DNA of 64,000 bases from Actinomycetota bacterium. Its GTDB lineage: Bacteria; Actinomycetota; Thermoleophilia; Gaiellales; Gaiellaceae. Within the stretch, counting starts at the first letter, position 1. Each line of letters opens with the position of its first letter. The translations under genes and the position numbers were made by a program. The stretch is from NCBI GenBank assembly GCA_003162055.1, contig PMNA01000030.1, forward strand, positions 1 through 64,000, written 5' to 3'. Under the pieces are notes generated by a model that worked only from the letters and a program-made list of their open reading frames with translations, was not told where the DNA came from and ran no database searches. Positions 1 to 64,000 of this stretch are shown in pieces.

Positions 1-1
1 T

Positions 2-130
2 CCGCCGCCGCCGGCCGCTGCGGCCCGGCCGCCCGTGCCACGCCCGGCCGCGAGGCCGAACGAGCCCGCCGGGGGGCAGGCGATGGCCGCGGTGGTTGCA
101 AACGGAACGGGCTGGCCTGTCCCGAGCTAG
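2..130 (+). CDS. Possible C-terminal tail of a gene entering from the left edge
   Basis: The frame starting at base 2 is open from the window edge to a TAG at 128-130. It encodes a Pro/Ala-rich stretch followed by a short tail ending in WPVPS. Of the three plus frames it has the highest G+C at third codon positions, which is why it is preferred. A hairpin cluster follows the stop at once, as expected after a gene end. No domain is visible in 42 residues, so no function is offered. The stretch could also be non-coding GC-rich DNA. Confidence 0.35.
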   Translation, partial: PPPPAAAARPPVPRPAARPNEPAGGQAMAAVVANGTGWPVPS

Positions 131-173
131 AAGCCAAGCTTTAGGCTTCGCTGAAGCCGATAGCGCCGCTATC
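130..173 (+). terminator. Tandem hairpins with mutually exclusive pairing
   Basis: Two perfect 6-bp stems with 3-nt loops lie back to back: GGCTTC/GAAGCC at 144-158 and GATAGC/GCTATC at 159-173. A further GAAGCC at 130-135 can pair with the same GGCTTC (144-149), giving an alternative fold. There is no T-run, so Rho-independent termination is not assured. The position just after a likely stop codon favours a 3'-end structure. Confidence 0.4.
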
Positions 174-390
174 TCCGGCGACGCGCAGGCGGACGCGTTT
201 GCTTCGAATAGCCATCTTGCTCAGAGAGAGTGACGCCGCAGTTTCTTACGTCAAAAGGCGGTATAGGGCAGGCAATCGAGCAATCGGTGTCCAACGAGAG
301 CCGTTCGCGACACTTAACGTCGTCCGAGCCATGTTCGGCCGATCAACCAGCCCGACCCTCGCCCGATCGATTGGGCTCTAAGATCCGGCC

Positions 391-1407
391 ATGGATCTAG
401 ACGTTGTATTCCTCGGCACGGCCGGCTCGATGCCCACCGCCAGGCGCTCCCCGACCGCGCTGGTCGTGCGCCGTGGTGGCGAGCGGCTGCTGTTCGATTG
501 CGGCGAGGGCAGCCAGCGTCAGTTCCTGCGCTCGAAGCTGGGGCTGGTCGATCTGGGCGAGGTCTTCCTCACCCACTACCACGCCGATCACTATCTCGGC
601 CTGCCGGGGATGCTGAAGACGTTTTCGCTGCGCGGGCGGGAGTTACCGCTCACGGTCTTCGGTCCGCCCGGCCTGAAAGATCTCTTCTCCGCCCTGCGCA
701 GGATCTTCGGCCGCCTCACCTTCGCGCTCGATCTGGTCGAGCTGCAGCCGGGCGACGCTCTCGAGAGGGACGGATACCGGCTCGAGACCTTCCCCGTCGA
801 GCACGGCGTCTCGTCGCTGGGTTACGCGCTCGTGGAGCTGCCCAGGCCCGGCCGCTTCGACGTCCAGGGCGCCAACGAGCTGGGCGTTCCGCCCGGGCCC
901 GAGCGCGGCGCCCTGCAACGGGGCGAAGCAATCTCGCTCGGCGGCGGCAGGGTGGTCAGGCCCGAGCAGGTGCTGGGGTCGGCCCGGCCCGGACGCAAGC
1001 TCGTCATCTCGGGAGACTCCGCGCCCTGCCGTGCCGTGGTCGAAGCCGCCGGCGATGCCGATCTGCTCGTCCACGAGGCCACCTTCTGCGAGGAGGAGCG
1101 CGAGCGCGCGGAGGAGACCCACCACTCGACCGCCGCGCAGGCGGCGCAGATCGCGCTCGCGGCCCGCGTCAAGATGCTCGCGCTGACCCATGTCTCGACT
1201 CGCTACTTCGGGCCCGAGGTGCTGCGCGAAGCGCGCGAGCTGTTCGCGAAAACGGTCGTGCCGAGGGACTTCGATATCATCGATCTGCCCTTTCAGGAGC
1301 GAGGCGAGCCTCGATTGCTCAAGGGCGGAGCGCTTCCCGTTGAGGGAGGCGAAACTGGGGCAGAACCGGCCGTTCGCACTGCCGGAGTTGAGGAGAAGAG
1401 CGAATGA
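391..1407 (+). CDS. rnz: Ribonuclease Z (tRNA 3' processing endonuclease)
   Basis: Metallo-beta-lactamase-fold RNase Z, which in this family cuts the 3' trailer from tRNA precursors. The first strand reads MDLDVVFLGTAGSMPT, and the zinc motif THYHADH with downstream GLPG is at about residues 61-70. A late ISGDS motif and the LTHVSTRY segment supply the usual remaining metal ligands. The length of 338 aa fits the short bacterial form plus a roughly 30-residue Gly/Glu-rich tail. The ATG at 391 starts directly at the conserved first strand. It overlaps the next gene by 4 bases (ATGA), so the two are probably translated together. Confidence 0.9.
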   Translation: MDLDVVFLGTAGSMPTARRSPTALVVRRGGERLLFDCGEGSQRQFLRSKLGLVDLGEVFLTHYHADHYLGLPGMLKTFSLRGRELPLTVFGPPGLKDLFSALRRIFGRLTFALDLVELQPGDALERDGYRLETFPVEHGVSSLGYALVELPRPGRFDVQGANELGVPPGPERGALQRGEAISLGGGRVVRPEQVLGSARPGRKLVISGDSAPCRAVVEAAGDADLLVHEATFCEEERERAEETHHSTAAQAAQIALAARVKMLALTHVSTRYFGPEVLREARELFAKTVVPRDFDIIDLPFQERGEPRLLKGGALPVEGGETGAEPAVRTAGVEEKSE

Positions 1408-1637
1408 CGAAACTGGTTCAAGTGGCCGTCGCCGCCAACGTCGCCGAGGCGGAGGAGATCGAGGCGATCCTGCAGGCGGCCGGTATCGAGTGCGAGCTCG
1501 AGTGCGCGGTCGAGACCGATCCCAACTCCAACGAGGACGCCCCACAGAAAGTACTGGTACCCGAGGACCGGATGGAGGACGCGCTCGAGGCGATCGAGTC
1601 CATGAGCGAGCCCGACGATCTGGTCTCGGATGCTTAG
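1404..1637 (+). CDS. Small DUF2007-like protein
   Basis: 77 aa, predicted cytosolic, with no membrane segment. The pattern (a short strand, then NVAEAEEIEAILQAAGIEC, then a VLVPEDRMEDALEAIE helix) matches the DUF2007 / putative signal-transducing protein fold, a small ferredoxin-like domain of unknown biochemical role. It starts in the ATGA overlap with rnz. A 9-base inverted repeat (GAACCTCTA at 1637-1645, TAGAGGTTC at 1701-1709) spans the end of the gene and the gap after it. The family assignment rests on pattern only. Confidence 0.75.
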   Translation: MTKLVQVAVAANVAEAEEIEAILQAAGIECELECAVETDPNSNEDAPQKVLVPEDRMEDALEAIESMSEPDDLVSDA

Positions 1638-1761
1638 AACCTCTATCGAAACGAAGCGCTCCACCGCTTGACCGCGTTCTGAGGCGGGTCTTCATTCCGC
1701 TAGAGGTTCCTGATTGAGCCTGTCGCCCAGCCGATGACCGGCGCCGCTAGCATCGCTGGCT

Positions 1762-2682
1762 ATGCGCTGGAACCTGAGCGTCGTAGCCCTTGCGAGCTCC
1801 TGGGGCTTCGTCTGGATCATCGCCGATCACCTCTCTCTGGGCGCGCTCACGATCGTCTTCTGGCGCATCGGGCTGAGCGTTCTCGTGTGCGGAGTGGGTA
1901 TCCTGGTCAGCGGGAGAACGGACCTGCTGCGGATCGGCAAGACGTGGCGCTGGACGCTGCTGCTCGGGCCCGGGCTGGCGCTGCTCTGGTTCTGCACCAT
2001 CGAGGCGATGAAGCTCTCTTCCGTTGCCGTCGCGGTTCTCGCCACCTACACCACCCCGGTCTTCCTGGCGCTGTTTGCCCCGCTCTTTCTGCCCGAGAGG
2101 CTCAGCCGCGTGGTTCTGTTCGCCTTGCCGATCGCAATCGGCGGTCTCATCCTGATCGCGTTCGCCAGTAACGGTGGCGGGAACGTCAGGCCGCTGGCGA
2201 TCGCAATTGGCGTTTCCGGCGCCCTGGTGCAGACGGTTCTCGTGATCATCCAGAAGCACGTCGTGCGCGAGGTCAACCCGATCGGGTTCTCTTTCTGGAT
2301 CGACATCTTCGCCGTGGCCGCGCTGGTGCCGGTGCTGCCCTTCGCCGGTCGCGTGCTGCCCAGCGCCGGCGAGCTCGGCTATCTGGCGATACTCGGCGTC
2401 ATCTTCACCCTCCTCTCGGGACTCGTCTGGCTGATGCTCCTGCGCCACGTCACGGCGCAGGCGATGGGCTTCTTCTCCTATATCGAGCCCGTCTCGGCCT
2501 CGCTGCTGGCCTGGCTGCTGCTGGGGCAACGGCTCGGAGCACCGATAGTGGCCGGAGGTGCGCTGGTGCTCGTTGCGGGATTCATCGTGGTGCTGAGAGA
2601 GCCGGCCGAGATGCCGATCGCGGAAGTCGAGGTGGCCGGGATGCCTCAGAGCAGCACGCCGTCTCCGGCAAGTGCGGACTAA
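1762..2682 (+). CDS. EamA/DMT-family membrane transporter
   Basis: 306 aa with about ten hydrophobic helices in two similar halves, the layout of drug/metabolite transporters of the EamA family. The N-terminal half opens with SVVALASSWGFVWIIADHLS. The second half contains the EPVSASLLAWLLLGQ segment that is typical of the EamA repeat. The substrate cannot be told from sequence. The last 30 residues form a hydrophilic tail. It stands alone between the rnz pair and tRNA-Gly. Confidence 0.85.
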   Translation: MRWNLSVVALASSWGFVWIIADHLSLGALTIVFWRIGLSVLVCGVGILVSGRTDLLRIGKTWRWTLLLGPGLALLWFCTIEAMKLSSVAVAVLATYTTPVFLALFAPLFLPERLSRVVLFALPIAIGGLILIAFASNGGGNVRPLAIAIGVSGALVQTVLVIIQKHVVREVNPIGFSFWIDIFAVAALVPVLPFAGRVLPSAGELGYLAILGVIFTLLSGLVWLMLLRHVTAQAMGFFSYIEPVSASLLAWLLLGQRLGAPIVAGGALVLVAGFIVVLREPAEMPIAEVEVAGMPQSSTPSPASAD

Positions 2683-2758
2683 GGGCGTGGGGGAGATCTC
2701 CGCTCGCCGCCGGCGCGCCGGGAATGCTCTATCTGGAGTGCGCTATCGTTTTCGGCGC

Positions 2759-2831
2759 GCGGACGTAGCTCAGTTGGTAGAGCATCGGCTTCCCAAGCCG
2801 AAGGTCGCGGGTTCGAGGCCCGTCGTCCGCT
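2759..2831 (+). tRNA. tRNA-Gly(CCC)
   Basis: A cloverleaf folds by hand: acceptor GCGGACG/CGTCCGC (2759-2765, 2824-2830), D-arm GCTC..AGC, anticodon stem TCGGC/GCCGA around loop TTCCCAA (anticodon CCC), and T-arm GCGGG/CCCGT around TTCGAGG. The discriminator base is T at 2831. The 3' CCA is not encoded and would be added by the CCA enzyme. Confidence 0.95.
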
Positions 2832-2989
2832 TCCCATTAGTAAGGCCGCAACAGGGCGGAGTGCCCTACGAGGTCGAGCGCACGATCGAGCGACTGCTCT
2901 CGGCTTCGGTCACCTGCCGCCTGCAGGGGCGCTCGTTATTCCCCTTCAGGCTTCGGCCACGTTCCCGCTGTTCTCGCGCACGTGGAACT

Positions 2990-3023
2990 GGGGCAGGCTG
3001 ACCGATTTCGGTCAGCCTGCCCC
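2990..3023. terminator. 16-bp perfect inverted repeat between convergent genes
   Basis: Arms at 2990-3005 and 3008-3023 are exact reverse complements, beginning GGGGCAGG and ending CCTGCCCC. The repeat lies between tRNA-Gly on the plus strand and the collagen-like gene on the minus strand. It has no clear T-run on either side. The position and stem strength suggest a bidirectional transcription end. Confidence 0.6.
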
Positions 3024-3093
3024 GATGGGAGCGGCCGTTGGTGTTCGCGATGAGCACAACCCTGTGAGGGCTGCACTCAAGCATCTGCATCGC

Positions 3094-4044
3094 TTACTGG
3101 TGCAGCGTTTGCAGCGTTCCGACTCGGATGGCTCTCAGCTCGCTCCGCACGATCACCGTACCTGTTGTGACCGAAGAGGGTTGGCACACGATCGAAACGG
3201 AGCCTGGGCTGGTGAGGCTGGCAGTACCCGACAACGGGATCGCGATCTCATGCACGCCCGAGGCCGTTAGGGAGTTCGTGGTGCTTCCCAGGTTGTACGA
3301 GTAATTCCCATCTTGCGGGACATAGATGGTTGTCCAGAAGGACGCCGACGCGCTCGGATCGCTGCTCGAGAGCCGGGCATATACGGTGCCTGAAAGCACG
3401 TAGTTACCGGCGGGCAGGGTCAGCGATACGGTCGTAGAGACGCCTGACGAACCCAAATCACGGTCGTACTGGTCAACGTAGTAGGCATCGGACGGGCCGG
3501 TGGGACCGGTCGCCCCCTGCGGGCCGGTTGCTCCGGTTGCACCAGTAGAGCCGGTCAGACCGGTCGGTCCTTGTGTCCCGTTGGAGCCGTTAGTTCCGGT
3601 AGTGCCGGTTGTTCCGGTAGTGCCGGTTGCTCCGGTTGCGCCGGCGGATCCGGTCGGACCCTGAATACCCTGGATGCCCTGCGAACCGGTAGCACCCGTC
3701 GCGCCGGTGGCTCCGGTTGCTCCGTTAGTTCCGTTTGTACCATTGCTGCCGGCGGCTCCAGTTGCTCCGGTTGCACCCTTCGCGCCGGTGTCGCCCTTCG
3801 CTCCAACTGCTCCGGTTGCCCCGATGGGGCCCTGCAGTCCTTGCGGCCCGACCTGACCGGTTGCGCTTTGCCCTGCGGGTCCCTTTGCGCCCTTGAGCTT
3901 GGCGAGCACGCTCGGCTTGATCTGCTTGGTCGAGGTGATCACGTAGTGGTGGCTCGCAGCCACGGCGCCGCCGCCCAGCGCAAAGAAGAGGGCAGCGATC
4001 GCGATCGCCACGGCTGGAGACGGCCAGCGGAACTTGTGATTCAT
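3094..4044 (-). CDS. Secreted collagen-like (Gly-X-Y repeat) protein
   Basis: 316 aa from the ATG at 4044. The N-terminus is a signal peptide or membrane anchor ([20 protein letters not shown], about residues 12-31). A short conserved linker ([16 protein letters not shown]) follows, then about 43 Gly-X-Y triplets (residues about 52-183, rich in GATGAT and GTTGTT) with one short break near the start. The last 130 residues look like a compact beta domain. Known families of this layout form surface or extracellular trimeric stalks. The longer frame to 4128 adds an Arg-rich stretch before the hydrophobic core and is less likely. No ligand can be predicted. Confidence 0.8.
3490..3891 (-). repeat. 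Imperfect 9-base codon repeats encoding the Gly-X-Y tract
   Basis: The collagen-like tract is made of near-identical 9-mers such as GGTAGTGCC and GGTTGCTCC (plus strand). Copy number could change by replication slippage, altering stalk length. The repeats sit inside the collagen-like gene and have no spacers, so they are not a CRISPR array. Confidence 0.75.
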
Positions 4045-4360
4045 GGTTTCTCGCTTTCTCGGAGAGCCGCCAGAGGGGGCGCGGCGTAGGGGAGTCCCCA
4101 GCATTGATCGCGTGGCCCAGGATGTCAACGCGTCCTGACCCGTAAGGGCGTCCAGCAGAGCGGCAAATGTGCCCCGAACGAATGAGGCGAAGTGAGAATC
4201 GGCCCGACGTGAATTAATAGCGCTCCCGCTATGAAAGCCCGCCTTACGTCAAGAAAACCCGCAATATGCGGATAAAACGTCGACCTCTGCCCCTGTCTGA
4301 AAAATCAGGCAGAGCTAGAATCCTGAAAGAAACCTTAATTTTTAGTCGGGGGAGTCGCCT
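4045..4360. other. Divergent intergenic region with small hairpins
   Basis: 316 bases between the collagen-like gene (minus) and the zinc-ribbon gene (plus), holding no supported ORF. CCGCA/TGCGG flank ATA at about 4258-4270. A CTCTGC/GCAGAG stem with inner CTGA/TCAG lies at 4285-4314. The right part is AT-rich, as expected for promoters. No clear -35/-10 pair was found. Confidence 0.5.
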
Positions 4361-4588
4361 ATGCCGCTGGTGGAAACCGTCTTTGATCACGAGGACGACT
4401 ACATCTGTCTCGAATGTGGTTACGGCGTGGCGCTTTCCGTACCGCCTCCTACCTGTCCGATGTGTCACGGAACCGAGTGGGATCGGCCGCTCTGGCGTCC
4501 GTTCACCTCACTCGACGAGTTCCGGACGCGATTCGAGCCGCCGGAGGAGCATCAGTCTCGCGCTCCGACGGCTGTGTTGAGCGCCTAA
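4361..4588 (+). CDS. Small zinc-ribbon protein
   Basis: 75 aa, probably cytosolic. Two CxxC pairs (C16/C19 in CLECGYG and C32/C35 in CPMCHG), 12 residues apart, make a rubredoxin-like zinc ribbon. The GGGGGAG ribosome site 7 bases before the ATG supports the start. After the ribbon comes a Trp/Phe-rich segment. Proteins of this type are usually structural or redox modules without an assigned reaction, and none can be assigned here. Confidence 0.75.
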   Translation: MPLVETVFDHEDDYICLECGYGVALSVPPPTCPMCHGTEWDRPLWRPFTSLDEFRTRFEPPEEHQSRAPTAVLSA

Positions 4589-4684
4589 GAATCCTTTCCG
4601 AGAAAGCCGAGGCCGCGTCCCAAGCGACGCGGTTTTCGGCCGCACGCTTGCGGGTTCTCGGCCGGCCGCCCGCCCGACTGTGAG

Positions 4685-7600
4685 CTAGGCGCTCGCAGCT
4701 GAGGCAGCGGCCGGAGCCGAGGCGTCTGCAGAGACGCTCCCGTCGACCTTCAACTCGATCCCTGCGGGCCCCGCCTCGACGAGCCTGCCGCTCGCTCCAA
4801 ACGCGATCTGCACCGGCTCGTCGGCCCAGACCAGCGTTCGCGCCAGCTCGGCCCGAACGCGAACGCGCGTGCCCCGGAAGCGCACCGTCAGCTCGAGCGC
4901 CTTCCAGTGCTCCGGAATATGGGGATCTAGCGCGAGCGCGTCGGCGCGCGGGCGCAGGCCGCAGAAGCCGTAGGCGAGCGCCTGCCAGGTACCGCCCATG
5001 GTCGCCGTGTGCAGGCCGCAGCTGCTGGTGCGATTCCGGTCCTCGAGGTCGAAGCCCGCCGCCATGCGCAGGTACTCCTCGGCCTGCTCGAGTTGGCCGT
5101 TGCGGGCCAGTAGAAGCGCGAAGACGGCCGGGGAGAGCGAGCTGCCGTGTGAAGTGCGCGGCTCGTAGAAGGCGAGGTTCGGCCCGAGCGAGTGCTCGGC
5201 CACCTCGTCGGGCACGAGGTGATGAAGCAGGACGACGTCGGCCTGCTTGACGACCTGAGAGTTGCGCAGCCGCGCCAGCGGCAGGATCGCCTCGCCGGCG
5301 AAGGGGCGCTTGCCCAGCTCGGCGGCGATGATCGGCTCGAGCTTGTTGAAGCCCGCGAACTCCTCGTAGACCATCGTCTCGGGGTTGTAGCCGTCGGTCA
5401 GACGGTTGGCGAGCTGGAGCCAGCGCTCGATCTCGCCGTCTTCGATATCGGCGCGAGGCCTGTCTTGCAGCGAGCGTGCGGCGCGGCGCAGCGTCCAGCG
5501 CGCCATCACGTTCGTGAAGCTGGAGTCGTCGACCGGCTCGTGGTACTCGTCGGGCCCGATCACGGTGTAGATATGCCCGGCGCCGCTCGCGTCGGCGCGA
5601 ATCCGTGAGGCCCAGTAGCGCGCCGCCTCGACGAAGAGTGTCTGCGCGTCGCCGGCGAAGGCCTCGTCGCCCGACCAGGCCAGATAGCAGTCGGCGGCCC
5701 AGGCCACGTCGGCGGTGATGTGCTCCTCGAGGCGGCCGGTACGGATGGCGACGACCTCTCCACCGGGCAGGCGGCCGAGCTGCGGCGTGACGTCGAGCCC
5801 GGAGCGAGTCGACTCCCAGGGGAAGCGCGCTCCGGCGCGCCCGCTTGCCTGCGCGGCAGCCCGCGCCGGCTCGAGGCGGTTGAGCCTGTAGCGGAGGATC
5901 GCGCGCGCCGAGGCCGGGTGCGTGGCCGCGAAGAAGGGAAGCGAGAAGACGTCGGTGTCCCAGAAGATGTGGCCGTGATAGCGGGAGCCCGAAAGGGCGC
6001 CGGCGCCGACGGCCGCCTCGCCGCTGTCGGCGGCGGCCGAGATCAGCCCGAAGAGCGAGTAGCGCACGGCGAGCTGCAGTTCGGGGTCGCCTTCGATCAC
6101 GATGTCCGCGTCGAGCCAGCGCTCGCCCCAGCGCTCGCGCTGCTCGGCGTAGAGGCGCTCGAAGCCGGCCGCGTTTGCCGCCTGCAGCGATGTCAACGGC
6201 TCCAGTTCGCAACCGCCGTAGGAGACGACGCGCTCGAGCAGGCTCTTCTCTCGCTTCTCGGCGGCCGCGGCGACGATTCGCTCGACGTTAGCCGACTCGG
6301 CGATCGTGACGTCGCCCAGGCGATGGAAGCTCGTCTCGGTTCCCTCCTGCTCGGGAGCGGCGAGCGGGTTGGAGGAGAAGAGCATCTTCTCCGGGCCACG
6401 CGCCCGCAGGCAGGCGGTTCCCGGGCGGGCGAGAGAGTGGAAGAGAAGGGCGCTGAGCCGCGAGTCGTCGTCGCGCACCAGTTCGTGGCGGAGCGTCCCG
6501 GTGCGAAGGTCGAGTACGCGGCGAACATGCTCGGCCGCTGCGCCCTCGATCCTGTTCCAGATCGGCGCCGCCAGCAGCTCCTCCTCGGAGCCGCGTCCCG
6601 CGTAGCGTCCAGCTGCAAGCACAGCCGGTCCGTTCGGCGATCCGGTGAGAAGCGAGCCGCGCGTACCGATGCGCCCGTCGGCCATCGCCAGCACCGTCTC
6701 ACGCACAGTTTCTCCGATTCCGCCCTGCCCGTCGATGACGACCTGCCAGCCCTGTTCCTCAACCGGCAGGGGCAGCTCGCCCTCGCGACGCCGCCGAAGC
6801 TGGTCGGCAAGGATGTCGACGAACAGCTCGGGCCCGCCGCCGAGGTTGAGCACGCCTGCAGGAGTTCCTTCCGGCTCGGGCCCGACCGAGAAGCAAACGG
6901 CGCCGGCCGCCTCGGGAACGAGGATCAGCGAATCGGAGCCCGGGCAGTTGCCGAGAGGGCCGAACTCGTCGCCGCCGATCAGAACCTGCTCGGGCCGGAT
7001 GCCGCGGCGCGCGAGCCAGGAAATCACGTAGCGCGCCGAATGAGTCTTGTCGGTGAGGCCGATCTCGGCGTGCTTGGCGTCGGAGGTGACGCGCGGATCG
7101 CTCAGCCCGGCCTCCAATCCGCAGGCGCGCACCAGCTCGACAGCCTCGGGCAATCCGTCGATTCTCGCCGTGGCCAGCCGTGCCTTGACCGCCGCGAGCA
7201 ACCTCGGCAGCTCCGCCTTGGGCGGGTCGGCCCATTCCGGAAGCGGAATCAGATCGATCTTGCGCCGGTTGAGGCGGTCGGAGATGACCGACACGGTGAG
7301 CCCCCTCGCGCCCAGACGCTCGCTGGCGAGCTCGGCGGCGCGATCGAGCATCTCGTCTTCCGCGGCGCTGGCGACGCGGCGCTCGAGCAGGGCGGGGCCG
7401 ACCGAGGTCAGCTCGTACACCTCCGAGCCGCGATTGCAGGCGACGATGATTCGCCCCGGGCCCTGCGGGCGCAGCGCGAGCTGCCCATCCACGTTGCCGA
7501 TGTTCGTGCCGGTGATGACCGCCAGATCGAAGCCGGCCGCGAGCAGCTCCGCGAACAACTCGCGCAACTCGCTTGCGTCGGCCTGACGATCGCTGACCGC

Positions 7601-7813
7601 GGTGCCGTCCCAGTCGAACACGGCGGCTTCGAAACGATGCTGGAGCGCTGTCGCCGAGCCGTCCGCGAGCGCGAGCCTGGAGCGTTTTACCGCGCGCTCA
7701 GAGCGCCGCTCGTGGCGGCCCTTCAAACCGAGCGCCGCAGGCACCGTTTTCACTCCGACGTTATCGGCATCTAGTTGCGCGGTGTGAACGCTATCGGGAG
7801 GCGTTTTGGCCAT
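4685..7813 (-). CDS. HAD phosphatase fused to GH65 disaccharide phosphorylase
   Basis: 1042 aa in two parts. Residues about 62-340 are a HAD domain: D67 and D69 in FDWDGT, an ITGTN motif near 100, KTHS near 256 and GGDE near 280. Residues about 355-1020 are a GH65 protein with N-terminal beta-sandwich, YHGHIFWDTD near 612, the general acid E756 in GPDEYHE, and the RTSHGSSLS phosphate site near 886-894. The phosphate site points to a phosphorylase acting on an alpha-linked glucose disaccharide (trehalose, maltose or kojibiose type), not a hydrolase. The HAD part may act on the sugar phosphate produced. It stands as a single gene. The exact substrate is unknown. Confidence 0.88.
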   Translation of the reverse strand: MAKTPPDSVHTAQLDADNVGVKTVPAALGLKGRHERRSERAVKRSRLALADGSATALQHRFEAAVFDWDGTAVSDRQADASELRELFAELLAAGFDLAVITGTNIGNVDGQLALRPQGPGRIIVACNRGSEVYELTSVGPALLERRVASAAEDEMLDRAAELASERLGARGLTVSVISDRLNRRKIDLIPLPEWADPPKAELPRLLAAVKARLATARIDGLPEAVELVRACGLEAGLSDPRVTSDAKHAEIGLTDKTHSARYVISWLARRGIRPEQVLIGGDEFGPLGNCPGSDSLILVPEAAGAVCFSVGPEPEGTPAGVLNLGGGPELFVDILADQLRRRREGELPLPVEEQGWQVVIDGQGGIGETVRETVLAMADGRIGTRGSLLTGSPNGPAVLAAGRYAGRGSEEELLAAPIWNRIEGAAAEHVRRVLDLRTGTLRHELVRDDDSRLSALLFHSLARPGTACLRARGPEKMLFSSNPLAAPEQEGTETSFHRLGDVTIAESANVERIVAAAAEKREKSLLERVVSYGGCELEPLTSLQAANAAGFERLYAEQRERWGERWLDADIVIEGDPELQLAVRYSLFGLISAAADSGEAAVGAGALSGSRYHGHIFWDTDVFSLPFFAATHPASARAILRYRLNRLEPARAAAQASGRAGARFPWESTRSGLDVTPQLGRLPGGEVVAIRTGRLEEHITADVAWAADCYLAWSGDEAFAGDAQTLFVEAARYWASRIRADASGAGHIYTVIGPDEYHEPVDDSSFTNVMARWTLRRAARSLQDRPRADIEDGEIERWLQLANRLTDGYNPETMVYEEFAGFNKLEPIIAAELGKRPFAGEAILPLARLRNSQVVKQADVVLLHHLVPDEVAEHSLGPNLAFYEPRTSHGSSLSPAVFALLLARNGQLEQAEEYLRMAAGFDLEDRNRTSSCGLHTATMGGTWQALAYGFCGLRPRADALALDPHIPEHWKALELTVRFRGTRVRVRAELARTLVWADEPVQIAFGASGRLVEAGPAGIELKVDGSVSADASAPAAASAASA

Positions 7814-8091
7814 TCCGCTTCACCCGAGTCGAGACGACGGCCGCATGAGCTGGTTAGTCTGGAGAGGAAGGCGGATAGACCCGCGAAGCGAGCGACGCTC
7901 TGTGATCCGGTTGGCGGTGTAAAGCGCAGCCGCAGAAACCTTTCGAATCTGCACGCCAGTCCTTTGGGTTCGAGTCAGGAGCAGATACCCGCTCAAGCGC
8001 CTGACACAACGTCCGTAGAAACCTCAAGGCGGGGAAGGTACCGGCTCCGCGCGAGCTAGGCGCTGTTATCGAGCGAGAGAGGCCTGGGAGG

Positions 8092-8577
8092 CTACTCGTT
8101 CCAGGCGGCTTCGACCCGGGCGTGAGTCGTCTGAAGGTGCTCGGGGATCACCCTCACATCGGCCAGGACGGGCATGAAATTCGTGTCACCTTGCCAGCGC
8201 GGAACGACGTGCTCGTGCACGTGATCGACGATTCCGGCTCCGGCGCTGCGCCCGAGGTTCCAGCCGATGTTGAATCCGTCGGGCTTGAAGAGGGCGGTCA
8301 GTACCTCCAGGGCACGCACGCTCAGCGAGTGAATCTCGGCGGCTTCCTCGGCGCTCAGCTCGCCCAGGTAGCCGACGTGCCGTAGCGGCGCGACCATCAG
8401 ATGGCCGGAGGAGTAGGGGAAGCGGTTGAGCATCACGAACGCGCTACCTCCGCGATGAACGACCAGCGAGTCGGCAGCGTCAGGCGCGGCGGCGGCGCGG
8501 CAGAAGATGCAACCGGTTTGCTCGCTTGCGCTCGAGACGTACTCGAGTCGCCAGGGTGCCCAGAGCGGATCGTTCAT
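8092..8577 (-). CDS. HIT-family hydrolase (AP4A phosphorylase/hydrolase-like)
   Basis: 161 aa. It has a CIFC motif near the N-terminus (metal-binding pair in this branch), the SGHLMVAPLRHVGYLGEL segment, and the catalytic histidine triad HVHEHVV. Actinobacterial members split diadenosine or adenosyl nucleotides. The start is the ATG at 8577 (MNDPLWAPWR), which matches the conserved N-terminus. The longer open frame upstream only shadows the next gene. It is probably co-transcribed with the acidic protein 34 bases upstream. Confidence 0.88.
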   Translation of the reverse strand: MNDPLWAPWRLEYVSSASEQTGCIFCRAAAAPDAADSLVVHRGGSAFVMLNRFPYSSGHLMVAPLRHVGYLGELSAEEAAEIHSLSVRALEVLTALFKPDGFNIGWNLGRSAGAGIVDHVHEHVVPRWQGDTNFMPVLADVRVIPEHLQTTHARVEAAWNE

Positions 8578-8611
8578 AGCGACTCTTGTATCAGAGTGGG
8601 CGGGAGCGCCG

Positions 8612-8899
8612 TCACGGTTGGTCGGGGGCAGATTCGATCTCTTCGCTCGGCTCGAGATCCTCGCCTGGCTCGATCTCGTCGCTCGGCTCGATCTCGTCGC
8701 TCGGCTCGCGCGTGTCGAGGCGGCTCTCGAAGGCCTCGCGAAGGTGCTCGCCCGAGACATCGGTCTCGTAGCGGGCACGCCTCGGCTCGACCTTGACGAT
8801 GCGCACCTCGTCGCCGCGACTTCCATGGCAGCGTGCGTAGGCCTCGGCCTCGCTGAGGGGCTTCAAATCCTTATTTATTCGACGCCGCAGTAGAGACAC
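8612..8899 (-). CDS. Small conserved-looking protein with acidic repeat tail
   Basis: 95 aa from a GTG at 8899, preceded by AGGGA six bases upstream. The first 60 residues hold a basic segment and a short domain (LSEAEAYARCHG, EVRIVKVEPRRAR, VSGEHLREAFESRL). The tail is four imperfect repeats of the type EPSDEIEPSDEIEPGEDLEP, strongly acidic. No family is recognised. It precedes the HIT gene on the same strand and may share its transcript. Confidence 0.65.
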   Translation of the reverse strand: MSLLRRRINKDLKPLSEAEAYARCHGSRGDEVRIVKVEPRRARYETDVSGEHLREAFESRLDTREPSDEIEPSDEIEPGEDLEPSEEIESAPDQP

Positions 8900-8978
8900 A
8901 GACAATCCCTAGCACCGCTCGACCGCGATAGCAACCGGCAGACGAGTTACGGCGAAAATCAGGCTCGGATCTCGCCCC

Positions 8979-9021
8979 AGAAAAGAACAAGGGAAGCGAA
9001 GCGCCGCCTGCTTCGCTTCCC
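8979..9021 (-). terminator. Rho-independent terminator on the minus strand
   Basis: A perfect 12-bp stem (GGGAAGCGAAGC at 8991-9002, GCTTCGCTTCCC at 9010-9021) with a 7-base loop. Read on the minus strand it is followed by TTGTTCTTTTCT (complement of 8979-8990), a good U-tract. Confidence 0.7.
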
Positions 9022-9185
9022 TACCTTGGGAGATGTGCCGCCGTCATCACGTCTCGAATGTTGCGCCGGAAAACTTCGGGAGAGATCCCTGCCGTGCGGG
9101 GATCTCCTCTGCAAGCATGTTGTCATAACGATATAGATTAGTCTATCCCTCTAGCGTGCTTGATCCGGCTCCTTGACGCCGACGT

Positions 9186-9214
9186 TTGCCGGCTCCGTCG
9201 AACACCTTTATGCG
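9186..9214 (+). promoter_or_regulatory. Candidate promoter of tRNA-Arg
   Basis: TTGCCG at 9186-9191 and TATGCG at 9209-9214 are separated by 17 bases. Transcription would start near 9221, about 18 bases before the tRNA. Both hexamers deviate from consensus, so support is moderate. Confidence 0.45.
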
Positions 9215-9238
9215 CGCTATCACTAGACTGAAACTCGA

Positions 9239-9311
9239 GCGCCTGTAGCTCAGGGGATAGAGCGCGCGCCTCCGGAGCGCGAGGTCGCAGGTTCGATTCC
9301 TGCCAGGCGCG
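9239..9311 (+). tRNA. tRNA-Arg(CCG)
   Basis: Acceptor GCGCCTG/CAGGCGC (9239-9245, 9304-9310), anticodon stem CGCGC/GCGCG around CTCCGGA (anticodon CCG), T-arm GCAGG/CCTGC around TTCGATT, discriminator G at 9311. CCA is not encoded. Confidence 0.95.
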
Positions 9312-9319
9312 CTTCTCGG

Positions 9320-9356
9320 CGAAAAGTCCGTCCGCGGAGCGGGCGAAGACTTTTCG
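9320..9356 (+). terminator. Long hairpin after tRNA-Arg
   Basis: CGAAAAGTC at 9320-9328 pairs exactly with GACTTTTCG at 9348-9356. Inside, CGTCCGC pairs with GCGGGCG with one G-U. The helix lies 9 bases after the tRNA and probably ends or processes its transcript. There is no long U-tract. Confidence 0.65.
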
Positions 9357-9632
9357 CGGCATTAACGAGTCGTACGAATCTCAGCACCTGCGGCGCGTGA
9401 AACTCGTCTGTTCCTAGATGCGCACTCGGTTGACCGTGGGTGTGGTCAGAGTTCGGAATGGAGGGGGCGGGGGACGTCGTTTCGTGAGCCGCGCTCGCCA
9501 TCTCGGCCGCGGCGGCGATTGGGGAGGACGTCGCCGAGGTTCGCTACAAAAAACTGCGCGGGACCCAAGTCTCGATCGGAAGGTGATCGACTAGATGCTC
9601 GTGCGCGGTCGATCGTGAGACGATGTCGCTAG

Positions 9633-10124
9633 ATGAGCGCGCTGAGAGTTGTATGTCTTTCGGACACCCACCTCCGCCGCGCTGGCGGGCTTCCGCTCTG
9701 GTGCCTTCGCCGCCTGGAGGGCGCCGACCTGATCGTTCACGCCGGCGACCTGGTCGCGCTGCCGGTGCTCGAGCAGCTGGAGCGGCTGGCTCCGACCGTG
9801 GCGGTGCGCGGAAACATGGATGCGCTGGTGCTGAAAGAGAGTCTGCCGGCGCGGAAGATCGCCGAGATCGGAGGGGCCAGGATCGGCGTTTTGCACGACC
9901 CGGGGCCGGCGCTCGGCCGCACCGACCGGCTGACGCACGCTTTTCTCGACTGTGGCGCCGTCGTCTACGGGCATACTCATGTGCCCGAGATTCAGCGCCT
10001 GAGCGACCGATTAGTCCTCAATCCCGGCAGCCCGACCGTCCCGCGCTCGACTCTCGGGGCGACGATGTTGGAGCTCGCGATCTCGAGCGACGGGGCGATT
10101 GATCCCACGTTCGTAACTCCTTGA
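9633..10124 (+). CDS. YfcE/MJ0936-type metallophosphoesterase
   Basis: 163 aa. It carries the calcineurin-like phosphoesterase motifs in order: SDTHL (residues 10-14), GDLVAL, GNMD and GHTHVPE near the C-terminal third, then NPGSP. Homologues are small manganese-dependent phosphodiesterases of uncertain natural substrate. It ends just before the LexA-boxed promoter of the next gene, so the two are likely separate units. Confidence 0.85.
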   Translation: MSALRVVCLSDTHLRRAGGLPLWCLRRLEGADLIVHAGDLVALPVLEQLERLAPTVAVRGNMDALVLKESLPARKIAEIGGARIGVLHDPGPALGRTDRLTHAFLDCGAVVYGHTHVPEIQRLSDRLVLNPGSPTVPRSTLGATMLELAISSDGAIDPTFVTP

Positions 10125-10165
10125 CACGAACAGATGTTCGCTGTAGCATGGCGAACATATGTTCC
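10121..10165 (+). promoter_or_regulatory. Promoter with two LexA-type SOS boxes
   Basis: TTGACA at 10121-10126 and TAGCAT at 10144-10149 are 17 bases apart, a near-consensus promoter. The spacer holds CGAACAGATGTTCG (10127-10140). A second box, CGAACATATGTTCC (10152-10165), covers the predicted transcription start and the ATG at 10159. The second matches the Gram-positive LexA consensus CGAACRNRYGTTYC at every position, and the first at all but the last. LexA bound here would block RNA polymerase. Confidence 0.8.
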
Positions 10166-10404
10166 GTCGCTTCGTCACGGTCGTTTTTCTTCTGGTCGCT
10201 CTTTGGGGTTGTCTGGCTCACGCTTCTGGCGCGTCGGGTCACAGCGGTACCTACGTCGTCAAGTCCGGCGACACGCTCTGGTCGATCACCCAACACTTCT
10301 ACGCTGGCGATCCGCGCCATGGCGTTTGGGATCTCGAGCAACGAAACGATCTCGGTCAAAGCGTGCTGCTGACTCCCGGGCAGCGCCTCGTCCTTCCCTG
10401 GTAG
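10159..10404 (+). CDS. SOS-controlled small LysM protein, YneA-like
   Basis: 81 aa: one N-terminal hydrophobic segment (VTVVFLLVALWGCLAHA, about residues 6-22) and a single LysM domain (TYVVKSGDTLWSITQHFY to PGQRLVLPW, about residues 31-81). This is the build of YneA of Bacillus and of the LysM-bearing SOS division inhibitors of actinobacteria, which are exported and delay septation during DNA damage. The two LexA boxes in its promoter match that role. The promoter spacing puts transcription start within about 5 bases of the ATG, so the mRNA is probably leaderless. The division-inhibitor role is inferred from build plus regulation, not from close identity. Confidence 0.8.
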   Translation: MFRRFVTVVFLLVALWGCLAHASGASGHSGTYVVKSGDTLWSITQHFYAGDPRHGVWDLEQRNDLGQSVLLTPGQRLVLPW

Positions 10405-10470
10405 TCGACGCTGCGGATCGACGGCGGCGGTCGCGCAGGCCGAGGGGAATAGGCTCGTATACTGAGAGAT

Positions 10471-10782
10471 ATGTCGGGGTCGCAGGCGCGGCTCTCCCTA
10501 CGCGTCTCGCCCGGCGCCAGAAAGAGCGCCGTCGTCGGTCGCTACGGGGAGAGATGGAAAATTCGAGTTACCGCTCCGGCGGAATCCGGGAAGGCCAACG
10601 AGGCGTTGATCGCGCTTCTCGGAAAGACGCTTGGAGTCGCTCGTTCGCAGCTTCGAGTTGTCGCCGGTGCCGGCTCTCGTGACAAGATTGTGGAAGTGAA
10701 GGGAATCGACGCCGAGGAGAGCGAGCGCTTGCTCGCTGCCTCGGCCGGAGAAGGCGAGGCAAATGAAGGCAAACGAGCTTGA
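10471..10782 (+). CDS. DUF167 (YggU family) protein
   Basis: 103 aa. The core LSLRVSPGARKSAVVG, then IRVTAPAESGKANEALIALLGK and VVAGAGSRDKIVEV, matches the DUF167/YggU fold. Its function is unknown; homologues sit beside cell-envelope and YggT/PyrC genes. TATACT at 10458-10463 lies 7 bases before the ATG, so a leaderless start is possible, though no good -35 is present. It overlaps the next gene by 20 bases. Confidence 0.85.
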   Translation: MSGSQARLSLRVSPGARKSAVVGRYGERWKIRVTAPAESGKANEALIALLGKTLGVARSQLRVVAGAGSRDKIVEVKGIDAEESERLLAASAGEGEANEGKRA

Positions 10783-11131
10783 TGGTTATCGGAAGTCGCT
10801 TCTGGCAGAGAAGGAGCGTCTGAGCGCCGCACTCGAGCACCTGCATGCCGAGAACCCCGGCGCCGAGAACGAAGACGCGCTTGACCTCAGCAGCCTCGAA
10901 CAGCATCTTGCGGAGGTCGGGTCGATCACGCTCGACAGAGAGATGGACTACTCGCTCGAGGATGTTGTGCAGCGAGAGCTCGGAGCGATCACGAACGCTC
11001 TGGAGCGAATCGAGCAGGGAAGCTTCGGCGACTGCGCTTCCTGTGGCGCGCCGATTGCCCACGAGCGTCTCGCCGCGCTACCGTGGGCCAGTCTGTGCAT
11101 CGATTGCAAGCGGCGCGAGGAGCGCAGTTGA
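10763..11131 (+). CDS. DksA/TraR-type zinc-finger protein
   Basis: 122 aa. A coiled-coil N-terminal half (ESLLAEKERL-like, residues about 8-75) is followed by CASCG (93-97) and CIDC near 113, giving a four-cysteine zinc finger. Such proteins reach into the RNA polymerase secondary channel. In Gram-positives the YteA branch often sits next to lspA, as here. The ATG is preceded by AAGGCGAGG. Confidence 0.85.
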   Translation: MKANELDGYRKSLLAEKERLSAALEHLHAENPGAENEDALDLSSLEQHLAEVGSITLDREMDYSLEDVVQRELGAITNALERIEQGSFGDCASCGAPIAHERLAALPWASLCIDCKRREERS

Positions 11132-11715
11132 GCGAGCAGGTACGCCAACTTCCCGAGGTGCGAGTCGGCTCGTCTCCCGACGCTCTGACGCCTATCTCGA
11201 TGGCCGAGAGGTGGCTCGGCGCCGGGCTCTGGCAGTGGCTCTCCTTCGCCCTGGTCGTTGTTTGTGCCTTCGGCGCCGATCAGCTCACCAAGTGGTTGGT
11301 GAGCAGCCGGCTGGCGCTCGGCTCTAGCGTGTCGATCGCGGGCTCGCTCAAGATCAGCCACGTGCAGAACTCCGGCATCGCCTTCGGTTTCTTCTCGCAG
11401 GCGACCTCGTTGGTGATCGTCCTGACCGCCGCCGTGGTGCTGTGGATGGTGTTCTTCTTCGCGCATTCTGGGGCCAGGCACCCGCTGCTACCCGTGGCGC
11501 TCGGACTGATAGTCGGCGGCAGCGTCTCGAACCTGTTCGATCGCGTCGTGCACGGTTACGTGACCGACTTTGTCGACTTTGGCTTCTGGCCCTCGTTCAA
11601 TCTCGCCGACTCCTTCATCGTCCTCGGGGTGGCCGTTTTGATCTTCTTCTTGATCGCGCCCGATCGCTACCTACCGCGTTCGACCAGTGGCCCGCGCCAG
11701 CCTTCAGGTCGCTAG
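11128..11715 (+). CDS. lspA: Lipoprotein signal peptidase (signal peptidase II)
   Basis: Inner-membrane aspartic protease that cleaves prolipoprotein signal peptides. Four membrane helices are visible, with VQNSGIAFG, the first catalytic Asp in NLFDRV and the second in FNLADS. A TTG at 11128 overlaps the dksA-like stop and has GAGGAG five bases upstream, so it is chosen (195 aa). The ATG at 11200 would give a more usual 171 aa. Two lipobox proteins in this window (24340-25449 and 25592-25942) are likely substrates. Confidence 0.92.
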   Translation: MSEQVRQLPEVRVGSSPDALTPISMAERWLGAGLWQWLSFALVVVCAFGADQLTKWLVSSRLALGSSVSIAGSLKISHVQNSGIAFGFFSQATSLVIVLTAAVVLWMVFFFAHSGARHPLLPVALGLIVGGSVSNLFDRVVHGYVTDFVDFGFWPSFNLADSFIVLGVAVLIFFLIAPDRYLPRSTSGPRQPSGR

Positions 11716-12595
11716 CGAGCTGGCAGGCGAGCGGCTCGATCGCGTGCTGGCGACCGTGCCCGAGATCGGTTCGCGCGCGCTGGCTGCGCGGATGCTCGCC
11801 GAAGGCGAGGTGCTGCTGGACGGCCGCGAGGCGCGCAAGAGCGAGCGCCTGCGAGGTGGCGAGACGATCGAATACGAGCTGCCGCCCGAGCAGGTGCCAT
11901 TGGCGCGCGAGGAACGGCCGCTCGAGTTCGTCTACGAAGATGAGCATCTGCTCGTTCTGGACAAGCCGGCCGGCATCTCGGTTCACCCGGGCGCCGGCCG
12001 CTCGAGCGGAACGCTGGCGAACGCACTGGTCGCCTACGGTGCGCGTGGAGGAGAGGCGCCGGAGCGGCCCGGCATCGTTCACCGCCTCGACCGCGATACC
12101 TCGGGGCTGATGGTGGTCGCCCGCAGCGAGGAGGCCTTCCTCGGTCTGCGCCGGATGGTGCGCCGGCATGAGATCGAGCGCGAGTACCTGGCGCTCGTGC
12201 GCGGACGGCCGCGCTCGCGCGCAGGCACGATCGAGGCCCCGATCGGCCGTGACCGTCGGCGCCCGACCAAGCGCTCGCTGGAGACTGACAGCCCGCACGC
12301 TGCGGTTACCCACTTCGAGTTGCGCGAGCTGCTGGATCGTCACGCGCTGCTCGGCGTTCGGCTCGAGACCGGACGCACGCATCAGATTCGAGTGCATTTG
12401 GCGGCGATCAATCTTCCCGTGTCGGGCGACCGTGCTTACGGCGTGGCGCACGATCTCGGACTCGAGCGCCAGTTCCTGCACGCCTGCCGGCTCGCCTTCC
12501 GGCACCCGATCACGGAAGCGGAGATCGATCTCTCGTCTCCGCTCCCGGCCGATCTCGAACGGGCGCTCGCGCGGGCTCGTGTCGGCGAGCGTTAG
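11687..12595 (+). CDS. RluD-family ribosomal RNA pseudouridine synthase
   Basis: 302 aa: an S4 RNA-binding domain (about residues 14-70, RLDRVLATVPEIGSRALAAR) and a pseudouridine synthase domain with the catalytic Asp in HRLDRDTSGL (about residue 130). The GRTHQIRVHL motif is also present. It belongs to the RluD/RluC group that modifies 23S rRNA; the exact site is not predictable. A GTG start lies inside lspA (29-base overlap), the common lspA-rluD pairing. Confidence 0.9.
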   Translation: MARASLQVASELAGERLDRVLATVPEIGSRALAARMLAEGEVLLDGREARKSERLRGGETIEYELPPEQVPLAREERPLEFVYEDEHLLVLDKPAGISVHPGAGRSSGTLANALVAYGARGGEAPERPGIVHRLDRDTSGLMVVARSEEAFLGLRRMVRRHEIEREYLALVRGRPRSRAGTIEAPIGRDRRRPTKRSLETDSPHAAVTHFELRELLDRHALLGVRLETGRTHQIRVHLAAINLPVSGDRAYGVAHDLGLERQFLHACRLAFRHPITEAEIDLSSPLPADLERALARARVGER

Positions 12596-12623
12596 AATGC
12601 GCGGGCTCAATTCAACGTCCCTA

Positions 12624-12679
12624 CGACCCGGTGGGTCGGGCGGATGGTGGTGCCGGTCTGTTGAGATCGGTTCCATCCG
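12624..12679 (+). promoter_or_regulatory. Structured leader before rpsB
   Basis: Three stems precede the S2 gene: CGACCC/GGGTCG at 12624-12638; CGGATGG at 12641-12647 with CCATCCG at 12673-12679; and inside it CCGGTCT/AGATCGG at 12653-12670 with a GTTG loop. The fold lies 46 bases before the GTG start. Ribosomal protein operons are often autoregulated through such leaders, but no known Rfam motif is recognised here. Confidence 0.45.
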
Positions 12680-12725
12680 TCTTCACCGGCTGTAACGAGA
12701 AAACAACCAGAAGGGAGTGCATCCC

Positions 12726-13658
12726 GTGTCAGTAGTCTCCATGCGGGAACTGCTCGAGGCCGGCGTCCATTTCGGGCACCAGACTCGACGCTGGAACCCG
12801 AAGATGCGCCGCTACATCTTCACCGAGCGCGGCGGTATTTACATCATCGATCTCGAGCAAACGCAGGAACTGCTCGAGCAGGCGTACTCGTTCGTGCGCA
12901 ATGTTGCCGAGCGCGGCGGGACGGTGCTCTTCGCCGGCACCAAGAAGCAGGCCCAGTACGCGATCGTCGAGCAAGCCACCAGGGTCGGCATGCCGTACGT
13001 GAGCAACCGCTGGCTCGGTGGTCTGTTGACCAACTGGCGCACCATCTCCGGCCGCATCGAGCGGCTGCACGAGTTGCGCCGGCTCAAGCAGGAAGGCCAG
13101 CTCGAGCTGCTGCCCGCCAAGGAGCGGTTGGCAATGCTGGCCGAGCTCGAGAAGCTGGAGTCGAACCTCGGCGGCGTGGCCGATCTGCGCCGCCAGCCCG
13201 ACGCGATCTTCATCGTCGACCTGCGCAAGGAACAGCTCGCCGTGCGCGAAGCCCAACGGCTCGGGATGCCCGTGATAGCGCTGGTCGATACCAACTGCGA
13301 TCCGGAAGAGGCCGACTACGTCGTCCCGGGAAACGACGACGCCATCCGCTCCTGCGATTTGATCGTGCGAGTGATCGCCGACGGGATCATGGCCGGCAAG
13401 AGCCGGGCAACCGTGGAAGAGATGGAGAGAAAGGCCGCCGAGGAGGCAGTGGCCGCCGAAGAGGCGCCCGAGGCGGCGGCAACGCCCGAACCGACCGCAG
13501 CAGCGGAACCAGCGGCAACAACGGAACCAGACGCAAAGCCCGAACCGGCCGCAGCGGCAGACACAGAAGCAGAGCCGGTGGCAGTCGAAGAGAAAGCGCC
13601 CGCCAGCCCGGAGCCGGCGCCGAGGGAATCGAATGAAGAGAAGGAGTCGGCACAGTGA
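12726..13658 (+). CDS. rpsB: 30S ribosomal protein S2
   Basis: 310 aa from GTG 12726, with AAGGGAG eight bases upstream. The S2 core runs from [14 protein letters not shown] through [17 protein letters not shown] and [12 protein letters not shown]. After about residue 235 comes a 75-residue Ala/Glu/Pro-rich acidic tail that is not part of the conserved fold; tails like this occur in S2 of related actinobacteria. It is the first gene of the rpsB-tsf-pyrH-frr run. Confidence 0.97.
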
Positions 13659-14452
13659 CTGAGATCTCGGCCAGCCTAGTGAAAGAACTGCGCGAGCAAA
13701 CCGGCACGGGGATGATGGACTGCAAGCGGGCGCTGCAGGAAACCGACGGAGACCTCGACGCGGCCCGCAAGCTCCTCCGCGAAAAGGGAATGGCGCAGGC
13801 CGGCAAGCGGGCGACGCGAGCCACCAACGAGGGCGTCGTCCTGCAGAGCATCGAGGGAGGCGTCGCCTCGATGGTCGCCATCGGCTGCGAGAGCGAGCCG
13901 GTCTCGGCCAACCTGGACTTCAGGCGGTTCGCCGCGAGCGTTCTCGCGCGCGTCGAGGCGGACGGGCCGGACGCGGTCGAATCGCTCGAGGGCGTTCGTA
14001 CCGAGCTCGTCTCGAAGATCGGCGAGAACATCGTCGTGCGCGGCGCCGAGCGCTTCGAGGCGTCGGGCGGCGAGGTGCTCGCCGGCTACATTCATCCGCC
14101 CGCAAACAAGATTGGCGTGCTGGTCAAGCTAGCCGGAGGAGACGCGGAGCTCGGTCGCCTGCTGGCGATGCACATCTCGTTTGCCAATCCCCGCTATCTG
14201 GTGCGCGACGAAGTCCCGGCCGAGCTGGTGGCCGAGGAGCGCGATGTTTATATGAAGCAGCCCGACGTCGTTTCGAAGCCCGAGCAGGTCCAGGAGAAGA
14301 TCGTCGAGGGCATGCTCAAGAAGCGCTTCTTCGCCGAGCAGGTGCTCGTCGACCAGCCCTGGATTCACGACTCGGGCAAATCGGTCGAGCAGGTGTTGAC
14401 GGAGCAGGGAGCGAAGGTTGTTGCAATCCGTCGCTTCGCCCTGTCAGAGTGA
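13655..14452 (+). CDS. tsf: Elongation factor Ts
   Basis: 265 aa. It starts in a GTGA overlap with rpsB, behind AAGGAG. The N-terminal UBA-like domain ([20 protein letters not shown]) and the EF-Tu contact segment near residues 78-85 (CESEPVS region) are present. It recharges EF-Tu with GTP. The size fits the shorter, one-and-a-half-domain EF-Ts form. Confidence 0.97.
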
Positions 14453-14456
14453 GGGC

Positions 14457-15221
14457 GTGAGCGCCGCCGGCGAGGATATTAAGCGCGAGCGAAAGACGGG
14501 CGAGAAGGCCTTTAGTCGCCTCTTGCTCAAGCTTTCCGGGGAGTCGCTCATGGGCGAGCGCAGCTACGGCATCGACCTCGCCACGGTCGATCGGATAGCG
14601 CGCGAGATCCTCGAAGTCCACGAGGAAGGGCTCGAGCTGGCGGTCGTGATCGGCGCCGGGAACATCTACCGCGGCATAGCCGCTGCCGCCGAGGGCATGG
14701 ATCGCGCCACCGGCGACTACATGGGCATGCTCGCAACCCTGCTTAACTCGATGGCTCTGCAGGACGCGCTGGAGCGCGCCGGTGGTCAAACGAGGCTGAT
14801 GTCCGCGATAGCGGCCTCGGAGGTGGCGGAGCCCTACATCCGCCGCCGGGCGATTCGCCATCTCGAAAAAAGGCGCGTTGTGATTTTCGCCGCCGGGACG
14901 GGCAACCCGTTCTTCACCACCGACACGGCGGCGGCTCTGCGCTCGCTCGAGATCGGCGCCGAGGCGATCCTGATGGCCAAGAACGGGGTCGAGGGCGTCT
15001 ACGACGGCGATCCGAACACCGATCCCGACGCCCGCTTCTTGCCTCACTTGACGCATCTCGAGGCGATCGAGAAGGGCCTCAAGGTGATGGATACGACGGC
15101 CCTTTCGCTCTGCATGGACAACCGCTTGCCGATCTACGTTTTCGAGCTCGCCGAGGGCAACATCAAGCGTGTTGCCGCCGGCGAGAGAGTCGGCACGATC
15201 ATCTCTAACGGGGAGGCCTGA
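14457..15221 (+). CDS. pyrH: UMP kinase
   Basis: 254 aa from GTG 14457. Amino-acid-kinase fold: [11 protein letters not shown] for phosphate binding, [11 protein letters not shown], then [19 protein letters not shown] and the [13 protein letters not shown]-type nucleotide loop (here [11 protein letters not shown]). It phosphorylates UMP to UDP and is normally feedback-inhibited by UTP. It lies 4 bases after tsf and overlaps frr by one base. Confidence 0.96.
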
Positions 15222-15781
15222 TGCCAGTTGACGATCTGCTCCTGAGAGCTACTGAGCGCATGGACAAGTCGGTCGAGACCATTCGCGCGGAGTTCAACAC
15301 GGTTCGCACCGGCCGCGCCTCGACCGGGCTGCTCGATCGCATCGCTGTTGACTACTACGACCAGCGCACGCCGTTGCAGCAGTTGGCCACCATCTCGGCG
15401 CCCGAGCCGCGGATGCTCACTGTCCAGCCCTTCGATCCCAGCTCGCTCAAGACGATCGAGAAGGCGATCATGGAATCCGATCTGGGACTGACGCCTTCCA
15501 ACGACGGGCGCCTGATCAGGCTTCCCATCCCGCAGTTGACCGAGGAGCGGCGCAGGGAGCTGGTCAAGCTGGCGCACCACATGGCCGAGGAAGGCCGCGT
15601 CGCAGTACGCAACGTTCGCCGCGATCTGAACCACCACCTGAAGGAGCTCTCCGGCTCGGGCGAGATCGGCAGCGACGACGAGCGCCGCGCCGAGGAGAGA
15701 GCTCAAAAAGTGACCGACGAGCACATCAAGACGATCGACGAGCTGCTCAAGGTCAAAGAAGCCGAGATCATGGAGGTCTGA
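15221..15781 (+). CDS. frr: Ribosome recycling factor
   Basis: 186 aa, the usual length. It contains the three-helix bundle with the conserved RTGRASTGLLDRI segment and ERRRELVKLAHHMAEEGRVAVRNVRRD. It splits post-termination ribosomes with EF-G. The ATG overlaps the pyrH stop (TGATG). Confidence 0.97.
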   Translation: MPVDDLLLRATERMDKSVETIRAEFNTVRTGRASTGLLDRIAVDYYDQRTPLQQLATISAPEPRMLTVQPFDPSSLKTIEKAIMESDLGLTPSNDGRLIRLPIPQLTEERRRELVKLAHHMAEEGRVAVRNVRRDLNHHLKELSGSGEIGSDDERRAEERAQKVTDEHIKTIDELLKVKEAEIMEV

Positions 15782-15799
15782 CCCGAGGGGGTTTTCAAG

Positions 15800-16552
15800 A
15801 TGCTCGGACTTCGCACAAGACTGCGCGCGTTGCGTACGCTCTCGCTGGTCAGGGAGAGAGAGCTGCCGGCGTCCGCGCGCTCGATCGCCATCATCATGGA
15901 CGGAAACGGCCGCTGGGCCAGGCGCCACGGCCTGCCGGTCGCCTCCGGCCACCGGGCGGGCACTCGCGCGCTCAGGCGCACGGTCGAGACCTGTCTAGAG
16001 CTCAACGTGCGCTCGCTCGCCGTCTTCGCCTTCTCGACCGAGAACTGGTCGCGCTCCAAGGACGAGATCGACGCCCTGATGACAATCCTCGCCGAGACGA
16101 TCGAGAAGGAGCTTCCGGAGCTGGCCGAGCAGGGCGTGCGCACTCGGTTCATCGGTAGGCGCGACCGCGTCGGCGAAGATCTGCGCCAGGCGATGGAGAA
16201 GATCGAGCAGGCGACGGCCCAGAACAGGCGCCTCGACCTCTGGATCGCCTTCGACTACGGCGGCCGCTCCGAGTTGGTCGAAGCCGCGCGCGGCATGCTC
16301 GAGGCCGGTGTCGACCCCAAGAAGCTCGACGAGGAGGTCTTCACCTCGTTCCTCACTGCGCCCGAGATGCCCGATCCGGATCTGCTCATCCGCACCTCCG
16401 GCGAATCACGCATCTCGAACTTCCTGCTCTGGCAGATCGCCTACACCGAGCTGGCCTTCGTCGAGAAGCTCTGGCCGGAGTTCGGCCCCGCCGATCTGCG
16501 CGCGGCCCTACAGGCCTACACGGGCCGCCGCCGGCGCTTCGGGGGGCGCTAG
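15800..16552 (+). CDS. uppS: Isoprenyl (undecaprenyl) diphosphate synthase
   Basis: 250 aa cis-prenyltransferase. Motifs: IAIIMDGNGRWARRHGL with the catalytic Asp, FSTENWSRS, and the C-terminal DLLIRTSGESRISNFLLWQ and YTELAFVEKLWPEF. It makes the C55 carrier used for peptidoglycan and other wall polymers. GAGGGGG lies 8 bases before the ATG. The product feeds the pool recycled by UppP (31306-32292). Confidence 0.95.
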   Translation: MLGLRTRLRALRTLSLVRERELPASARSIAIIMDGNGRWARRHGLPVASGHRAGTRALRRTVETCLELNVRSLAVFAFSTENWSRSKDEIDALMTILAETIEKELPELAEQGVRTRFIGRRDRVGEDLRQAMEKIEQATAQNRRLDLWIAFDYGGRSELVEAARGMLEAGVDPKKLDEEVFTSFLTAPEMPDPDLLIRTSGESRISNFLLWQIAYTELAFVEKLWPEFGPADLRAALQAYTGRRRRFGGR

Positions 16553-16584
16553 TGCGGCTCGCGAAGGTCACGGTAGGGCGCTAG

Positions 16585-17400
16585 TTGACCCCCTTGACCT
16601 CGCGGCTCTTGGTCTCGGCGGTAGGACTGCCACTGGTGCTCGCCCTGGTCTGGGGCGGCGGCTGGTGGCTCTTCACCCTGCTCACCGTCGCGGCGCTGAT
16701 CGGCCTGCATGAGTACTGCCTACTAATCCGTTCGCTCCATCCGCTGGTGCTGGCCGGATATGCGGGCCTGGCGCTGACGCTCCTCGGAGCCGAGCTCGGG
16801 GGCCTTCCCTGGGCTGTCGGGGGGCTGTTCGCGACGATTCCGATCGCCTTCGCCCAGTACGGCATCTCCACGACACGCCAACCGGCCACGATCGCAGTCG
16901 GCTCGACCCTGCTGGGGGTGGTCTGGATCGGCGGTGGCCTTTCGACTTTTGTGCTGATTCGTTCAATTCCCGACGGCGGCCATCACCTGGGGCAGGTGGC
17001 GGCCTACACGGTTCTGCTCGCGGTATTTGCCGCCGACACGGCCGCCTACGCGATGGGCAGGCTGGTCGGGCGGCACAAGCTCTCGCCGGTGCTCTCGCCG
17101 GGAAAGACCTGGGAAGGCTTCTTCGCCGGCGTCGTGGCGGCGATCCTGGTTTCCTTCTTCGCCCTCTACAACGATCGAGGCATCTTCCTCTCGATCTCGC
17201 AGGCACTGCTTTTCGGCGCCATGATTGCGGCGGCCGAGGCGCTCGGCGACCTGTTCGAGTCCTCGCTCAAGCGCGATATGCACGTCAAGGACACCGGCCG
17301 CCTGCTCGGCGGCCACGGTGGCATCCTCGACCGGGTCGACTCGCTGCTCTTCGCCGGCGGGGCAGCGTTCTTCATGCTGCTTGCTTTCGGCGTCGTCTAG
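16585..17400 (+). CDS. cdsA: Phosphatidate cytidylyltransferase
   Basis: 271 aa integral membrane enzyme with about eight helices. The C-terminal signature SSLKRDMHVKDTGRL followed by GGHGGILDRVDS is diagnostic. It converts phosphatidate to CDP-diacylglycerol, the substrate of PgsA-type enzymes such as the one at 26022-26576. The start is the TTG at 16585. Confidence 0.94.
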   Translation: MTPLTSRLLVSAVGLPLVLALVWGGGWWLFTLLTVAALIGLHEYCLLIRSLHPLVLAGYAGLALTLLGAELGGLPWAVGGLFATIPIAFAQYGISTTRQPATIAVGSTLLGVVWIGGGLSTFVLIRSIPDGGHHLGQVAAYTVLLAVFAADTAAYAMGRLVGRHKLSPVLSPGKTWEGFFAGVVAAILVSFFALYNDRGIFLSISQALLFGAMIAAAEALGDLFESSLKRDMHVKDTGRLLGGHGGILDRVDSLLFAGGAAFFMLLAFGVV

Positions 17401-17422
17401 GCGCTCGGATCAGAATGGTGAG

Positions 17423-18502
17423 ATGAAGCGAATTGCTCTCCTAGGCGCCACGGGCTCGATCGGGCGCCAGGCGCTCGAGATCATCGCCGCAAGCCCCGAG
17501 CTGGAGCTGTGCGCTCTCTCGTCCGGGAAGACGGATTTGTCTGCGCTCGCCTTGGATCTCGGCGTCGAGCACTTCCAGAGCGGGGGAGACCTCGTTTCAC
17601 TGCTAGAAGCCGCCGAGCCCGATCTCGTACTCAACGCCGTGGTCGGCTTCGCCGGCTGCCGCGCGACTCTCTGGGCGCTCGAGCAGGGGGTGACCCTGGC
17701 GCTCGCCAATAAGGAGAGTCTGGTCGCCGCCGGCGCGCTGGCTCTCGACGCGAAGGAGCGGGGCGGAGGACTCCTGCTGCCGGTCGACAGCGAGCACTCT
17801 GCGATCTTCCAGTGTCTGGAGGGAAGAACGATGCAGGAGGTCAGCTCGATCGTTCTGACGGCCTCTGGTGGGCCTTTCCGTGGACGCAGCCGCCCCGAGC
17901 TCGAGCACATGACGCGCGAGCAGGCGCTCGCCCATCCAACCTGGAAGATGGGTCAGAAGATCACAATCGACTCGGCCACACTCGCCAACAAGGGGCTGGA
18001 GCTGATCGAGGCGCACTTCCTCTTCGGTCTTCCCTACGAGCGGATCGAGGTGATCGTGCACCCCGGCTCGATCGTGCACTCGCTCGTCCGCTTCCGCGAC
18101 GGCGCGGCGTTGGCCCACCTCGGCTATCCCGATATGCGCGTACCGATCTCCTTCGCGCTCAGCTATCCCGAGCGCGCCGCGACGCCGCTTCGGCCGCTCG
18201 ACCTGGCCGCGGGGCTGACGTTGGAGTTCGAAGCGCTCGACGAGGAGACCTTCCCGCTCGTGCGGCTGGCTCGCTCGGCGGGGCGAGCCGGCGGCAGCGC
18301 GCCCTGTGCCTTCAGCGCCGCCAACGAGATTGCGGTCGCGGCTTTCCTGGCCGGACAGCTCCCCTTCCTCGCCATCGCGGAGGTGGTGGAGCGCACGCTC
18401 GAGCAGGCTGACACCTCGGCGGTTCGCGATCTCGACTCGCTGGTCGCGGCCGATGCGGCGGCACGGGGTATCGCAAGCGAGCAGTTGGGGAAGATCTCTT
18501 AG
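17423..18502 (+). CDS. dxr: 1-deoxy-D-xylulose 5-phosphate reductoisomerase
   Basis: 359 aa from ATG 17423 with GGTGAG just upstream. NADPH-binding ALLGATGSIGRQAL at the N-terminus, metal ligands in PVDSEHSAIFQ, the flexible loop TASGGPFRG, and MGQKITIDSATLANKGLE. It is the second step of the MEP isoprenoid pathway; ispG lies two genes on. No missing active-site residue was seen. Confidence 0.95.
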   Translation: MKRIALLGATGSIGRQALEIIAASPELELCALSSGKTDLSALALDLGVEHFQSGGDLVSLLEAAEPDLVLNAVVGFAGCRATLWALEQGVTLALANKESLVAAGALALDAKERGGGLLLPVDSEHSAIFQCLEGRTMQEVSSIVLTASGGPFRGRSRPELEHMTREQALAHPTWKMGQKITIDSATLANKGLELIEAHFLFGLPYERIEVIVHPGSIVHSLVRFRDGAALAHLGYPDMRVPISFALSYPERAATPLRPLDLAAGLTLEFEALDEETFPLVRLARSAGRAGGSAPCAFSAANEIAVAAFLAGQLPFLAIAEVVERTLEQADTSAVRDLDSLVAADAAARGIASEQLGKIS

Positions 18503-18506
18503 TCTC

Positions 18507-19712
18507 GTGGGTATCGCCCTAGCCATCATCGGGCTCGCCCTGCTGGTGCTCGCGCACGAGGCGGGGCACTTCTTCGTCGCGCTGGCCACGCGCATGCGGC
18601 CGCGGCGCTTTTTCGTGGGCTTTCCGCCGGCGCTGGCCAAGGTGAAGTACAAGGGAATCGAGTACGGCCTCGGCGCGATTCCGCTCGGCGGCTACGTGAA
18701 GATCCCGGGCATGTTCCGGCCGGGCAAGCGCGACGCGGAGCTCTATCTCCGCCCGGCGGCGGAGGAAGACGAAAGCCTGGTCGAGCCGTTGCACGCGCTC
18801 GAAGGCTCTTTCGAGCGCGACGATCTCGAGCAGGCGAGAGCCGATCTCACACTGTTCGAAAAGAAGCTCGGTGCGACGGAGCTCACGCCGCGAAACTCGC
18901 GCTTCGCTCGCCGCGGCGTCGAGGAGCTCGACGACGCGCTTGCGTCCGACGCCTACTGGCGCCAGCCCACCTGGAAGCGATTGATCGTGATCGGGGCCGG
19001 GCCGATCACCAACATCCTGATCGCGATCGTGATCTTCGCCTCTCTCTACACGCTTGATCTCTATCGACTCGGCTTCCAGGTCACAGCCAAGAAGGGAGCT
19101 ACGACGACGCACGTCGAGCGCGTCCTGGCGGATTCGCCGGCCCAGCGCTCGGGGCTCAAGGCGGGCGATGTCGTCGTTGCCGTCAACGGGCAGAAGGTCA
19201 GCGGCTCGACGCTGACGAAGCGGATCGGCGGCTCCGGCGGGCGGCCGATAGCGCTCACCGTCCGGCGCGAGGGCAAGGTAGTTCGACTCCAAACGGTCAA
19301 GCCGATGAACGAAGCCGAGCCGCTCCCGACCGCCTTCGTCGACTCGTTCCGTCTGACCGGGAGGATCATCGATCAGATCCTGGTCAAAGGGATCGGGCGC
19401 CTCTTCATCGGGAAGGGCGGCAGCAACGTCTCCGGGCCGATCGGCATAGTCCAGAGCTCCTCCGACGCCTACAGGCAGGGCCTGTCCGACTACATGTTCG
19501 TGATCGGCCTGATCAGCCTCTCGCTCGGCGTGCTCAACCTGTTGCCGCTGCTTCCGCTCGACGGCGGCCACCTTGCCTTCTCGCTGATCGAGGGTGCGCG
19601 CCGCCGGGTCGTCTCGCGCGAGGTCTATGAGCGCGTCTCGGCCGTGGGGATTGCTCTCGTTGCGCTGCTGTTCATGCTCGGGCTGACGAACGACATCGGG
19701 CGCATCGGCTAG
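18507..19712 (+). CDS. rseP: Site-2 intramembrane metalloprotease (RseP family)
   Basis: 401 aa from GTG 18507. HEAGH in the first helix and LDGGH near the C-terminus supply the zinc site. One PDZ domain (about residues 205-275, SPAQRSGLKAGDVVVAVNGQ) lies between. A charged segment of about 75 residues separates the first helix region from the second (WKRLIVIGAGPITNILIA), longer than in E. coli RseP. It likely cleaves anti-sigma factors or remnant signal peptides in the membrane. Confidence 0.92.
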   Translation: MGIALAIIGLALLVLAHEAGHFFVALATRMRPRRFFVGFPPALAKVKYKGIEYGLGAIPLGGYVKIPGMFRPGKRDAELYLRPAAEEDESLVEPLHALEGSFERDDLEQARADLTLFEKKLGATELTPRNSRFARRGVEELDDALASDAYWRQPTWKRLIVIGAGPITNILIAIVIFASLYTLDLYRLGFQVTAKKGATTTHVERVLADSPAQRSGLKAGDVVVAVNGQKVSGSTLTKRIGGSGGRPIALTVRREGKVVRLQTVKPMNEAEPLPTAFVDSFRLTGRIIDQILVKGIGRLFIGKGGSNVSGPIGIVQSSSDAYRQGLSDYMFVIGLISLSLGVLNLLPLLPLDGGHLAFSLIEGARRRVVSREVYERVSAVGIALVALLFMLGLTNDIGRIG

Positions 19713-19747
19713 TCGTTGCAGTAAGCCGCACCTCTAGAATCGATCGC

Positions 19748-20881
19748 GTGAGCAGCTCTCGACAAATCTCGATCGGCGGCGTCAGGATCGGCGGCGGTGC
19801 CCCGATCGCCGTCCAGTCGATGACCACGACGCGCGCCCGCGACGTAGAGGCGACCATGGCCCAGGTCGAGGCGCTGGCCGCGGCCGGTTGCGAGATCGTC
19901 CGCTGCGCCGTGCCCGGGCTGCCCGACGCCGAGGCGCTGCCCGAGATAGTTCGCCGCTCAACCTTGCCGGTCGTTGCCGACATCCACTTCAACTCCTCGC
20001 TGGCGCTGAGGGCGATCGAGGCCGGCGTCGCGGCGGTGCGCATCAACCCCGGCAACATCGGCGGGCCCGACAAGGTCGCGGAGGTAGTCGCGGCGGCCAA
20101 GGTGGCCGGAACGCCTCTGCGTATCGGCGCCAACTCCGGCTCGCTGCCCGAGCACCTGCGCGAGCGCGCGCACGACGATCAGGCCCAGGCGCTGGTTGAC
20201 GCGGCGCTGGAGGAGGTGGAGTTGCTCGAGAAGCTCGACTTCCGCGAGTTCAAGATCTCGGTCAAGTCGACCTCGGTGCCCGATACGATCCGCGCCTACC
20301 GGATGCTGGCCGCGAAGGTTCCCTATCCGCTGCACCTCGGCGTGACCGAGGCCGGTACCGTCTTCGGCGGCACGATCAAGAGCGCGGTCGGAATCGGCAC
20401 GCTGCTGGCCGAGGGAATCGGCGACACGATTCGCGTCTCGCTCACCGCCGACCCGGTCAAGGAGATGGATGTCGCCTGGGGCATCCTCAAGGCGCTCGGC
20501 CTGCGCGAGCGCGGCCCGGTGATGATCAGCTGCCCCACCTGCGGCCGCGATAACGTCGGCGCCCAGGCCCTGGCCGAGAAAGTGGAAGAAAGATTGCGTG
20601 CCTATACGCAGACCTTCGAAGTGGCGGTGATGGGCTGCGCCGTCAACGGCCCGGGCGAGGCGGGCGAGGCCGACTTTGGCATCGCCGGCGGCCGCGACGT
20701 CGGCTTCATCTATGCCCACGGCGAAGTACTTCGCAAGGTGCCAACCGAGCGACTGATCGACGAACTGTTCGACGAGCTCGACCACTGGATCGAGGCAGGC
20801 ATGCAGCGCCCACGCCGGCCGCGAACGATCAAGTCTGCCGCCGAGGCGATGGCGGAAGCCGCCGCCACGACGAACGACTAG
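19748..20881 (+). CDS. ispG: 4-hydroxy-3-methylbut-2-enyl diphosphate synthase
   Basis: 377 aa short bacterial GcpE: TIM barrel with VQSMTTT, RINPGNIGG and FKISVKST, then the 4Fe-4S domain with CPTCGR and MGCAVNGPGEA. It makes HMBPP in the MEP pathway from the product chain begun by dxr. GTG start. It closes the long plus-strand run. Confidence 0.96.
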   Translation: MSSSRQISIGGVRIGGGAPIAVQSMTTTRARDVEATMAQVEALAAAGCEIVRCAVPGLPDAEALPEIVRRSTLPVVADIHFNSSLALRAIEAGVAAVRINPGNIGGPDKVAEVVAAAKVAGTPLRIGANSGSLPEHLRERAHDDQAQALVDAALEEVELLEKLDFREFKISVKSTSVPDTIRAYRMLAAKVPYPLHLGVTEAGTVFGGTIKSAVGIGTLLAEGIGDTIRVSLTADPVKEMDVAWGILKALGLRERGPVMISCPTCGRDNVGAQALAEKVEERLRAYTQTFEVAVMGCAVNGPGEAGEADFGIAGGRDVGFIYAHGEVLRKVPTERLIDELFDELDHWIEAGMQRPRRPRTIKSAAEAMAEAAATTND

Positions 20882-20887
20882 GAGCTT

Positions 20888-21457
20888 TTAGCAGCCGCGA
20901 TTCAGCGTCTCGGCGTAGACGAGCTTGGGCCATTCCATCGCCACGTAAAACGGCTCCTTCCAGGGGTTGTTGAGCGGCGTCCCGATCACGGCCAGGTGAC
21001 CGTGGTAGCAGCGGCGCATCTCGAGCCGGGCACGGCTGACGTGGAAGTAGGAGGTCACCACGATCACCGAGCGCAGCTGCCGAGCGGCGGCGATTCGCTT
21101 CACGGCTCTGGCTTCGCCCTGGGTGCTCTCGGGCTTGGGGTCGAAACAGATCACCTTGAACGGGCGCCGCGCGCCATGACCGTCGCAGAGGTGCGGCGCC
21201 TCCTCCTTGTAAGCCCATCTTCCGTGCGGGTTGGAGACGATCAGAAGTGGCGCGATCCCCTCCTGAGCCAGTTCGATGCCCTTCTGCAGCCGCAGCGGTC
21301 CACCGGCGATCACCACCACCGCGTCCGAGCGCTGCACCGGGTCGATGTGCGGATCGACGAAGAGCTTGTAGGTCGCCGCCGCGAAGATCGCGACAGTGTC
21401 AACGGCCACGAGTAGCACGATCAACAGCCATAGATGTCTCGCCGCCCAGGCGCGCAT
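20888..21457 (-). CDS. YdcF/SanA-like DUF218 membrane protein
   Basis: 189 aa: one N-terminal membrane helix (LWLLIVLLVAVDTVAIFAAA), then a DUF218 domain with SDAVVVIAGGPLRLQKGIELA, PESTQGEARAV and VIVVTSYFHVSRARLEM. Family members are linked to envelope barrier function, with unclear enzymatic activity. Its stop lies 7 bases from the convergent ispG stop. Confidence 0.85.
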   Translation of the reverse strand: MRAWAARHLWLLIVLLVAVDTVAIFAAATYKLFVDPHIDPVQRSDAVVVIAGGPLRLQKGIELAQEGIAPLLIVSNPHGRWAYKEEAPHLCDGHGARRPFKVICFDPKPESTQGEARAVKRIAAARQLRSVIVVTSYFHVSRARLEMRRCYHGHLAVIGTPLNNPWKEPFYVAMEWPKLVYAETLNRGC

Positions 21458-21530
21458 CCGAGCATCCTAGTCGCCGCTCTCGCACTTCTCGCCCCTGCGG
21501 TCGGCGCTCAACCGATAAGTTCTGACCCAC

Positions 21531-23216
21531 ATGAATCGCCTCTCGCAGCTGCATATCCCAACGCTTCGCAACGATCCCGCCGACGCCGAGGCGCCGAGCC
21601 ATCGCCTGCTCGTGCGCGGCGGCTACGTGCGCCAGGTCGGGGCCGGCCTGTTCTCGTTCCTGCCGCTGGGCTGGCGGGTGCATCAGAAGGTCGTCCAGAT
21701 CATCCGCGAGGAGATGGACGCGGTCGGCTCCCAGGAGATGCTGGCGCCGGTACTAGCGCCGGCCGAGTTGTGGCGTGAGAGCGGGCGCTACGACATCCCC
21801 GAGGTGTTCCGGCTGACCGATCGTCACGGCCGCGACTTCGTGCTCTCGATGACGCACGAGGAGACGATGACTTTCCACGCCCGCGAGCTCGGCTCCTACC
21901 GGCAGCTTCCCCAGCTCTGGTACCACTTCCAGGTGAAGGGCCGAGACGAGGTGCGGCCGCGCGCCGGCCTGCTGCGAGTGCGCGAGTTCGTGATGAAAGA
22001 CGCCTACTCCTTCGACCGCGACGAGGAGGGGCTGGACGTCAGCTACTGGAAGTACGCCGGCGCTTACCGGCGTATCTTCGAGCGCTGCGGCTTGCGCTTC
22101 TACGAGTGCGAGGGCGACGTGGGCCTGATGGGCGGCGAGGTGGCGCACGAGTACTTGGCGCCCTGCCCGGCCGGCGAGAACGAGATCGCGCTCTGCGAAA
22201 AGGGCGACTACGCGGCCAACGTCGAGGCCGCAAAGAGCGTTCCGCCCGCGCCCGAGTTCCCCGAGCGCCTCGACGCGCCGCGCGAGGTCGAGACGCCCGA
22301 GATCCGCACGATCGAGGAGGTGGCCGAGTACTTGCACGTCGACCCGCGCGCTACCGCAAAAGCGATGCCGGTTGTCGGTCGCGACGGCAGCCTCGTACTG
22401 GGCCTGATTCGCGGCGACCACCGCTTGCACGAGCTGAAGCTGTCAGCGCTACTCGGCGGCGAGTTCCGCCCCGCGCATCCCGAGGAGATCGAGGAGGCCT
22501 TCGGCGCCTCCGGCGGCTCACTCGGCCCGCTGGGCGTGAAGCTGCGCGTGATCGCCGATGAGGCGCTGCGTGAGGGTCAGTTCGTCAGCGGAGCGAACCG
22601 CGACGGCTTCCACCTGCTCGGCGTCGAGGCCGGGCGCGACTACGAGCCCGAGTTCGCCGACATCCGCGAGGTCGTGGACGGAGACGTCTGCATCCACTGT
22701 GGCGGCCGGATCACGGTCGAGCCGGCGATCGAGATCGGCAACATCTTCAAGCTCGGCACGCGCTACTCCGAGCCGCTCGGCGCGAATTATCTGGACGAGA
22801 ACGGGAAAGAGCAGCCGATCGTGATGGGCTCCTACGGAATCGGCCCCGGTCGCGTCGTCGCCGCCGCGATCGAGCAGAACCACGACGGCAACAAGATCGT
22901 CTGGCCGCGTCCGCTGGCGCCCTACGACGTCGAGATCGTCGCGCTGCAGGGGGCGGGGGAGAGCGTGCTGAAAACCGCTGAGGAGATCGGTGCCACGCTC
23001 TCGGACACCGGGCTCGCAGTCTTGCTCGACGACCGCGAGGCCCGCCCGGGCGAGAAGTTCGCCGACGCCGACCTGATCGGCGCCCCGCTCAGGATCACCG
23101 TCGGTAAGAAGACGCTCGAGGACGGCGCCGTCGATCTACGCCTGCTCGCCAGCGGCGAAGAAAGCCGGGTCCCGGCCGGCGAAGCCGTCGCGCAGGCGGC
23201 GGAGCTGCTCGCGTGA
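21531..23216 (+). CDS. proS: Prolyl-tRNA synthetase
   Basis: 561 aa, bacterial class II type. Motif 1 around LPLGWRVHQKV, motif 2 with RPRAGLLRVREFVMKDAYSF, an insertion editing domain (about residues 225-375, FPERLDAPREVET onward), motif 3 GSYGIGPGRVVAAAIEQ, and a C-terminal anticodon-binding domain. tRNA-Pro(GGG) lies just downstream, so enzyme and substrate are neighbours. It overlaps the XRE gene by 4 bases. Confidence 0.97.
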   Translation: MNRLSQLHIPTLRNDPADAEAPSHRLLVRGGYVRQVGAGLFSFLPLGWRVHQKVVQIIREEMDAVGSQEMLAPVLAPAELWRESGRYDIPEVFRLTDRHGRDFVLSMTHEETMTFHARELGSYRQLPQLWYHFQVKGRDEVRPRAGLLRVREFVMKDAYSFDRDEEGLDVSYWKYAGAYRRIFERCGLRFYECEGDVGLMGGEVAHEYLAPCPAGENEIALCEKGDYAANVEAAKSVPPAPEFPERLDAPREVETPEIRTIEEVAEYLHVDPRATAKAMPVVGRDGSLVLGLIRGDHRLHELKLSALLGGEFRPAHPEEIEEAFGASGGSLGPLGVKLRVIADEALREGQFVSGANRDGFHLLGVEAGRDYEPEFADIREVVDGDVCIHCGGRITVEPAIEIGNIFKLGTRYSEPLGANYLDENGKEQPIVMGSYGIGPGRVVAAAIEQNHDGNKIVWPRPLAPYDVEIVALQGAGESVLKTAEEIGATLSDTGLAVLLDDREARPGEKFADADLIGAPLRITVGKKTLEDGAVDLRLLASGEESRVPAGEAVAQAAELLA

Positions 23217-23527
23217 GCGGGCGCCCGAGCCGCCGCCGCCGCTTCAGCGACGAGGCCTTCGGACCGACCCTTCAGCAGCTGATGGACGAACTGGGCGTCA
23301 GCTACCGCAGCCTGGCAGCAAAGACGAAGCTCTCGGCCGGGTATCTGAACCACATCGTCCACGGCAATCGTCCGGTTCCCACCAACGACGTCATCGCAGG
23401 CATCGCCAAGGCGCTCGGCATCGAGCCCGAGCATTTTCGTGAGTACCGCATCCGCGTCATCACCGAGCGGCTCGAGCGCCTGCCCGATCTGGTCGACCGC
23501 CTTTACAAGCGCCTCTCGAGCGAATAG
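23213..23527 (+). CDS. XRE-family helix-turn-helix protein
   Basis: 104 aa. An HTH_3 domain is clear: LQQLMDELGVSYRSLAAKTKLSAGYLNHIVHGNR, then PVPTNDVIAGIAKALGIEPEHF. The N-terminus is Arg-rich. The C-terminus has a short helix that may dimerise. The GTG start overlaps the proS stop. It may regulate a target elsewhere; it shows no effector domain. Confidence 0.85.
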   Translation: MSGRPSRRRRFSDEAFGPTLQQLMDELGVSYRSLAAKTKLSAGYLNHIVHGNRPVPTNDVIAGIAKALGIEPEHFREYRIRVITERLERLPDLVDRLYKRLSSE

Positions 23528-23569
23528 CGGCTGCGCCGGTCGGCGCTACGCTATGGTCTCGGTCGTAAA

Positions 23570-23644
23570 CGGGACGTGGCGCAGCCTGGTTAGCGCGCTT
23601 GACTGGGGGTCAAGAGGTCGGGAGTTCAAATCTCCCCGTCCCGA
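23570..23644 (+). tRNA. tRNA-Pro(GGG)
   Basis: Acceptor CGGGACG/CGTCCCG (23570-23576, 23637-23643), anticodon stem CTTGA/TCAAG around CTGGGGG (anticodon GGG), T-arm GGGAG/CTCCC around TTCAAAT, discriminator A. CCA is not encoded. Confidence 0.95.
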
Positions 23645-23649
23645 TTTAG

Positions 23650-23677
23650 CGCCGAGAAATCTGGTGATTTCTCGGCG
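23650..23677 (+). terminator. Terminator hairpin after tRNA-Pro
   Basis: A perfect 12-bp stem (CGCCGAGAAATC at 23650-23661, GATTTCTCGGCG at 23666-23677) with a TGGT loop, followed by TTGTT. It lies 6 bases after the tRNA. Confidence 0.75.
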
Positions 23678-23711
23678 TTGTTCATGCGGGCCGGATGTCG
23701 CGGCTGCCTGG

Positions 23712-24023
23712 CTAGCGCCCCGGAGGGGAGATCGTGGGCCAGCCGAACTCGACGATCAGGGCGAAGCATACGAGCACGACCAGGACGAAAAGCGCCGCGA
23801 CGAGAGCGACGAAGCGAAGCGTTCGCGCGGTTCCGTAGGGAGTACTCCCGCTCTCGAGCTCGGGCCCGCCGACGTCGGTCAACTCACTCAGCTTGGAACG
23901 CGATCCGGCCAGGTCCACGAACAACGTTTTACTTAGGTCGGTTTTTCGCGAGCGCCTAGGGGCGATGATTCGCTGACCCACGGAGGCGATCTCGCCCGAT
24001 CGCTGTCGACTGCTCGTGTTCAA
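23712..24023 (-). CDS. Small C-terminally anchored membrane protein, unknown function
   Basis: 103 aa from a TTG with GGGAG seven bases upstream. The first 65 residues are hydrophilic with no known domain. A single hydrophobic helix (FVALVAALFVLVVLVCFALI, about residues 70-89) and a short Pro-containing tail follow, so it is probably tail-anchored. It runs convergently to tRNA-Pro. Composition and ribosome site favour a real gene. Confidence 0.55.
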   Translation of the reverse strand: MNTSSRQRSGEIASVGQRIIAPRRSRKTDLSKTLFVDLAGSRSKLSELTDVGGPELESGSTPYGTARTLRFVALVAALFVLVVLVCFALIVEFGWPTISPPGR

Positions 24024-24339
24024 CGTCTCTCTCCCGGATCTCTCAGCGGGTGCAGTTAGCTCTTACTCGAAGTTTCTCACAACTCACCCTGACTCACTCG
24101 TGGCGGCTCTGATCGTCGCTCCGTGGCGGCGACGCGAAGCGGCCTCGGCCGAGCCGCCGGACGACGGCGGTTTGCGCGAAATCGTCGAGCGCGCCACTCA
24201 CGCCGCGAAAGAAACACCGATGCCCCGCGCACGGCGCCGCCCGCCGTCGCGAATGTTGCGAACGCTGATCGGGATCGCGCTCTACGTCGCCGGGCTGGGC
24301 AGCTCGGAATCGATCCGGGGCGCTAGTGCGCTTACCGCC
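24024..24339. other. Intergenic region without a clear gene
   Basis: 316 bases between two minus-strand genes. An open plus-strand frame here contains a hydrophobic run (RTLIGIALYVAGLG) but reads on for 350 bases antisense to the next gene, so it is not called. No terminator or promoter stands out. Confidence 0.4.
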
Positions 24340-25449
24340 TCAGATCGCCATGACGCTCAGGTCGTTCGGCGGCTCGGCACTCTGGGCCGAGGAATCGACG
24401 TAGGAGCCGAGCTTCACCGTCACCGTCTTGGTCGCGCCGCCGCGCTCGATCCGGAACGTCACGCTCGAGCCGGCTTTCTCGAGCGCGAGCTGATCGACCA
24501 GCGCCGAACCGAGCAGGCCTTGATCCTTCGACACCTTGGCGCCGACGATCTTGGTGATCACGTCACCGACCTGGAAGAGCGAAGCGGCCGGCGAGCCGTC
24601 GACGACGTTCACCACGTCGAGCGGCGAATCCGCCCTTTCTTCTTGCTGCGCCTTGACGAACAGGCCGAGCCAGGGCCGGTCGTCGCGCAGTGACGTGATC
24701 GTATGCTCCGCGTCCTCGCCGATCACGAACGAGTAGGCACGAACGCGGCAGCAGTGGGCGTCGACGGGAGTCCAGAACTGCGCCGAGGCGGCGAGTGTCT
24801 GACGCGCTCCCGAGCCGACCACCTTAAAGCTCGCGCCCTCGTCGCCGAACCAGAGGTAGCCGAGGTGGGCCTCGCCGCCGTCGAAGCCGATCACCACGAG
24901 ATTCCCCGGCACCCCCGAGCCTCCATACGACTGCGTCGTCGTGAAGACGAGGTCGCTGCTCTTACTGCTGCCGAAGCGAACGAAGGCGATCTGGTTCACG
25001 TCGCCGTCGGCGGTTCGATCGAGAATCGGCGCCGGGCTGGCCGTCAGGTCGGGAGGCGAAGTTACGTACTCGTTGCTGTTGCTGGTCCCGTACTGCTCCT
25101 GAAACTCCCTGTCCTTCTGCGCGTCGTAGATGACGTTCCAGCGCTTGGCGAGCGGGTCCCAGGCGACGACCTGCAGCTCGGCGGGATGGAGGTCGAGATC
25201 GCCGGTCGCCGGCCCCTTCGAGACGACGACGGCATCCGGTGTCGTCTGGTTGCTGAGCTTCGCGTACTGGATCTTTTTCACGACGTAGTTCGCCGGCACG
25301 ATCTTCGCCAGGTTGGGCTTGGGGACGGAGGAGGGGAGAGTCGTGCTCGTAGCGGAGGTCGACGTCGTCGCCTTGGAAGAGCTACCGCCACAGCCGGCCA
25401 GAGCGACAGTTAGGAGCACGAGCGTGAGAGCAATCGCGATTCTTCGCAC
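24340..25449 (-). CDS. Lipoprotein with C-terminal PDZ domain
   Basis: 369 aa. The signal peptide ends in a lipobox (VALAGC, Cys20), then a Ser/Thr-rich linker. The middle (about residues 50-260) looks like a beta-rich extracellular domain with no recognised family. A PDZ domain follows at about residues 265-350 (LDVVNVVDGSPAASLFQVGDV, VTFRIERGGATKTVTV). No protease residues are visible, so a binding role at the outer face of the membrane is inferred. Confidence 0.8.
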   Translation of the reverse strand: MRRIAIALTLVLLTVALAGCGGSSSKATTSTSATSTTLPSSVPKPNLAKIVPANYVVKKIQYAKLSNQTTPDAVVVSKGPATGDLDLHPAELQVVAWDPLAKRWNVIYDAQKDREFQEQYGTSNSNEYVTSPPDLTASPAPILDRTADGDVNQIAFVRFGSSKSSDLVFTTTQSYGGSGVPGNLVVIGFDGGEAHLGYLWFGDEGASFKVVGSGARQTLAASAQFWTPVDAHCCRVRAYSFVIGEDAEHTITSLRDDRPWLGLFVKAQQEERADSPLDVVNVVDGSPAASLFQVGDVITKIVGAKVSKDQGLLGSALVDQLALEKAGSSVTFRIERGGATKTVTVKLGSYVDSSAQSAEPPNDLSVMAI

Positions 25450-25591
25450 GGAGCGATTCTCTCAGTCGGCGAGCACACAGTCCAGCGAAAAGAGTCGACT
25501 CTTCGGCGCGCGCTTGAAGCCCCCACAGGGATTGCCCGGTACGGTCTCGATTGCGCTAAAGGAATCGCCTGATCGAGCCGACCTCCTCAAC

Positions 25592-25942
25592 GTGAAGCGA
25601 ATAGACCTTTCCCGCGCAAGCATCGTCGTGGTGATCGCTGCTGCGATCGCGCTCGGGGGCTGCATGAGCGCCAGCAACAACCCCGTCTCGAACGGCAATC
25701 GCATCACCGCCGAGGCCAAGTTGACTGCGATCGGTGCCAACATGACGGTCGCCATGACGACCAACCCGAGCTCGTTGCCGCAGCTCACCCAGCAGTACAT
25801 CAGCGCGGTGCAGGGCTCGGAGGCGTTGCTCGGCGCAGACGAAGCGAAGCAGAAGCTGACCGCAACCGCGGCGCAACTCGCGACCGCCTGCAGCAGCTGC
25901 GCCCAAAGTCTCAACACCGCCGCCGCTCAAATCGGCCAGTAG
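25592..25942 (+). CDS. Small secreted lipoprotein, unknown function
   Basis: 116 aa from GTG 25592. The signal peptide ends in a lipobox IALGGC. The mature part is Ala/Thr/Gln-rich and probably helical, with a late CSSC pair that could form a disulphide. No family is recognised. It lies divergent from the PDZ lipoprotein (142 bases apart), and both would be processed by LspA. Confidence 0.65.
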   Translation: MKRIDLSRASIVVVIAAAIALGGCMSASNNPVSNGNRITAEAKLTAIGANMTVAMTTNPSSLPQLTQQYISAVQGSEALLGADEAKQKLTATAAQLATACSSCAQSLNTAAAQIGQ

Positions 25943-26021
25943 TCGCACCGCGCCGCGGCTCGATAAGCGCCGATTTCCAGCGGGAAATGCCGTATCGAGC
26001 GGCTGAAAGTATTCTTCTGGT

Positions 26022-26576
26022 ATGAACGAGCAAGCGCTTCGCCGTTCGCAGGCCCAGATTCCGAATGCGCTGACGGTATTCAGGATTCTGCTGGTCCCGG
26101 TCTTCGTCGCGTTCGTGCTTCGTTCCGACCAGGGCTGGACGGTCACCGGCGCGATCATCTTCGGCGCCGCCGGCGTGACCGATCAGGTCGACGGTTGGCT
26201 GGCCCGCCGCTGGCACGTCGAGTCGCGTTTCGGGCAACTCGCGGATCCGCTCGCCGATCGGTTGATGATCGACGCCGCCGTGATCCTGCTCTGGCACGCG
26301 GGCAGGCTGCCGCTGATCGCGCTCCTGGTCATCCTCGGTAGAGACGTGCTTCTCCTCGGCGGTTACAGATTCGTGATGGAGCGCGGCTATGACTTCAAGG
26401 TGAATCAGATCGGCAAGGCCGGCACCTGGCTGCTCTATGCGGGCCTGGGCCTGATCCTGATCACCAAGCACGGCACCGAATGGCCGCTCTACGTCTTCTG
26501 GACCGGGCTCGCGCTGGCACTCGGCGCCGGGCTGATCTACGTCGCGCGCGCGCTCAAGGTGGTGCTGTCCAGGTGA
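26022..26576 (+). CDS. pgsA: CDP-alcohol phosphatidyltransferase (PgsA-like)
   Basis: 184 aa membrane protein. The full family motif D-x2-DG-x2-AR-x8-G-x3-D-x3-D is present in [12 protein letters not shown] followed by [11 protein letters not shown]. The most likely product is phosphatidylglycerophosphate, but other CDP-alcohol transferases share this motif. It overlaps the next gene by 4 bases (GTGA). Confidence 0.88.
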
Positions 26577-29101
26577 AGGCGATCGTCATGGCCGGGGGAG
26601 AGGGCACGCGCCTGCGCCCGCTCACCTCGAACCAGCCCAAGCCGATGGTGCCGATCGTGGGCAAGCCCTGCATGGAGCACATCCTCGAGCTCCTGCACGC
26701 GCAGGGCATCGACGACGTGGCCATCACGCTCGCCTTCATGCCGCAGGCGATCCGCACCTATTTCGGCGACGGAGAGGCGCTCGGGATGTCGATCGAATAC
26801 TCGGTCGAAGAAGAGCCGTTGGGCACGGCCGGATCGGTCAAGATGGCGGCCCGCGATATCGATGAGCCCTTCCTCGTAATCTCCGGCGACGCGCTCTGCG
26901 ACGTCGATCTGAACGCGCTGGTGAAATACCACAGCGAGCACGGAGGCGCGGCGACGATTGGCCTCAAATCGGTCGACAACCCGCTCGAGTTCGGGATCGT
27001 AGTCACCGACGACGACGGGCGGGTCGAGCGCTTCCTCGAGAAGCCCTCCTGGGGCCAGGTCTTCTCGGACACCATCAACACCGGCATCTACGTGCTCGAC
27101 CCCGAGGTTCTGCATCACGTTCCCGCCGGGCGCCCGTTCGACTTCTCGGCCGACCTCTTCCCGCTCCTGCTCGAGATGGGCAGGCCGATCTACGGTTGCG
27201 TTCTCGACGGCTACTGGCAAGACATCGGAAACCTCGATCAATACCGACAGGCGAACTTCGACGCCCTCGACGAAAAGGTTCAACTGAAGATCCCGGGCAT
27301 CCGCCTGCGCGGCGACATCTGGATCGGGGAGGGCGTCGAAATCGACGACCTGGAGTCGATCGAGGGCCCGGCCTTCATCGGCAACTACTCGCGCCTGGCC
27401 AAGGACGCCAGTCTGGGCGCCTACTCGGTGCTCGGCGCGAGCGTCACCCTGCGCGAGCGGGCCCGCGTCTCGCACTCGGTGCTCGATTCGGCAACCCACG
27501 TCGGGCGGAACACTTCGATCGAGGGCGCCGTGATCGGCCGCTCCTGCGACATTCGCTCGCACGTTCGCGTACACGAGGGCGCGGCGATCGGAGACGAGGT
27601 CGCGATCGGAGCCGAGGGCGTCATCTGGCCGGGCGTGCATATCTACCCGTACAAGGAAGTCGAGTCCGGCGCCCAGATCCACGAGAACCTCATCTGGGAG
27701 TCACGGGCGACTACACGCCTTTTCGGCCAGGACGGCGTGATCGGTCTCGTCAACGTCGATCTGACGCCGGAAATGGCTGTGCGCCTGGCCGCTGCCACGG
27801 GCACGGCGTTGAAGCAGGGCGCCCGCGTCGTCACCAGCCGTGAAGCGCCCACCGCCTGCCGCATGATCAAGCGGGCGCTGATCTCGGGGCTCAACTCGAC
27901 CGGTGTCGACGTCGCCGACCTGCGTATCTTGCCGGCCGCGATAAACAGGCACCTGCTCAAGGCCGAAAGCTACGAGCTCGGCATTCACGTCGGCTGTAGC
28001 GCAACCGACCCCGAGGTCATCCAGATTCGCTTCTTCGAACCGCCGGGCATTCAACTCGGCGAGCGGCTGCAGAAGCAGATCACCAAGCATTTCTCGCGCA
28101 TGGAACTGCGCCGCACCACCGCCGACGAAGTGGGCGGAATAAGCTACCCGGCCCGCGCGCGCGAGACTTACGCCCAAGATCTGCTCGATTCGATCGACCT
28201 AGAGCTGGTGCGGGCGCGCAATTTCAGGCTGGTGATCGACTATGGCTACTCGGCGGCGTCCTACGTGCTACCGCTGATGCTCGCGCCGCTCGGGGTCGAG
28301 GTTGTCTCGGCGCACGGATTCATAGTTGAGCGGTTAAACCAGACTCAACCGATCCCCGAGTCGCTTACGCAGGCAAGAAAGTTGGTCACGGCGGCCAACG
28401 CCGATCTCGGGGCGGCCTTTGATCGGGCCGGCGAGCGCCTGCATCTAATCGACGAGCAGGGTAACGAGATTCCAGTCGAGAAGGTGCTGCTTCTCTTCCT
28501 CAGCCTGATCGGCGCGAGTAAGCGTCGCGGCAAGGTTGCCTTCCCGGTCACGGTCACGAGTCAGGTCGAGAAACTGGCCAAGAAGTCCGGGCTGGAGGTG
28601 ATTCGTACGCGCGCCTCGCTGGTAGATCTGACAAGAGAAGCCGCCGGTGAGGGCGTCATCTTCGCGGGTGCAGTGGGCGGGGGATATGTCTTTCCCGATT
28701 TTCTTCCCGCTTATGACGCCGTGGCGAGCCTCTGCAAGCTGCTCGAGCTGTTGGCAGCTGTGCCGCAGCCCATCTCGGAGCTCGTCTCGAAGCTCCCGCC
28801 TAGCACGCTGGTGCACCGCCGTCTTCACTGCCCCTGGGGGAAGAAGGGCCTCGTCATGCGTCTCCTCGTCGAGCGACTGAAGGATCGGAAGCTCGATCTC
28901 ACCGATGGGGTCAAGGTCAGCGACGAGCGCGGCTGGGCGGAGGTCATAACCGACTCCGACGAGCCTGTGGTTCATATTTACGCCGAAGGTGTCAGCCCCG
29001 AGCTCTCGAATGAGCTGGAGAGCGAGATGCGCATCCTCGTCGAAGAAATCCTCGGTTCCGACAACGAAACGAGCGAGGAATCGTCCGCCGGCGCCGATTG
29101 A
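26573..29101 (+). CDS. Sugar-1-phosphate nucleotidyltransferase fused to a degenerate phosphomutase
   Basis: 842 aa from GTG 26573. Residues 1-235 are a nucleotidyltransferase ([19 protein letters not shown] near 154-158, YWQDIGN near 214). Residues 240-375 are left-handed beta-helix repeats. Residues 385-825 align with the phosphohexomutase fold, but its four catalytic loops are altered: TASHNP position reads GCSATDP (474-480), the metal loop DGDGDR reads DRAGER (617-622), the sugar loop GExSGH reads GAVGGG (699-704), and the RPSGTEP loop reads TDSDEP (793-798). The first half probably makes GDP-mannose or a similar nucleotide sugar. The second half is probably non-catalytic. Confidence 0.85.
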
Positions 29102-29160
29102 CCCCTGGAAGGCCGCCTGCTTTACTGGGCAGAGCGGGATAACAGACGAAAGGCTTAAGC

Positions 29161-29415
29161 GTGGAACCACTTGCTGACCTCACCACCCTCTCCGATGACG
29201 AGCTTCGCAGCCTGATCGCGGACTTGAAAAAGGAAGAAGACGAGCTCTCTTATAAGCGCCGTCTCCTGCACGGGAAGATCGACATCCTGCGCGCCGAGCT
29301 AGTCGCCCGGCTGCAGAAATCGGTTGAAGGGGGCGAGGGCACTATCAGTACCGATATCGACAAACTGACCGAAATTCTCGCCGCCAAAGCACCACCACCC
29401 GACGAATTCGAGTGA
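29161..29415 (+). CDS. RsiG-like c-di-GMP-responsive anti-sigma protein
   Basis: 84 aa, almost wholly helical. It carries E26-x3-S30-x2-R33-x3-H37-x3-D41, which matches the RsiG c-di-GMP motif E(X)3S(X)2R(X)3Q(X)3D except for His in place of Gln. In Streptomyces and Rubrobacter, RsiG binds c-di-GMP and holds a WhiG-type sigma. GTG start with AAAGG nine bases upstream. No WhiG gene is in the window; the partner would lie elsewhere. It overlaps the FHA gene by 4 bases. Confidence 0.7.
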   Translation: MEPLADLTTLSDDELRSLIADLKKEEDELSYKRRLLHGKIDILRAELVARLQKSVEGGEGTISTDIDKLTEILAAKAPPPDEFE

Positions 29416-29873
29416 GCTATTTTTACTGTCCCCAGTGCGGTTTTCAGAATCCGGAAGCCGCAAACTTCTGCGCTAAATGCGGCGCGCTGCTCGTGCACGA
29501 AGAAGCCGGCGCCGAGACGACTCTGGCCCTGACCCCGGATGAGGTCGAAGAGGCGCGGCTTGATCTCGGTGATCTGGGAGTCAAGGGCCCGGCGCTGGTC
29601 GTTCGCACGGGCGGAGGGCTGGCAGGAGAGGTCTTCTCCGCGGTCGGAGAGAACACGACGATCGGGCGCTCGCCCGATTGCGACGTCTTTCTCGACGATG
29701 TGACCGTGTCGCGTCGGCACGCGACCCTCGTACATGACGGATCGCGGTTTCAACTTCGGGACGAAGGAAGCCTCAACGGCACCTTCCTCAACCGCCACAG
29801 GATCGAATCTGCCGAGCTCGCCGACGGCGACGAGGTGCAGATCGGTAAATACCGGCTCACCTTCTTGACCTGA
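29412..29873 (+). CDS. Zinc-ribbon plus FHA domain protein
   Basis: 153 aa. An N-terminal zinc ribbon (CPQCGFQNPEAANFCAKCGA, residues 6-25) is joined by an acidic linker to an FHA domain with TIGRSPDCDVFLDD, VSRRHATL and SLNGTFLN. FHA domains bind phosphothreonine; GarA-like proteins of this type are targets of Ser/Thr kinases. The GTGA overlap with the RsiG-like gene suggests joint expression. Confidence 0.88.
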   Translation: MSYFYCPQCGFQNPEAANFCAKCGALLVHEEAGAETTLALTPDEVEEARLDLGDLGVKGPALVVRTGGGLAGEVFSAVGENTTIGRSPDCDVFLDDVTVSRRHATLVHDGSRFQLRDEGSLNGTFLNRHRIESAELADGDEVQIGKYRLTFLT

Positions 29874-29979
29874 TGCCCGGGCCATCGCGACCCTCGGAGA
29901 TGCTCGAGATCGCAGGCCGCGAGAAACCTCTAGCGAGCGGCTTGTGCGCCGAGCGCCGCGCGGGAAGTGGGGAGGACGA

Positions 29980-30507
29980 GTGACCGTCTCGATCGACGAC
30001 TTGCGCGCGAAGATTCTCGAGGTATCGGACTTTCCCGAGGCTGGACTCAGCTTTCAGGATCTGTCGCTCCTGCTCGCCGATCCCGATTGCTTCCGCACGG
30101 CGGTTGACCTGTTGGCTGAATGGGCCCGACCGAGAAAACCCGAAATAGTGCTGGGCGCGGAGGCGGGTGGCTTCATTCTCGGTGGAGCGCTCGCTTACGT
30201 ACTGGGTGCCGGTTTTGTGGCCACACGGCGCGCGGATCGTCCTTCGGGCGAGGGCGTTCGGGCCGACTGGGAGATGGAGGGGAGTATCGGCTCGCTCGAG
30301 CTGCCGGAGGGATTGATCCCCAAGGGCTCGCGCGTGCTCGTTCACGATGATCTGCTCGCCACCGGTGCTACGGCGCAGGCTAAGGTCGAACTGGTCGAGC
30401 AACTTGGTGGAGAAGTTGTCGGAGTCGTCTTCATGGTCGAGCTTCAGTTGCTCAACGGGCGCCGGCGCCTCGCCGATCACGATGTGCACTCGCTGATCAA
30501 GCTCTAG
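29980..30507 (+). CDS. Adenine phosphoribosyltransferase-like protein
   Basis: 175 aa from GTG 29980 with GGAGG four bases upstream. Type I phosphoribosyltransferase: GAEAGGFILGGALAYVLG, FVATRRADRPSG and the PRPP loop VLVHDDLLATGATA, where the second residue before DD is His where most family members have Val/Asp. The APRT-like layout suggests adenine salvage, but other purine bases cannot be excluded. Confidence 0.78.
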   Translation: MTVSIDDLRAKILEVSDFPEAGLSFQDLSLLLADPDCFRTAVDLLAEWARPRKPEIVLGAEAGGFILGGALAYVLGAGFVATRRADRPSGEGVRADWEMEGSIGSLELPEGLIPKGSRVLVHDDLLATGATAQAKVELVEQLGGEVVGVVFMVELQLLNGRRRLADHDVHSLIKL

Positions 30508-30681
30508 GCGCCCCCGATCGCGCCCGGGCGGCGGGCCTGCTTTTCGCGCGAAGCTCTAAACCGGTCAATCGTCGAACCGCCAGAAGGGTGGCACCCATTG
30601 CTGGAGTGATACGTCTACTCGGAATAGGGATTGAGCGGACGGGCTCTGCCAGCCGATAGTCAGAGTGAAATGAAGGGCGAG

Positions 30682-30888
30682 ATGTCACCACGCAATCCGA
30701 ATCGAGGGGCCGGGCTTTTGCTCGAGCATTTCGCCGCTTTTGATGAGATGGATATGCGGCAAAGAGAGCCTGCCCGTGTTCGCCTACAGCGGGCGCTGGG
30801 CCCGGATCTCTCCAGGCTGCTGCTACGCGCTCTTGCTCGTGAGAGCGAAACGTCAAGCGAGACGGCGTCCGCGGGCCCCGCGGCGTAG
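30682..30888 (+). CDS. Possible small protein, unknown
   Basis: 68 aa from ATG 30682, with AAGGGCGAG directly upstream. The middle (EPARVRLQRALGPDLSRLLLRALARES) forms an amphipathic helix pair. The ends are low complexity. No family is recognised. Antisense frames are also open here, so the call is weak. Confidence 0.35.
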   Translation: MSPRNPNRGAGLLLEHFAAFDEMDMRQREPARVRLQRALGPDLSRLLLRALARESETSSETASAGPAA

Positions 30889-31305
30889 AAACGTCCGCAT
30901 AGTCGAGTTGCCTGAGCGCCGACGGGGCGGATACTCTTCCTGCCAATGGCTTGCCCGTGCTCGACCAGCAAACAAAAAGAGGAGCCGAGCGGGTGGCGAT
31001 TTCGTCAGCCGCTCCCGTTGAACGTCCCGCCGAAGCGGTTCGACCTACGGGTGCGACGTCAACCTACTCTCGCTCCCTACTCGGCTCCCTTCGCCAAGTC
31101 GTTGGCACTTTCGTCTGCCCTGCCGTCCGGCGTTCGGCTGCCGCCTAGTGCCCTTCGGCGGGGCTTCGCTCTACTCATGCCCCGTGCTTAACGCAAGTGG
31201 AAATCTAAACTATGCAACCAAGTAATACAAGGCCAAAAACCGAATGAAAAGTCGCAAATTGCGGCATAATGTTTTCTACATTTTCCACATAGAAAAGGCG
31301 GTGCT
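30889..31305. other. Mostly non-coding region, AT-rich at its right end
   Basis: 417 bases. A 51-codon frame (GTG 30993 to TAG 31146-31148, AGAGGAG eight bases upstream) has weak coding character and is noted only. From about 31190 to 31300 the base composition drops to roughly 40% GC, unlike the surroundings, and probably holds the uppP promoter (CATAAT at 31265-31270, no clear -35). Confidence 0.4.
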
Positions 31306-31325
31306 GTGGACAGTTCTGTGGATAT
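31281..31325. promoter_or_regulatory. Cluster of three DnaA-box-like 9-mers
   Basis: TTTTCCACA (31281-31289), and in the opposite orientation TGTGGACAG (31305-31313) and TGTGGATAT (31317-31325), match the DnaA box TTATCCACA at 8, 7 and 8 of 9 positions. They lie in the AT-rich leader and first codons of uppP. They could bind DnaA as a regulatory cluster. No dnaA or dnaN gene is near, so an origin is not claimed. Confidence 0.35.
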
Positions 31326-32292
31326 ATCGGATCCTGAATCCAAAGGGTCGTCGTTTTTCTCGCGGCGCCTACTTTTCGTACTCGCCGGAATCGCTCTCGT
31401 AGCGGCCGTCCTGCTGGCTCTACTGGGGGTGGGGGAGAAGAGCGGAGCGCTCTCCGACTGGCAGGCGTTCGTTCTCGGTATCACCCAAGGACTAACCGAG
31501 CTTCTTCCCATCTCCTCGTCGGGGCACCTGATTCTTGTGCCCTGGTTGGGGAACTGGCACTACCTCGAAAACCACGAAGTCTTCAACAAGACCTTCGACG
31601 TCGCCCTGCACGTGGGCACGCTCATCGCGGTCGTGGCTTATTTCTGGACAGAGATCGTGGCGATCCTGCGCGCCTGGTTTGGAAGCATCAGGCGGCGGAG
31701 CATCACGAGCCAGGACGAGCGCCTCGCGTGGTTGCTACTCATCGCGACGATTCCGGCTGCGCTTGGCGGGGCGGTAGGGGAGACCTTCATCGAGAAGCGC
31801 CTCGGCCAGCCGTGGCAGATCTCCATCGCGCTGGCGCTATTCGCCGTCGCGCTCTGGCTCGCCGATCGTCTGCCCGAGAATAAGCCGATGACGAAGCTTC
31901 GTTATCGCGACGCGCTGGCGCTGGGTCTCGCGCAGATGCTCGCGCTGGTGCCCGGTGTCTCGCGCTCGGGAATCACGATCACCGGAGCAAGGCTGTTCAA
32001 GCTCGATCGCGACTCAGCCGCGCGGTTCTCATTCTTGATGCTGGTTCCGGTGGTCTTCGGCGCCGCTTTACTCAAGACCGTCAAGGTGCTCGGTTCGGGG
32101 CTTCCGGCCGGCTGGGCGGGGCCCTTCGCCGTCGGCATCCTTGCCGCCGCGGGTAGCGGCCTGGTGGCGATTTGGGGACTACTCGGCTACCTGCGCCGCC
32201 ACGATTACTCGCTGTTCGTCATCTACAGGCTGCTCGCGGCGCTGGCCGTGTTGATCCTGATCATCTCGGGAGTGCGCGGCTCGACCTTCTAG
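31306..32292 (+). CDS. uppP: Undecaprenyl-diphosphatase (BacA/UppP)
   Basis: 328 aa membrane protein. Signatures: GITQGLTELLPISSSGHLIL (about residues 64-83) and PGVSRSGITITGARLF in the second half. It dephosphorylates C55-PP outside the membrane to recycle the wall carrier made by UppS. The N-terminus is about 30 residues longer than in E. coli and includes an extra hydrophobic helix. GTG start. Confidence 0.94.
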   Translation: MDSSVDISDPESKGSSFFSRRLLFVLAGIALVAAVLLALLGVGEKSGALSDWQAFVLGITQGLTELLPISSSGHLILVPWLGNWHYLENHEVFNKTFDVALHVGTLIAVVAYFWTEIVAILRAWFGSIRRRSITSQDERLAWLLLIATIPAALGGAVGETFIEKRLGQPWQISIALALFAVALWLADRLPENKPMTKLRYRDALALGLAQMLALVPGVSRSGITITGARLFKLDRDSAARFSFLMLVPVVFGAALLKTVKVLGSGLPAGWAGPFAVGILAAAGSGLVAIWGLLGYLRRHDYSLFVIYRLLAALAVLILIISGVRGSTF

Positions 32293-32395
32293 AGCGTTCG
32301 TAAGTAGAGGCAGTTTTTCTCCGCCGCCGCGAGGTGGGAGGTAGCCGTACGGTCGTCGAACGGTCGTGAAATTCAGCTACTTGACATAACACTGG

Positions 32396-32883
32396 TTATC
32401 GTGCACGCGCGTAGCCATCGAGCTGCGGTCGGGAATCCTTGAAGATCCGGTACTCGTTGCGCTCCAACTCGGGAACGAAACGAACCCAGGCGAACCCGGT
32501 TTTTTGCAGTAGGTGAATCGAGGCCAGGTTCCCGCGCCTTGCGACGGGCAGTGCCGGCCGTGGCGGCGATCGTCGAAGCCGTAGGCGAGCGACTCGAGCA
32601 CGAGCTCTGTGGCGAGCCCGCGAGCCCAACAAGCCCAATCGAAGTAGTAGGCGATCTCGGGCCCCCACTCCGGCTCGCCGGGATCTTTATTCAGGCCGCC
32701 CCAGCCGACAACCCGGTCTTCGGTAGCCAGAACCGCTGTCCAGGACTCAAAGCCGTCTTCGGCGAAGCGGGCCGCATATTCCTCGAGACGGGTGGCGGTC
32801 GCCTCGCGGCTCGGCGAGCAGTACGTGTAGTGCATCGCCTCGGGGTCGCCCTGAATCGCGAAGAGCGAAGGTGGCCCTACCAT
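32396..32883 (-). pseudogene. Frameshifted GNAT acetyltransferase
   Basis: The 5' part (from 32883) encodes a GNAT start (SLFAIQGDPEAM, WTAVLATEDRVVGWGGLN, EIAYYFDWACWARGLATELV). Near 32535-32560 the reading frame changes, and the expected continuation (ARRGNLASIHLLQKTGFAWV, VPELERNEYRIFK) is found in another minus frame ending at 32396. Upstream of the ATG, four codons (I-R-P-V) extend the family N-terminus but meet a TAG at 32896-32898. Two lesions in one short gene favour decay over a single sequencing error. Functional loss is likely. Confidence 0.75.
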
Positions 32884-33122
32884 GACGGGCCTAATCTAGT
32901 TTCTTCAACCCCTTTTCTGGCGCTGGTGCCAGACACTATTTCTGTCGAAGGTTGCCAAATGGCGACTCGCGATATTTCGCTCACGGCAGGCTCGCGCAGC
33001 TGCCGTGGCTCGATAATCACCCCCTTTCGAGCGAAAAACCCATAATTAGCATTGATTTACGGCGGGAATGGTGTTTGCTTCCATAAGGGGCAGGACGGCC
33101 GCGCGGGCTCGCGCCTGGAACT

Positions 33123-34178
33123 ATGACGATCGATATCGACACTTTCCTGGAAAGTGAGGAGGTACGACACCTTCTCGACGCCGCTGAGCACGCGGGCTCG
33201 ATCCGCGCCGGCGAAGTGCTCGACCTGATCGAGCTCTTCGACCTCGACGCTTACGACATTGACGGCCTCTACCGCGAGCTGGAGCAGCGCGGAATCGAGG
33301 TAACCGAGGATGAGGCCGAGGTCGCCGCGCCGGTCAATCCAGCGGCGGCGCTCTCCTACGAGACCACCACCGACGCGCTTCAGCTCTTTCTGCGCGAGGC
33401 CGGGCGCCATCCGCTGCTCACCGCCTGCCAGGAGGTCGAGCTGGCCAAGCGAATCGAGCGCGGCGACGGACGTGCGAAGCAGAGAATGATTCAGTCGAAC
33501 CTGCGCCTGGTCGTCTCGATCGCCAAGAACTACCGCAATCAGGGTCTCCCCTTCCTCGACCTGATTCAGGAGGGAACGCTGGGCTTGATCCGTGCCGTCG
33601 AGAAGTTCGACTGGCGCCGCGGCTTCAAGTTCTCGACCTATGCCACCTGGTGGATACGCCAGGCGGTGGCCCGTGCGCTGGCCGACAAGGCGCGCACGAT
33701 TCGAATGCCTGTGCACATTGTCGAGCGGCTGCAGAAGATGAACCGCGCCGAGCGCACGCTCTGGACGCAGCTGGGGCGCGAGCCGACGCTCGAGGAGGTC
33801 GCCGAGGAGGCCGGTCTTCCCGCCCAGCAAGCCTACGAGGTCAAGGCCGCCGCCCGCGCTTCGACCAGCCTCGACCAGCCGGTCGGCGACGACGAGGACG
33901 CCGTCTTCGGTGATTTCGTGCCCGGGGAAGGGCCGCTGCCCGAGGAGGAGGTGGAAGTCTCGCTACGCTCTCAGGCCCTCTCGCAGGCGCTGCACGTCTT
34001 GCCCGAGCGCGAGCGGACCGTGCTTCTAATGCGTTACGGCATCGAGGGCAACGAGCCCCGGACGCTCGAGGAGATCGGTCGCTGCCTCAGCCTGACACGC
34101 GAGCGGGTGCGCCAGATCGAGGTCGAGGCACTACGTCAGCTCTCGCGCCTGCGCGAGATGCAGTCGGTTTCCCGGTAA
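33123..34178 (+). CDS. Sigma-70 family RNA polymerase sigma factor (primary-like)
   Basis: 351 aa. Residues about 1-65 resemble a short region 1.1, then region 1.2 ([17 protein letters not shown]), 2 ([48 protein letters not shown]), 3 and 4 ([21 protein letters not shown]). These are group 1/2 features. A second sigma gene of the same class lies convergently 173 bases away. Which of the two is the housekeeping factor cannot be told. Confidence 0.9.
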
Positions 34179-34295
34179 TAGTCTCACGACTTTTCCCGGA
34201 TAGTCGAGTGCGTCGTTCAGCTCTGACGCCTCATCGTCGAATAGCGCCAGGTATACGCCGCCGAGCTTGTTTCCGTCGGCGTCGGTGACTCGCAC
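34131..34295 (-). CDS. Small ORF between the two sigma genes, possibly a gene remnant
   Basis: 54 aa from GTG 34295 to TAG 34131. The first 31 residues ([20 protein letters not shown], then [10 protein letters not shown]) read like a real small-domain protein with GC-rich third positions. The last 17 codons run antisense into the 3' end of the upstream sigma gene and look random. No ribosome site is evident. It may be the intact 5' part of a truncated gene. Confidence 0.35.
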
Positions 34296-34351
34296 GGGGC
34301 GAGTTTACGTAGCGGTCTTTGCTAACGCTCGTGAACTGAAGAGGAGCTTGG

Positions 34352-35365
34352 CTACGTGCGCAGGTAGTGCTCAAGGTCGGGGGCGACCATACGCAGCTCG
34401 CGCAGCGCGCGGGACTCGAGCTGGCGCACGCGCTCGCGCGTGATGCCGAGCTCGGAGCCGACCTCCTCGAGCGTTCGCGACTGCTGCCCGTCGAGGCCGA
34501 AGCGCGCGCTCAGAACGTGACGCATGCGCGGGTTCAGCTTGTCCAGCGCAACCCCCAGCTCGACCGAGCGAAGACGGTCGGAGGTGGCGCCGTCCGGCGA
34601 CTCGGTCTTCGTGTCCTCGATCAGGTCGCCGTAGAGGCTCTCGCCGTCCCCGACCGGGGTCTCCAAGCTGACCGGATCCTCGACCAGATCGAGCAGCTGA
34701 ATCACGCGCTCGACCGGGAAGCCGCTCTCTTTCGCCAGCTCCTCGATGGTCGGATCACGGTTGACCTTCTGCGCCAGCACGCGGCGGGTGCGCATCAGCC
34801 GGCGCACCTGCTCGGCCACGTGGACGGGGAGGCGAATGGTGCGGCCCTGATCGGCCAGCGCTCTCGTGACCGCCTGGCGAATCCACCAGGTGGCGTAGGT
34901 CGAGAGCTTGTAGCCCATGCGGTAGTCGAATTTCTCGACCGCGCGAATCAACCCGAGGTTACCCTCCTGAATCAGGTCGAGCAGCGGTACGCCCGCCTTC
35001 GTGTAGTGGCGGGTAATCGACATCACGAGGCGCAGGTTCGACTCGATCAGCTTGCTCTTGGCGTCCTCGTCGCCCTCGTCCTTGCGCCTGGCCAGCTCGC
35101 GCTCTTCGGCGGGCGTGAGGAGTGGCCCGTCACCTATCTGCCGAACGTAGAGCTTGAGCGGGTCGGAAGTCTGAGTGGCGTAGGCGGCGATCTCTTCGTC
35201 GTCGGCCTCTTCCTCTTGCACCAGCTCGGTTAGCTCGGCTTCTTCTTCGACTGCCGCTACGAGTTTCGGATCCTCTTGCTCGACATCGTGGACTAACTCC
35301 AGCTTTGGCGGAGCGGGCCTCGATGCCGGGAGTGGATGCGGGAGGATCGGCTGTGCCACGCTCAC
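34352..35365 (-). CDS. Sigma-70 family RNA polymerase sigma factor (RpoD-type)
   Basis: 337 aa from GTG 35365. An acidic N-terminal stretch (residues about 30-62) precedes region 1.2 (DPLKLYVRQIGDGPLLT), region 2 ([53 protein letters not shown]), region 3 and region 4.2 (RTLEEVGSELGITRERVRQLE). Complete group 1/2 set. Its 3' end faces that of the other sigma gene. Confidence 0.9.
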   Translation of the reverse strand: MSVAQPILPHPLPASRPAPPKLELVHDVEQEDPKLVAAVEEEAELTELVQEEEADDEEIAAYATQTSDPLKLYVRQIGDGPLLTPAEERELARRKDEGDEDAKSKLIESNLRLVMSITRHYTKAGVPLLDLIQEGNLGLIRAVEKFDYRMGYKLSTYATWWIRQAVTRALADQGRTIRLPVHVAEQVRRLMRTRRVLAQKVNRDPTIEELAKESGFPVERVIQLLDLVEDPVSLETPVGDGESLYGDLIEDTKTESPDGATSDRLRSVELGVALDKLNPRMRHVLSARFGLDGQQSRTLEEVGSELGITRERVRQLESRALRELRMVAPDLEHYLRT

Positions 35366-35459
35366 TGTATCGGCCCTCAGTGGAGGGGGCTTTACGCAAC
35401 TCCCCCCTTTCTATGGTCGAAACTACCCGTTAGGGGGAGGCACGCCTACCAAGCGCTGG

Positions 35460-36179
35460 TCAGTCGCCGTTTCTACTGCCGCTCGGCTCGGCCGGCGCGA
35501 CGAGTATGCCGCCCGCCTCGACCTCCGTACCCTCCTCACGCAGGCGCTCGCGGATCAGGAACTGGAAGGTCGACCAGGCACCGCGCCGAGCCTCGAACAA
35601 ACGGTAGACCTGCCACTCGCTCATGACCTTCGGGTCTCGTGCGTGCTTGCCGGCCCAGTCGGCGAACCGCGGTAGACGGCCGAGTTCTTGTGCGAGCTCT
35701 GCGCCTTGCTCGATCGCGCGCTCGAGGCGCTCCTCGCCGACCGGCAGGTCGTACCCGGCCTGGCGCAGCGCCTCGCGCAGCGAGCCGAAGGTGTGCCAGT
35801 AGAGCGACTTCGACGGGACTCGTCCCTTGCGCGAATCGAGATCTCGCGCGGTCGGTGTGCGATTCAGCTCTTCCCCCAGGTCGCGTAGGGCGCGAAGAAG
35901 CTCGTCGCGCGTGGCGAAGCGTCTGGGCACGAGGCCCGCCTCGCGCTTGGCTGCGTTCCAACTACCGAAGTGCTCGATCACCGTTTGCGGATGGATAGTG
36001 CTCGCTTCGTCGCTAGCGAACTCGCGCATCGTCGGCGAGCGTCCGAGTCGCTCGGCGCAGGCTCGTAGCTCGTTCAGAATGCGCTCATTCGAATAGCGCT
36101 TGCGAATGCTTGCCTGGAAGCTGGCCAGAGCCTGCGGGTCGATCGCGCTCAGAGCGCGGAAAGGAGGCTGTTTCGCCAT
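35460..36179 (-). CDS. Protein of three tandem HNH-associated DNA-binding repeats
   Basis: 239 aa made of three copies of a repeat of about 60 residues (about 26-85, 87-145, 148-208). Each has the pattern LGRSPTMREF or LNRTPTARDL, then a helix and FGSWNAAKREAGL or FGSLREALRQAGY. This is the homing-endonuclease-associated repeat, thought to bind DNA. There is no HNH or other nuclease motif, so a DNA-binding or regulatory role is inferred. CATAAT at 36197-36202 (minus) may be its -10. Confidence 0.75.
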   Translation of the reverse strand: MAKQPPFRALSAIDPQALASFQASIRKRYSNERILNELRACAERLGRSPTMREFASDEASTIHPQTVIEHFGSWNAAKREAGLVPRRFATRDELLRALRDLGEELNRTPTARDLDSRKGRVPSKSLYWHTFGSLREALRQAGYDLPVGEERLERAIEQGAELAQELGRLPRFADWAGKHARDPKVMSEWQVYRLFEARRGAWSTFQFLIRERLREEGTEVEAGGILVAPAEPSGSRNGD

Positions 36180-36316
36180 CGCAAAGAGTCTAGAGCATTA
36201 TGCGAGAATTGCAACATGTTTCGATCTCGATCAGGAAATGCCTTCAGCTGCGCTCGGGCGCTGAGCTGCCCACCTTCTCTACCAGGCTCGGCGCCCGGGC
36301 TTAACGGGCGAGGATC

Positions 36317-39061
36317 TCAGTGCGCGAGCTCGAGCGCGCTGTCGGGCGACTCGCCTTCGGAGGTGCCGCCCCCTCCCCCACCGGCCTCGGCCGGCAGGAT
36401 GTTCTCGAGCGCCGAGACGCAGCGCGGGCAGAACTGCTCGCCTGCGTTCTCGCGCAGCTCGACGAGCGCCTGCTTGACCTGGCGGGCCGAGCGATAGGTG
36501 CGCGTGGTGAGCATCGAATCGAGCGCATCGGCTACATGGATGATGCGGGCGCCGAGCGGGATCTCCTCCCCGGCGAGGCCGTCCGGATAGCCGGAGCCGT
36601 CGAAGTGCTCGTGGTGGTGGCGAATGGCCGGAACCGCGTCGGCTAGGAAGCCGAGCCGCTCGATGATGCGGGCGCCTTCGTCGGCATGCCTTCGCATCAG
36701 CTCCCATTCATAGTCGTTCAGCTCGGAGGGCTTGAGCAGCACCGAGTCGGGCACGGCCAGCTTGCCGATGTCGTGGAAAAGGGCGGCCTGGCCGAGAATA
36801 TTCAGCTCTGCCGGAGAGAATCCGATCTCGCGCCCGATCGCGAGCGCGAGTTGCTGGACGCGGCGCGAGTGGCCAGCGGTGTAGGAGTCGCGCGCATCGA
36901 CGGTGGCCGACAGGCTCTCCATGGCGGCTGTCGAGCGCTCGCGTAGGAGTCGGTTCGCCTGTTCGAGCGAGAGGTTCTGCTTCTGGATCGTCTCGGCGGC
37001 CTGACGCAGCTTGTGCGCGCTCTTCTGGGCATGCCCGAGGTAGTCCTCTTGCGTCTTGCGCATGATCAAAAGCGGCAGGGCGAAGACGAGCAGCGCCTCG
37101 CTGCCGATCGCGTGGTAGGCGACCGCGATCAGAGCTCCCACGAGGCCGTAGACGAGGTAGTAGGGCACCAACCAGCTGAAGCGCTCGCGCCAGGCTGCCA
37201 GCCAGTTCTCATTGCCCTCGAGCGCCAAGGCTCCGGCGAGCAGTCCGGTGTTGATGAGGAAGTAGACGCCGCCGGCTGCGATCCCGGCCAGGTCGAAGAC
37301 AATTTGACGAGGGCTCAGCTCGCGGCCCAGTGCGAAGACGCCGCCCGCCGCCAGCCCGGCGAGACTCAGCCCGCCGATGTTGAAGAGCACCTGGTGCAAC
37401 GCCGATCGGCGCGCGCTCCACTCCACCACGCTGGTCGTAACCGCGAGCAGAAGTGCGACGCGCACGTCGAACAGAGCGACGCCGGCGATCGTGCCGACCG
37501 CGCTGACCGAGATCGAGCCGTCGTCGACCTGGATGGCGAGCGCCTGCCCCACTCCGACCAACGCGGTGACGGCGACGATTCCACCCCAGTCGATCTGACC
37601 GTGCGAGAACACCACGGCTGCCACGCCCGCCGCGATGCCGGTTGTGCTGATGAGCGCAACGATCGTGGCAAGGCGGAAGGAGAGCGAGAGGAAGTACGGG
37701 TTCTGGGCCGCACGGGGCCGCGGATTGCCCTCGGCCGAAAGAGCGGTGCGTTCGTCGTGCTCGGCGATCTGAGCGGCGACCTCGAGGTGGCCGGAGAGGG
37801 AGGGCGCGAGCACGGTCTCCTCGGCGCTCGCGGCCTGGACGCGGTTGCGTCCCTGTAGCTTGGCTCGGTAAACGGCCAGGTCGGACTGATGGATGAGCGC
37901 ATTCTGGTCGGCGCCGTCGCTGGGGAAGGAAGCGACTCCGATCGAGACGGTTGCGTGAATCGGCTCGCTCGAGGTCGAGACGTCGACGGAGCGCTCGGCG
38001 ACGGCTCGGCGGATCCTCTCCGCTATCTCGAGCGCTTTCTCGACGGGCGTTTCCGGAAGTAAGATGCTGAACTCCTCGCCGCCGAAACGAGCTGCCACGT
38101 CGTAGTGGCGCAGCTGCGAGCGGAAGACATCGGCGACGGCGCAGAGGATGGCGTCGCCGGCCAGGTGGCCGTAGGTGTTGTTGATCTCGCGCAGGAGGTC
38201 GAGGTCGATCATCAGCACCGAAAGGGGGTGGCCGTAGCGGATCGAGCGCGCCAGCTCGTCGCCGAAGACACGGCCGAAGTGGCGCGCGTTGTAGAGGCCG
38301 GTCTTGGGGTCGACGCGGGCCTCTTCCTGCAGGCGAGGCACCGTGAGCGAGCGCTGCGCAAGCACGAGCGGAGCGATTGCGAACAACGCCAGCCAGGAGT
38401 CGTAGGCCCAGATCAGGGCAATCACGACGCCGAGTACCGCAAGGGCCAGGTTGTAGCCGAGCGAGGAGAGCGAACCCGTCGATCGCCAGACGCTAAGCGA
38501 GCCACCCAGCTCGTGCTTGATGATCGCGATCAGGCAGTGATCGACGAGCACGAAGGTTGCCGCTGCCAGCAGGCCGGCCAGCGCGATCTCACCGGTTCGG
38601 CTTGCGGCGAGCCCATGACCGTTGAGAATGAGATCGGCAGCGCCCCAGGCGCCGAACGCGGCCAAAGTGGCGCAGGCGATGGAGGCTGCCTGAGCCGTCC
38701 AGGCGTAGCGCTGCTTGAGCCATTCCGGTATGTGCTGCACGATCGGTACCAGCACGACCAGCTCGGGCGGCAGCACGAGCGCGGCCGCCACGATGAAGAC
38801 GGCCAGCGACTCGTGGGCGTTACGAGAGGACGAACCGCGGGTTACGAGTAGCTGCGTGATCGCGGCCGCAGCGGCGAAACAGGCGAAAGCCCTCCAGCCG
38901 CTGGTACCCGAGCGAAGGTGAACGAACAGGGCGACATCCACGCCGATCGCGCCGGCGATCAGCAGCGAGGTGAAGATTCGCGTGCCCAGATTGCGGCGGC
39001 GAAGCGCCGGTTTCGGCCTGGGGCCGTCGTTCTGGCTGGTCTCGTTCGCGGTGATGCTCAC
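36317..39061 (-). CDS. Dual-membrane-block GGDEF/HD-GYP c-di-GMP enzyme
   Basis: 914 aa from GTG 39061 (a longer GTG at 39127 adds 22 residues). Order: about seven helices (28-238), GGDEF domain with intact GGEEF active site (327-331) and intact inhibitory RxxD (RHYD, 318-321); a second hydrophobic block of about seven helices (460-668); a coiled coil; HD-GYP with HDIGKL (763-768), HHHEHFDGSGYP (815-826). It could both make and destroy c-di-GMP at the membrane. The two halves look like two membrane sensors joined head to tail. The ligand sensed is unknown. Confidence 0.88.
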   Translation of the reverse strand: MSITANETSQNDGPRPKPALRRRNLGTRIFTSLLIAGAIGVDVALFVHLRSGTSGWRAFACFAAAAAITQLLVTRGSSSRNAHESLAVFIVAAALVLPPELVVLVPIVQHIPEWLKQRYAWTAQAASIACATLAAFGAWGAADLILNGHGLAASRTGEIALAGLLAAATFVLVDHCLIAIIKHELGGSLSVWRSTGSLSSLGYNLALAVLGVVIALIWAYDSWLALFAIAPLVLAQRSLTVPRLQEEARVDPKTGLYNARHFGRVFGDELARSIRYGHPLSVLMIDLDLLREINNTYGHLAGDAILCAVADVFRSQLRHYDVAARFGGEEFSILLPETPVEKALEIAERIRRAVAERSVDVSTSSEPIHATVSIGVASFPSDGADQNALIHQSDLAVYRAKLQGRNRVQAASAEETVLAPSLSGHLEVAAQIAEHDERTALSAEGNPRPRAAQNPYFLSLSFRLATIVALISTTGIAAGVAAVVFSHGQIDWGGIVAVTALVGVGQALAIQVDDGSISVSAVGTIAGVALFDVRVALLLAVTTSVVEWSARRSALHQVLFNIGGLSLAGLAAGGVFALGRELSPRQIVFDLAGIAAGGVYFLINTGLLAGALALEGNENWLAAWRERFSWLVPYYLVYGLVGALIAVAYHAIGSEALLVFALPLLIMRKTQEDYLGHAQKSAHKLRQAAETIQKQNLSLEQANRLLRERSTAAMESLSATVDARDSYTAGHSRRVQQLALAIGREIGFSPAELNILGQAALFHDIGKLAVPDSVLLKPSELNDYEWELMRRHADEGARIIERLGFLADAVPAIRHHHEHFDGSGYPDGLAGEEIPLGARIIHVADALDSMLTTRTYRSARQVKQALVELRENAGEQFCPRCVSALENILPAEAGGGGGGTSEGESPDSALELAH

Positions 39062-39178
39062 GTCAACGGAGCCCTCGGGCGGGCATGCTCGCCGGCCTGA
39101 CGAAGAGCGCGTGGAATATAGGGGCACACGAACAAGACACGGCTGTTACTAACTCTCCACGCTATCGACGGTAGGCGA

Positions 39179-39210
39179 GTGATGGCATCACCCTTCAAGG
39201 TAACGGTTAC
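39179..39210. promoter_or_regulatory. Two palindromes in the divergent control region
   Basis: GTGATGGCATCAC (39179-39191) and GTAACGGTTAC (39200-39210) are perfect palindromes around one central base, 8 bases apart. They lie between the GGDEF/HD-GYP gene and murT, which are transcribed away from each other. Regulator binding is possible; no matching consensus is recognised. Confidence 0.4.
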
Positions 39211-39254
39211 TTCAAGCGTCGGACGGAAGGACGTACTGTAGGCTCGTTACCACG

Positions 39255-40661
39255 GTGCGAATTCCGCTCGTAATCAGCACTCTAGTCGCCCGCGCTGTCG
39301 GCACCGCCTCGCGCCGCAGCGGTAAGGGCGGCGGCACAACCCTGCCCGGGCGCGTGCTGAACGCGCTCAACCCCGCAGGCATGGCTCGACTGGCGGCTCG
39401 GCTCGAACAGGGCTCGGCCATCATTTCGGCCACGAACGGCAAGACGACGACCGCGGCGATGACGGCGGCGATCCTTGCTTCTCGCTTCAGATTGGCCGGC
39501 AATCCCGCCGGCGCCAATCTCTCCTCGGGCATCTCGACCGCACTTCTTTATACGCGCGGAGCCGACCTGGGCCTGTTCGAGGTCGACGAGGCGGCGCTGC
39601 CGCAGGTGACCGAAGCGCTCAAGCCGCGGGTGCTCTGCCTCGGCAACCTCTTCCGCGATCAACTCGATCGCTACGGCGAGCTGGAGCTACTGGCGGAGCG
39701 CTGGCGCGGCGTTGTCTCCGGGTTGCCGGCGGATAACACCCTGGCCGTGAACGAAGACGACCCGCAACTGGCGCAGCTCGCGCGCGGGCGCGAGAGCGTT
39801 ATCCGCTTCGGTATCGAGGATGAGCGCTACGGCGGCCCCCTCCCCCACGCGGCCGATGCCCGCTACTGCAGCGCTTGCGGCGCCGCCTACAGCTACGAGC
39901 TGGCTTACGTCGGTCACCTCGGCAAATACTCCTGCCCCGGCTGCGGCTTCGAGCGCATGAGGCCGAACATCTGGGCCGAGGAGATCGAGCTCGCGGGGCT
40001 CACCGGGTCGACCTTCCGACTTCGCTTACCCGAGCGAACGGTCACCGTGAAGCTCGGCCTGCCCGGGGTCTACAACATCTACAACGCGCTTGCGGCGGCG
40101 ACTGTCGGATACGCGCTCGGCGCCCGGGCGGAGGAGATTGTGAGCGGGCTGGAGAGCACGCAGGCCGCGTTCGGCCGCTCGGAGCGGATCGCGATCGGCG
40201 AGCAGAAGCTGCTGCTGCTCCTGATCAAGAACCCGACCGGAGCCAACGAGGTCGTGCGCACGCTCGTCGCGGACGGCACGCCGAAAACGCTCGTGATCGC
40301 GCTCAACGACGAGATCGCCGACGGGCAGGATACGTCCTGGATCTGGGACGTCGACTTCGAGCCCTTGCTGGGCGGGCTGGAGCGTCTGATAGCGAGCGGC
40401 GGCCGCGCCGCCGAGTTGGCGCTTCGCTTCAAGTACGCCGGCTTTCCCGAAGACCGGATCGAAGTTGTCCCCTCGCCGGCCGAGGCGCTAGACCGTGGGC
40501 TGGAGCTGACGGATGAGAAGGGCGAGCTGATCGTCTGCCCGACCTACACCGCGATGCTCGAGCTGCAAGACGTGCTGGTGGCGCGCGGGCACGCCGACCC
40601 GTACTGGCAGCGTGCCGCCCGCGCCCGCGAGGAGTCCGGGGAAGCGAGGAAACCGAGATGA
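39255..40661 (+). CDS. murT: Lipid II isoglutaminyl synthase, MurT subunit
   Basis: 468 aa. Mur-ligase core with the P-loop ATNGKTTT (59-66), a middle domain with an inserted zinc ribbon (C205, C208, C227, C230) that is specific to MurT, and the C-terminal DUF1727 domain. With GatD it amidates the glutamate of the lipid II stem peptide. GTG start. It overlaps gatD by 4 bases (ATGA), the usual arrangement. Confidence 0.93.
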   Translation: MRIPLVISTLVARAVGTASRRSGKGGGTTLPGRVLNALNPAGMARLAARLEQGSAIISATNGKTTTAAMTAAILASRFRLAGNPAGANLSSGISTALLYTRGADLGLFEVDEAALPQVTEALKPRVLCLGNLFRDQLDRYGELELLAERWRGVVSGLPADNTLAVNEDDPQLAQLARGRESVIRFGIEDERYGGPLPHAADARYCSACGAAYSYELAYVGHLGKYSCPGCGFERMRPNIWAEEIELAGLTGSTFRLRLPERTVTVKLGLPGVYNIYNALAAATVGYALGARAEEIVSGLESTQAAFGRSERIAIGEQKLLLLLIKNPTGANEVVRTLVADGTPKTLVIALNDEIADGQDTSWIWDVDFEPLLGGLERLIASGGRAAELALRFKYAGFPEDRIEVVPSPAEALDRGLELTDEKGELIVCPTYTAMLELQDVLVARGHADPYWQRAARAREESGEARKPR

Positions 40662-41413
40662 CGACCCGGATCCGGCTCTGCCACCTATACCCCGACCAAC
40701 TCAACATCTACGCCGATCGCGGCAATATCGCCGTTCTCCGCAGGCGAGCCGAACGGCGCGGCTACGAGCTGGAGTGGATCGGCATCGGCGTCGGCGAGGC
40801 ACTCGCGCCCGACTGCGACCTGATCTACTTGGGCGGCGGGCAGGATCGTGAGCAGGCGCTGATCGCGCCCGACCTGGCGAGGCGCAGCGACGAGATCTCC
40901 TCCGCACTCGAAGACGGCGCGGCGTTGCTTGCGGTCTGCGGCGGCTACCAGCTGCTCGGGCGCGGCTACCGTGACCGCTCGGGCGTGGAGATGCCCGGCG
41001 CGGGCGTGCTGCCGCTCGAGACGGTCGCCGGCGACAGACGCATGATCGGCGACGTCTCGATCGACTGCGAGCTCGATCCCGGCGAGATGCTGACCGTGGT
41101 CGGCTTCGAGAACCACGGCGGTCGCACGCTGCTCGACCCGGGCGCCATTCCGCTCGGGCGCGTCGTGCACGGCTTCGGTAACAACGGCGAGAGTGGCTTC
41201 GAGGGCTGTCGTTTGGGCAAGGCAATCGGCACCTACCTGCACGGACCGCTCCTACCTCGCAACCCCTGGCTGGCCGACTGGCTGCTCGGCCAGGCGCTGG
41301 CGCGGCAGCTCGGCGAGCCGCCCGAGCTCGAGGCATTGGACGACGAGCTCGAGTACGAGGCCCATGCTGTGGCGCTGAGACGCGCGCGGGTGCGCGGCGG
41401 GAAGTTCCGCTAA
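40658..41413 (+). CDS. gatD: Lipid II isoglutaminyl synthase, GatD glutaminase subunit
   Basis: 251 aa class I glutamine amidotransferase of the CobQ/CobB type. The nucleophile is C94 in AVCGGYQLLG, and the catalytic His is H195 in TYLHGP. It releases ammonia for MurT. The start overlaps the murT stop. Confidence 0.93.
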   Translation: MTTRIRLCHLYPDQLNIYADRGNIAVLRRRAERRGYELEWIGIGVGEALAPDCDLIYLGGGQDREQALIAPDLARRSDEISSALEDGAALLAVCGGYQLLGRGYRDRSGVEMPGAGVLPLETVAGDRRMIGDVSIDCELDPGEMLTVVGFENHGGRTLLDPGAIPLGRVVHGFGNNGESGFEGCRLGKAIGTYLHGPLLPRNPWLADWLLGQALARQLGEPPELEALDDELEYEAHAVALRRARVRGGKFR

Positions 41414-41519
41414 ACGCGAAGGAAGCTCAACGTAGTGCTTTCGACGGGAACCAATTCCCGATGTCAAGGGAGCGGGTCATATCACCGATATCTGCCGAGA
41501 CCGTCAGAAAGGAGCCCCT

Positions 41520-41753
41520 ATGCGGAGCGTTGTCTACTTCATCTACATAGTCGGAACAGCGTTCGTTCTCTTCTTTCTCTCCCTCATCGTCACCAATCGT
41601 CTCGGTCTTCCGACTTTCGCAATCGCCCTAATTCAGATCGCAGTGATCGCTTGCGGAGGAGTCTTCGGCTATTTGCAGGCAAAAAAGAACGAGGGGATAA
41701 GAGAGGCGAAGAAGGCTGCGCGAGCTCGAAGTCAGACCGATTCCTCCGAATGA
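41520..41753 (+). CDS. Small two-helix membrane protein, unknown function
   Basis: 77 aa. Two hydrophobic helices (VVYFIYIVGTAFVLFFLSLI and FAIALIQIAVIACGGVFGYL) are followed by a basic tail (KKNEGIREAKKAARARS). AAAGGAG lies 6 bases before the ATG. No family recognised. It lies after gatD with a 106-base gap. Confidence 0.65.
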   Translation: MRSVVYFIYIVGTAFVLFFLSLIVTNRLGLPTFAIALIQIAVIACGGVFGYLQAKKNEGIREAKKAARARSQTDSSE

Positions 41754-41767
41754 ACCCATCTTCCTGC

Positions 41768-42223
41768 TCAGGGAACCCAGAGCGAACCGAGATAAACGGT
41801 CGGGTCGCCGGGCTGCCAGTTGCGCAGGAAGTGCTGGATCGGCGGGTGGATGACCACGTCGCCCAGCTCGTCGGGGGTAAACAGACGGTGACCGCGCACC
41901 GCGTCGTCGATCGAGGAGACCTCCTCCAGCGAATGCTCGCTCAGGTCGCTGGCGAAGATGATGTGAACGACGTGCTTGGCCACCGGGCGGCGGCCGGGCG
42001 CGATCGAGTCGGCCAGCGCGATCGGGCCTTCGATCGGAAACTCGTACTCGATGCCGAGCTCCTCGGCCAGCTCGCGCTGCAGCGCCTCCACCAACGTCTC
42101 GCCGCTGTCGACGCCGCCGCCGGGAAGCAGCCAGTACTCCTTGCCCGGCTTCTCCTGCCGGCAGAGCAGGATGCGTCCGTGCCAGCTGAGCAGGGCCGAG
42201 ACACGGATACGGGGCTCTCTCAT
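41768..42223 (-). CDS. Nudix hydrolase
   Basis: 151 aa. The Nudix box GGGVDSGETLVEALQRELAEELG fits GX5EX7REUXEEXGU exactly. Substrates are nucleoside diphosphates linked to another group; the exact one is not predictable. It lies 5 bases downstream of dut, so a nucleotide-pool cleaning role is plausible. Confidence 0.88.
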   Translation of the reverse strand: MREPRIRVSALLSWHGRILLCRQEKPGKEYWLLPGGGVDSGETLVEALQRELAEELGIEYEFPIEGPIALADSIAPGRRPVAKHVVHIIFASDLSEHSLEEVSSIDDAVRGHRLFTPDELGDVVIHPPIQHFLRNWQPGDPTVYLGSLWVP

Positions 42224-42228
42224 CTCTC

Positions 42229-42660
42229 TTACACCCGCGACGATCCGAATCCGCGCACGCCGCGGTCGCTGGCGGGTAGCTCCTCGACCTCGACCAGCTC
42301 GACCTCGGGCAGGCGCATGATCACCAGTTGGGCGATCCGCATCCCGGGCTCGATCGTGAAAGAGCTGTCGCGATCGGTATTCAGGACGACGACGCGCAGC
42401 TCGCCGCGGTAGCCGGAGTCGATCAGCCCCGGTGAGTTGACGAGAGCGATGCCGTGGCGCGCGGCTAGGCCCGAGCGCGGCTGGACGAAGCCGGCATAGC
42501 CTGCGGGGATTGCCACTGCCAGCCCGGTTCCGACCGTGGCCCGCTCGCCCGCCGCCAGCTCAAGCCGTTCGCAGGCCGCGAGATCGAGCCCGGCATCGCC
42601 GCTGTAGGCCCGCTCGGGAATCACAGCCTCGGGCCTGAGCCGGCAGATCTTGAGCTCCAT
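42229..42660 (-). CDS. dut: dUTP diphosphatase
   Basis: 143 aa trimeric dUTPase with the family motifs in order: AYSGDAGLDLAA, QPRSGLAARHGI, NSPGLIDSGYRGELRV, PGMRIAQLVI and DRGVRGFGSS. It removes dUTP and supplies dUMP. ATG overlaps the hflX stop (ATGA), so hflX-dut-Nudix form one unit. Confidence 0.95.
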   Translation of the reverse strand: MELKICRLRPEAVIPERAYSGDAGLDLAACERLELAAGERATVGTGLAVAIPAGYAGFVQPRSGLAARHGIALVNSPGLIDSGYRGELRVVVLNTDRDSSFTIEPGMRIAQLVIMRLPEVELVEVEELPASDRGVRGFGSSRV

Positions 42661-44000
42661 CAGTGGGCCTGCCTCGACTGCTCTGTCTCGCCCGACTGCC
42701 CTTTGTCGGTCGGCCGCTCTGCGTCGGCGAGCACGAAGCGCGAGAGGCGACCCAGCGTGCTGGGCGAGAGGCGCGCGAGAATGTAGACGCCCTCGGGCTC
42801 GTCGCGGCGCTCCTCGATCGGTGCCCCCAGCTCGTATAACTCGGACAGCGCGCCGGCCTGAGCGTGGGGTATGAGCAGGTGCACGGGCTCGAAGCGATTG
42901 GCGAAGCGCGAGGCCAGGCGGGCGCGCAGGGCATCCAGCCCGTCGCCGCTAAGCGCAGAGATCTGGAGAGCATCGGGGTAACGATTGGCGAGACGTTTGC
43001 GCGAGACGGCGTCGACCCTGTCGACCTTGTTGAGGACGAGCTCCACGGGAAGCTCGTCGGCGCCGAGCTCGTTCAGCACCGAAGCCACCGCGTCGATCTG
43101 ATCGACCATCTCCTGCGGCGGGAGCGAGGCATCGGCGACATGCAGGACGAGGTCGGCGACGAGCGTCTCCTCCAGGGTGGCGGCGAATCCTTCGACGAGT
43201 TGGTGCGGCAGGCGACGGATGAAGCCGACGGTGTCGGTCACCAGGTACTGCCTTCCCTCCTGTTCGAAGGAGCGTGTGGTGGGGTCGAGCGTCTCGAAGA
43301 GGCGGTCTTCGACCGAGACGCCCGCGCCGGCGAGAGCGTTCAGGAGCGTGGACTTGCCGGCGTTGGTGTACCCGGCCAGGGCGATCGTCGGCTTGTCACT
43401 GCGGCGGCGTTCCCTACGCCCCGTCTCGCGCCGCTTGGAAAGCTCTTTCAGCCGCCGCTTCAGTAGCGCGACGCGGCGGCGCGCCTCGCGGCGGTCACTC
43501 TCGAGCTGAGTCTCGCCGGGGCCGCGTGTACCGACGCCGCCGCCGAGCCGTTCGAGATGCTTCCACATCCCGCGCATGCGCGGCAGGTTGTACTCCAGCT
43601 GGGCCAGCTCGACCTGCAGCTTGCCCTCGGCGCTGACGGCGTGCTGGGCGAAGATGTCGAGGATCAGCTGGGTGCGATCGACGACGCGCCCGTCGAGCGC
43701 GTTCTCGAGCGTCCGCTGCTGAACGGGCGAGATCTCGTCGTCGACGATCAGGACCTCGGCGCCGGAGGCGGAGAACGTGCTCTCCAGCTGCACCAGCTTG
43801 CCCTTGCCGACAAAGGAGCGAGGGTCGGGATGGGCACGGTGCTGCACGAGCTCGGCGCTGATTACGACACCGGCGGTGCGCGCCAATTCGCTCAATTCGG
43901 CCAGCTCGGCGGCGGTGTCGGCGCCCTGCGCGAAGACCGCTAGCGCGAAGCCACGTTCTGGCTCCGCGCCTGGAACAGGATCGGGCTGATGCTCGGTCAC
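42660..44000 (-). CDS. hflX: Ribosome-associated GTPase HflX
   Basis: 446 aa from GTG 44000. N-terminal HflX domain (VGKGKLVQLE, RTQLILDIFAQHA), a Gly-rich LGGGVGTRGPGETQLE linker, and the G domain: GYTNAGKST, DTVGFI, NKVD and a SAL loop. It binds 50S subunits and splits stalled ribosomes under stress. A TTG at 44033 is a weaker alternative start. Confidence 0.94.
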   Translation of the reverse strand: MTEHQPDPVPGAEPERGFALAVFAQGADTAAELAELSELARTAGVVISAELVQHRAHPDPRSFVGKGKLVQLESTFSASGAEVLIVDDEISPVQQRTLENALDGRVVDRTQLILDIFAQHAVSAEGKLQVELAQLEYNLPRMRGMWKHLERLGGGVGTRGPGETQLESDRREARRRVALLKRRLKELSKRRETGRRERRRSDKPTIALAGYTNAGKSTLLNALAGAGVSVEDRLFETLDPTTRSFEQEGRQYLVTDTVGFIRRLPHQLVEGFAATLEETLVADLVLHVADASLPPQEMVDQIDAVASVLNELGADELPVELVLNKVDRVDAVSRKRLANRYPDALQISALSGDGLDALRARLASRFANRFEPVHLLIPHAQAGALSELYELGAPIEERRDEPEGVYILARLSPSTLGRLSRFVLADAERPTDKGQSGETEQSRQAH

Positions 44001-44062
44001 GGCACGTAGTATGCCCGCTCGCCCTGCCAGCAACCGAGCCGGTAGCTAGGCTGCCTTGAGAG

Positions 44063-45148
44063 ATGGCGGCCGACAGCTCGAATCCGGCTCAGCGCCTGGC
44101 TGAGCGTACGCTGGAGCTGGTAAACGTACCCTCGCCCAGCGGGGCCGAGCGGGCTCTGGCCGAGCATCTGAGCTCGCTTCTATCGGACGGGCTCGAGATC
44201 GTGTACTCGGACGGCGAAGCGGTTTATGCGCGGCCGCCGCGAAGCGGGAAGCCGCTCGTCGTCTTCGCCGGGCACCTAGATACGGTTCCGATGCAGGAAA
44301 ACCTACCGGGGCGCATCGATGGGGACGCAGTGATCGGATGCGGTTCGAGCGACATGAAGTCGGGGCTGGCGGTGATGATCGAGCTGGCTCGCTGGATCGC
44401 CGCGGAGTCGCCGGCGCTGACGGTCGATCCGGGCTTTCTCTTCTTCCCGCGCGAGGAGCTTCCACTGGAGCAGAGCTCCCTACCGGGTTTGTTCGCCGCC
44501 CTGCCCGAGCTGGACGAGGCGGAGCTGGTAATCGTGCTGGAGCCAACCGACAACGAGATCCAGGCCGGCTGCCTCGGCAACCTGTACGCGGACGTCGTTT
44601 TTCACGGCGAGAGCGCCCACTCGGCCAGGCCCTGGCTGGGAACGAACGCGATCAGCGTGGCGATCGAGGGCTTGAAGCCGTTGTTCAAAGTCGAGCCGCT
44701 CGAGCTCGAGCAGGGTGGTCTGGCCTTCACCGAGGTGGTGAGCGTGACCGGGATAGAGGCGGGGATCGCGGCAAACGTGATTCCCGATCGCTGCGTCGCC
44801 CACGTCAACTACCGCTACTCGCCCGCCCGCACGCCAGCCCAGGCCGAAGCGCGCCTGCGCGAGCTCGTCACCGGCGCCGGCGAGCTCGAGTTGAGTAGCA
44901 ACTCACCCCCCGCCCATGTTCCGGCCTCCTCGGCGCTGCTCGAACGTCTGCGCCGAGTTGGCGATCTGGCGCTCGAGCCGAAGCAGGCCTGGACGCCGGT
45001 GGCGGAGTTCGCGGCTCGCGGGCTGGACGCCGTCAACTTTGGTCCGGGCGACCCGGGCTTTGCCCATCGAGCCGACGAGTGCGCCCAAGTGCGGCAACTC
45101 GAGCGTTCGTTCGAAGTCCTTCGTAGCTTTCTCTCCAAGGAGATCTGA
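44063..45148 (+). CDS. dapE: Succinyl-diaminopimelate desuccinylase
   Basis: 361 aa M20 metallopeptidase: VFAGHLDTVP, GCGSSDMKSGLAVM with the bridging Asp, FPREELP with the catalytic Glu, and a late PGDPGFAHRADE. This is the actinobacterial DapE branch. It hydrolyses N-succinyl-LL-DAP. Overlaps dapC by one base, and dapD follows. Confidence 0.9.
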   Translation: MAADSSNPAQRLAERTLELVNVPSPSGAERALAEHLSSLLSDGLEIVYSDGEAVYARPPRSGKPLVVFAGHLDTVPMQENLPGRIDGDAVIGCGSSDMKSGLAVMIELARWIAAESPALTVDPGFLFFPREELPLEQSSLPGLFAALPELDEAELVIVLEPTDNEIQAGCLGNLYADVVFHGESAHSARPWLGTNAISVAIEGLKPLFKVEPLELEQGGLAFTEVVSVTGIEAGIAANVIPDRCVAHVNYRYSPARTPAQAEARLRELVTGAGELELSSNSPPAHVPASSALLERLRRVGDLALEPKQAWTPVAEFAARGLDAVNFGPGDPGFAHRADECAQVRQLERSFEVLRSFLSKEI

Positions 45149-46293
45149 TGCGCTTCACTCCCATACTCGACGAATGCGGTACCTATCCCTTCGTACGCCT
45201 CGACGAAGCCAGGCGCGAGACCGCGGCCCGCGGTATCCAGGTGATCGACTTCGGCATGGGCGACCCGAACGAAGCAACCGAGCCCTTCATCCGCCAGGCG
45301 GTAGCCGCCAGCCTGCCCGAGCGCTGCAAGTATCCGCGCGCAATCGGGCTACTCGAGCTCAGGCGCGCGATCGCGGAGTGGTGCGACAAGCGCTTCGGCG
45401 TCCCGGTCGACTCGGAGTACGAGGTGATGCCGACCTACGGCAGCAAGGAGGCGATCTATTCGTTCGCGCAGATCATCGACCTGCGAGCGCCGAAAAACCT
45501 GGTGCTGGTCGCCGATCCGGCTTACCCGGTTCCGTCGCGCGGCGCTCGTTTCGCCGGCGCCGAGGTGATGCGGCTGCCGCTGACCGAAGCGAACGGCTTC
45601 CTCCCCGACATCGACGCGGTGAAGGCGGAGACCTGGCAGCGGGTCGCTCTCCTCTGGGTGAACTACCCCAACAACCCGACCGGAGCGGTTGCGCCGCTTT
45701 CCTTCTTCGAGCGGCTGGCCGAGCTGGCGCTCGAGCACGACTTTCTCCTCTGCTCGGATGAGGCTTACAGCGAGATCTATTTCGACGAGCGCCCGCCGTC
45801 GGCGCTACAGGTTCCCAACCGGCGAAACGTCGTCGTCTTCAACACGCTCAGCAAGCGCTCCTCGATGCCCGGCTATCGCTCCGGCTTCATCGCGGCCGAC
45901 CATGAGGTGATAGGCGCTCTCCGGCTGCTCCGCCCCACTCTCGGCACGACCCCCCAGGAGTTCATCCAGTTGGCTTCGATCAAAGCCTGGCGTGACGAGA
46001 CACACGTCGAGAGGACGCGCGAGCGTTACCGCGCCAAGCGAGAGATTATCGCCGCGGCGCTCGAGAGCGCCGGGCTGCGCATCGCCGGAAGCGAGGCGAC
46101 CTTCTTCCTTTGGGTCGCGGTACCGGCCGCTGAGACAGCGGAGGAGTTTGCGAAGCGCCTGCTCGACAGCGGAATCGTGGTTGCTCCCGGCTCGTATCTG
46201 GGCGAGTACGGCGAAGGCTACGTCCGCATGGCGCTGGTGCCCACGCTGGAGGAATGCGAGCAGGCAGCGGAACTGCTCGGTCGCCTCTTGTGA
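45148..46293 (+). CDS. dapC: Succinyldiaminopimelate aminotransferase
   Basis: 381 aa class I/II PLP aminotransferase: IDFGMGDPNE, NYPNNPTGA, SDEAYSEIYFD, and the PLP lysine in TLSKRSSMPGYRSGF. Its position between dapE and dapD supports the DAP role over other aminotransferases. It overlaps dapD by 4 bases. Confidence 0.9.
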   Translation: MRFTPILDECGTYPFVRLDEARRETAARGIQVIDFGMGDPNEATEPFIRQAVAASLPERCKYPRAIGLLELRRAIAEWCDKRFGVPVDSEYEVMPTYGSKEAIYSFAQIIDLRAPKNLVLVADPAYPVPSRGARFAGAEVMRLPLTEANGFLPDIDAVKAETWQRVALLWVNYPNNPTGAVAPLSFFERLAELALEHDFLLCSDEAYSEIYFDERPPSALQVPNRRNVVVFNTLSKRSSMPGYRSGFIAADHEVIGALRLLRPTLGTTPQEFIQLASIKAWRDETHVERTRERYRAKREIIAAALESAGLRIAGSEATFFLWVAVPAAETAEEFAKRLLDSGIVVAPGSYLGEYGEGYVRMALVPTLEECEQAAELLGRLL

Positions 46294-47435
46294 CACCATT
46301 GAAGCCGATGAGCAAAGACGAATTCGATTCTCTGGTCGGCAAGATCGAGGCCGAGCGCGGCTACGAGCAGCCGGCAGCATTTGGAGTCGGGCTGGCCACT
46401 GTCAGCAGCTTCGGGCGCGTGCTCGACACCTACTATCCGATCACCAATCTGGGCGAGCAGCTCGACGTCGCCGCCGTCTTCTCCCGGGTCACGGGGCGGA
46501 AGAGCGGTGGCGGAAGCTTCCAGCTGGAGTCCGAGCAACTGCAGGAGTCGATCAGACTCCTCGCTTCGCGCCCGGACGACGATAAGCCGCGCCCCAACTT
46601 CAGAGCGCTGCAGATGGCGCTCGCCGCTCTGCAAAAGGACGACATGTCGTTCCGTTCGCATCGCTCACGCCATGCGGTTATCAGCTTCATAGGCGATCTC
46701 GCCGATCCGCCGGTGGACGTCGCCGACGTATATCTGCGCCTTCATCTGCTCTCGCAGCGGAAGATCAAGCCGCACGGCTGCAACCTCAAGAACATCTTCG
46801 GCATCCTGCCCAACGTCGTCTGGAGCAACCGTGGCGCATTTGACAGCGAGGAGTTCGAGCTCACTCGCTCGGAGCTGATCGCGCAGGGAATCGAGATCAA
46901 GGTGCGCTCGGTCGACAAGTTCCCGCGCATGACCGATTACGTGCTGCCCTCCGGCGTCCGCATCGCCAACGCCGACAACGTTCGCCTGGGCGCCCATCTG
47001 GCGCCTGGAACGACGGTCATGGCGGCCGGTTTCATCAACTTCAACGCCGGTACGCTTGGGCCGTCGATGGTGGAGGGACGGATCTCGGCCGGCGTGGTGG
47101 TCGAGCCCGAGTCGGACGTCGGCGGCGGCGCCTCGATCATGGGCACGCTCTCGGGCGGCGGCGGCGAGGTGATTCGCATCGGTTCGCACTGTTTGCTCGG
47201 CGCCAACTCCGGTTGTGGCATCTCGCTCGGAGACGGCTGCACGATCGAGGCGGGGCTCTACGTCACCGCTGGAGCCCGGGTGACGATGCCGGACGGCTCG
47301 GTAGTGAAGGCGCGCGAGTTGAGCGGCCGCTCCGGACTACTCTTCTGGCGCAACAGTCAGACCGGCGCCATCGAGGTGAAGGAGCGCGGTAACACTATCG
47401 CTCTGAACACCGCGCTACATCAAAACAAGAACTGA
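46290..47435 (+). CDS. dapD: Tetrahydrodipicolinate N-succinyltransferase
   Basis: 381 aa from GTG 46290 (GTGA overlap); ATG 46308 is an alternative. A long N-terminal domain is followed by hexapeptide-repeat beta helix (ANADNVRLGAHLAPGTTVMA, GGGASIMGTLSGGG, LLGANSGCGISLGDGC). It succinylates tetrahydrodipicolinate with succinyl-CoA, the first step of this branch. Longer than the typical 320 aa actinobacterial form. Confidence 0.9.
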   Translation: MTPLKPMSKDEFDSLVGKIEAERGYEQPAAFGVGLATVSSFGRVLDTYYPITNLGEQLDVAAVFSRVTGRKSGGGSFQLESEQLQESIRLLASRPDDDKPRPNFRALQMALAALQKDDMSFRSHRSRHAVISFIGDLADPPVDVADVYLRLHLLSQRKIKPHGCNLKNIFGILPNVVWSNRGAFDSEEFELTRSELIAQGIEIKVRSVDKFPRMTDYVLPSGVRIANADNVRLGAHLAPGTTVMAAGFINFNAGTLGPSMVEGRISAGVVVEPESDVGGGASIMGTLSGGGGEVIRIGSHCLLGANSGCGISLGDGCTIEAGLYVTAGARVTMPDGSVVKARELSGRSGLLFWRNSQTGAIEVKERGNTIALNTALHQNKN

Positions 47436-47446
47436 TCTCGGCCGGG

Positions 47447-47920
47447 CTAGTCGCCCCAGGGCAGGCTGCTATCCATCCTGACCACGAGATTCGTCCTGGT
47501 GACGGTCTTGCTCATTTTGAGCTTGGCGGTCAGAAGGGGCGCTTTCCCGTTCGCGGCGACACAGTGCTTGGCTGCCAGAGGGGTGCCCTTTGCGCCGTAA
47601 ACGCTGAAGGCGCCTCTAACTATGGTCGAGCGCCTGTACCAGGCCCGTCGATCGATCGCTGCGCTTTTCATTGGCCAGGCGGGGCCGTTCCCGCACTTCA
47701 CGGCGTAGGAGAGAGTGCTCGGTCCGCCCTTGGAGTAACCCTTGAGCACGAACGGCTGCCCATAGCGGTACTCACAGATCGTGCTTGAGGAACGAAATTC
47801 CTTGTAGCCATAGCACTTCGTGCCGACCGGGCTGGGCGAGGTGGCGGCCCGGACCGCACTCGAGCCGAGCAGCAGAACGCTGCAAAGCAAGGCGAGCGCC
47901 AACGCTAACCAGACTCTCAA
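47447..47920 (-). CDS. Secreted protein, unknown function
   Basis: 157 aa from TTG 47920 with a G-rich site upstream. An N-terminal signal peptide (WLALALALLCSVLLLGSSAV) ends near residue 25. The mature part has four cysteines (near residues 36, 49, 76, 120), probably two disulphides. No domain recognised. It faces dapD tail to tail. Confidence 0.65.
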   Translation of the reverse strand: MRVWLALALALLCSVLLLGSSAVRAATSPSPVGTKCYGYKEFRSSSTICEYRYGQPFVLKGYSKGGPSTLSYAVKCGNGPAWPMKSAAIDRRAWYRRSTIVRGAFSVYGAKGTPLAAKHCVAANGKAPLLTAKLKMSKTVTRTNLVVRMDSSLPWGD

Positions 47921-47983
47921 GTTCTTTCCCCCACACCGAGTGCTTCTTTTACGTAGTTGGTCGGAGGATTATTAACAAAAAGT

Positions 47984-48766
47984 CTAGATAAGCAGCTCGG
48001 GTGAGAGCTCTACGGCGCAGATCTCCTGCGCCTCGCCGACTAGGGTCGCTTTTTGCTTCTCCGAGAGCGAGACGATCAGGTCACCGCCGACCAGGTGCAC
48101 TGTGACCGGGCTCTCGCACCAGCCCTGGGCGATCGCGGCCGACGCGGTTGCGACTGAGCTGGTCCCCGAGGAGAGCGTCTCGCCGGCGCCCCGCTCCCAG
48201 ACGGCGACCGTAATCTCATGGCGATTGTCCACGTAAACGAACTGCACGTTCGTGCGCTCGGGAAAGCGCGGGTGGCGCTCGACAAGCGGGCCGAGCCGCA
48301 GCAGCTCCGCGCGCTCGGGCTCGCGCGGGATGACGGCGTGCGGATTGCCGACCGAGACGGGGATGAACTCGATCTCTTCGCCGCCCAGATCGAGCGTCTC
48401 GGGCTTGCCGACCTCGACTTCACCCATCTCCGTCTCGACCTCGAGGCCGCCGAGCATGTGCGCCTCGACCGTGCGCTTGCCAACGCGAATCCGCACGTCG
48501 GCGCGCATATTACGGCGCGCGAGCCAGCGAGCCGCGATACGAACACCGTTGCCGGATAGTTCAGCCAGCGAGCCATCCGGGTTCCAGATTCGCGCCTCGG
48601 CCTCGTCGGCGCTGGTCGAGACGATCTCGACGATGCCGTCCGAGCCGACGCCGAAGTGATAGTCGCAGAGCCTGGCTACGCGCTCGGGCGTGAGCTCGAG
48701 CGCCGGCTCGGACTGCTCGAGGAGCAGGTAGTCATTTCCCAGTCCGTGCCACTTCGACAATCTCAT
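47984..48766 (-). CDS. dapF: Diaminopimelate epimerase-like protein with both catalytic Cys replaced by Ser
   Basis: 260 aa with the DapF fold and all other motifs: WHGLGNDYL at the start, FGVGSDG, WNPDGSLAEL, GNPHAV, ERGAGET. In active DapF the two thiols are in CGNG and CGTG. Here they read SGNG (S71, codon TCC at 48554-48556) and SSGTS (S200, codon TCG at 48167-48169). Both serines were checked in the nucleotides. The frame is intact and in operon with miaA, so it is expressed, but its reaction may differ from or be slower than known DapF. It overlaps miaA by 35 bases. Confidence 0.88.
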   Translation of the reverse strand: MRLSKWHGLGNDYLLLEQSEPALELTPERVARLCDYHFGVGSDGIVEIVSTSADEAEARIWNPDGSLAELSGNGVRIAARWLARRNMRADVRIRVGKRTVEAHMLGGLEVETEMGEVEVGKPETLDLGGEEIEFIPVSVGNPHAVIPREPERAELLRLGPLVERHPRFPERTNVQFVYVDNRHEITVAVWERGAGETLSSGTSSVATASAAIAQGWCESPVTVHLVGGDLIVSLSEKQKATLVGEAQEICAVELSPELLI

Positions 48767-49619
48767 CGGCTACCTCTTCGGTTGAACGGTTGGCATTGAC
48801 TTTAATGAGCGCGGGGACACGGCGCATCCATTTTCGTTGATAGGCGGCGTAGCGACGGGTCTGCAGCGCAATCGCCTCGATCGCCTGCTCCGGGCTCAAC
48901 TCGGCCACCTCGCGCAGGCCCATCACTCTACGCGCGGTGAAAGACAGCGGCTGCTCGAGCGCGCTTCGCACCTCTTCGGAGACGCCGCGCTCGAACATCT
49001 CGCGCGTCCTGCGCTCGATTCTGGCGTTGAGAAACCCGCGCTCGATCTCCAGGCCGAAGACGAGCGTCGGGTGGCGCAGCGGCCCCGCCCAGAGCCGGCT
49101 GTCCGTCCGCACCAGCGAATGCCCGGCCTCGTTCAGCTCGAGCGCCCGCACGACGCGGCGCCTGTCGTTGGCGTGAACTCTCGTGGCCGCGACCGGATCG
49201 CGCTCGGCCAAGAGCGCATGAGCCCGCTCGGGCCCCAGTTCGTCGTAGGTCGCTTGCCAGCGCTCGCGGGCGCCGGGCGCCGGCGCGGGCGGTAGCTCGA
49301 TCTCGGCGAGTGCTGCTCTGAGGTAGAGGCCCGTGCCGCCGACGACGATCGGGGTATGTCCGAAGGCCAGGATCTCGTCGATCGCCTGGTGGGCGAGCCG
49401 CGCGTGCTCGCCGACCGAGGCCTCGTGATCGAGCGGCCAGATGCCGGCCAGGCGCGCCGGCGACTGGTTGGTGAGGATCGGCAGGTCGCGATAGACCTGC
49501 ATCGCATCGGCCGAGACGAGCTCTCCATCCAGGCTCGCAGCGACCGCCTCGGCGACGGCACTCTTGCCGCTCGCCGTCGGGCCGAAGATCGCTATCACCG
49601 TCCCTTTCTTCACGCTCAC
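48732..49619 (-). CDS. miaA: tRNA dimethylallyltransferase
   Basis: 295 aa from GTG 49619 (GTGA overlap with the upstream gene; starts at 49613 or 49598 are possible). P-loop GPTASGKSAVAEA, SADAMQVYRDL, VVGGTGLYLRA, and the late QTRRYAAYQRKWMRR. It isopentenylates A37 of tRNAs reading UNN codons. MiaB at 50532-51857 then methylthiolates that base. Confidence 0.95.
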   Translation of the reverse strand: MSVKKGTVIAIFGPTASGKSAVAEAVAASLDGELVSADAMQVYRDLPILTNQSPARLAGIWPLDHEASVGEHARLAHQAIDEILAFGHTPIVVGGTGLYLRAALAEIELPPAPAPGARERWQATYDELGPERAHALLAERDPVAATRVHANDRRRVVRALELNEAGHSLVRTDSRLWAGPLRHPTLVFGLEIERGFLNARIERRTREMFERGVSEEVRSALEQPLSFTARRVMGLREVAELSPEQAIEAIALQTRRYAAYQRKWMRRVPALIKVNANRSTEEVADEIVEVARTGK

Positions 49620-50401
49620 CAGCTCTCGAGCGACGGCAGGCCCGAAAACCAGCTCCACTCGTTCTCGAGGATCATGCTGATCCTTTCCCGGTCGGGGAGG
49701 TCGTACTGGCTGAAGGAGCCGGACACCATCTCGTAGTAATCGATCAGCGCCGGCAAGCTCTCGCTCTCGAGCAGGCGCTGGGACGAGGAGGCGAACCCGG
49801 GCGGAAGATCTTCACACTCTTCGAGCGCCGCGAACAGGGACTTGTCGCAGGGGAAGAGGACTCGGTTGTGGGCGAGCGCGAGCCGGGCGGCGGCGAAGAC
49901 GATCTCGATCACACAGCGGCGAGCGAGGTAGTCGTTCTCGAGCTCGAAGGCCTGCTCACCCACGTAGCGGTAGTGCTTTGTGTAGGCGTAGAAAGTCTTG
50001 ATCTTTTGCGCGCGCTCCGACTCGGGATAGGCGGCAATCCGCTCGATCAGAGCATCGATCTCCGGATCGTGCGAGAACTCCGTATAGGCGCTCTGGAATG
50101 ACGCACGAGTTGGCTCGCTACCGCGTACCTCCGCCTCTTGCAGGCACTTCTTACCGACGACCTTCCCGTCGATCCAGACGCCGGAGAACTTGTTCGGATC
50201 CCAGCTGCCGTAGAAGCACCCCTCTTCGGCGCGCACTCGCTCGAACTCCTCGTCGGTCACGACCAGGTACAGATCGACGTCCGAGTCGTCGCGTGCCTTG
50301 CCGCTGGCGAGCGAGCCGCAGATAACGAGCGCGAGGGTGTTCGGATCGTCTCCGCGTAGGAGAACCAACTCGTCGATCGCCTTGCGATGACGGGGGCTCA
50401 T
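49616..50401 (-). CDS. Nucleotidyltransferase-fold protein inserted between miaB and miaA
   Basis: 261 aa from ATG 50401 with AAAAGG seven bases upstream. The N-terminal part has the polymerase-beta signature VICGSLASGKARDDSDVDLY (Gly-Ser and the two metal Asp). The C-terminal two thirds are helical, without a known domain. MNT-type enzymes of this fold AMPylate proteins or antibiotics; its target is unknown. No HEPN partner lies next to it, so a toxin-antitoxin call is not made. Confidence 0.75.
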   Translation of the reverse strand: MSPRHRKAIDELVLLRGDDPNTLALVICGSLASGKARDDSDVDLYLVVTDEEFERVRAEEGCFYGSWDPNKFSGVWIDGKVVGKKCLQEAEVRGSEPTRASFQSAYTEFSHDPEIDALIERIAAYPESERAQKIKTFYAYTKHYRYVGEQAFELENDYLARRCVIEIVFAAARLALAHNRVLFPCDKSLFAALEECEDLPPGFASSSQRLLESESLPALIDYYEMVSGSFSQYDLPDRERISMILENEWSWFSGLPSLESW

Positions 50402-50531
50402 TTCGGGCCTTTTGTTGCTTTGCGCGTGTGTCGGGATAACCCCTCCCCTACCTGGTTTCAGCCTACAGAGGAAACCGGCTCGAAAGGAAGACTGATCTGC
50501 GCCGAAACAGTGCGCGATTACGACCAAAGCG

Positions 50532-51857
50532 TCACGCTGGCGAGGAAACGACCTGAGCCCCGCGTAGCGTGGTCGAGGTCGCATTTTCCACCCGCACCTC
50601 GGCCAGCTCTCCCGCCTTGGCCGTGCCGGCGAAGTTGACGGTCGTATTGCGCCGCGTCCGCCCGCGTAGAAGCGTCTCGTCGGTACGGCTGGGTCCTTCC
50701 ACAAGCACCTGCTCGGTCGAGCCGATCCGCGCCCGGTTCCTCTCCCCCGCGATGCTCTGGACCAGCTCGATCAGCCGCTCGATCCGCTCGCGCTTGACCT
50801 CCTCGGGCACCTGGTCGGGAAGCGAAGCGGCCTCGGTGTCGTAACGCGGCGAGTAGACGAAGGTGTAGGCGCCGTCGAAAGCGGCCTGCTCGACCAGGCT
50901 CAGCGTCTGCTCGAAGTCCTCGCCTGTTTCGCCGGGGAAGCCGACGATCAGGTCGGTCGTGAGCGCCAGGTCGGGAATACGCTCGCGCATCTCGGCGGCG
51001 AGGCTGAGGAAGCGCTCTCGGTCGTAGGTGCGGCGCATCGCCTTGAGGATGCGGCTGGAGCCGGATTGCGCGGGTAGGTGCGCGTGCTCGCAGACCGACT
51101 CACACTCGGCCATCGCGGCGATCAGGTCGCTGCGGAAGTCCTTTGGATGCGGGCTGGTGAAGCGGATTCTTTCGACCCCGTCGACGCGGTCGCAGGATCT
51201 GAGGAGCTCGGCGAAGGTCACGCGCTCGGCCGCGGGCAGGTCGCGACCGTAGGAGTTGACGTTCTGCCCCAGCAGCGTGATCTCGCGCACGCCGTCCGCG
51301 GCCAGCGCCCGCACCTCGGCCAAGACCTTCTCCGCCGGGCGACTGATCTGCTTGCCGCGCACGGTCGGCACGATGCAGTAGGAGCAAACGGAGTTGCAGC
51401 CCATCGAGACCTGCACCCAGGCCTGAAACGGGCGCTCGCGCCTGAACGGCAACTCGGCGGCAAACCTGCGCTCGCCGCCGCTGCCGAAGCTTCCTCTGGC
51501 GCCGTTACGCTCGGCTTTCAGCCACTCTCCCAGCTCGGCGATCGAGCCCGGCCCGAAAGCGAAATCCACCTGCGGGAACTGCTCGAACAGGTGCTCGCGC
51601 TGAACCTCGGCGAAGCAGCCGCCGACCGCGAGCAGGCGACCCGGATCGGCGTCCTTGAGCGCCTTCGCCAGTCCCAGATGCGCCGCCAGGCGCGACTCGG
51701 CCTTCTCGCGAATCGTGCAGGTGTTGAAGACGATCAGGTCGGCATCCTCGAGTCGCGGCGCCTCCCCGAGGCCCAGCTCCTCGAGCATGCCCTTGATCCG
51801 CTCCGAGTCGTGAGCGTTCATCTGACAGCCGAAGGTGGTGACGTTGTAGCGGCGCAA
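50532..51857 (-). CDS. miaB: tRNA-2-methylthio-N6-dimethylallyladenosine synthase
   Basis: 441 aa radical-SAM methylthiotransferase. UPF0004 domain with TFGCQMNAHDS, FNTCTIREKA and VGGCFAE holding three Cys for the auxiliary cluster; CNSVCSYCIVP for the radical-SAM cluster; C-terminal TRAM domain. It completes the ms2i6A modification begun by MiaA. TTG start at 51857. Confidence 0.95.
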   Translation of the reverse strand: MRRYNVTTFGCQMNAHDSERIKGMLEELGLGEAPRLEDADLIVFNTCTIREKAESRLAAHLGLAKALKDADPGRLLAVGGCFAEVQREHLFEQFPQVDFAFGPGSIAELGEWLKAERNGARGSFGSGGERRFAAELPFRRERPFQAWVQVSMGCNSVCSYCIVPTVRGKQISRPAEKVLAEVRALAADGVREITLLGQNVNSYGRDLPAAERVTFAELLRSCDRVDGVERIRFTSPHPKDFRSDLIAAMAECESVCEHAHLPAQSGSSRILKAMRRTYDRERFLSLAAEMRERIPDLALTTDLIVGFPGETGEDFEQTLSLVEQAAFDGAYTFVYSPRYDTEAASLPDQVPEEVKRERIERLIELVQSIAGERNRARIGSTEQVLVEGPSRTDETLLRGRTRRNTTVNFAGTAKAGELAEVRVENATSTTLRGAQVVSSPA

Positions 51858-51935
51858 GGTTCAAGCGTAGCGACGAGCGCTCATCAGGAAGCGGCTCGCA
51901 TAGCCGCCGCGTGCCGGGCCCCTAGTATTGGCGAA

Positions 51936-53219
51936 GTGGAATCGTTGCTCGCAGCCGCGCACGAACTTCTCCAGAAAAACACCGAGAGCGTCGAATACGG
52001 CGGAACGACCTGGCGCTACTCTGTCCCTTCGCGAAGCACCTATCCGCACCAGTGGCTCTGGGATTCCTGTTTCCACGCCACGATCTGGTCGCTCTTCGAC
52101 CTGCCGCGCGCCTGCGACGAGTTACGCTCGATCCTCCTCTGGCAGCACGAGGACGGTCTCATTCCCCACATCGTGTTCTGGCACTCCGAGAGCCTGCCCA
52201 GGCGCTTCTGGCATCACCTGGAGAGCACCGATGCCTGGAGCTTCACCCGGAGCGAACGGCCGAAGACAACGGTTCTCACCCAGCCGCCGGTGCTGGCCTC
52301 GACCGTCGAGCGCCTCGTCCTGGCGGGTGCAGAAGACTTTCTCGCCGAGACCCTGCCCAGACTCGAGCGTTACTACCGCTACCTGGCCACTAACCGCGAT
52401 CCGGACAGCGACGGGCTGATCTCGACTATCTGCCAGTTCGAGACCGGCCTCGACTACAGCCCTGCCTACGACCAATCCCTGAGCGTCAGGTTCGATCAAC
52501 CGCTTCGTATCTCAATGGCCGTCCGCCGCGTCAAGCTGGCCAACAAGTTGACTGGATACGACCTTGAACGCATCTTCGCCAGCGAGAGACACGTCGAGGA
52601 CGTGCTCGTGAACACGATCTGGATCGACAATCTCAAGGCCCTGGCTCGCTTGGCCCGCCGCGCGAATGAGGAGGAGCTGGCTTCCTGGGCCGAGGCCAAG
52701 GCGGTGCAGGCGCTGCAATCACTCCTGGAGCGGTCCTGGGACGTAAACCGGGGGCTCTTCTTCAATCTGGACGGCTCGGAGGAGAAACGGCCCGACGTCA
52801 AGACGATCCAGTGCCTGATGCCGCTACTTCTGGACGATCTGCCGCCGGAGATGGTCGAGCGCCTGCTCGAGCACCTGACCAACCCGAAGGAATTCGGAGC
52901 TCCCTATCCTGTGCCGAGCGTCGCGCTCGACGAACCGAGCTACAGCGACGGCTGCAACTTCGGCAGAACCCGGCTGATCTGGCGCGGCCCGTTCTCGATG
53001 AATACCAACTGGTTTCTCTGGCAGGGACTTCTGCGCCACCGGGAGCCAGGGCTCGCTTCTCATCTGGTCGAGCGCTCGTTGTCTGTGGTCGAGCGCAGCG
53101 GCTTCAACGAGTTTTTCTCCGCAGAGAGCGGCGATCCGCTCGGCGCTGATCATTTCGGTTGGGCCACGCTGGTCGCTGATATGGAAGTTAGCGGCAAGGC
53201 GCGACCGAGTCTTTCCTAA
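51936..53219 (+). CDS. GH63/MGH-like alpha-glycosidase
   Basis: 427 aa from GTG 51936. (alpha/alpha)6-barrel features: YPHQWLWDSCFHATIW, FWHHLESTDAWSF, CQFETGLDYSP, and late FGRTRLIWRGPFSMNTNWFL. Related enzymes hydrolyse glucosyl- or mannosyl-glycerate or short alpha-glucans. The substrate is not predictable. It converges with recX, overlapping by 4 bases at the stops. Confidence 0.8.
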   Translation: MESLLAAAHELLQKNTESVEYGGTTWRYSVPSRSTYPHQWLWDSCFHATIWSLFDLPRACDELRSILLWQHEDGLIPHIVFWHSESLPRRFWHHLESTDAWSFTRSERPKTTVLTQPPVLASTVERLVLAGAEDFLAETLPRLERYYRYLATNRDPDSDGLISTICQFETGLDYSPAYDQSLSVRFDQPLRISMAVRRVKLANKLTGYDLERIFASERHVEDVLVNTIWIDNLKALARLARRANEEELASWAEAKAVQALQSLLERSWDVNRGLFFNLDGSEEKRPDVKTIQCLMPLLLDDLPPEMVERLLEHLTNPKEFGAPYPVPSVALDEPSYSDGCNFGRTRLIWRGPFSMNTNWFLWQGLLRHREPGLASHLVERSLSVVERSGFNEFFSAESGDPLGADHFGWATLVADMEVSGKARPSLS

Positions 53220-53800
53220 GCGCTTCCTTTCTCATATCCAGCCAGGCCTTCGATCGTCTCGGCGCTGAAGCCGCGCCGCGCCAGGCGCCCGAGTAACCGT
53301 TTGCGATCGGGAATCGTCCTTGCGATCGTCTGAGCTCGTCCGAGTTCCGGATCTAACGAGCCGACCGCTTCCTCGATCAGCTCCGAGCCGACGCGCTCCT
53401 GCTCAAGGATGTAGCGGACAGCCGCGTTACCGTAGCCGCGCTCAGCAAGAGAAAGGGCGCGGTCGAGTGCATACGAACGGTCGTTCAGATACTGCGCTTG
53501 CTCGAGCGCTTCGATCGCCTCTTCGCGGGCGACCGGAGCGACGCCCTTTTTATCCAAACGGTCTTCGAGCAGGGCGCGCGAAAGCGGGCGCCGCGCGAGC
53601 ATGCGTGTCGCCTTGTTCAGGGCCTCGGCGCGTCGGATCTCGCGCCCGAGTAAGCGCAGGTCTTCTCGCTCCAGCCGTTTTCCGACGCTGAGACCGCTGC
53701 GAGCAGCGGCTGTCAGCGGGATCTTGCGCCAAGACTCGCCGTCGAGCTCGACGAGCACGGCGCTCTTCGATACTTCACGCAGCCCGGTGATCTCGGGCAT
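53216..53800 (-). CDS. recX: Regulatory protein RecX
   Basis: 194 aa. Three-helix RecX repeats: LARRPLSRALLEDRLDKKG, ALEQAQYLNDRSYALDRALS, and YGNAAVRYILEQERVG. It binds RecA filaments and lowers their activity. It follows recA by 15 bases, the usual pairing. Confidence 0.92.
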   Translation of the reverse strand: MPEITGLREVSKSAVLVELDGESWRKIPLTAAARSGLSVGKRLEREDLRLLGREIRRAEALNKATRMLARRPLSRALLEDRLDKKGVAPVAREEAIEALEQAQYLNDRSYALDRALSLAERGYGNAAVRYILEQERVGSELIEEAVGSLDPELGRAQTIARTIPDRKRLLGRLARRGFSAETIEGLAGYEKGSA

Positions 53801-53815
53801 CTTCTCGATTCCGTC

Positions 53816-54898
53816 CTAGGCGGCGCTGACGACTTCCTGCGCCTCTTCCTCGGAGACCGAGCCGTTTGGAGATTCCACGGGCTTCTCTCCTAGGCGAGCA
53901 GAGACGATCTGATCGGCCCCGACGAGCTCCTGGATGGCGCCCAGGATCTGCTGGGTGACTTCGGGGTGCTCGCTCAGGAATGCGGCCGCGTTCTGGCGGC
54001 CCTGGCCGAGGCGCTCGTCACCGAAGGAGAAGTAGGAGCCCGACTTCTGCACGATCTTCCGCTCCACGGCCGCGTCGAGCACCGTCGCGTCCCAGGGGAT
54101 GCCCAGGCCGTACATGATGTCGAACTCGGCCTGCTTGAACGGCGGCGCGACCTTGTTCTTGACTACCTTGACCCTGACCCGGTTGCCGATCGCCTCGGCG
54201 CCGTCCTTGAGCGTCTCGATGCGACGGATGTCGAGCCTGACCGAGGCGTAGAACTTGAGCGCACGACCGCCCGGCGTGACCTCGGGCGAGCCGAACATGA
54301 CGCCGATCTTCTCGCGCAACTGGTTGGTGAACAGGCAGATGGTGTCGGTGCGGTTGAGTGAGCCGGCCAGCTTGCGTAGAGCCTGGCTCATCAGCCTGGC
54401 CTGCAGGCCGACGTGGGAGTCTCCGATCTCTCCCTCAATCTCGGCCTTGGGCGCCAGCGCCGCGACCGAGTCGACGGCGACGACGTCGAGCGCACCCGAG
54501 CGGACGAGAAGCTCGGTGATCTCGAGCGCCTGCTCGCCCGTGTCGGGCTGGGATACGAGGAGCTCGTCGATGTTGACGCCGATTCGCTTGGCGTAGGCGG
54601 GATCCATCGAGTGCTCGACGTCGACGAAGGCGCAGATGCCGCCGCGGCGTTGAGCCTCGGCGATCACGTGGTAGACGAGCGTTGTCTTGCCCGAAGCCTC
54701 GGGCCCGAAGAGCTCGACCACGCGTCCGCGCGGTAGCCCGCCGACCCCTAGCGCCAGGTCGAGCGGGAGCGATCCGGTGGAGACCGCGCCTACCGACACG
54801 GCCGGCCTGTCGCTCATGCGCATGACCGAGCCCTTGCCAAACTGCCGCTCGATCTGACCGAGAGCGGATTCGAGTGCTTGCTCGCGATCCAAGTTCAT
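53816..54898 (-). CDS. recA: Recombinase A
   Basis: 360 aa. Walker [10 protein letters not shown], Walker [13 protein letters not shown], loop L1 ([20 protein letters not shown]) and L2 ([22 protein letters not shown]). It drives recombination and LexA self-cleavage, which would release the boxed LysM gene at 10159-10404. No LexA box was found just upstream; the start overlaps thpR (ATGA). Confidence 0.98.
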
Positions 54899-55455
54899 CG
54901 ACCTCCTAGCGCGACGGATCGGAGAACGTCATACTGCGCCCCGTCGCGGCGCAGCACTGAATGGTAGACAGCAGCCTCGGACGGACTGATCTGCCCCAGG
55001 GCGGGCAGCTCGGGATGCAAGCGCGGCGGCCTGCGAAAACGGAGAACAGTGATGTGTGGAAGCCAGGGGCGAGCCTCGCGCCGGTAGCTGCAGATCTCTT
55101 CGAGTCCTTGCTGAATGGCCTCCGCCACGCGTGCCGCCTCGCCGCTCGAGTCCTCGAATACGAGCATGCCGACGCTTCTCGTCTCGCGATAGCGGCTGAG
55201 ATCAAGCGGCATCGGCCCGGCGCCGGCGGCGGCGCTTCGGATGACCTCGGCGATCGACTCGATCTCCGCACCTGGGCGCGATCCGAGGAAGGCGATGGTG
55301 AAATGGAGCTGCTCGGGCGGAACGAGGCGCGCGCGACTCTCAGCCAACTTCGCCAGCTGCCAGGCGGCGACGCGCTCACGGTCGTCGGGCGCAAGTGTGT
55401 AGGCGACGAAGAGGCGCATTCGCTCATCGCCGCTCACGCTAGCGCTCGAATCCAT
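54895..55455 (-). CDS. thpR: RNA 2',3'-cyclic phosphodiesterase (2H family)
   Basis: 186 aa from ATG 55455 (ATG 55419 is also possible). It carries the two HxTx motifs (LHFTIAFLG and LPHITVLRF) of the 2H phosphoesterases formerly called 2'-5' RNA ligases. It opens cyclic phosphate ends of RNA. It stands between cinA and recA, as in several actinobacteria. Confidence 0.88.
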
Positions 55456-55500
55456 ACCTAACTGTGCCCGATTTGCTCCATCTCGCGCACTCGGCCGGTG

Positions 55501-55614
55501 GCTCCGACCGTCCGGGCGCGGCCGGTTGCCCGGAGCTACCTGACGCCGCTGAGCGCACAATCCTCTCCGAGCCCGTGTGCCCACACTGTGCTCTCCGGGC
55601 TCGTACGCTCAGCG
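55501..55614 (-). promoter_or_regulatory. Strongly structured spacer before thpR-recA
   Basis: Nested stems: CGCTGAGCG (55547-55555) with CGCTCAGCG (55606-55614), and inside it CGAGCCCG (55568-55575) with CGGGCTCG (55596-55603). A neighbour stem CCGGGC/GCCCGG lies at 55512-55533. The outer arm covers the cinA stop. It could attenuate or process the cinA-thpR-recA message. Confidence 0.45.
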
Positions 55615-56925
55615 ACGCCCCGAGAGCGCGAGAGTCTTGGACTCGAAATCGCTTGACTCTAAAAGACGCCTCGTGAGGTGCAACGCGGCCACCGTCGCGT
55701 AGCGGCGAATCTGATCTCTGTCGCCCGAGAATCGAATCTCCTGCCCCAGGGTTTCTGTTTCGCCTGTCGCGCAGAGGAAGACGAGGCCGACCGGCTTGTC
55801 GGCGCTGCTGCCGTCGGGCCCGGCTATCCCCGTCACGCTCAGCGCGACATCGGCAGCGAGCGCCCGTCTCGCTCCACGGGCCATCTCCAGCGCGCACTCA
55901 GCCGAGACGGCTCCGTATCGGCCCAGCGTCTCGGAAGCGACCCCGAGCAGCGTCTGCTTTATCTCGTTGGCATAGGCGACGATTGCGCCCAGGAACACCT
56001 CGCTCGCGCCCGGCACCTCGGTCAACCGGGCGCCGACTAGGCCGCCCGTGCAGGACTCGGCCGTCGCCAGCGTGAGTCCCCGCTCGCGCGCCAGCCCGAG
56101 CACGATCTGCTCGATCGGACGCTCGTCGCGGGCAAACAGCGTGTCCGGGCCGGCCGCGGTCAGTGCAGCCACGAGCTCGTCGGCGCGGGCCTCGGCGCCG
56201 GGATCGACGAACAACTCGGCCTGAAGCTCGCGGTCGCGGGCGCAGATGGTCACCGCGACGCCGTTCCCGTCGCCGCCGGCCTCCTGGAGCGCTGCGGCCA
56301 GCATCGACTCCGACAGGCCATAGAAACGAAGCGTGCGCTGCTCGAAGGGAGGAACCCGTGCGAGCAGCCCGCGTAGCGGCGCCGATTCAAGCGCAGCGGG
56401 CCAGAGCTTTTGCAGCTCGTACGGCGGGCCCGGCAGGGCGACCGCGACGCAACCGTCGAGGCCGAGCGCAACTCCGGGCGCGGTCCCGGCCAGGCCGAGC
56501 ACGTGTGCGCCCTCGGGGATGCTGGCCTGCTTGCGCACACCCTCGTCGTAGGCGTGGTAGGCGGTACCGACGTTACGGGCATAGCGCCGCCCGACCAGAT
56601 CGATTGCACGCTCGAGCTCTGAGTCTACGACCAGCTGCCTACCGGCGACCTTGGCCAGCAACTCGATCGTCCGGTCGTCGTGCGTAGGTCCCAGACCGCC
56701 GGAGATCAGGCAAAGATCGGCTTCAAGCCCGTCCTTTAGCGCCGCTTCGAGCAGCTCGGGATCGTCGCCGACGACAATGATGCGCCTGCAAAGAACACCG
56801 AGCCGAGCCAGCTCGCGGGCCAGGAAAGGACCGTTCTCGTCCGCTATCTCGGCGCGCAGGAGCTCGCTGCCCGTCACCACTATCACTGCCTCGGGCCTAT
56901 TCGAGGAAGGCGCCTTCAACTCCAC
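55609..56925 (-). CDS. cinA: CinA-type protein (nicotinamide nucleotide amidase/competence-damage domain)
   Basis: 438 aa from GTG 56925. N-terminal MoaB/MogA-like domain (VVTGSELLRAEIADENGPFL, ISGGLGPTHDD) and C-terminal CinA domain (LATAESCTGGLVGARLTEVPGAS, VTGIAGPDGS). The C-terminal part deamidates NMN in known members; the N-terminal part can hydrolyse ADP-ribose. It is commonly grouped with recA. Confidence 0.92.
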   Translation of the reverse strand: MELKAPSSNRPEAVIVVTGSELLRAEIADENGPFLARELARLGVLCRRIIVVGDDPELLEAALKDGLEADLCLISGGLGPTHDDRTIELLAKVAGRQLVVDSELERAIDLVGRRYARNVGTAYHAYDEGVRKQASIPEGAHVLGLAGTAPGVALGLDGCVAVALPGPPYELQKLWPAALESAPLRGLLARVPPFEQRTLRFYGLSESMLAAALQEAGGDGNGVAVTICARDRELQAELFVDPGAEARADELVAALTAAGPDTLFARDERPIEQIVLGLARERGLTLATAESCTGGLVGARLTEVPGASEVFLGAIVAYANEIKQTLLGVASETLGRYGAVSAECALEMARGARRALAADVALSVTGIAGPDGSSADKPVGLVFLCATGETETLGQEIRFSGDRDQIRRYATVAALHLTRRLLESSDFESKTLALSGRR

Positions 56926-56935
56926 GGGTGTGATG

Positions 56936-57631
56936 CTACCCGCGAAGGAACGTATGCTCGCCGGGGGTGAAGATGACGGTCGCCGGCCCGAATCGATTTC
57001 GGGTGTCGACGGATGTTCCGCCCGGCAGTGTCCAGCGGATGTTCTGAGCCGCACTGACCTTGATCCAGAGCCGGGCCGCCCTGAAAGTCTGGCTGTGTCC
57101 CTTGACCAGCGTCCCGCCGAAGAGCAGGCCGCCGCCCTGGTTGCCGCTGTGCGCCTCGACCGAGACGTCTCCGCGCATGGCGGTGATCTTCAGCGTCATC
57201 GTCTGCGCGAGCTTGCTGCTCGGGCGGCTGACGGTCTGAGGTTTGGACGTGTTCGAGGAGAAGGCGGCGACGAAGAGAGCGAGAACTACGCCTATCGTCC
57301 CGAGCGCGAGGACCACGGCCAGCGAGGCGATTTGGCGCGAGCGGCGCGAAGGTGCGCGGCTTTCACGCCTCCGAAAGGGGGCATTCCCTTCCTCGGAGAC
57401 CGCGAAGCGAGAGTTGAACTCGTCGACGTAGAGCTGACCGTCGAGGCCCAGCTCGTTGGCGTAAACACGCAGGAAACCCCTGGTGTAGGCAAGTGCCGGG
57501 ATGGTGTCGAAATCCTCTTCCTCGAGCGCTCTCAGGTAACGAGAGCGAATCTGTGTTTTCCGCTCCAGGTCGGGGAATGAGCGACCCTGACGATCGCGCG
57601 CTTCGCGCAGGCTGTTGCCGATCTCAAACAC
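56936..57631 (-). CDS. RodZ-like membrane protein with HTH and DUF4115
   Basis: 231 aa from GTG 57631. An HTH_25 domain (GNSLREARDRQGRSFPDLER, RYLRALEEEDFDTIPALAYT) is followed by a basic stretch, a membrane helix (about residues 101-125, LAVVLALGTIGVVLALFVAA) and a DUF4115-like beta domain. RodZ links MreB to the envelope; here the cytosolic and outer parts match, with MreB not in the window. Stop lies 10 bases before cinA. Confidence 0.85.
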   Translation of the reverse strand: MFEIGNSLREARDRQGRSFPDLERKTQIRSRYLRALEEEDFDTIPALAYTRGFLRVYANELGLDGQLYVDEFNSRFAVSEEGNAPFRRRESRAPSRRSRQIASLAVVLALGTIGVVLALFVAAFSSNTSKPQTVSRPSSKLAQTMTLKITAMRGDVSVEAHSGNQGGGLLFGGTLVKGHSQTFRAARLWIKVSAAQNIRWTLPGGTSVDTRNRFGPATVIFTPGEHTFLRG

Positions 57632-57714
57632 GAGTTCGCATTCTAGAGGGAGATTGTGATTCGCCGCAGATTATGCGGAGCCGGGCGGCTGGATCCCGGA
57701 CTGCGGCGGCGAGC

Positions 57715-58065
57715 TCATAGACGGGACAGAAGCGCGTAGACGGCCAGCGCAATACAGGCGCCCAGTCCGATTCCCAGCACGAGTTTTCCGAGCAGGCGCC
57801 CGAGCGCCGCCTGCTTGGCCCCGCCCATTCGCTCGAGCGAGACGCGTCGTCGCAGACGCGCTCGCTTCGCCAGAAAGAGCGCGCTGAAGCCCAGGATGGT
57901 GCATCCGACAGCGATGCCCCCGACCGCCATCGGCAGCGTTATCGCGGCAACGCGGAGATGGACGAGGATCGCGGCGGGCCCGAAGGCGGCGCCGAGCAGG
58001 CCGAACAGGAGCGAAAAGCGGGCGCCCATGTTCCGCTGTTTCTCGTAGTCGTCGTAAGGCAGCAC
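57715..58065 (-). CDS. Three-helix membrane protein, unknown function
   Basis: 116 aa from GTG 58065. Hydrophobic helices at about 18-38, 42-65 and 93-113; a basic segment (AKRARLRRRVSLERMGGAKQ) lies between the last two. No family recognised. It is flanked by the RodZ-like gene and ftsK. Confidence 0.65.
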   Translation of the reverse strand: MLPYDDYEKQRNMGARFSLLFGLLGAAFGPAAILVHLRVAAITLPMAVGGIAVGCTILGFSALFLAKRARLRRRVSLERMGGAKQAALGRLLGKLVLGIGLGACIALAVYALLSRL

Positions 58066-58144
58066 ATCCGTATTCTCGCTACTTCACGTCGAGCGCGCCG
58101 GTGGAATCGACAAGCAGTGTTCGGCGGGAGGACTGGCGGGAGGA

Positions 58145-60325
58145 CTAAAGCGCCAGCACGCGGTCGAGCTCGTTCTCGTCAACCAGCACGCGGCGCGGTT
58201 TGGAGCCCTCATAACCGGAGACGATTCCCCGTCGCTCGAGCATGTCGATCAGCCTTCCCGCCCGCGTGTAACCGACGCGAAGACGGCGCTGAAGCAGCGA
58301 GACGGAGGCCGACTGCGACTGGACGACAACCTCGATCGCCTTTTCCAGCAGCGGATCCTCGTCGGGGTCGAACACGCCGTCGGTGCCTTCGAGCGCGTCT
58401 TCGGCGAAGGCCTCGGGCAGCTCGAGCAGCGATTCGTCCAACTCCTGTCCCCGCTGAGAGCGGCATTGCTCGACTATCAGCGTGACCTCTTCCTCGCTTA
58501 CGTATGCGCCCTGCAGGCGCTGCAGGCGCGAGGTGCCGAGCGGCTTGAAGAGCATGTCGCCCTGTCCGAGCAGGCTCTCGGCGCCCGAGGCGTCGAGGAT
58601 CACGCGAGAGTCGGTCTGGCTGGAGACGGCAAAGGCGATGCGCGACGGGATATTCGTCTTGATCATGCCGGTGATGACGTCGACCGACGGGCGCTGGGTG
58701 GCCAGCACGAGGTGGATGCCGACCGCGCGGGATTTCTGCGCCAGGCGGATGACGGCGTCCTCGACGGCCTGCGGCGAGGTCATCATCAGGTCGGCCAGCT
58801 CGTCGATCACGACGAGCAGATAGGGAAGCGGGTCCTCCCCGCGCTGCCTGAGTGCGCGATTCAGCTCGGGCAGGCCGCGGGCACGGACAATGCTCATCTT
58901 GTCGTAGCGACGCTCCATCTCGGCGAGCAGGTTGGCCAGCACCGCGGCGGCCTCCTTGGGATTGGAGACAACCGGTGTGAGCAGATGCGGGATCGACTCA
59001 TAGAAGCCGAGCTCGACGCGCTTGGGGTCGACCAGGATCATCCGCACCTCGTCGGGCGTGCAGCGAAGCAGGATCGAGCTCAGGATGGCGTTGATACAGC
59101 CCGACTTGCCCGAGCCGGTGGTGCCGGCGATCAGGATGTGCGGCATTCGGGCCAGGTCTGTCCAGACCGCGTTGCCGGCGATGTCCTTACCCAGCCAGAC
59201 GGCCAGAGGGCTGGCCGTGGCGGGCAGCTCGTCGAAGACGTCACCGAGCGTGACCAGGTTGGGAGTCTGGTTGGGAACCTCGACTCCGACCGCCTGTTTA
59301 CCGGGAATCGGCGCCAGGATGCGAATCTCGGTCGTGGCGAGCGCGTAGGAGAGATCGTCTTTCAGGTTGGCGACCTTGGAGACCTTGGTTCCCGGAGCGA
59401 GCTGCAGCTCGTATCGCGTTACGCGCGGGCCGGAGATCTGGCCGACGATGCGGGCCTCGATGCCGAAATTGGCGAGCGTCTGCACGAGCACCTCGCTGGT
59501 GCGCTCACCGGAATCGGCCAGCTTCTGCGAGACCGGCGGCGAGCGGTGCAGGAGGCTAGCATCGGGAAGCTCGTAGTCGCTCTTCGTGGGAGTGACGTCG
59601 AACAGGGTCTGCGCCTCGTGGGAATCGTGCTCGTCGACCAGGAGCGGCGGCGGTCCCGTCTCGTCCCCGACGACGTCGGGAAATACGCGAGCCCCGTCGA
59701 CCAGCGCACCGTGCGGCGCCAGCTCGTCGTGGCTGAGCGGAAGAACCAGCGGCTCGGGGTATTCGATGCTCGGTTCCGGTTTCGTGCGCCTTTCGCGCGC
59801 GGGACGGGACTGGCGAATCGCCTCGCCCGAGCGCCTGAGCCAGGAACCTAGCGAAGCGCCGGTGAGGAGCAGGCCGCCGACGATCAGGCAGAGCACCGCG
59901 ACGATCGTGGTGCCGGTGCCGCCGAGCAGCTTGGAGAAAGCGACCTCCAGCCCGCGCCCGAGATAGCCACCGTGGGCGCGGCCGAGCGCCAGCTCGAGCC
60001 CGAGAAAGAGAGTTATCAGTCCGCGCCGGAAAGGCCTGAGCTCGATCAGCTCGCTGCGCACGAGCAGGAGAGTTCCGTAGGCGAGCGCCGCCAGCGGCAG
60101 AGCGTAGGTCGTGACACCGATAACGGCCAGCACGCCGCGCGCCAGCGCAGCACCGACGACGCCACCGTTCCAGCCCAGGTACTGCACGCTGCCAAGGAAG
60201 ATCCCGGCCGCGATCAGCCCCAGCCCGTAGAGCTCTGGATGGTGATGACTACGGGTCTTGGCAGCCTTACGGATGCGCGCCGGCTGGCGCGGCTTCAGCT
60301 TGCGCTTGGAGCGCTTCTTGCTCAC
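58145..60325 (-). CDS. ftsK: DNA translocase FtsK/SpoIIIE
   Basis: 726 aa from GTG 60325. A basic N-terminus, four membrane helices (about residues 30-160), a short linker, and the motor: GTTGSGKS Walker A, VDPKRVELGFYESIPHL, LLVVIDELADLMM Walker B, QRPSVDVITGMIK. The C-terminal gamma winged helix (VSLLQRRLRVGYTRAGRLID) reads KOPS-type sites. It pumps chromosome ends through the septum. The linker is much shorter than in E. coli. Confidence 0.93.
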   Translation of the reverse strand: MSKKRSKRKLKPRQPARIRKAAKTRSHHHPELYGLGLIAAGIFLGSVQYLGWNGGVVGAALARGVLAVIGVTTYALPLAALAYGTLLLVRSELIELRPFRRGLITLFLGLELALGRAHGGYLGRGLEVAFSKLLGGTGTTIVAVLCLIVGGLLLTGASLGSWLRRSGEAIRQSRPARERRTKPEPSIEYPEPLVLPLSHDELAPHGALVDGARVFPDVVGDETGPPPLLVDEHDSHEAQTLFDVTPTKSDYELPDASLLHRSPPVSQKLADSGERTSEVLVQTLANFGIEARIVGQISGPRVTRYELQLAPGTKVSKVANLKDDLSYALATTEIRILAPIPGKQAVGVEVPNQTPNLVTLGDVFDELPATASPLAVWLGKDIAGNAVWTDLARMPHILIAGTTGSGKSGCINAILSSILLRCTPDEVRMILVDPKRVELGFYESIPHLLTPVVSNPKEAAAVLANLLAEMERRYDKMSIVRARGLPELNRALRQRGEDPLPYLLVVIDELADLMMTSPQAVEDAVIRLAQKSRAVGIHLVLATQRPSVDVITGMIKTNIPSRIAFAVSSQTDSRVILDASGAESLLGQGDMLFKPLGTSRLQRLQGAYVSEEEVTLIVEQCRSQRGQELDESLLELPEAFAEDALEGTDGVFDPDEDPLLEKAIEVVVQSQSASVSLLQRRLRVGYTRAGRLIDMLERRGIVSGYEGSKPRRVLVDENELDRVLAL

Positions 60326-60432
60326 CCGAGTGAGCTTCGACGAAGCGGGCGACACTCCTACGGCTCGCGACCGGCTGTCGACGGCGATGTAACACTGGCC
60401 CTCTATCCGGACAGGAACGGAATTAGGAAACG

Positions 60433-60981
60433 GTGTTAGGCGAAAAAGAAAAAGCAAAAACAGGACGGCGGACGCGCTTCGAGGCGTTATACGAGGAGCA
60501 CTTCGACGCACTGCTCGCCTACGCACTCCGGCGGATGGACAGAGAAACCGCCTACGACGCAGTCGGCGAATCGTTTCTGGTCGTCTGGAGGCGGCTCGAG
60601 GACGTTCCCGAGGATGCTCTGCCGTGGCTGTACGGGGTGATTCGGCGCGTCCTCGCAAATCAGCGCCGCTCGTCGCGCCGGCGCCTGTCTCTCTTCTCCA
60701 GGCTTGCTCGCGATCGCGCCGAAATGGTCGCAACCGAACCGAAGGTCGGCAACTCTCCGCTCGTAGATGCGTTGGGCCGGCTTAGCAGTCGCGAGCGCGA
60801 GGCACTGATGCTGACCGCCTGGGAGGGACTCGACGGCGCGAGCGCCGCGGCTGCTCTCAATATCTCGCCGGCCGCTTTCCGGGTGCGGCTTCATCGGGCT
60901 AAGCACAGGCTCGCGCGGGAGCTCGATCGACCCGAAGCGCCGAAAGGCGCAGTCGCATCAACCGCAAAGGAGTTGCCATGA
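60433..60981 (+). CDS. ECF-type sigma factor
   Basis: 182 aa from GTG 60433. Region 2 (FEALYEEHFDALLAYALRRM, AYDAVGESFLVVWRRL) and region 4 (LSSREREALMLTAWEGLDGA, SAAAALNISPAAFRVRLHRA) are complete; regions 1 and 3 are absent. It overlaps the partner gene by 4 bases. The divergent region to ftsK is 107 bases and may hold its own promoter, but none is certain. Confidence 0.92.
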   Translation: MLGEKEKAKTGRRTRFEALYEEHFDALLAYALRRMDRETAYDAVGESFLVVWRRLEDVPEDALPWLYGVIRRVLANQRRSSRRRLSLFSRLARDRAEMVATEPKVGNSPLVDALGRLSSREREALMLTAWEGLDGASAAAALNISPAAFRVRLHRAKHRLARELDRPEAPKGAVASTAKELP

Positions 60982-61841
60982 GCGTCGATCTGCTCAAAGA
61001 GGCCAACCCGGTTTCGCCCGAACAGACCGCGGGGAGCGTGCACGAAGAGCGCGCGCAACGTCTGCTCGCCTCGATCCTCGCCGAGGAACCGTCTCGTTCT
61101 TTCGCAGAGCGCCTGAGCACGCTCGCGCCGCCGCGCCTCGTCAGGACTGCGGCCGTCGTCGGCGCAATAGCGATCCTTGCGCTGGTGTTCTCGGTGACGT
61201 TCCCGTTTGGCGACGGCAGCGGTGGTGGTGGCGGCAAGGTGAAGCTAACGTTGCTCGAGCGGGCAGCAGCAGCCATGCCAGATAACGGGCCGATCGTTCA
61301 CGTCGTCTGGCGGCAACCGGACTACTACAACTCCAACAGCTCGAAGATGACGCTTCGATACGAGGAATGGCGTGATCGCTCGAGCGGTGTCGATCACATG
61401 ATCATTAGAAAGGGGCGCCGGGTGCTCGACATGTGGACAGAGTCTGCGCGCAAAGGTCATGTCGTGAAAAACACCTTGCTAGGCAAAGGCTCTGGTGCGA
61501 GCTACCTCGGGGGTATCGCCGGAACCTCCTTCGTCAACTTGATCGGGGAATACAGGAAGGCTCTCGAAAACAAAAAGGTCATCGTAGTCGGTCGGGGCAG
61601 AGCTTTCGGAAGGCCGGTGTACTGGGTAAGGTTCCGCTGCTCGACCACGGACGCTGCTGATCTCTCGACGGGTTTTCGTTGCATGGAGCGTATAGCGCTC
61701 GATCAGCGTTCCTATCTGCCGGTAGTCGAGAAGTCGTCCGTCATGACGTCGAGCACCGGAGTGCCGATGCGCCGCCACATCCTCAAGGTTGAGATGATCT
61801 CGCGCGAGCAGGCGAACTTCCGACCGCCCGCGATGGAGTAG
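60978..61841 (+). CDS. Membrane partner of the ECF sigma factor
   Basis: 287 aa. An N-terminal cytosolic part of about 55 residues, one membrane helix (VRTAAVVGAIAILALVFSVTF, about 55-75), then a beta-rich outer domain of about 200 residues. This matches the sigma-binding, membrane-spanning layout of ECF anti-sigma proteins, but no ZAS zinc motif is seen. An anti-sigma role is inferred from the ATGA overlap and topology. Confidence 0.7.
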   Translation: MSVDLLKEANPVSPEQTAGSVHEERAQRLLASILAEEPSRSFAERLSTLAPPRLVRTAAVVGAIAILALVFSVTFPFGDGSGGGGGKVKLTLLERAAAAMPDNGPIVHVVWRQPDYYNSNSSKMTLRYEEWRDRSSGVDHMIIRKGRRVLDMWTESARKGHVVKNTLLGKGSGASYLGGIAGTSFVNLIGEYRKALENKKVIVVGRGRAFGRPVYWVRFRCSTTDAADLSTGFRCMERIALDQRSYLPVVEKSSVMTSSTGVPMRRHILKVEMISREQANFRPPAME

Positions 61842-61848
61842 GAGGAGC

Positions 61849-63510
61849 TCAGACCTCGAGCACGACCGGCAGGATCATCGGGCGGCGGCGGGTGCGGTCG
61901 TAGACGAGCCGCCCGATCCCGTCGTGCAGGTGCTCCTGCAGCAGCTTGATCTCGCTGATCTTGTCGGCCAGTAGATCCTCGATGATCTCCACCACTTCGC
62001 TCTTGACCTCGTCCAGGAGCGCGTCCTGCTCGCCGAAGCCGCGCGCGACGAGCTCCGGGCTGACAACGACGTCGCCGTTGCTCGAGGTCAGGGTCACAAC
62101 CACGATCAGTACCCCATCCTCGGCCATGTGGCGCCGATCGCGCAGTGCAACGTCTGCGACGTCGCCCACGCCGAGCCCGTCCACCAGCGTGACGCCGGTC
62201 TCGACCTCGTCGACGATGCTCGCGCCATCGGGCGTCAGCTCGATCACCGCTCCGTTCTCGGCAATCAGGATCGATTCTTCGGGAATCCCCGCCTCCAGCC
62301 CCAGCCTGGCGTGGGCGGCCTGCATCCGGAACTCGCCGTGCACGGGCATCAAGGTCTTCGGCCTGAGCAGCGCGAGCATCGTGCGCAACTCCTCGGCGCA
62401 GGCATGACCCGAGGCGTGCACCTCGGCTATCTCCTCGTGCAACACCTCGGCGCCGGCCTTGGCCAGGCCGTTGATCGCATCGTGAACGCGCAACTCGTTG
62501 CCGGGGATCGGCTTGGCCGAGATGATGACCGTGTCGCCGCGCTCGATCTTGACTTTCGCGTGGTCGTGGAAGGCGATCCTGGTCAGCGCCGAGAGCGGCT
62601 CGCCCTGGCTGCCGGTACAGAGGATCATCTGCTCGTAAGGAGGCAGCTGGCTCAGTTCTTCGGGCTTGAGCAGGATCTCGTCGGGAACGTCCAGGTAGCC
62701 GAGGTTGCGGGCGATGTTCACGTTCTTGCGCATCGAGCGGCCGATCACGGCCACCGATCGGCCCGTCTCGATGGCGACATCGATCGCCTGCTGAATGCGG
62801 TGGATGTTGGAAGCGAAGCAGGCCACGAGCACGCGCCCGTCGCGCAGCGGCACGATCTGGCGGAAAGCCTCGCCCACTCTGCGCTCGGACGGCGTGGTGC
62901 CCGGGCGCTCGGCGTTGGTCGAGTCGCCGAGCATCAGATCGACGCCGAGATTGCCGAGCTCGGCCAGGCGGCCGACATCAGTGCGGATGCCGTCGACCGG
63001 AGTGTGATCCATCTTGTAGTCGCCGGTGTAGACGATGCGGCCGGCGCTCGTCTCGATCACGACCGCGATCGCGTCGGGAATGGAGTGCGCCACGCGTACG
63101 AAATCGACCTTGAAGGGACCGATGTCGACGGGCCCCTTGTCGGGCTCAGCCTCGCGCAACGTGGTCGCGCGCGAGAGCCCATGCTCGTCCAGCTTCGATT
63201 TGACGAAGCCGAGCGTGAGCCTGGTCGCCCAGACCTCCTCCACCTCGATCTCGCGCAGGAGATAGGGCAGCCCGCCGACGTGATCCTCGTGCCCGTGGGT
63301 GAGGATCACCGCCCGCACCGGCTTGCCGCGCCCGATCAGGTAGCTGTAGTCGGGCAAAATCAAATCGACGCCGAGGTGCTCGTCGCGCGGGAAGGCCATG
63401 CCGGCATCGACCACGATCGCCTCGCCGCGGTGCTCGTAAACCGTCATGTTCTTGCCGACCTCGCCGAGCCCGCCCAGCGGAATGATTCGACAGGTCTTTG
63501 TAGATGGCAT
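61849..63510 (-). CDS. rnj: Ribonuclease J
   Basis: 553 aa metallo-beta-lactamase/beta-CASP nuclease: LTHGHEDHVGGLPYL, YTGDYKMDHTPVDG, LGDSTNAERPG, ASGHACAEEL and PVHGEFRMQAAHA, plus the C-terminal dimer domain. It does 5' exo- and endonucleolytic RNA decay. dapA lies 132 bases upstream, the usual actinobacterial neighbour. Confidence 0.96.
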   Translation of the reverse strand: MPSTKTCRIIPLGGLGEVGKNMTVYEHRGEAIVVDAGMAFPRDEHLGVDLILPDYSYLIGRGKPVRAVILTHGHEDHVGGLPYLLREIEVEEVWATRLTLGFVKSKLDEHGLSRATTLREAEPDKGPVDIGPFKVDFVRVAHSIPDAIAVVIETSAGRIVYTGDYKMDHTPVDGIRTDVGRLAELGNLGVDLMLGDSTNAERPGTTPSERRVGEAFRQIVPLRDGRVLVACFASNIHRIQQAIDVAIETGRSVAVIGRSMRKNVNIARNLGYLDVPDEILLKPEELSQLPPYEQMILCTGSQGEPLSALTRIAFHDHAKVKIERGDTVIISAKPIPGNELRVHDAINGLAKAGAEVLHEEIAEVHASGHACAEELRTMLALLRPKTLMPVHGEFRMQAAHARLGLEAGIPEESILIAENGAVIELTPDGASIVDEVETGVTLVDGLGVGDVADVALRDRRHMAEDGVLIVVVTLTSSNGDVVVSPELVARGFGEQDALLDEVKSEVVEIIEDLLADKISEIKLLQEHLHDGIGRLVYDRTRRRPMILPVVLEV

Positions 63511-63642
63511 CGACCCGAGTCTAGTCGCAGAGGGCCGGCGACGGTTCCGGCTTCCCGCTTTCTCGGGGCGCCGCTGGGCACGTGGCGGCGCGAGGCGACC
63601 GACCGCGGTATCCGTCGTACGCTGTCGCCCGAGGAGGCGGGA

Positions 63643-64000
63643 TCAGGCGCGAACCGCGGGCTCTAGTACGTCGGCTTGCTCGAGCAGCTCGCGAATTTTC
63701 TCGGTCTCTTCGGGCGTGGCGTCGACCAGCGGCAGGCGCAGGCCGCCGACCTCGAAGCCGGCCAGGTTGAGCGCCGTCTTGGTCGAGATCGGGTTGACGC
63801 AGACCGCCAGCGCGTCGATTAGCGGCTTCAGCTCGTCGTCGATTGCCTGTGCCCCGACCAGGTTGCCGGAGCGGAAGCGGCGCGCCATCTCCTGTACGCG
63901 CGGCCCGGCGAGGTGCGTATAGACGCAGATTCCGCCAGCGCCGCCCAGCTCGAGGAAGGGCAGTAGAAGGTCGTCGTTACCGGCATAGAGCTCGAGCGCG
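63643..64000 (-). CDS. dapA: 4-hydroxy-tetrahydrodipicolinate synthase (5' end cut by the window)
   Basis: 119 codons of the C-terminal part; the frame runs off the right edge. The segment ALELYAGNDDLLLPFLELGG followed by AGGICVYTHLAGPRVQEM matches DapA after the Schiff-base lysine, which lies outside the window. Then the NPISTKTALNLAG helix and GLRLPLVDATPEE. It starts the lysine/DAP pathway that continues at dapD-dapC-dapE and dapF. Confidence 0.9.
   Translation of the reverse strand, partial: ALELYAGNDDLLLPFLELGGAGGICVYTHLAGPRVQEMARRFRSGNLVGAQAIDDELKPLIDALAVCVNPISTKTALNLAGFEVGGLRLPLVDATPEETEKIRELLEQADVLEPAVRA

What the first reader, a model, noticed from the sequence alone, without database searches (positions are those of the whole stretch)
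29161..29873. RsiG-like c-di-GMP switch overlapping an FHA gene
The 84-aa protein matches the RsiG c-di-GMP motif at four of five positions, with His for Gln. It is translationally coupled to a zinc-ribbon FHA protein, which suggests a link between c-di-GMP and Ser/Thr phosphorylation signals. This pairing is not part of the Streptomyces WhiG/RsiG locus as I know it.
Basis: partly seen in the sequence, partly recalled or inferred. Interest (0 to 1): 0.6.

Follow-up and report, generated by a model that had tools for sequence, protein, structure and literature searches.

The report
RsiG switch gene beside garA
The gene encodes a genuine small c-di-GMP-armed brake (RsiG) on a WhiG-type sigma factor, and in every deep-branching actinobacterium sampled it sits directly in front of the gene for the kinase-controlled metabolic regulator GarA, an old and apparently undescribed pairing whose functional meaning is untested.

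Summary
Confirmed, with a changed interpretation. The 84-aa ORF (29161-29415, +) is a true single-motif RsiG: Pfam RsiG 78.5 bits (cut-off 27), similar to the solved Rubrobacter and Streptomyces RsiGs. His for Gln is no defect: 134 of 162 single motifs carry His, and the published Conexibacter His-RsiG binds c-di-GMP. The genome has a WhiG that keeps the published c-di-GMP contacts, a FliA-type paralogue that lacks them, 13 GGDEF matches, and one exact WhiG-consensus promoter, immediately upstream of a REC-GGDEF gene. The overlapping gene (29412-29873) is the genome's best GarA/OdhI match, with an added zinc ribbon. The pairing is general: 168 of 168 single-motif rsiG loci with enough flank (about 24 family-level groups) have this garA-like gene downstream, usually abutting, then ftsR. 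None of 30 twin-motif loci outside the window's order does. Genomes without rsiG mostly lack whiG too but keep garA-ftsR. So RsiG's evolutionary partner is WhiG, and rsiG sits in the garA operon. Direct c-di-GMP/phospho-Thr crosstalk is possible but unproven. The RsiG is a new member of a known kind; the linkage was not found in the held literature.

The parts
29161..29415 (+). rsiG, single-motif RsiG anti-sigma homologue, 84 aa, GTG start
   Evidence: Pfam PF22802 78.5 bits, cut-off 27; phmmer to 6pfj, 7lq2-4; only RsiG in the genome
29236..29283 (+). c-di-GMP motif E26-S30-R33-H37-D41
   Evidence: E, S, R, D invariant in 34 homologues, position 37 H or Q; H in 134 and Q in 28 of 162 single motifs; roles of the residues from PMC8325347
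29412..29415 (+). GTGA overlap of the rsiG stop and the start of the FHA gene
   Evidence: read directly; 82 of 171 homologous pairs abut or overlap by an approximate measure
29412..29873 (+). GarA/OdhI-like FHA protein, 153 aa
   Evidence: best OdhI match of the genome, 116.6 bits, next 57.2; GarA structures E=1.6e-27 over residues 58-153; under the curated OdhI cut-off of 200 bits
29424..29486 (+). N-terminal zinc ribbon (CPQC...CAKC) of the FHA protein
   Evidence: Pfam Zn_Ribbon_1 31.2 bits, cut-off 25; present in 171 of 173 rsiG-linked relatives
29514..29525 (+). ETTL, at the place of the ETTS phosphorylation motif of GarA
   Evidence: sequence; Thr present in the 30 residues after the ribbon in 171 of 171 relatives with a ribbon; ETTS role from PMC12321487; phosphorylation here is inferred
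29655..29846 (+). FHA domain with GRS, SRRH and NGT signatures
   Evidence: Pfam FHA 79.7 bits; signatures kept in 169 of 173 relatives
26567..29101 (+). upstream neighbour: nucleotidyltransferase plus phosphomannomutase fusion (start approximate)
   Evidence: Pfam; the upstream neighbour varies between lineages: PMM, pgsA or gcvH
29980..30507 (+). downstream neighbour: adenine phosphoribosyltransferase; ftsR, which normally lies between, is absent here
   Evidence: NCBIfam; ftsR missing in this genus

Best explanation
The 84-aa protein is a single-motif RsiG. It most likely forms an antiparallel homodimer that, when c-di-GMP is high, holds two c-di-GMP molecules and sequesters the genome's WhiG (contig C8), and releases it when c-di-GMP falls; WhiG then transcribes its regulon, which by promoter match includes a REC-GGDEF gene. 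The gene is the first member of a conserved gene order rsiG-garA-ftsR (ftsR is lost in this genus). The overlapping FHA gene is the GarA/OdhI counterpart of these lineages, by analogy a Ser/Thr-kinase-controlled inhibitor of 2-oxoglutarate metabolism, here with an extra zinc ribbon. The best-supported relation between the two is co-transcription and translational coupling, so that a lifestyle switch and a metabolic switch are made together; no direct contact needs to be assumed. Shown here by computation: family membership, motif, WhiG presence and contact residues, co-occurrence, synteny. Inferred: c-di-GMP and WhiG binding in this species, GarA function, the operon. Not shown: any signal crosstalk.
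For: RsiG family match and motif. The His-type RsiG of Conexibacter woesei binds c-di-GMP, Kd 25 uM alone and 1.7 uM with WhiG (PMC8325347). A WhiG in the genome keeps the K, G, R contacts. RsiG and WhiG co-occur, 45/46 against 4/34 genomes. The only exact WhiG-consensus promoter of the genome lies about 10 bp upstream of a REC-GGDEF ORF; 0.11 matches expected by base composition. 168/168 single-motif loci with enough flank have the GarA-like gene downstream; median gap about 2 nt. The FHA gene is the best OdhI match and sits at the garA-ftsR place.
Against: No binding data for this species. The FHA protein stays under the curated OdhI cut-off (116 of 200 bits). The C8 WhiG has Glu where the Rubrobacter WhiG residue K243 is inferred to align (that alignment is my inference). 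Adjacency alone does not prove an operon. A fold search with the RsiG model found no significant match, as can be expected of a lone long helix.
Confidence: 0.82

Rival explanations
1. RsiG and GarA form a true signalling module: the FHA domain binds a phosphorylated RsiG or WhiG, or RsiG with c-di-GMP alters GarA, so that c-di-GMP and Ser/Thr phosphorylation are integrated directly.
For: Invariant adjacency across about 24 family-level groups with frequent overlap; FHA signatures and a candidate phosphorylation motif are kept; Ser/Thr kinases are in the genome.
Against: GarA persists in 21 of 22 genomes without RsiG. RsiG co-occurs with WhiG. Twin-motif RsiG works in Streptomyces without garA next door. 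No positive evidence of contact.
Confidence: 0.17
2. The adjacency is only inherited gene order: rsiG happens to sit in an old housekeeping gene string and the order carries no regulatory meaning.
For: garA-ftsR are kept together with or without rsiG, so rsiG may simply be carried along; a few lineages have another gene in between.
Against: Upstream neighbours change freely (PMM, pgsA, gcvH) while rsiG-garA does not break in 168 loci; abutting or overlapping genes in about half of the pairs suggest translational coupling.
Confidence: 0.3
3. This RsiG controls the second FliA-type sigma (contig C5) or no sigma at all.
For: A second FliA/WhiG-class sigma over cut-off exists (205 bits), next to a divergent REC-HD-domain gene.
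Against: It lacks the three sigma-2 contact residues for c-di-GMP (T, S, K in place of K, G, R) and scores lower against solved WhiG than the C8 sigma (158 against 292 bits).
Confidence: 0.05

Closest known systems
Single-motif RsiG of Rubrobacter radiotolerans and Conexibacter woesei (PMC8325347; PDB 7lq2-7lq4)
   Same: Size, single motif, His variant, helix plus glycine-containing linker plus short C-terminal helix, WhiG in the genome, a WhiG-type promoter before a c-di-GMP enzyme gene.
   Different: Nothing essential in the protein. The garA neighbour is not mentioned in that paper.
Twin-motif RsiG of Streptomyces venezuelae (PDB 6pfj, 6pfv)
   Same: Same motif, homologous helix, same sigma class.
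   Different: One motif instead of two, so a homodimer is needed; Streptomyces loci have no garA next door.
GarA / OdhI (Mycobacterium, Corynebacterium)
   Same: FHA domain (E=1.6e-27 to GarA), Thr motif before it, garA-ftsR gene order in relatives.
   Different: N-terminal zinc ribbon; score under the OdhI equivalog cut-off; rsiG directly upstream; ftsR lost in this genus.
odhI/garA-ftsR locus of Actinobacteria (PMC6683498)
   Same: Same garA-ftsR core; FtsR over the NCBIfam cut-off in four lineages sampled.
   Different: That paper says the region upstream of odhI varies; in the deep-branching lineages sampled here it is rsiG.

Membership tests
RsiG | Match to the family model PF22802 | tested here: met
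   78.5 bits, cut-off 27
RsiG | E(X)3S(X)2R(X)3[Q/H](X)3D motif | tested here: met
   E26, S30, R33, H37, D41
RsiG | Glycine-containing linker and C-terminal helix after the motif helix (single-motif type) | tested here: met
   GGEG at 57-60, predicted helices 12-56 and 62-74
RsiG | WhiG-type sigma in the same genome with the c-di-GMP contact residues | tested here: met
   C8 sigma 283 bits, K/G/R kept
RsiG | Fold match to solved RsiG chains | tested here: inconclusive
   No significant Foldseek match; the model is mostly one long helix
RsiG | Binds c-di-GMP and WhiG as a homodimer | not testable with these tools
   Needs purified proteins
GarA/OdhI | FHA domain closest to GarA/OdhI within the genome | tested here: met
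   116.6 bits against 57.2 for the next place; E=1.6e-27 to GarA
GarA/OdhI | Curated OdhI cut-off (NF041660, 200 bits) | tested here: not met
   116 bits. The best Streptomyces matches, 187-189 bits, also stay under it. I therefore call it GarA-like, not a member by that model
GarA/OdhI | Gene order garA-ftsR | tested here: met
   Met in relatives; ftsR itself is lost in the window's genus
GarA/OdhI | ETTS phosphorylation motif before the FHA domain | tested here: inconclusive
   ETTL here; Thr conserved after the ribbon
GarA/OdhI | Inhibits 2-oxoglutarate dehydrogenase | not tested
   ODH genes of this genome were not searched; activity needs an assay

The most novel reading that the evidence does not exclude
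rsiG-garA is an ancestral two-input control module of Actinobacteria in which c-di-GMP (through RsiG-WhiG) and Ser/Thr kinases (through zinc-ribbon GarA) are integrated by direct contact or enforced stoichiometry, and which was dismantled when RsiG became twin-motif and left the locus.
Probability: 0.17. Interest if true: 0.78.

Novelty: new member of a known kind. Interest (0 to 1): 0.5.

Why it matters
The protein itself is an expected RsiG. What adds knowledge is that the deep-branching form of this c-di-GMP switch sits, in every sampled case with enough flank, next to the gene for a GarA-like central-metabolism regulator. That gives a concrete, testable link between lifestyle signalling and nutrient signalling, hints at where the anti-sigma gene lived before it is found elsewhere in Streptomyces, and extends single-motif RsiG to many more lineages than the five species described in 2021.

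Tried and rejected
Chance motif: rejected. His as a broken site: rejected. Pairing as a peculiarity of this genome: rejected. FHA as an unplaced FHA protein: rejected in favour of GarA-like. The second FliA-type sigma as partner: disfavoured. Foldseek on the predicted monomer led nowhere. An AU test could not exclude a single origin of all twin-motif RsiGs (p 0.17-0.20), so independent duplication in the window's order stays a suggestion. Literature searches for RsiG with FHA or GarA found nothing relevant; most subscription journals and preprints are not held.

Full report
What is there. The window carries rsiG (29161-29415, +) and a zinc-ribbon FHA gene (29412-29873, +) overlapping by GTGA. 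The first gene matches Pfam RsiG at 78.5 bits with a cut-off of 27 and the solved RsiG proteins of Streptomyces (6pfj, E=7.5e-11) and Rubrobacter (7lq2, E=1.8e-9). Its c-di-GMP motif is E26, S30, R33, H37, D41; E, S, R and D are invariant in 34 diverse homologues. His in place of Gln is the rule: 134 of 162 complete single motifs have His, 28 have Gln. The 2021 study that described single-motif RsiGs (PMC8325347) writes the motif with Q/H and measured c-di-GMP binding by the His-type Conexibacter protein (Kd 25 uM alone, 1.7 uM with WhiG). The predicted model has the expected long motif helix (12-56), a linker with glycines and a short C-terminal helix (62-74); a fold search with this lone helix was uninformative.

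Partner sigma. The window's genome (2.16 Mb, 93.6% complete) has one RsiG and two FliA/WhiG-class sigmas over cut-off. The one on contig C8 keeps the K, G and R residues that touch c-di-GMP in solved WhiG complexes; the one on C5 has T, S and K (contacts). The C8 gene lies 1.8 kb downstream of a GGDEF plus HD-domain gene. Over 80 chosen genomes, 45 of 46 with RsiG have a strong WhiG match, against 4 of 34 without RsiG (Fisher p=1.5e-16, not corrected for shared ancestry). The genome has 13 GGDEF matches. A scan for the exact WhiG/flagellar consensus (TAAA, 14-16 bases, GCCGATAA) gave one hit in the genome, with 0.11 expected by base composition, and it lies immediately upstream of a REC-GGDEF ORF. 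In Rubrobacter, five of twelve mapped WhiG-type promoters likewise precede c-di-GMP enzyme genes.

The FHA neighbour. It is the best OdhI/GarA match of the genome (116.6 bits; next 57.2), and its last 96 residues align to GarA structures at E=1.6e-27. It stays under the curated OdhI cut-off of 200 bits, as do the best Streptomyces matches (187-189 bits; f30 taken as Streptomyces from its RsiG and genome size). A zinc ribbon precedes the FHA domain in 171 of 173 rsiG-linked relatives, the FHA signatures are kept in 169 of 173, and the 30 residues after the ribbon always contain Thr (ETTL here), recalling the ETTS phosphorylation motif of GarA (PMC12321487). Three Ser/Thr kinase matches are in the genome.

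How general is the pairing. RsiG loci were collected by the RsiG model or sequence alone, without regard to neighbours. Of 170 single-motif loci, 168 have a GarA-like FHA gene downstream on the same strand within 1.6 kb; the other two are cut by contig ends. They span about 24 family codes, 11 in the window's class and about 13 outside it, including a family whose RsiG is nearly identical to the Rubrobacter protein (f23; compare). A named example is Conexibacter sp. S30A1 (L074). By an approximate measure the gap is about 2 nt at the median and 82 of 171 pairs abut or overlap; in 26 loci a small unknown gene lies between. A MerR gene follows garA in 78 of 85 loci of the first set; it is FtsR by NCBIfam, over cut-off, in all four lineages tested. 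None of 30 twin-motif loci outside the window's order with enough flank, nor of 19 with shorter flank, shows the FHA gene. Five twin-motif RsiGs in the window's own order do; their two halves group with single motifs of that order, which suggests a second, independent internal duplication, but a test did not reject a common origin.

What happens when rsiG is absent. In 21 of 22 genomes without RsiG a strong GarA-like match remains, mostly in the arrangement pgsA or PMM, then garA, then ftsR, with rsiG cleanly missing. One such genome keeps what looks like a decayed rsiG at that place, and it has no WhiG. In genomes with twin-motif RsiG and in those with the strongest OdhI matches, garA mostly sits in gcvH-garA-ftsR. 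So rsiG comes and goes with whiG, while garA-ftsR stays.

Interpretation. The gene is an RsiG and most likely works as one. The pair is an old gene order, not a local novelty. The published description of the garA-ftsR locus says its upstream region varies (PMC6683498), and the RsiG paper does not mention FHA at all; no paper in the held library was found that joins the two. Co-expression is the best-supported relation. [quoted passage not shown] In Streptomyces a phosphodiesterase with an inactive GGDEF domain displaces RsiG from WhiG (PMC13232838); the REC-GGDEF behind the WhiG-type promoter here also has a degenerate motif (SGDKF), so a similar antagonist is a hypothesis worth testing.

Limits.

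Noticed in passing
L160:3052-3318 (-), L155:4720-5016 (+) and 24 further loci: A conserved protein of about 90 aa without a Pfam match lies between rsiG and garA in deep-branching lineages.
   Followed up: partly
L096, L097, L104, L114, L117: Twin-motif RsiGs inside the window's own order, still next to garA; the halves group with single motifs of that order, suggesting an independent internal duplication, not proven.
   Followed up: partly
L324:8845-9795 (-), promoter L324:9831-9805 (-): The only exact WhiG-consensus promoter of the genome precedes a REC-GGDEF protein with a degenerate SGDKF motif, possibly a binding rather than a catalytic domain.
   Followed up: partly
window 36320-39145 (-): A GGEEF plus HD-GYP-like protein about 7 kb from rsiG, so a c-di-GMP turnover gene is in the same window.
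   Followed up: no
L234:8218-9174 (+) and L234:6918-8183 (-): A second FliA-type sigma without the c-di-GMP contact residues, divergent from a REC-HD-domain gene.
   Followed up: partly
L308 (genome G168): What looks like a decayed rsiG between pgsA and garA in a genome without WhiG.
   Followed up: partly
window 35394-35367 (-): A one-mismatch WhiG-type promoter directly before a sigA-like sigma gene at 34352-35365 (-); may be chance.
   Followed up: no
window 29873-29980: ftsR, which follows garA almost everywhere else, is missing here and in close relatives, and no good match was found elsewhere in the genome.
   Followed up: partly

What the first reader, a model, noticed from the sequence alone, without database searches (positions are those of the whole stretch)
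47984..48766. DapF homologue with both catalytic cysteines changed to serine
CGNG reads SGNG (S71) and the second thiol site reads SSGTS (S200); all other DapF motifs remain. In characterised DapF the two thiols act as the acid/base pair, and Cys-to-Ser mutants lose most epimerase activity. The gene sits in the conserved miaA-dapF context, so either serine chemistry suffices in this lineage or the protein does something else.
Basis: partly seen in the sequence, partly recalled or inferred. Interest (0 to 1): 0.72.

Follow-up and report, generated by a model that had tools for sequence, protein, structure and literature searches.

The report
Diaminopimelate epimerase with serines replacing cysteines
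An essential-looking enzyme of bacterial cell-wall and lysine synthesis, thought to need two cysteines to move a proton, has naturally swapped both for serines in whole families of soil bacteria, where it is the only gene of its kind and probably still works.

Summary
In detail: the 260-aa DapF on the minus strand (47984-48766) has Ser71 in SGNG and Ser200 in LSSGTS where every solved or assayed DapF cited here has the catalytic cysteines. It is not an error or a decaying copy. All 39 family relatives read at both sites are Ser/Ser, and dN/dS to near relatives is about 0.07-0.11. The gene is the only DapF in the genome. It lies beside dapE-dapC-dapD; lysA and a DNPR-type murE are present; meso-DAP dehydrogenase is absent. 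All residues that bind DAP in the Anabaena structure are invariant. Surveys of about 290 distinct sequences show the swap is recurrent: Ser/Ser, Ser/Cys and Cys/Ser forms appeared or reverted several times in Actinomycetota and Rhodobacterales, whereas engineered Cys-to-Ser enzymes keep under 0.1% activity. Best reading: an orthologous, working DAP epimerase using serine hydroxyls at the two helix N-termini. Activity and mechanism are unproved. Novelty: a new variant of a known kind, parallel to the natural Ser/Cys 4-hydroxyproline epimerases.

The parts
47984..48766 (-). dapF, diaminopimelate epimerase homologue with Ser71/Ser200 in place of both catalytic cysteines (260 aa)
   Evidence: sole DAP_epimerase gene of the genome; AlphaFold2 model pLDDT 95.2, best PDB match DAP-analogue-bound DapF 9mro, TM 0.91
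48554..48556 (-). codon TCC = Ser71, first catalytic position (SGNG), at the N-terminus of helix 72-86
   Evidence: aligned with Anabaena Cys75
48167..48169 (-). codon TCG = Ser200, second catalytic position (LSSGTS), at the N-terminus of helix 201-213
   Evidence: aligned with Anabaena Cys224
48158..48160 (-). Ser203, three residues after Ser200; Gly in every Cys200 enzyme sampled; its backbone NH lies by the catalytic sulfur in the Anabaena structure (Gly227)
48732..49658 (-). miaA, directly upstream; its 3' end overlaps the dapF start by about 35 bases
44063..45148 (+). dapE, succinyl-diaminopimelate desuccinylase
   Evidence: TIGR01900 353.2 bits, cut-off 304.2
45148..46293 (+). dapC, succinyldiaminopimelate transaminase-like (best model TIGR03537, below its cut-off)
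46254..47435 (+). dapD, tetrahydrodipicolinate N-succinyltransferase (best model TIGR03535, 419.3 against cut-off 441.5)

Best explanation
This is the orthologous, functional DAP epimerase of the organism, working without thiols. SHOWN by sequence: single-copy gene, purifying selection, DAP-binding residues intact, DAP-synthesis context, LysA and meso-DAP-type MurE present, no ddh bypass, the same form in a meso-DAP-containing cultured species, and recurrence of Ser forms. INFERRED: LL-DAP from the adjacent DapD/DapC/DapE enters the closed active site, and its alpha-carbon sits between Ser71 and Ser200. Both serines cap helix N-termini (modelled). One serine hydroxyl, activated by the helix dipole and backbone NH groups, takes the alpha-proton. 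The other serine gives a proton to the opposite face. The product, meso-DAP, goes to LysA and MurE. In this family the site is further tuned by Gly to Ser at 203, the i+3 position of the helix cap, and by Glu to Gln at 175. The benefit may be immunity to the disulfide and oxidative inactivation that affect the two-thiol enzyme (speculative).
For: Sole DAP_epimerase gene in the genome and, as far as matches are listed, in each of the 90 of 103 family genomes with a match. dN/dS 0.07-0.11 to the nearest relatives. Residues equivalent to Anabaena N13, N66, N164, N197, E215 and R216 are invariant in the Cys/Cys, Ser/Ser, Ser/Cys and Cys/Ser single-copy enzymes compared. dapE, dapC and dapD are 0.5-3.9 kb away; relatives have LL-DAP aminotransferase (DapL) at the same spot, beside Ser/Ser, Ser/Cys and Cys/Cys dapF. 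lysA is present in the genome and 116 of 119 class members. ddh is absent in the genome, 118 of 119 class members and 23 of 23 Ser-bearing or related genomes. murE with DNPR. C. woesei (G198, contig length 6,359,369, equal to the published genome) has one DapF, Ser/Ser, and A1-gamma meso-DAP peptidoglycan (PMC3035278). Ser forms need at least 4 (SS), 3 (CS) and 2 (SC) changes on well-supported branches. Natural Ser/Cys 4-hydroxyproline epimerase has been assayed in the sister family (PMC4113996).
Against: No assay. Engineered Cys-to-Ser PddB keeps under 0.1% activity, as the same paper cites for M. tuberculosis DapF (PMC8225329); HisR mutants are also strongly impaired (PMC11602996). A hydroxyl is a far weaker acid than a thiol. 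The 203/175 changes are lineage-specific, so no general compensating residue was found. The genome is a 94%-complete draft, so another epimerase could be missed, although complete single-contig relatives also have one copy.
Confidence: 0.78

Rival explanations
1. The Ser/Ser enzyme is an epimerase, but the proton transfers are not made by the serine hydroxyls: another residue, a bound water or the substrate's own amino group serves as base, with the serines only shaping the site.
For: Serine is a poor base; Ser71 and Ser200 neighbourhoods show lineage-specific rewiring (203 G to S, 175 E to Q or S, 143 H to Q in the Solirubrobacterales-like clade).
Against: No new conserved Asp, Glu, His, Lys, Cys or Tyr appears in all Ser lineages near either site; serine, never alanine, glycine or threonine, was found at both sites in about 290 sequences, which argues that the hydroxyl is used.
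Confidence: 0.15
2. The protein has changed function: it racemises or dehydrates another amino acid, and meso-DAP is made some other way.
For: In the proline racemase superfamily a Ser/Thr pair marks a dehydratase (PMC4113996); a predicted DapF of Fusobacterium proved to be a histidine racemase (PMC11602996); f26 genomes keep a Cys/Cys DapF plus a Ser/Ser paralogue that has often lost a DAP-binding Asn.
Against: Here it is the only copy, its DAP-distal-end residues are all intact, it stays in the ancestral DAP locus, no ddh exists, and C. woesei has meso-DAP.
Confidence: 0.06
3. Inert remnant or sequencing artefact.
For: Loss of both catalytic residues is the usual sign of a pseudoenzyme.
Against: 39 of 39 same-family proteins read at both sites carry the same serines, from different assemblies; strong purifying selection; all other motifs invariant.
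Confidence: 0.01

Closest known systems
Diaminopimelate epimerase DapF (EC 5.1.1.7; TIGR00652, PF01678), for example Anabaena 9MRO, H. influenzae, C. glutamicum
   Same: Fold (TM 0.91 to 9mro), all DAP-binding residues, gene order, TIGR00652 score above cut-off
   Different: Both catalytic cysteines are serine; Gly227 equivalent is Ser and Glu199 equivalent is Gln in this family
Natural Ser/Cys 4-hydroxyproline epimerases and Ser/Thr trans-3-hydroxyproline dehydratases of the proline racemase superfamily (PMC4113996)
   Same: Natural replacement of a catalytic thiol by serine; there the serine is held by an i+3 Asn, here position i+3 of Ser200 is Ser
   Different: There one site is serine and the other Cys or Thr, and substrates are prolines; here both sites are serine and the substrate is inferred to be DAP
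Laboratory Cys-to-Ser mutants (H. influenzae DapF 2Q9H, 2Q9J; PddB C101S, C233S; HisR C67S, C209S)
   Same: The same atoms changed at the same positions
   Different: Mutants are nearly dead where assayed; the natural enzymes are conserved sole copies over many genera

Membership tests
DapF, diaminopimelate epimerase | Passes the curated equivalog model TIGR00652 | tested here: met
   203.9 bits against cut-off 114.65
DapF, diaminopimelate epimerase | Two-domain DapF fold | tested here: met
   AlphaFold2 pLDDT 95.2; top 26 PDB matches are DapF chains or, for two of them, the related O-ureidoserine racemase
DapF, diaminopimelate epimerase | DAP-binding residues N13, N66, N164, N197, E215, R216 (Anabaena numbering) | tested here: met
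   all identical, 100% in Ser/Ser and Cys/Cys sets
DapF, diaminopimelate epimerase | Catalytic thiol pair Cys75/Cys224 | tested here: not met
   Ser71/Ser200; a mechanistic feature, so orthology and probable function stand but 'thiol-dependent DapF' does not
DapF, diaminopimelate epimerase | DAP pathway gene context | tested here: met
   dapE-dapC-dapD or dapL adjacent in Ser/Ser and Cys/Cys genomes
DapF, diaminopimelate epimerase | Interconverts LL-DAP and meso-DAP | not testable with these tools
   only inferred, from absence of ddh, presence of lysA and meso-DAP in C. woesei
Bifunctional DapF/glutamate racemase (NF038284) | Score above 350 bits | tested here: not met
   59.7 bits
Proline racemase superfamily (Ser-type) | Sequence family membership (Pfam proline racemase) | tested here: not met
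   Pfam scan gives only DAP_epimerase; structural matches to hydroxyproline epimerases are far weaker

The most novel reading that the evidence does not exclude
A thiol-free DAP epimerase: a Ser/Ser hydroxyl pair carries out two-base proton exchange at an unactivated amino-acid alpha-carbon, and nature has made such Cys-to-Ser swaps in DapF repeatedly and independently, so the two-cysteine mechanism is a common but dispensable solution.
Probability: 0.6. Interest if true: 0.75.

Novelty: new variant of a known kind. Interest (0 to 1): 0.62.

Why it matters
DapF is a textbook case of two-thiol, cofactor-free racemisation and a drug target whose covalent inhibitors react with the thiols. [quoted passage not shown] It would also mean thiol-directed inhibitors miss whole groups of bacteria, and that annotation rules requiring the cysteines misjudge them.

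Tried and rejected
1) Compensating-residue hypothesis. In the first 220 distinct sequences, Ser200 enzymes had a non-Gly at 203 in 95 of 121 and lost Glu175 in 114 of 121, against 0 of 98 and 7 of 98 for Cys200 enzymes. A wider phylum sample then gave Ser200 enzymes with Gly203 and Glu175 both kept, in f23, f36, f50 and the f26 paralogue, and the independent-pair test could not reach significance. I keep it only as lineage-specific tuning. 2) Single origin of Ser/Ser: not rejected with Thermoleophilia alone (AU p 0.125-0.25), but the phylum tree forces at least four changes for SS. 3) Second dapF or ddh in the genome: none. 5) Literature search for a described natural Ser DapF: none among the held open-access papers. 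A search for dapF essentiality in Rhodobacter gave nothing usable. 6) Identifying f23 as Rubrobacter from a contig length of 3,225,748: it fits my memory of R. xylanophilus, but the paper read does not confirm it.

Full report
OBSERVATION. The ORF at 47984-48766 is on the minus strand (ATG at 48766) and encodes 260 aa, P0001. It passes the DapF equivalog model TIGR00652 with 203.9 bits (cut-off 114.65) and Pfam DAP_epimerase. Aligned with Anabaena DapF (9mro), Ser71 stands at Cys75 and Ser200 at Cys224; the codons are TCC and TCG. The rest of the active site is intact. The residues matching those that bind DAP in the Anabaena structure (N13, N66, N164, N197, E215, R216; PMC12039745) are present in P0001 and invariant in every group compared.

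NOT AN ERROR, NOT DECAY. Nearest relatives from other assemblies (93-94% identical) have the same serines. All 39 same-family (f1) proteins in which both sites could be read are Ser/Ser. dN/dS to the nearest relatives is 0.07-0.11. An AlphaFold2 model built on 54 homologues has pLDDT 95.2; helices begin at residues 72 and 201, so both serines sit at helix N-termini. Its best PDB match is DapF 9mro with a bound DAP analogue, TM-score 0.91.

ONLY COPY, IN THE DAP LOCUS. The genome (2.16 Mb, 94% complete) has one DAP_epimerase gene. Of 103 family genomes 90 have a match, listed as one gene each; the others are mostly incomplete. dapE, dapC-like and dapD genes lie at 44063-47435, next to dapF. miaB-miaA-dapF then either dapD-dapC-dapE or a DapL-type LL-DAP aminotransferase then hflX is the arrangement in relatives, whether their DapF is Ser/Ser, Ser/Cys or Cys/Cys. 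So the Ser/Ser gene is the positional orthologue, and both neighbour types deliver LL-DAP, which needs an epimerase. lysA is present (G000:C24), murE carries DNPR, and meso-DAP dehydrogenase (PF16654) is absent here and in 118 of 119 class members, with C. glutamicum and Bacteroides ringing as controls.

A CULTURED TEST CASE. G198 is one contig of 6,359,369 bases, the exact length published for Conexibacter woesei (PMC3035278). Its only DapF is Ser/Ser and also has GNPQ for GNPH; it has no ddh. The same paper states that C. woesei peptidoglycan is A1-gamma with meso-DAP, and that meso-DAP is diagnostic for Solirubrobacterales; Solirubrobacter is also reported with meso-DAP (PMC10722151). Unless an unknown epimerase exists, Ser/Ser DapF makes meso-DAP in vivo.

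HOW WIDE. Within the class, Ser/Ser is fixed in the samples of families f1, f3, f8, f10, f11 and f12; Cys/Cys in those of f2, f4, f5, f6 and f7; f9 is Cys/Cys with a Ser/Cys subclade; a stray contig binned with an f6 genome carries one more Ser/Ser gene. In the order of a Rhodobacterales genome (Marimonas, L103), 40 of 50 sampled genomes are Cys/Ser and 10 Cys/Cys; all 81 searched have one full-length gene. In a phylum sample, Cys/Ser is found in f23 (8 of 8), f50 and f36, Ser/Cys in f63, and a Ser/Ser paralogue beside a Cys/Cys copy in f26. On a tree without the two catalytic columns, well-supported branches force at least 4 changes for Ser/Ser, 3 for Cys/Ser and 2 for Ser/Cys; counts of changes do not tell gain from loss. 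ddh was absent in all 23 genomes tested, most of them Ser bearers. Every sequence in about 290 had Cys or Ser at these sites; no Ala, Gly or Thr.

MECHANISM. In the thiol enzyme the catalytic sulfurs lie at helix N-termini and within hydrogen-bond distance of the backbone NH of Gly76 (Cys75) and Gly227 (Cys224); pKa values are 6.5 and 8.5 in H. influenzae (PMC12039745). Serine hydroxyls in the same place could be activated likewise; this is inference. In this family and most Ser-type Rhodobacterales the residue matching Gly227 is Ser (Cys in a few) and Glu199 is Gln; in the Solirubrobacterales-like clade Glu199 is Ser and His166 is Gln. In natural Ser-type proline racemase relatives the serine is held by an i+3 Asn (PMC4113996), the position of Ser203 here. 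But other Ser200 lineages keep Gly and Glu, so these are tunings, not requirements. Against the idea stands the near-death of engineered Cys-to-Ser mutants (under 0.1%, PMC8225329; PMC11602996). A possible gain is freedom from the disulfide switch seen in C. glutamicum DapF (PMC5296763), which is speculation.

VERDICT. Supported as a real, conserved, recurrent active-site change in an orthologous DapF; function as DAP epimerase is highly probable, serine chemistry probable, neither assayed. New variant of a known kind.

Noticed in passing
L206 / G198:C1:3464109-3464888 and all sampled f8, f10, f11, f12 proteins: Solirubrobacterales-like Ser/Ser DapF also replaces the conserved GNPH histidine by Gln (100%) and the RTNVE glutamate by Ser.
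   Followed up: partly
L113, L114, L119, L120 and other short f1 proteins (222-242 aa): A subclade of family f1 has a DapF shortened by about 30 residues, lacking the HFGVGSD loop near the active site, yet still Ser/Ser and single copy.
   Followed up: no
L291, L297, L299, L312, L318 (f26 genomes): f26 genomes carry a canonical Cys/Cys DapF plus a Ser/Ser paralogue with SAAGA in place of SGTGA and often GTPH or GSPH, probably a different function.
   Followed up: partly
L288, L289, L290 (Burkholderia stagnalis, Sphingomonas morindae, Pantoea dispersa plasmids): Plasmid-borne 'dapF' paralogues with CGSATR and GSGSC (Cys, then Ser with Cys at i+3), one near a PhzF-family gene; likely not DAP epimerases.
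   Followed up: no
L192 / G050:C119: A divergent Ser/Ser DapF (KSGNGLR, LASGSSSC) on a 3.8 kb contig binned with a Cys/Cys genome; origin unclear, perhaps contamination.
   Followed up: partly
window 44063-47435 against L038:4455-5633, L196:7415-8584: At the same locus, relatives swap the dapE-dapC-dapD succinylase genes for a single DapL-type aminotransferase gene next to dapF: a pathway exchange in place.
   Followed up: partly
window 49616-50704: Nucleotidyltransferase-like ORF (weak MntA antitoxin match) between miaA and miaB; the listed ORF start overlaps miaB and is probably too far upstream.
   Followed up: no
window 47447-47920: 157-aa ORF with a signal-like N-terminus between dapD and dapF, no family match, 59% identical in one close relative (L033) and not found in another (L036).
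   Followed up: no
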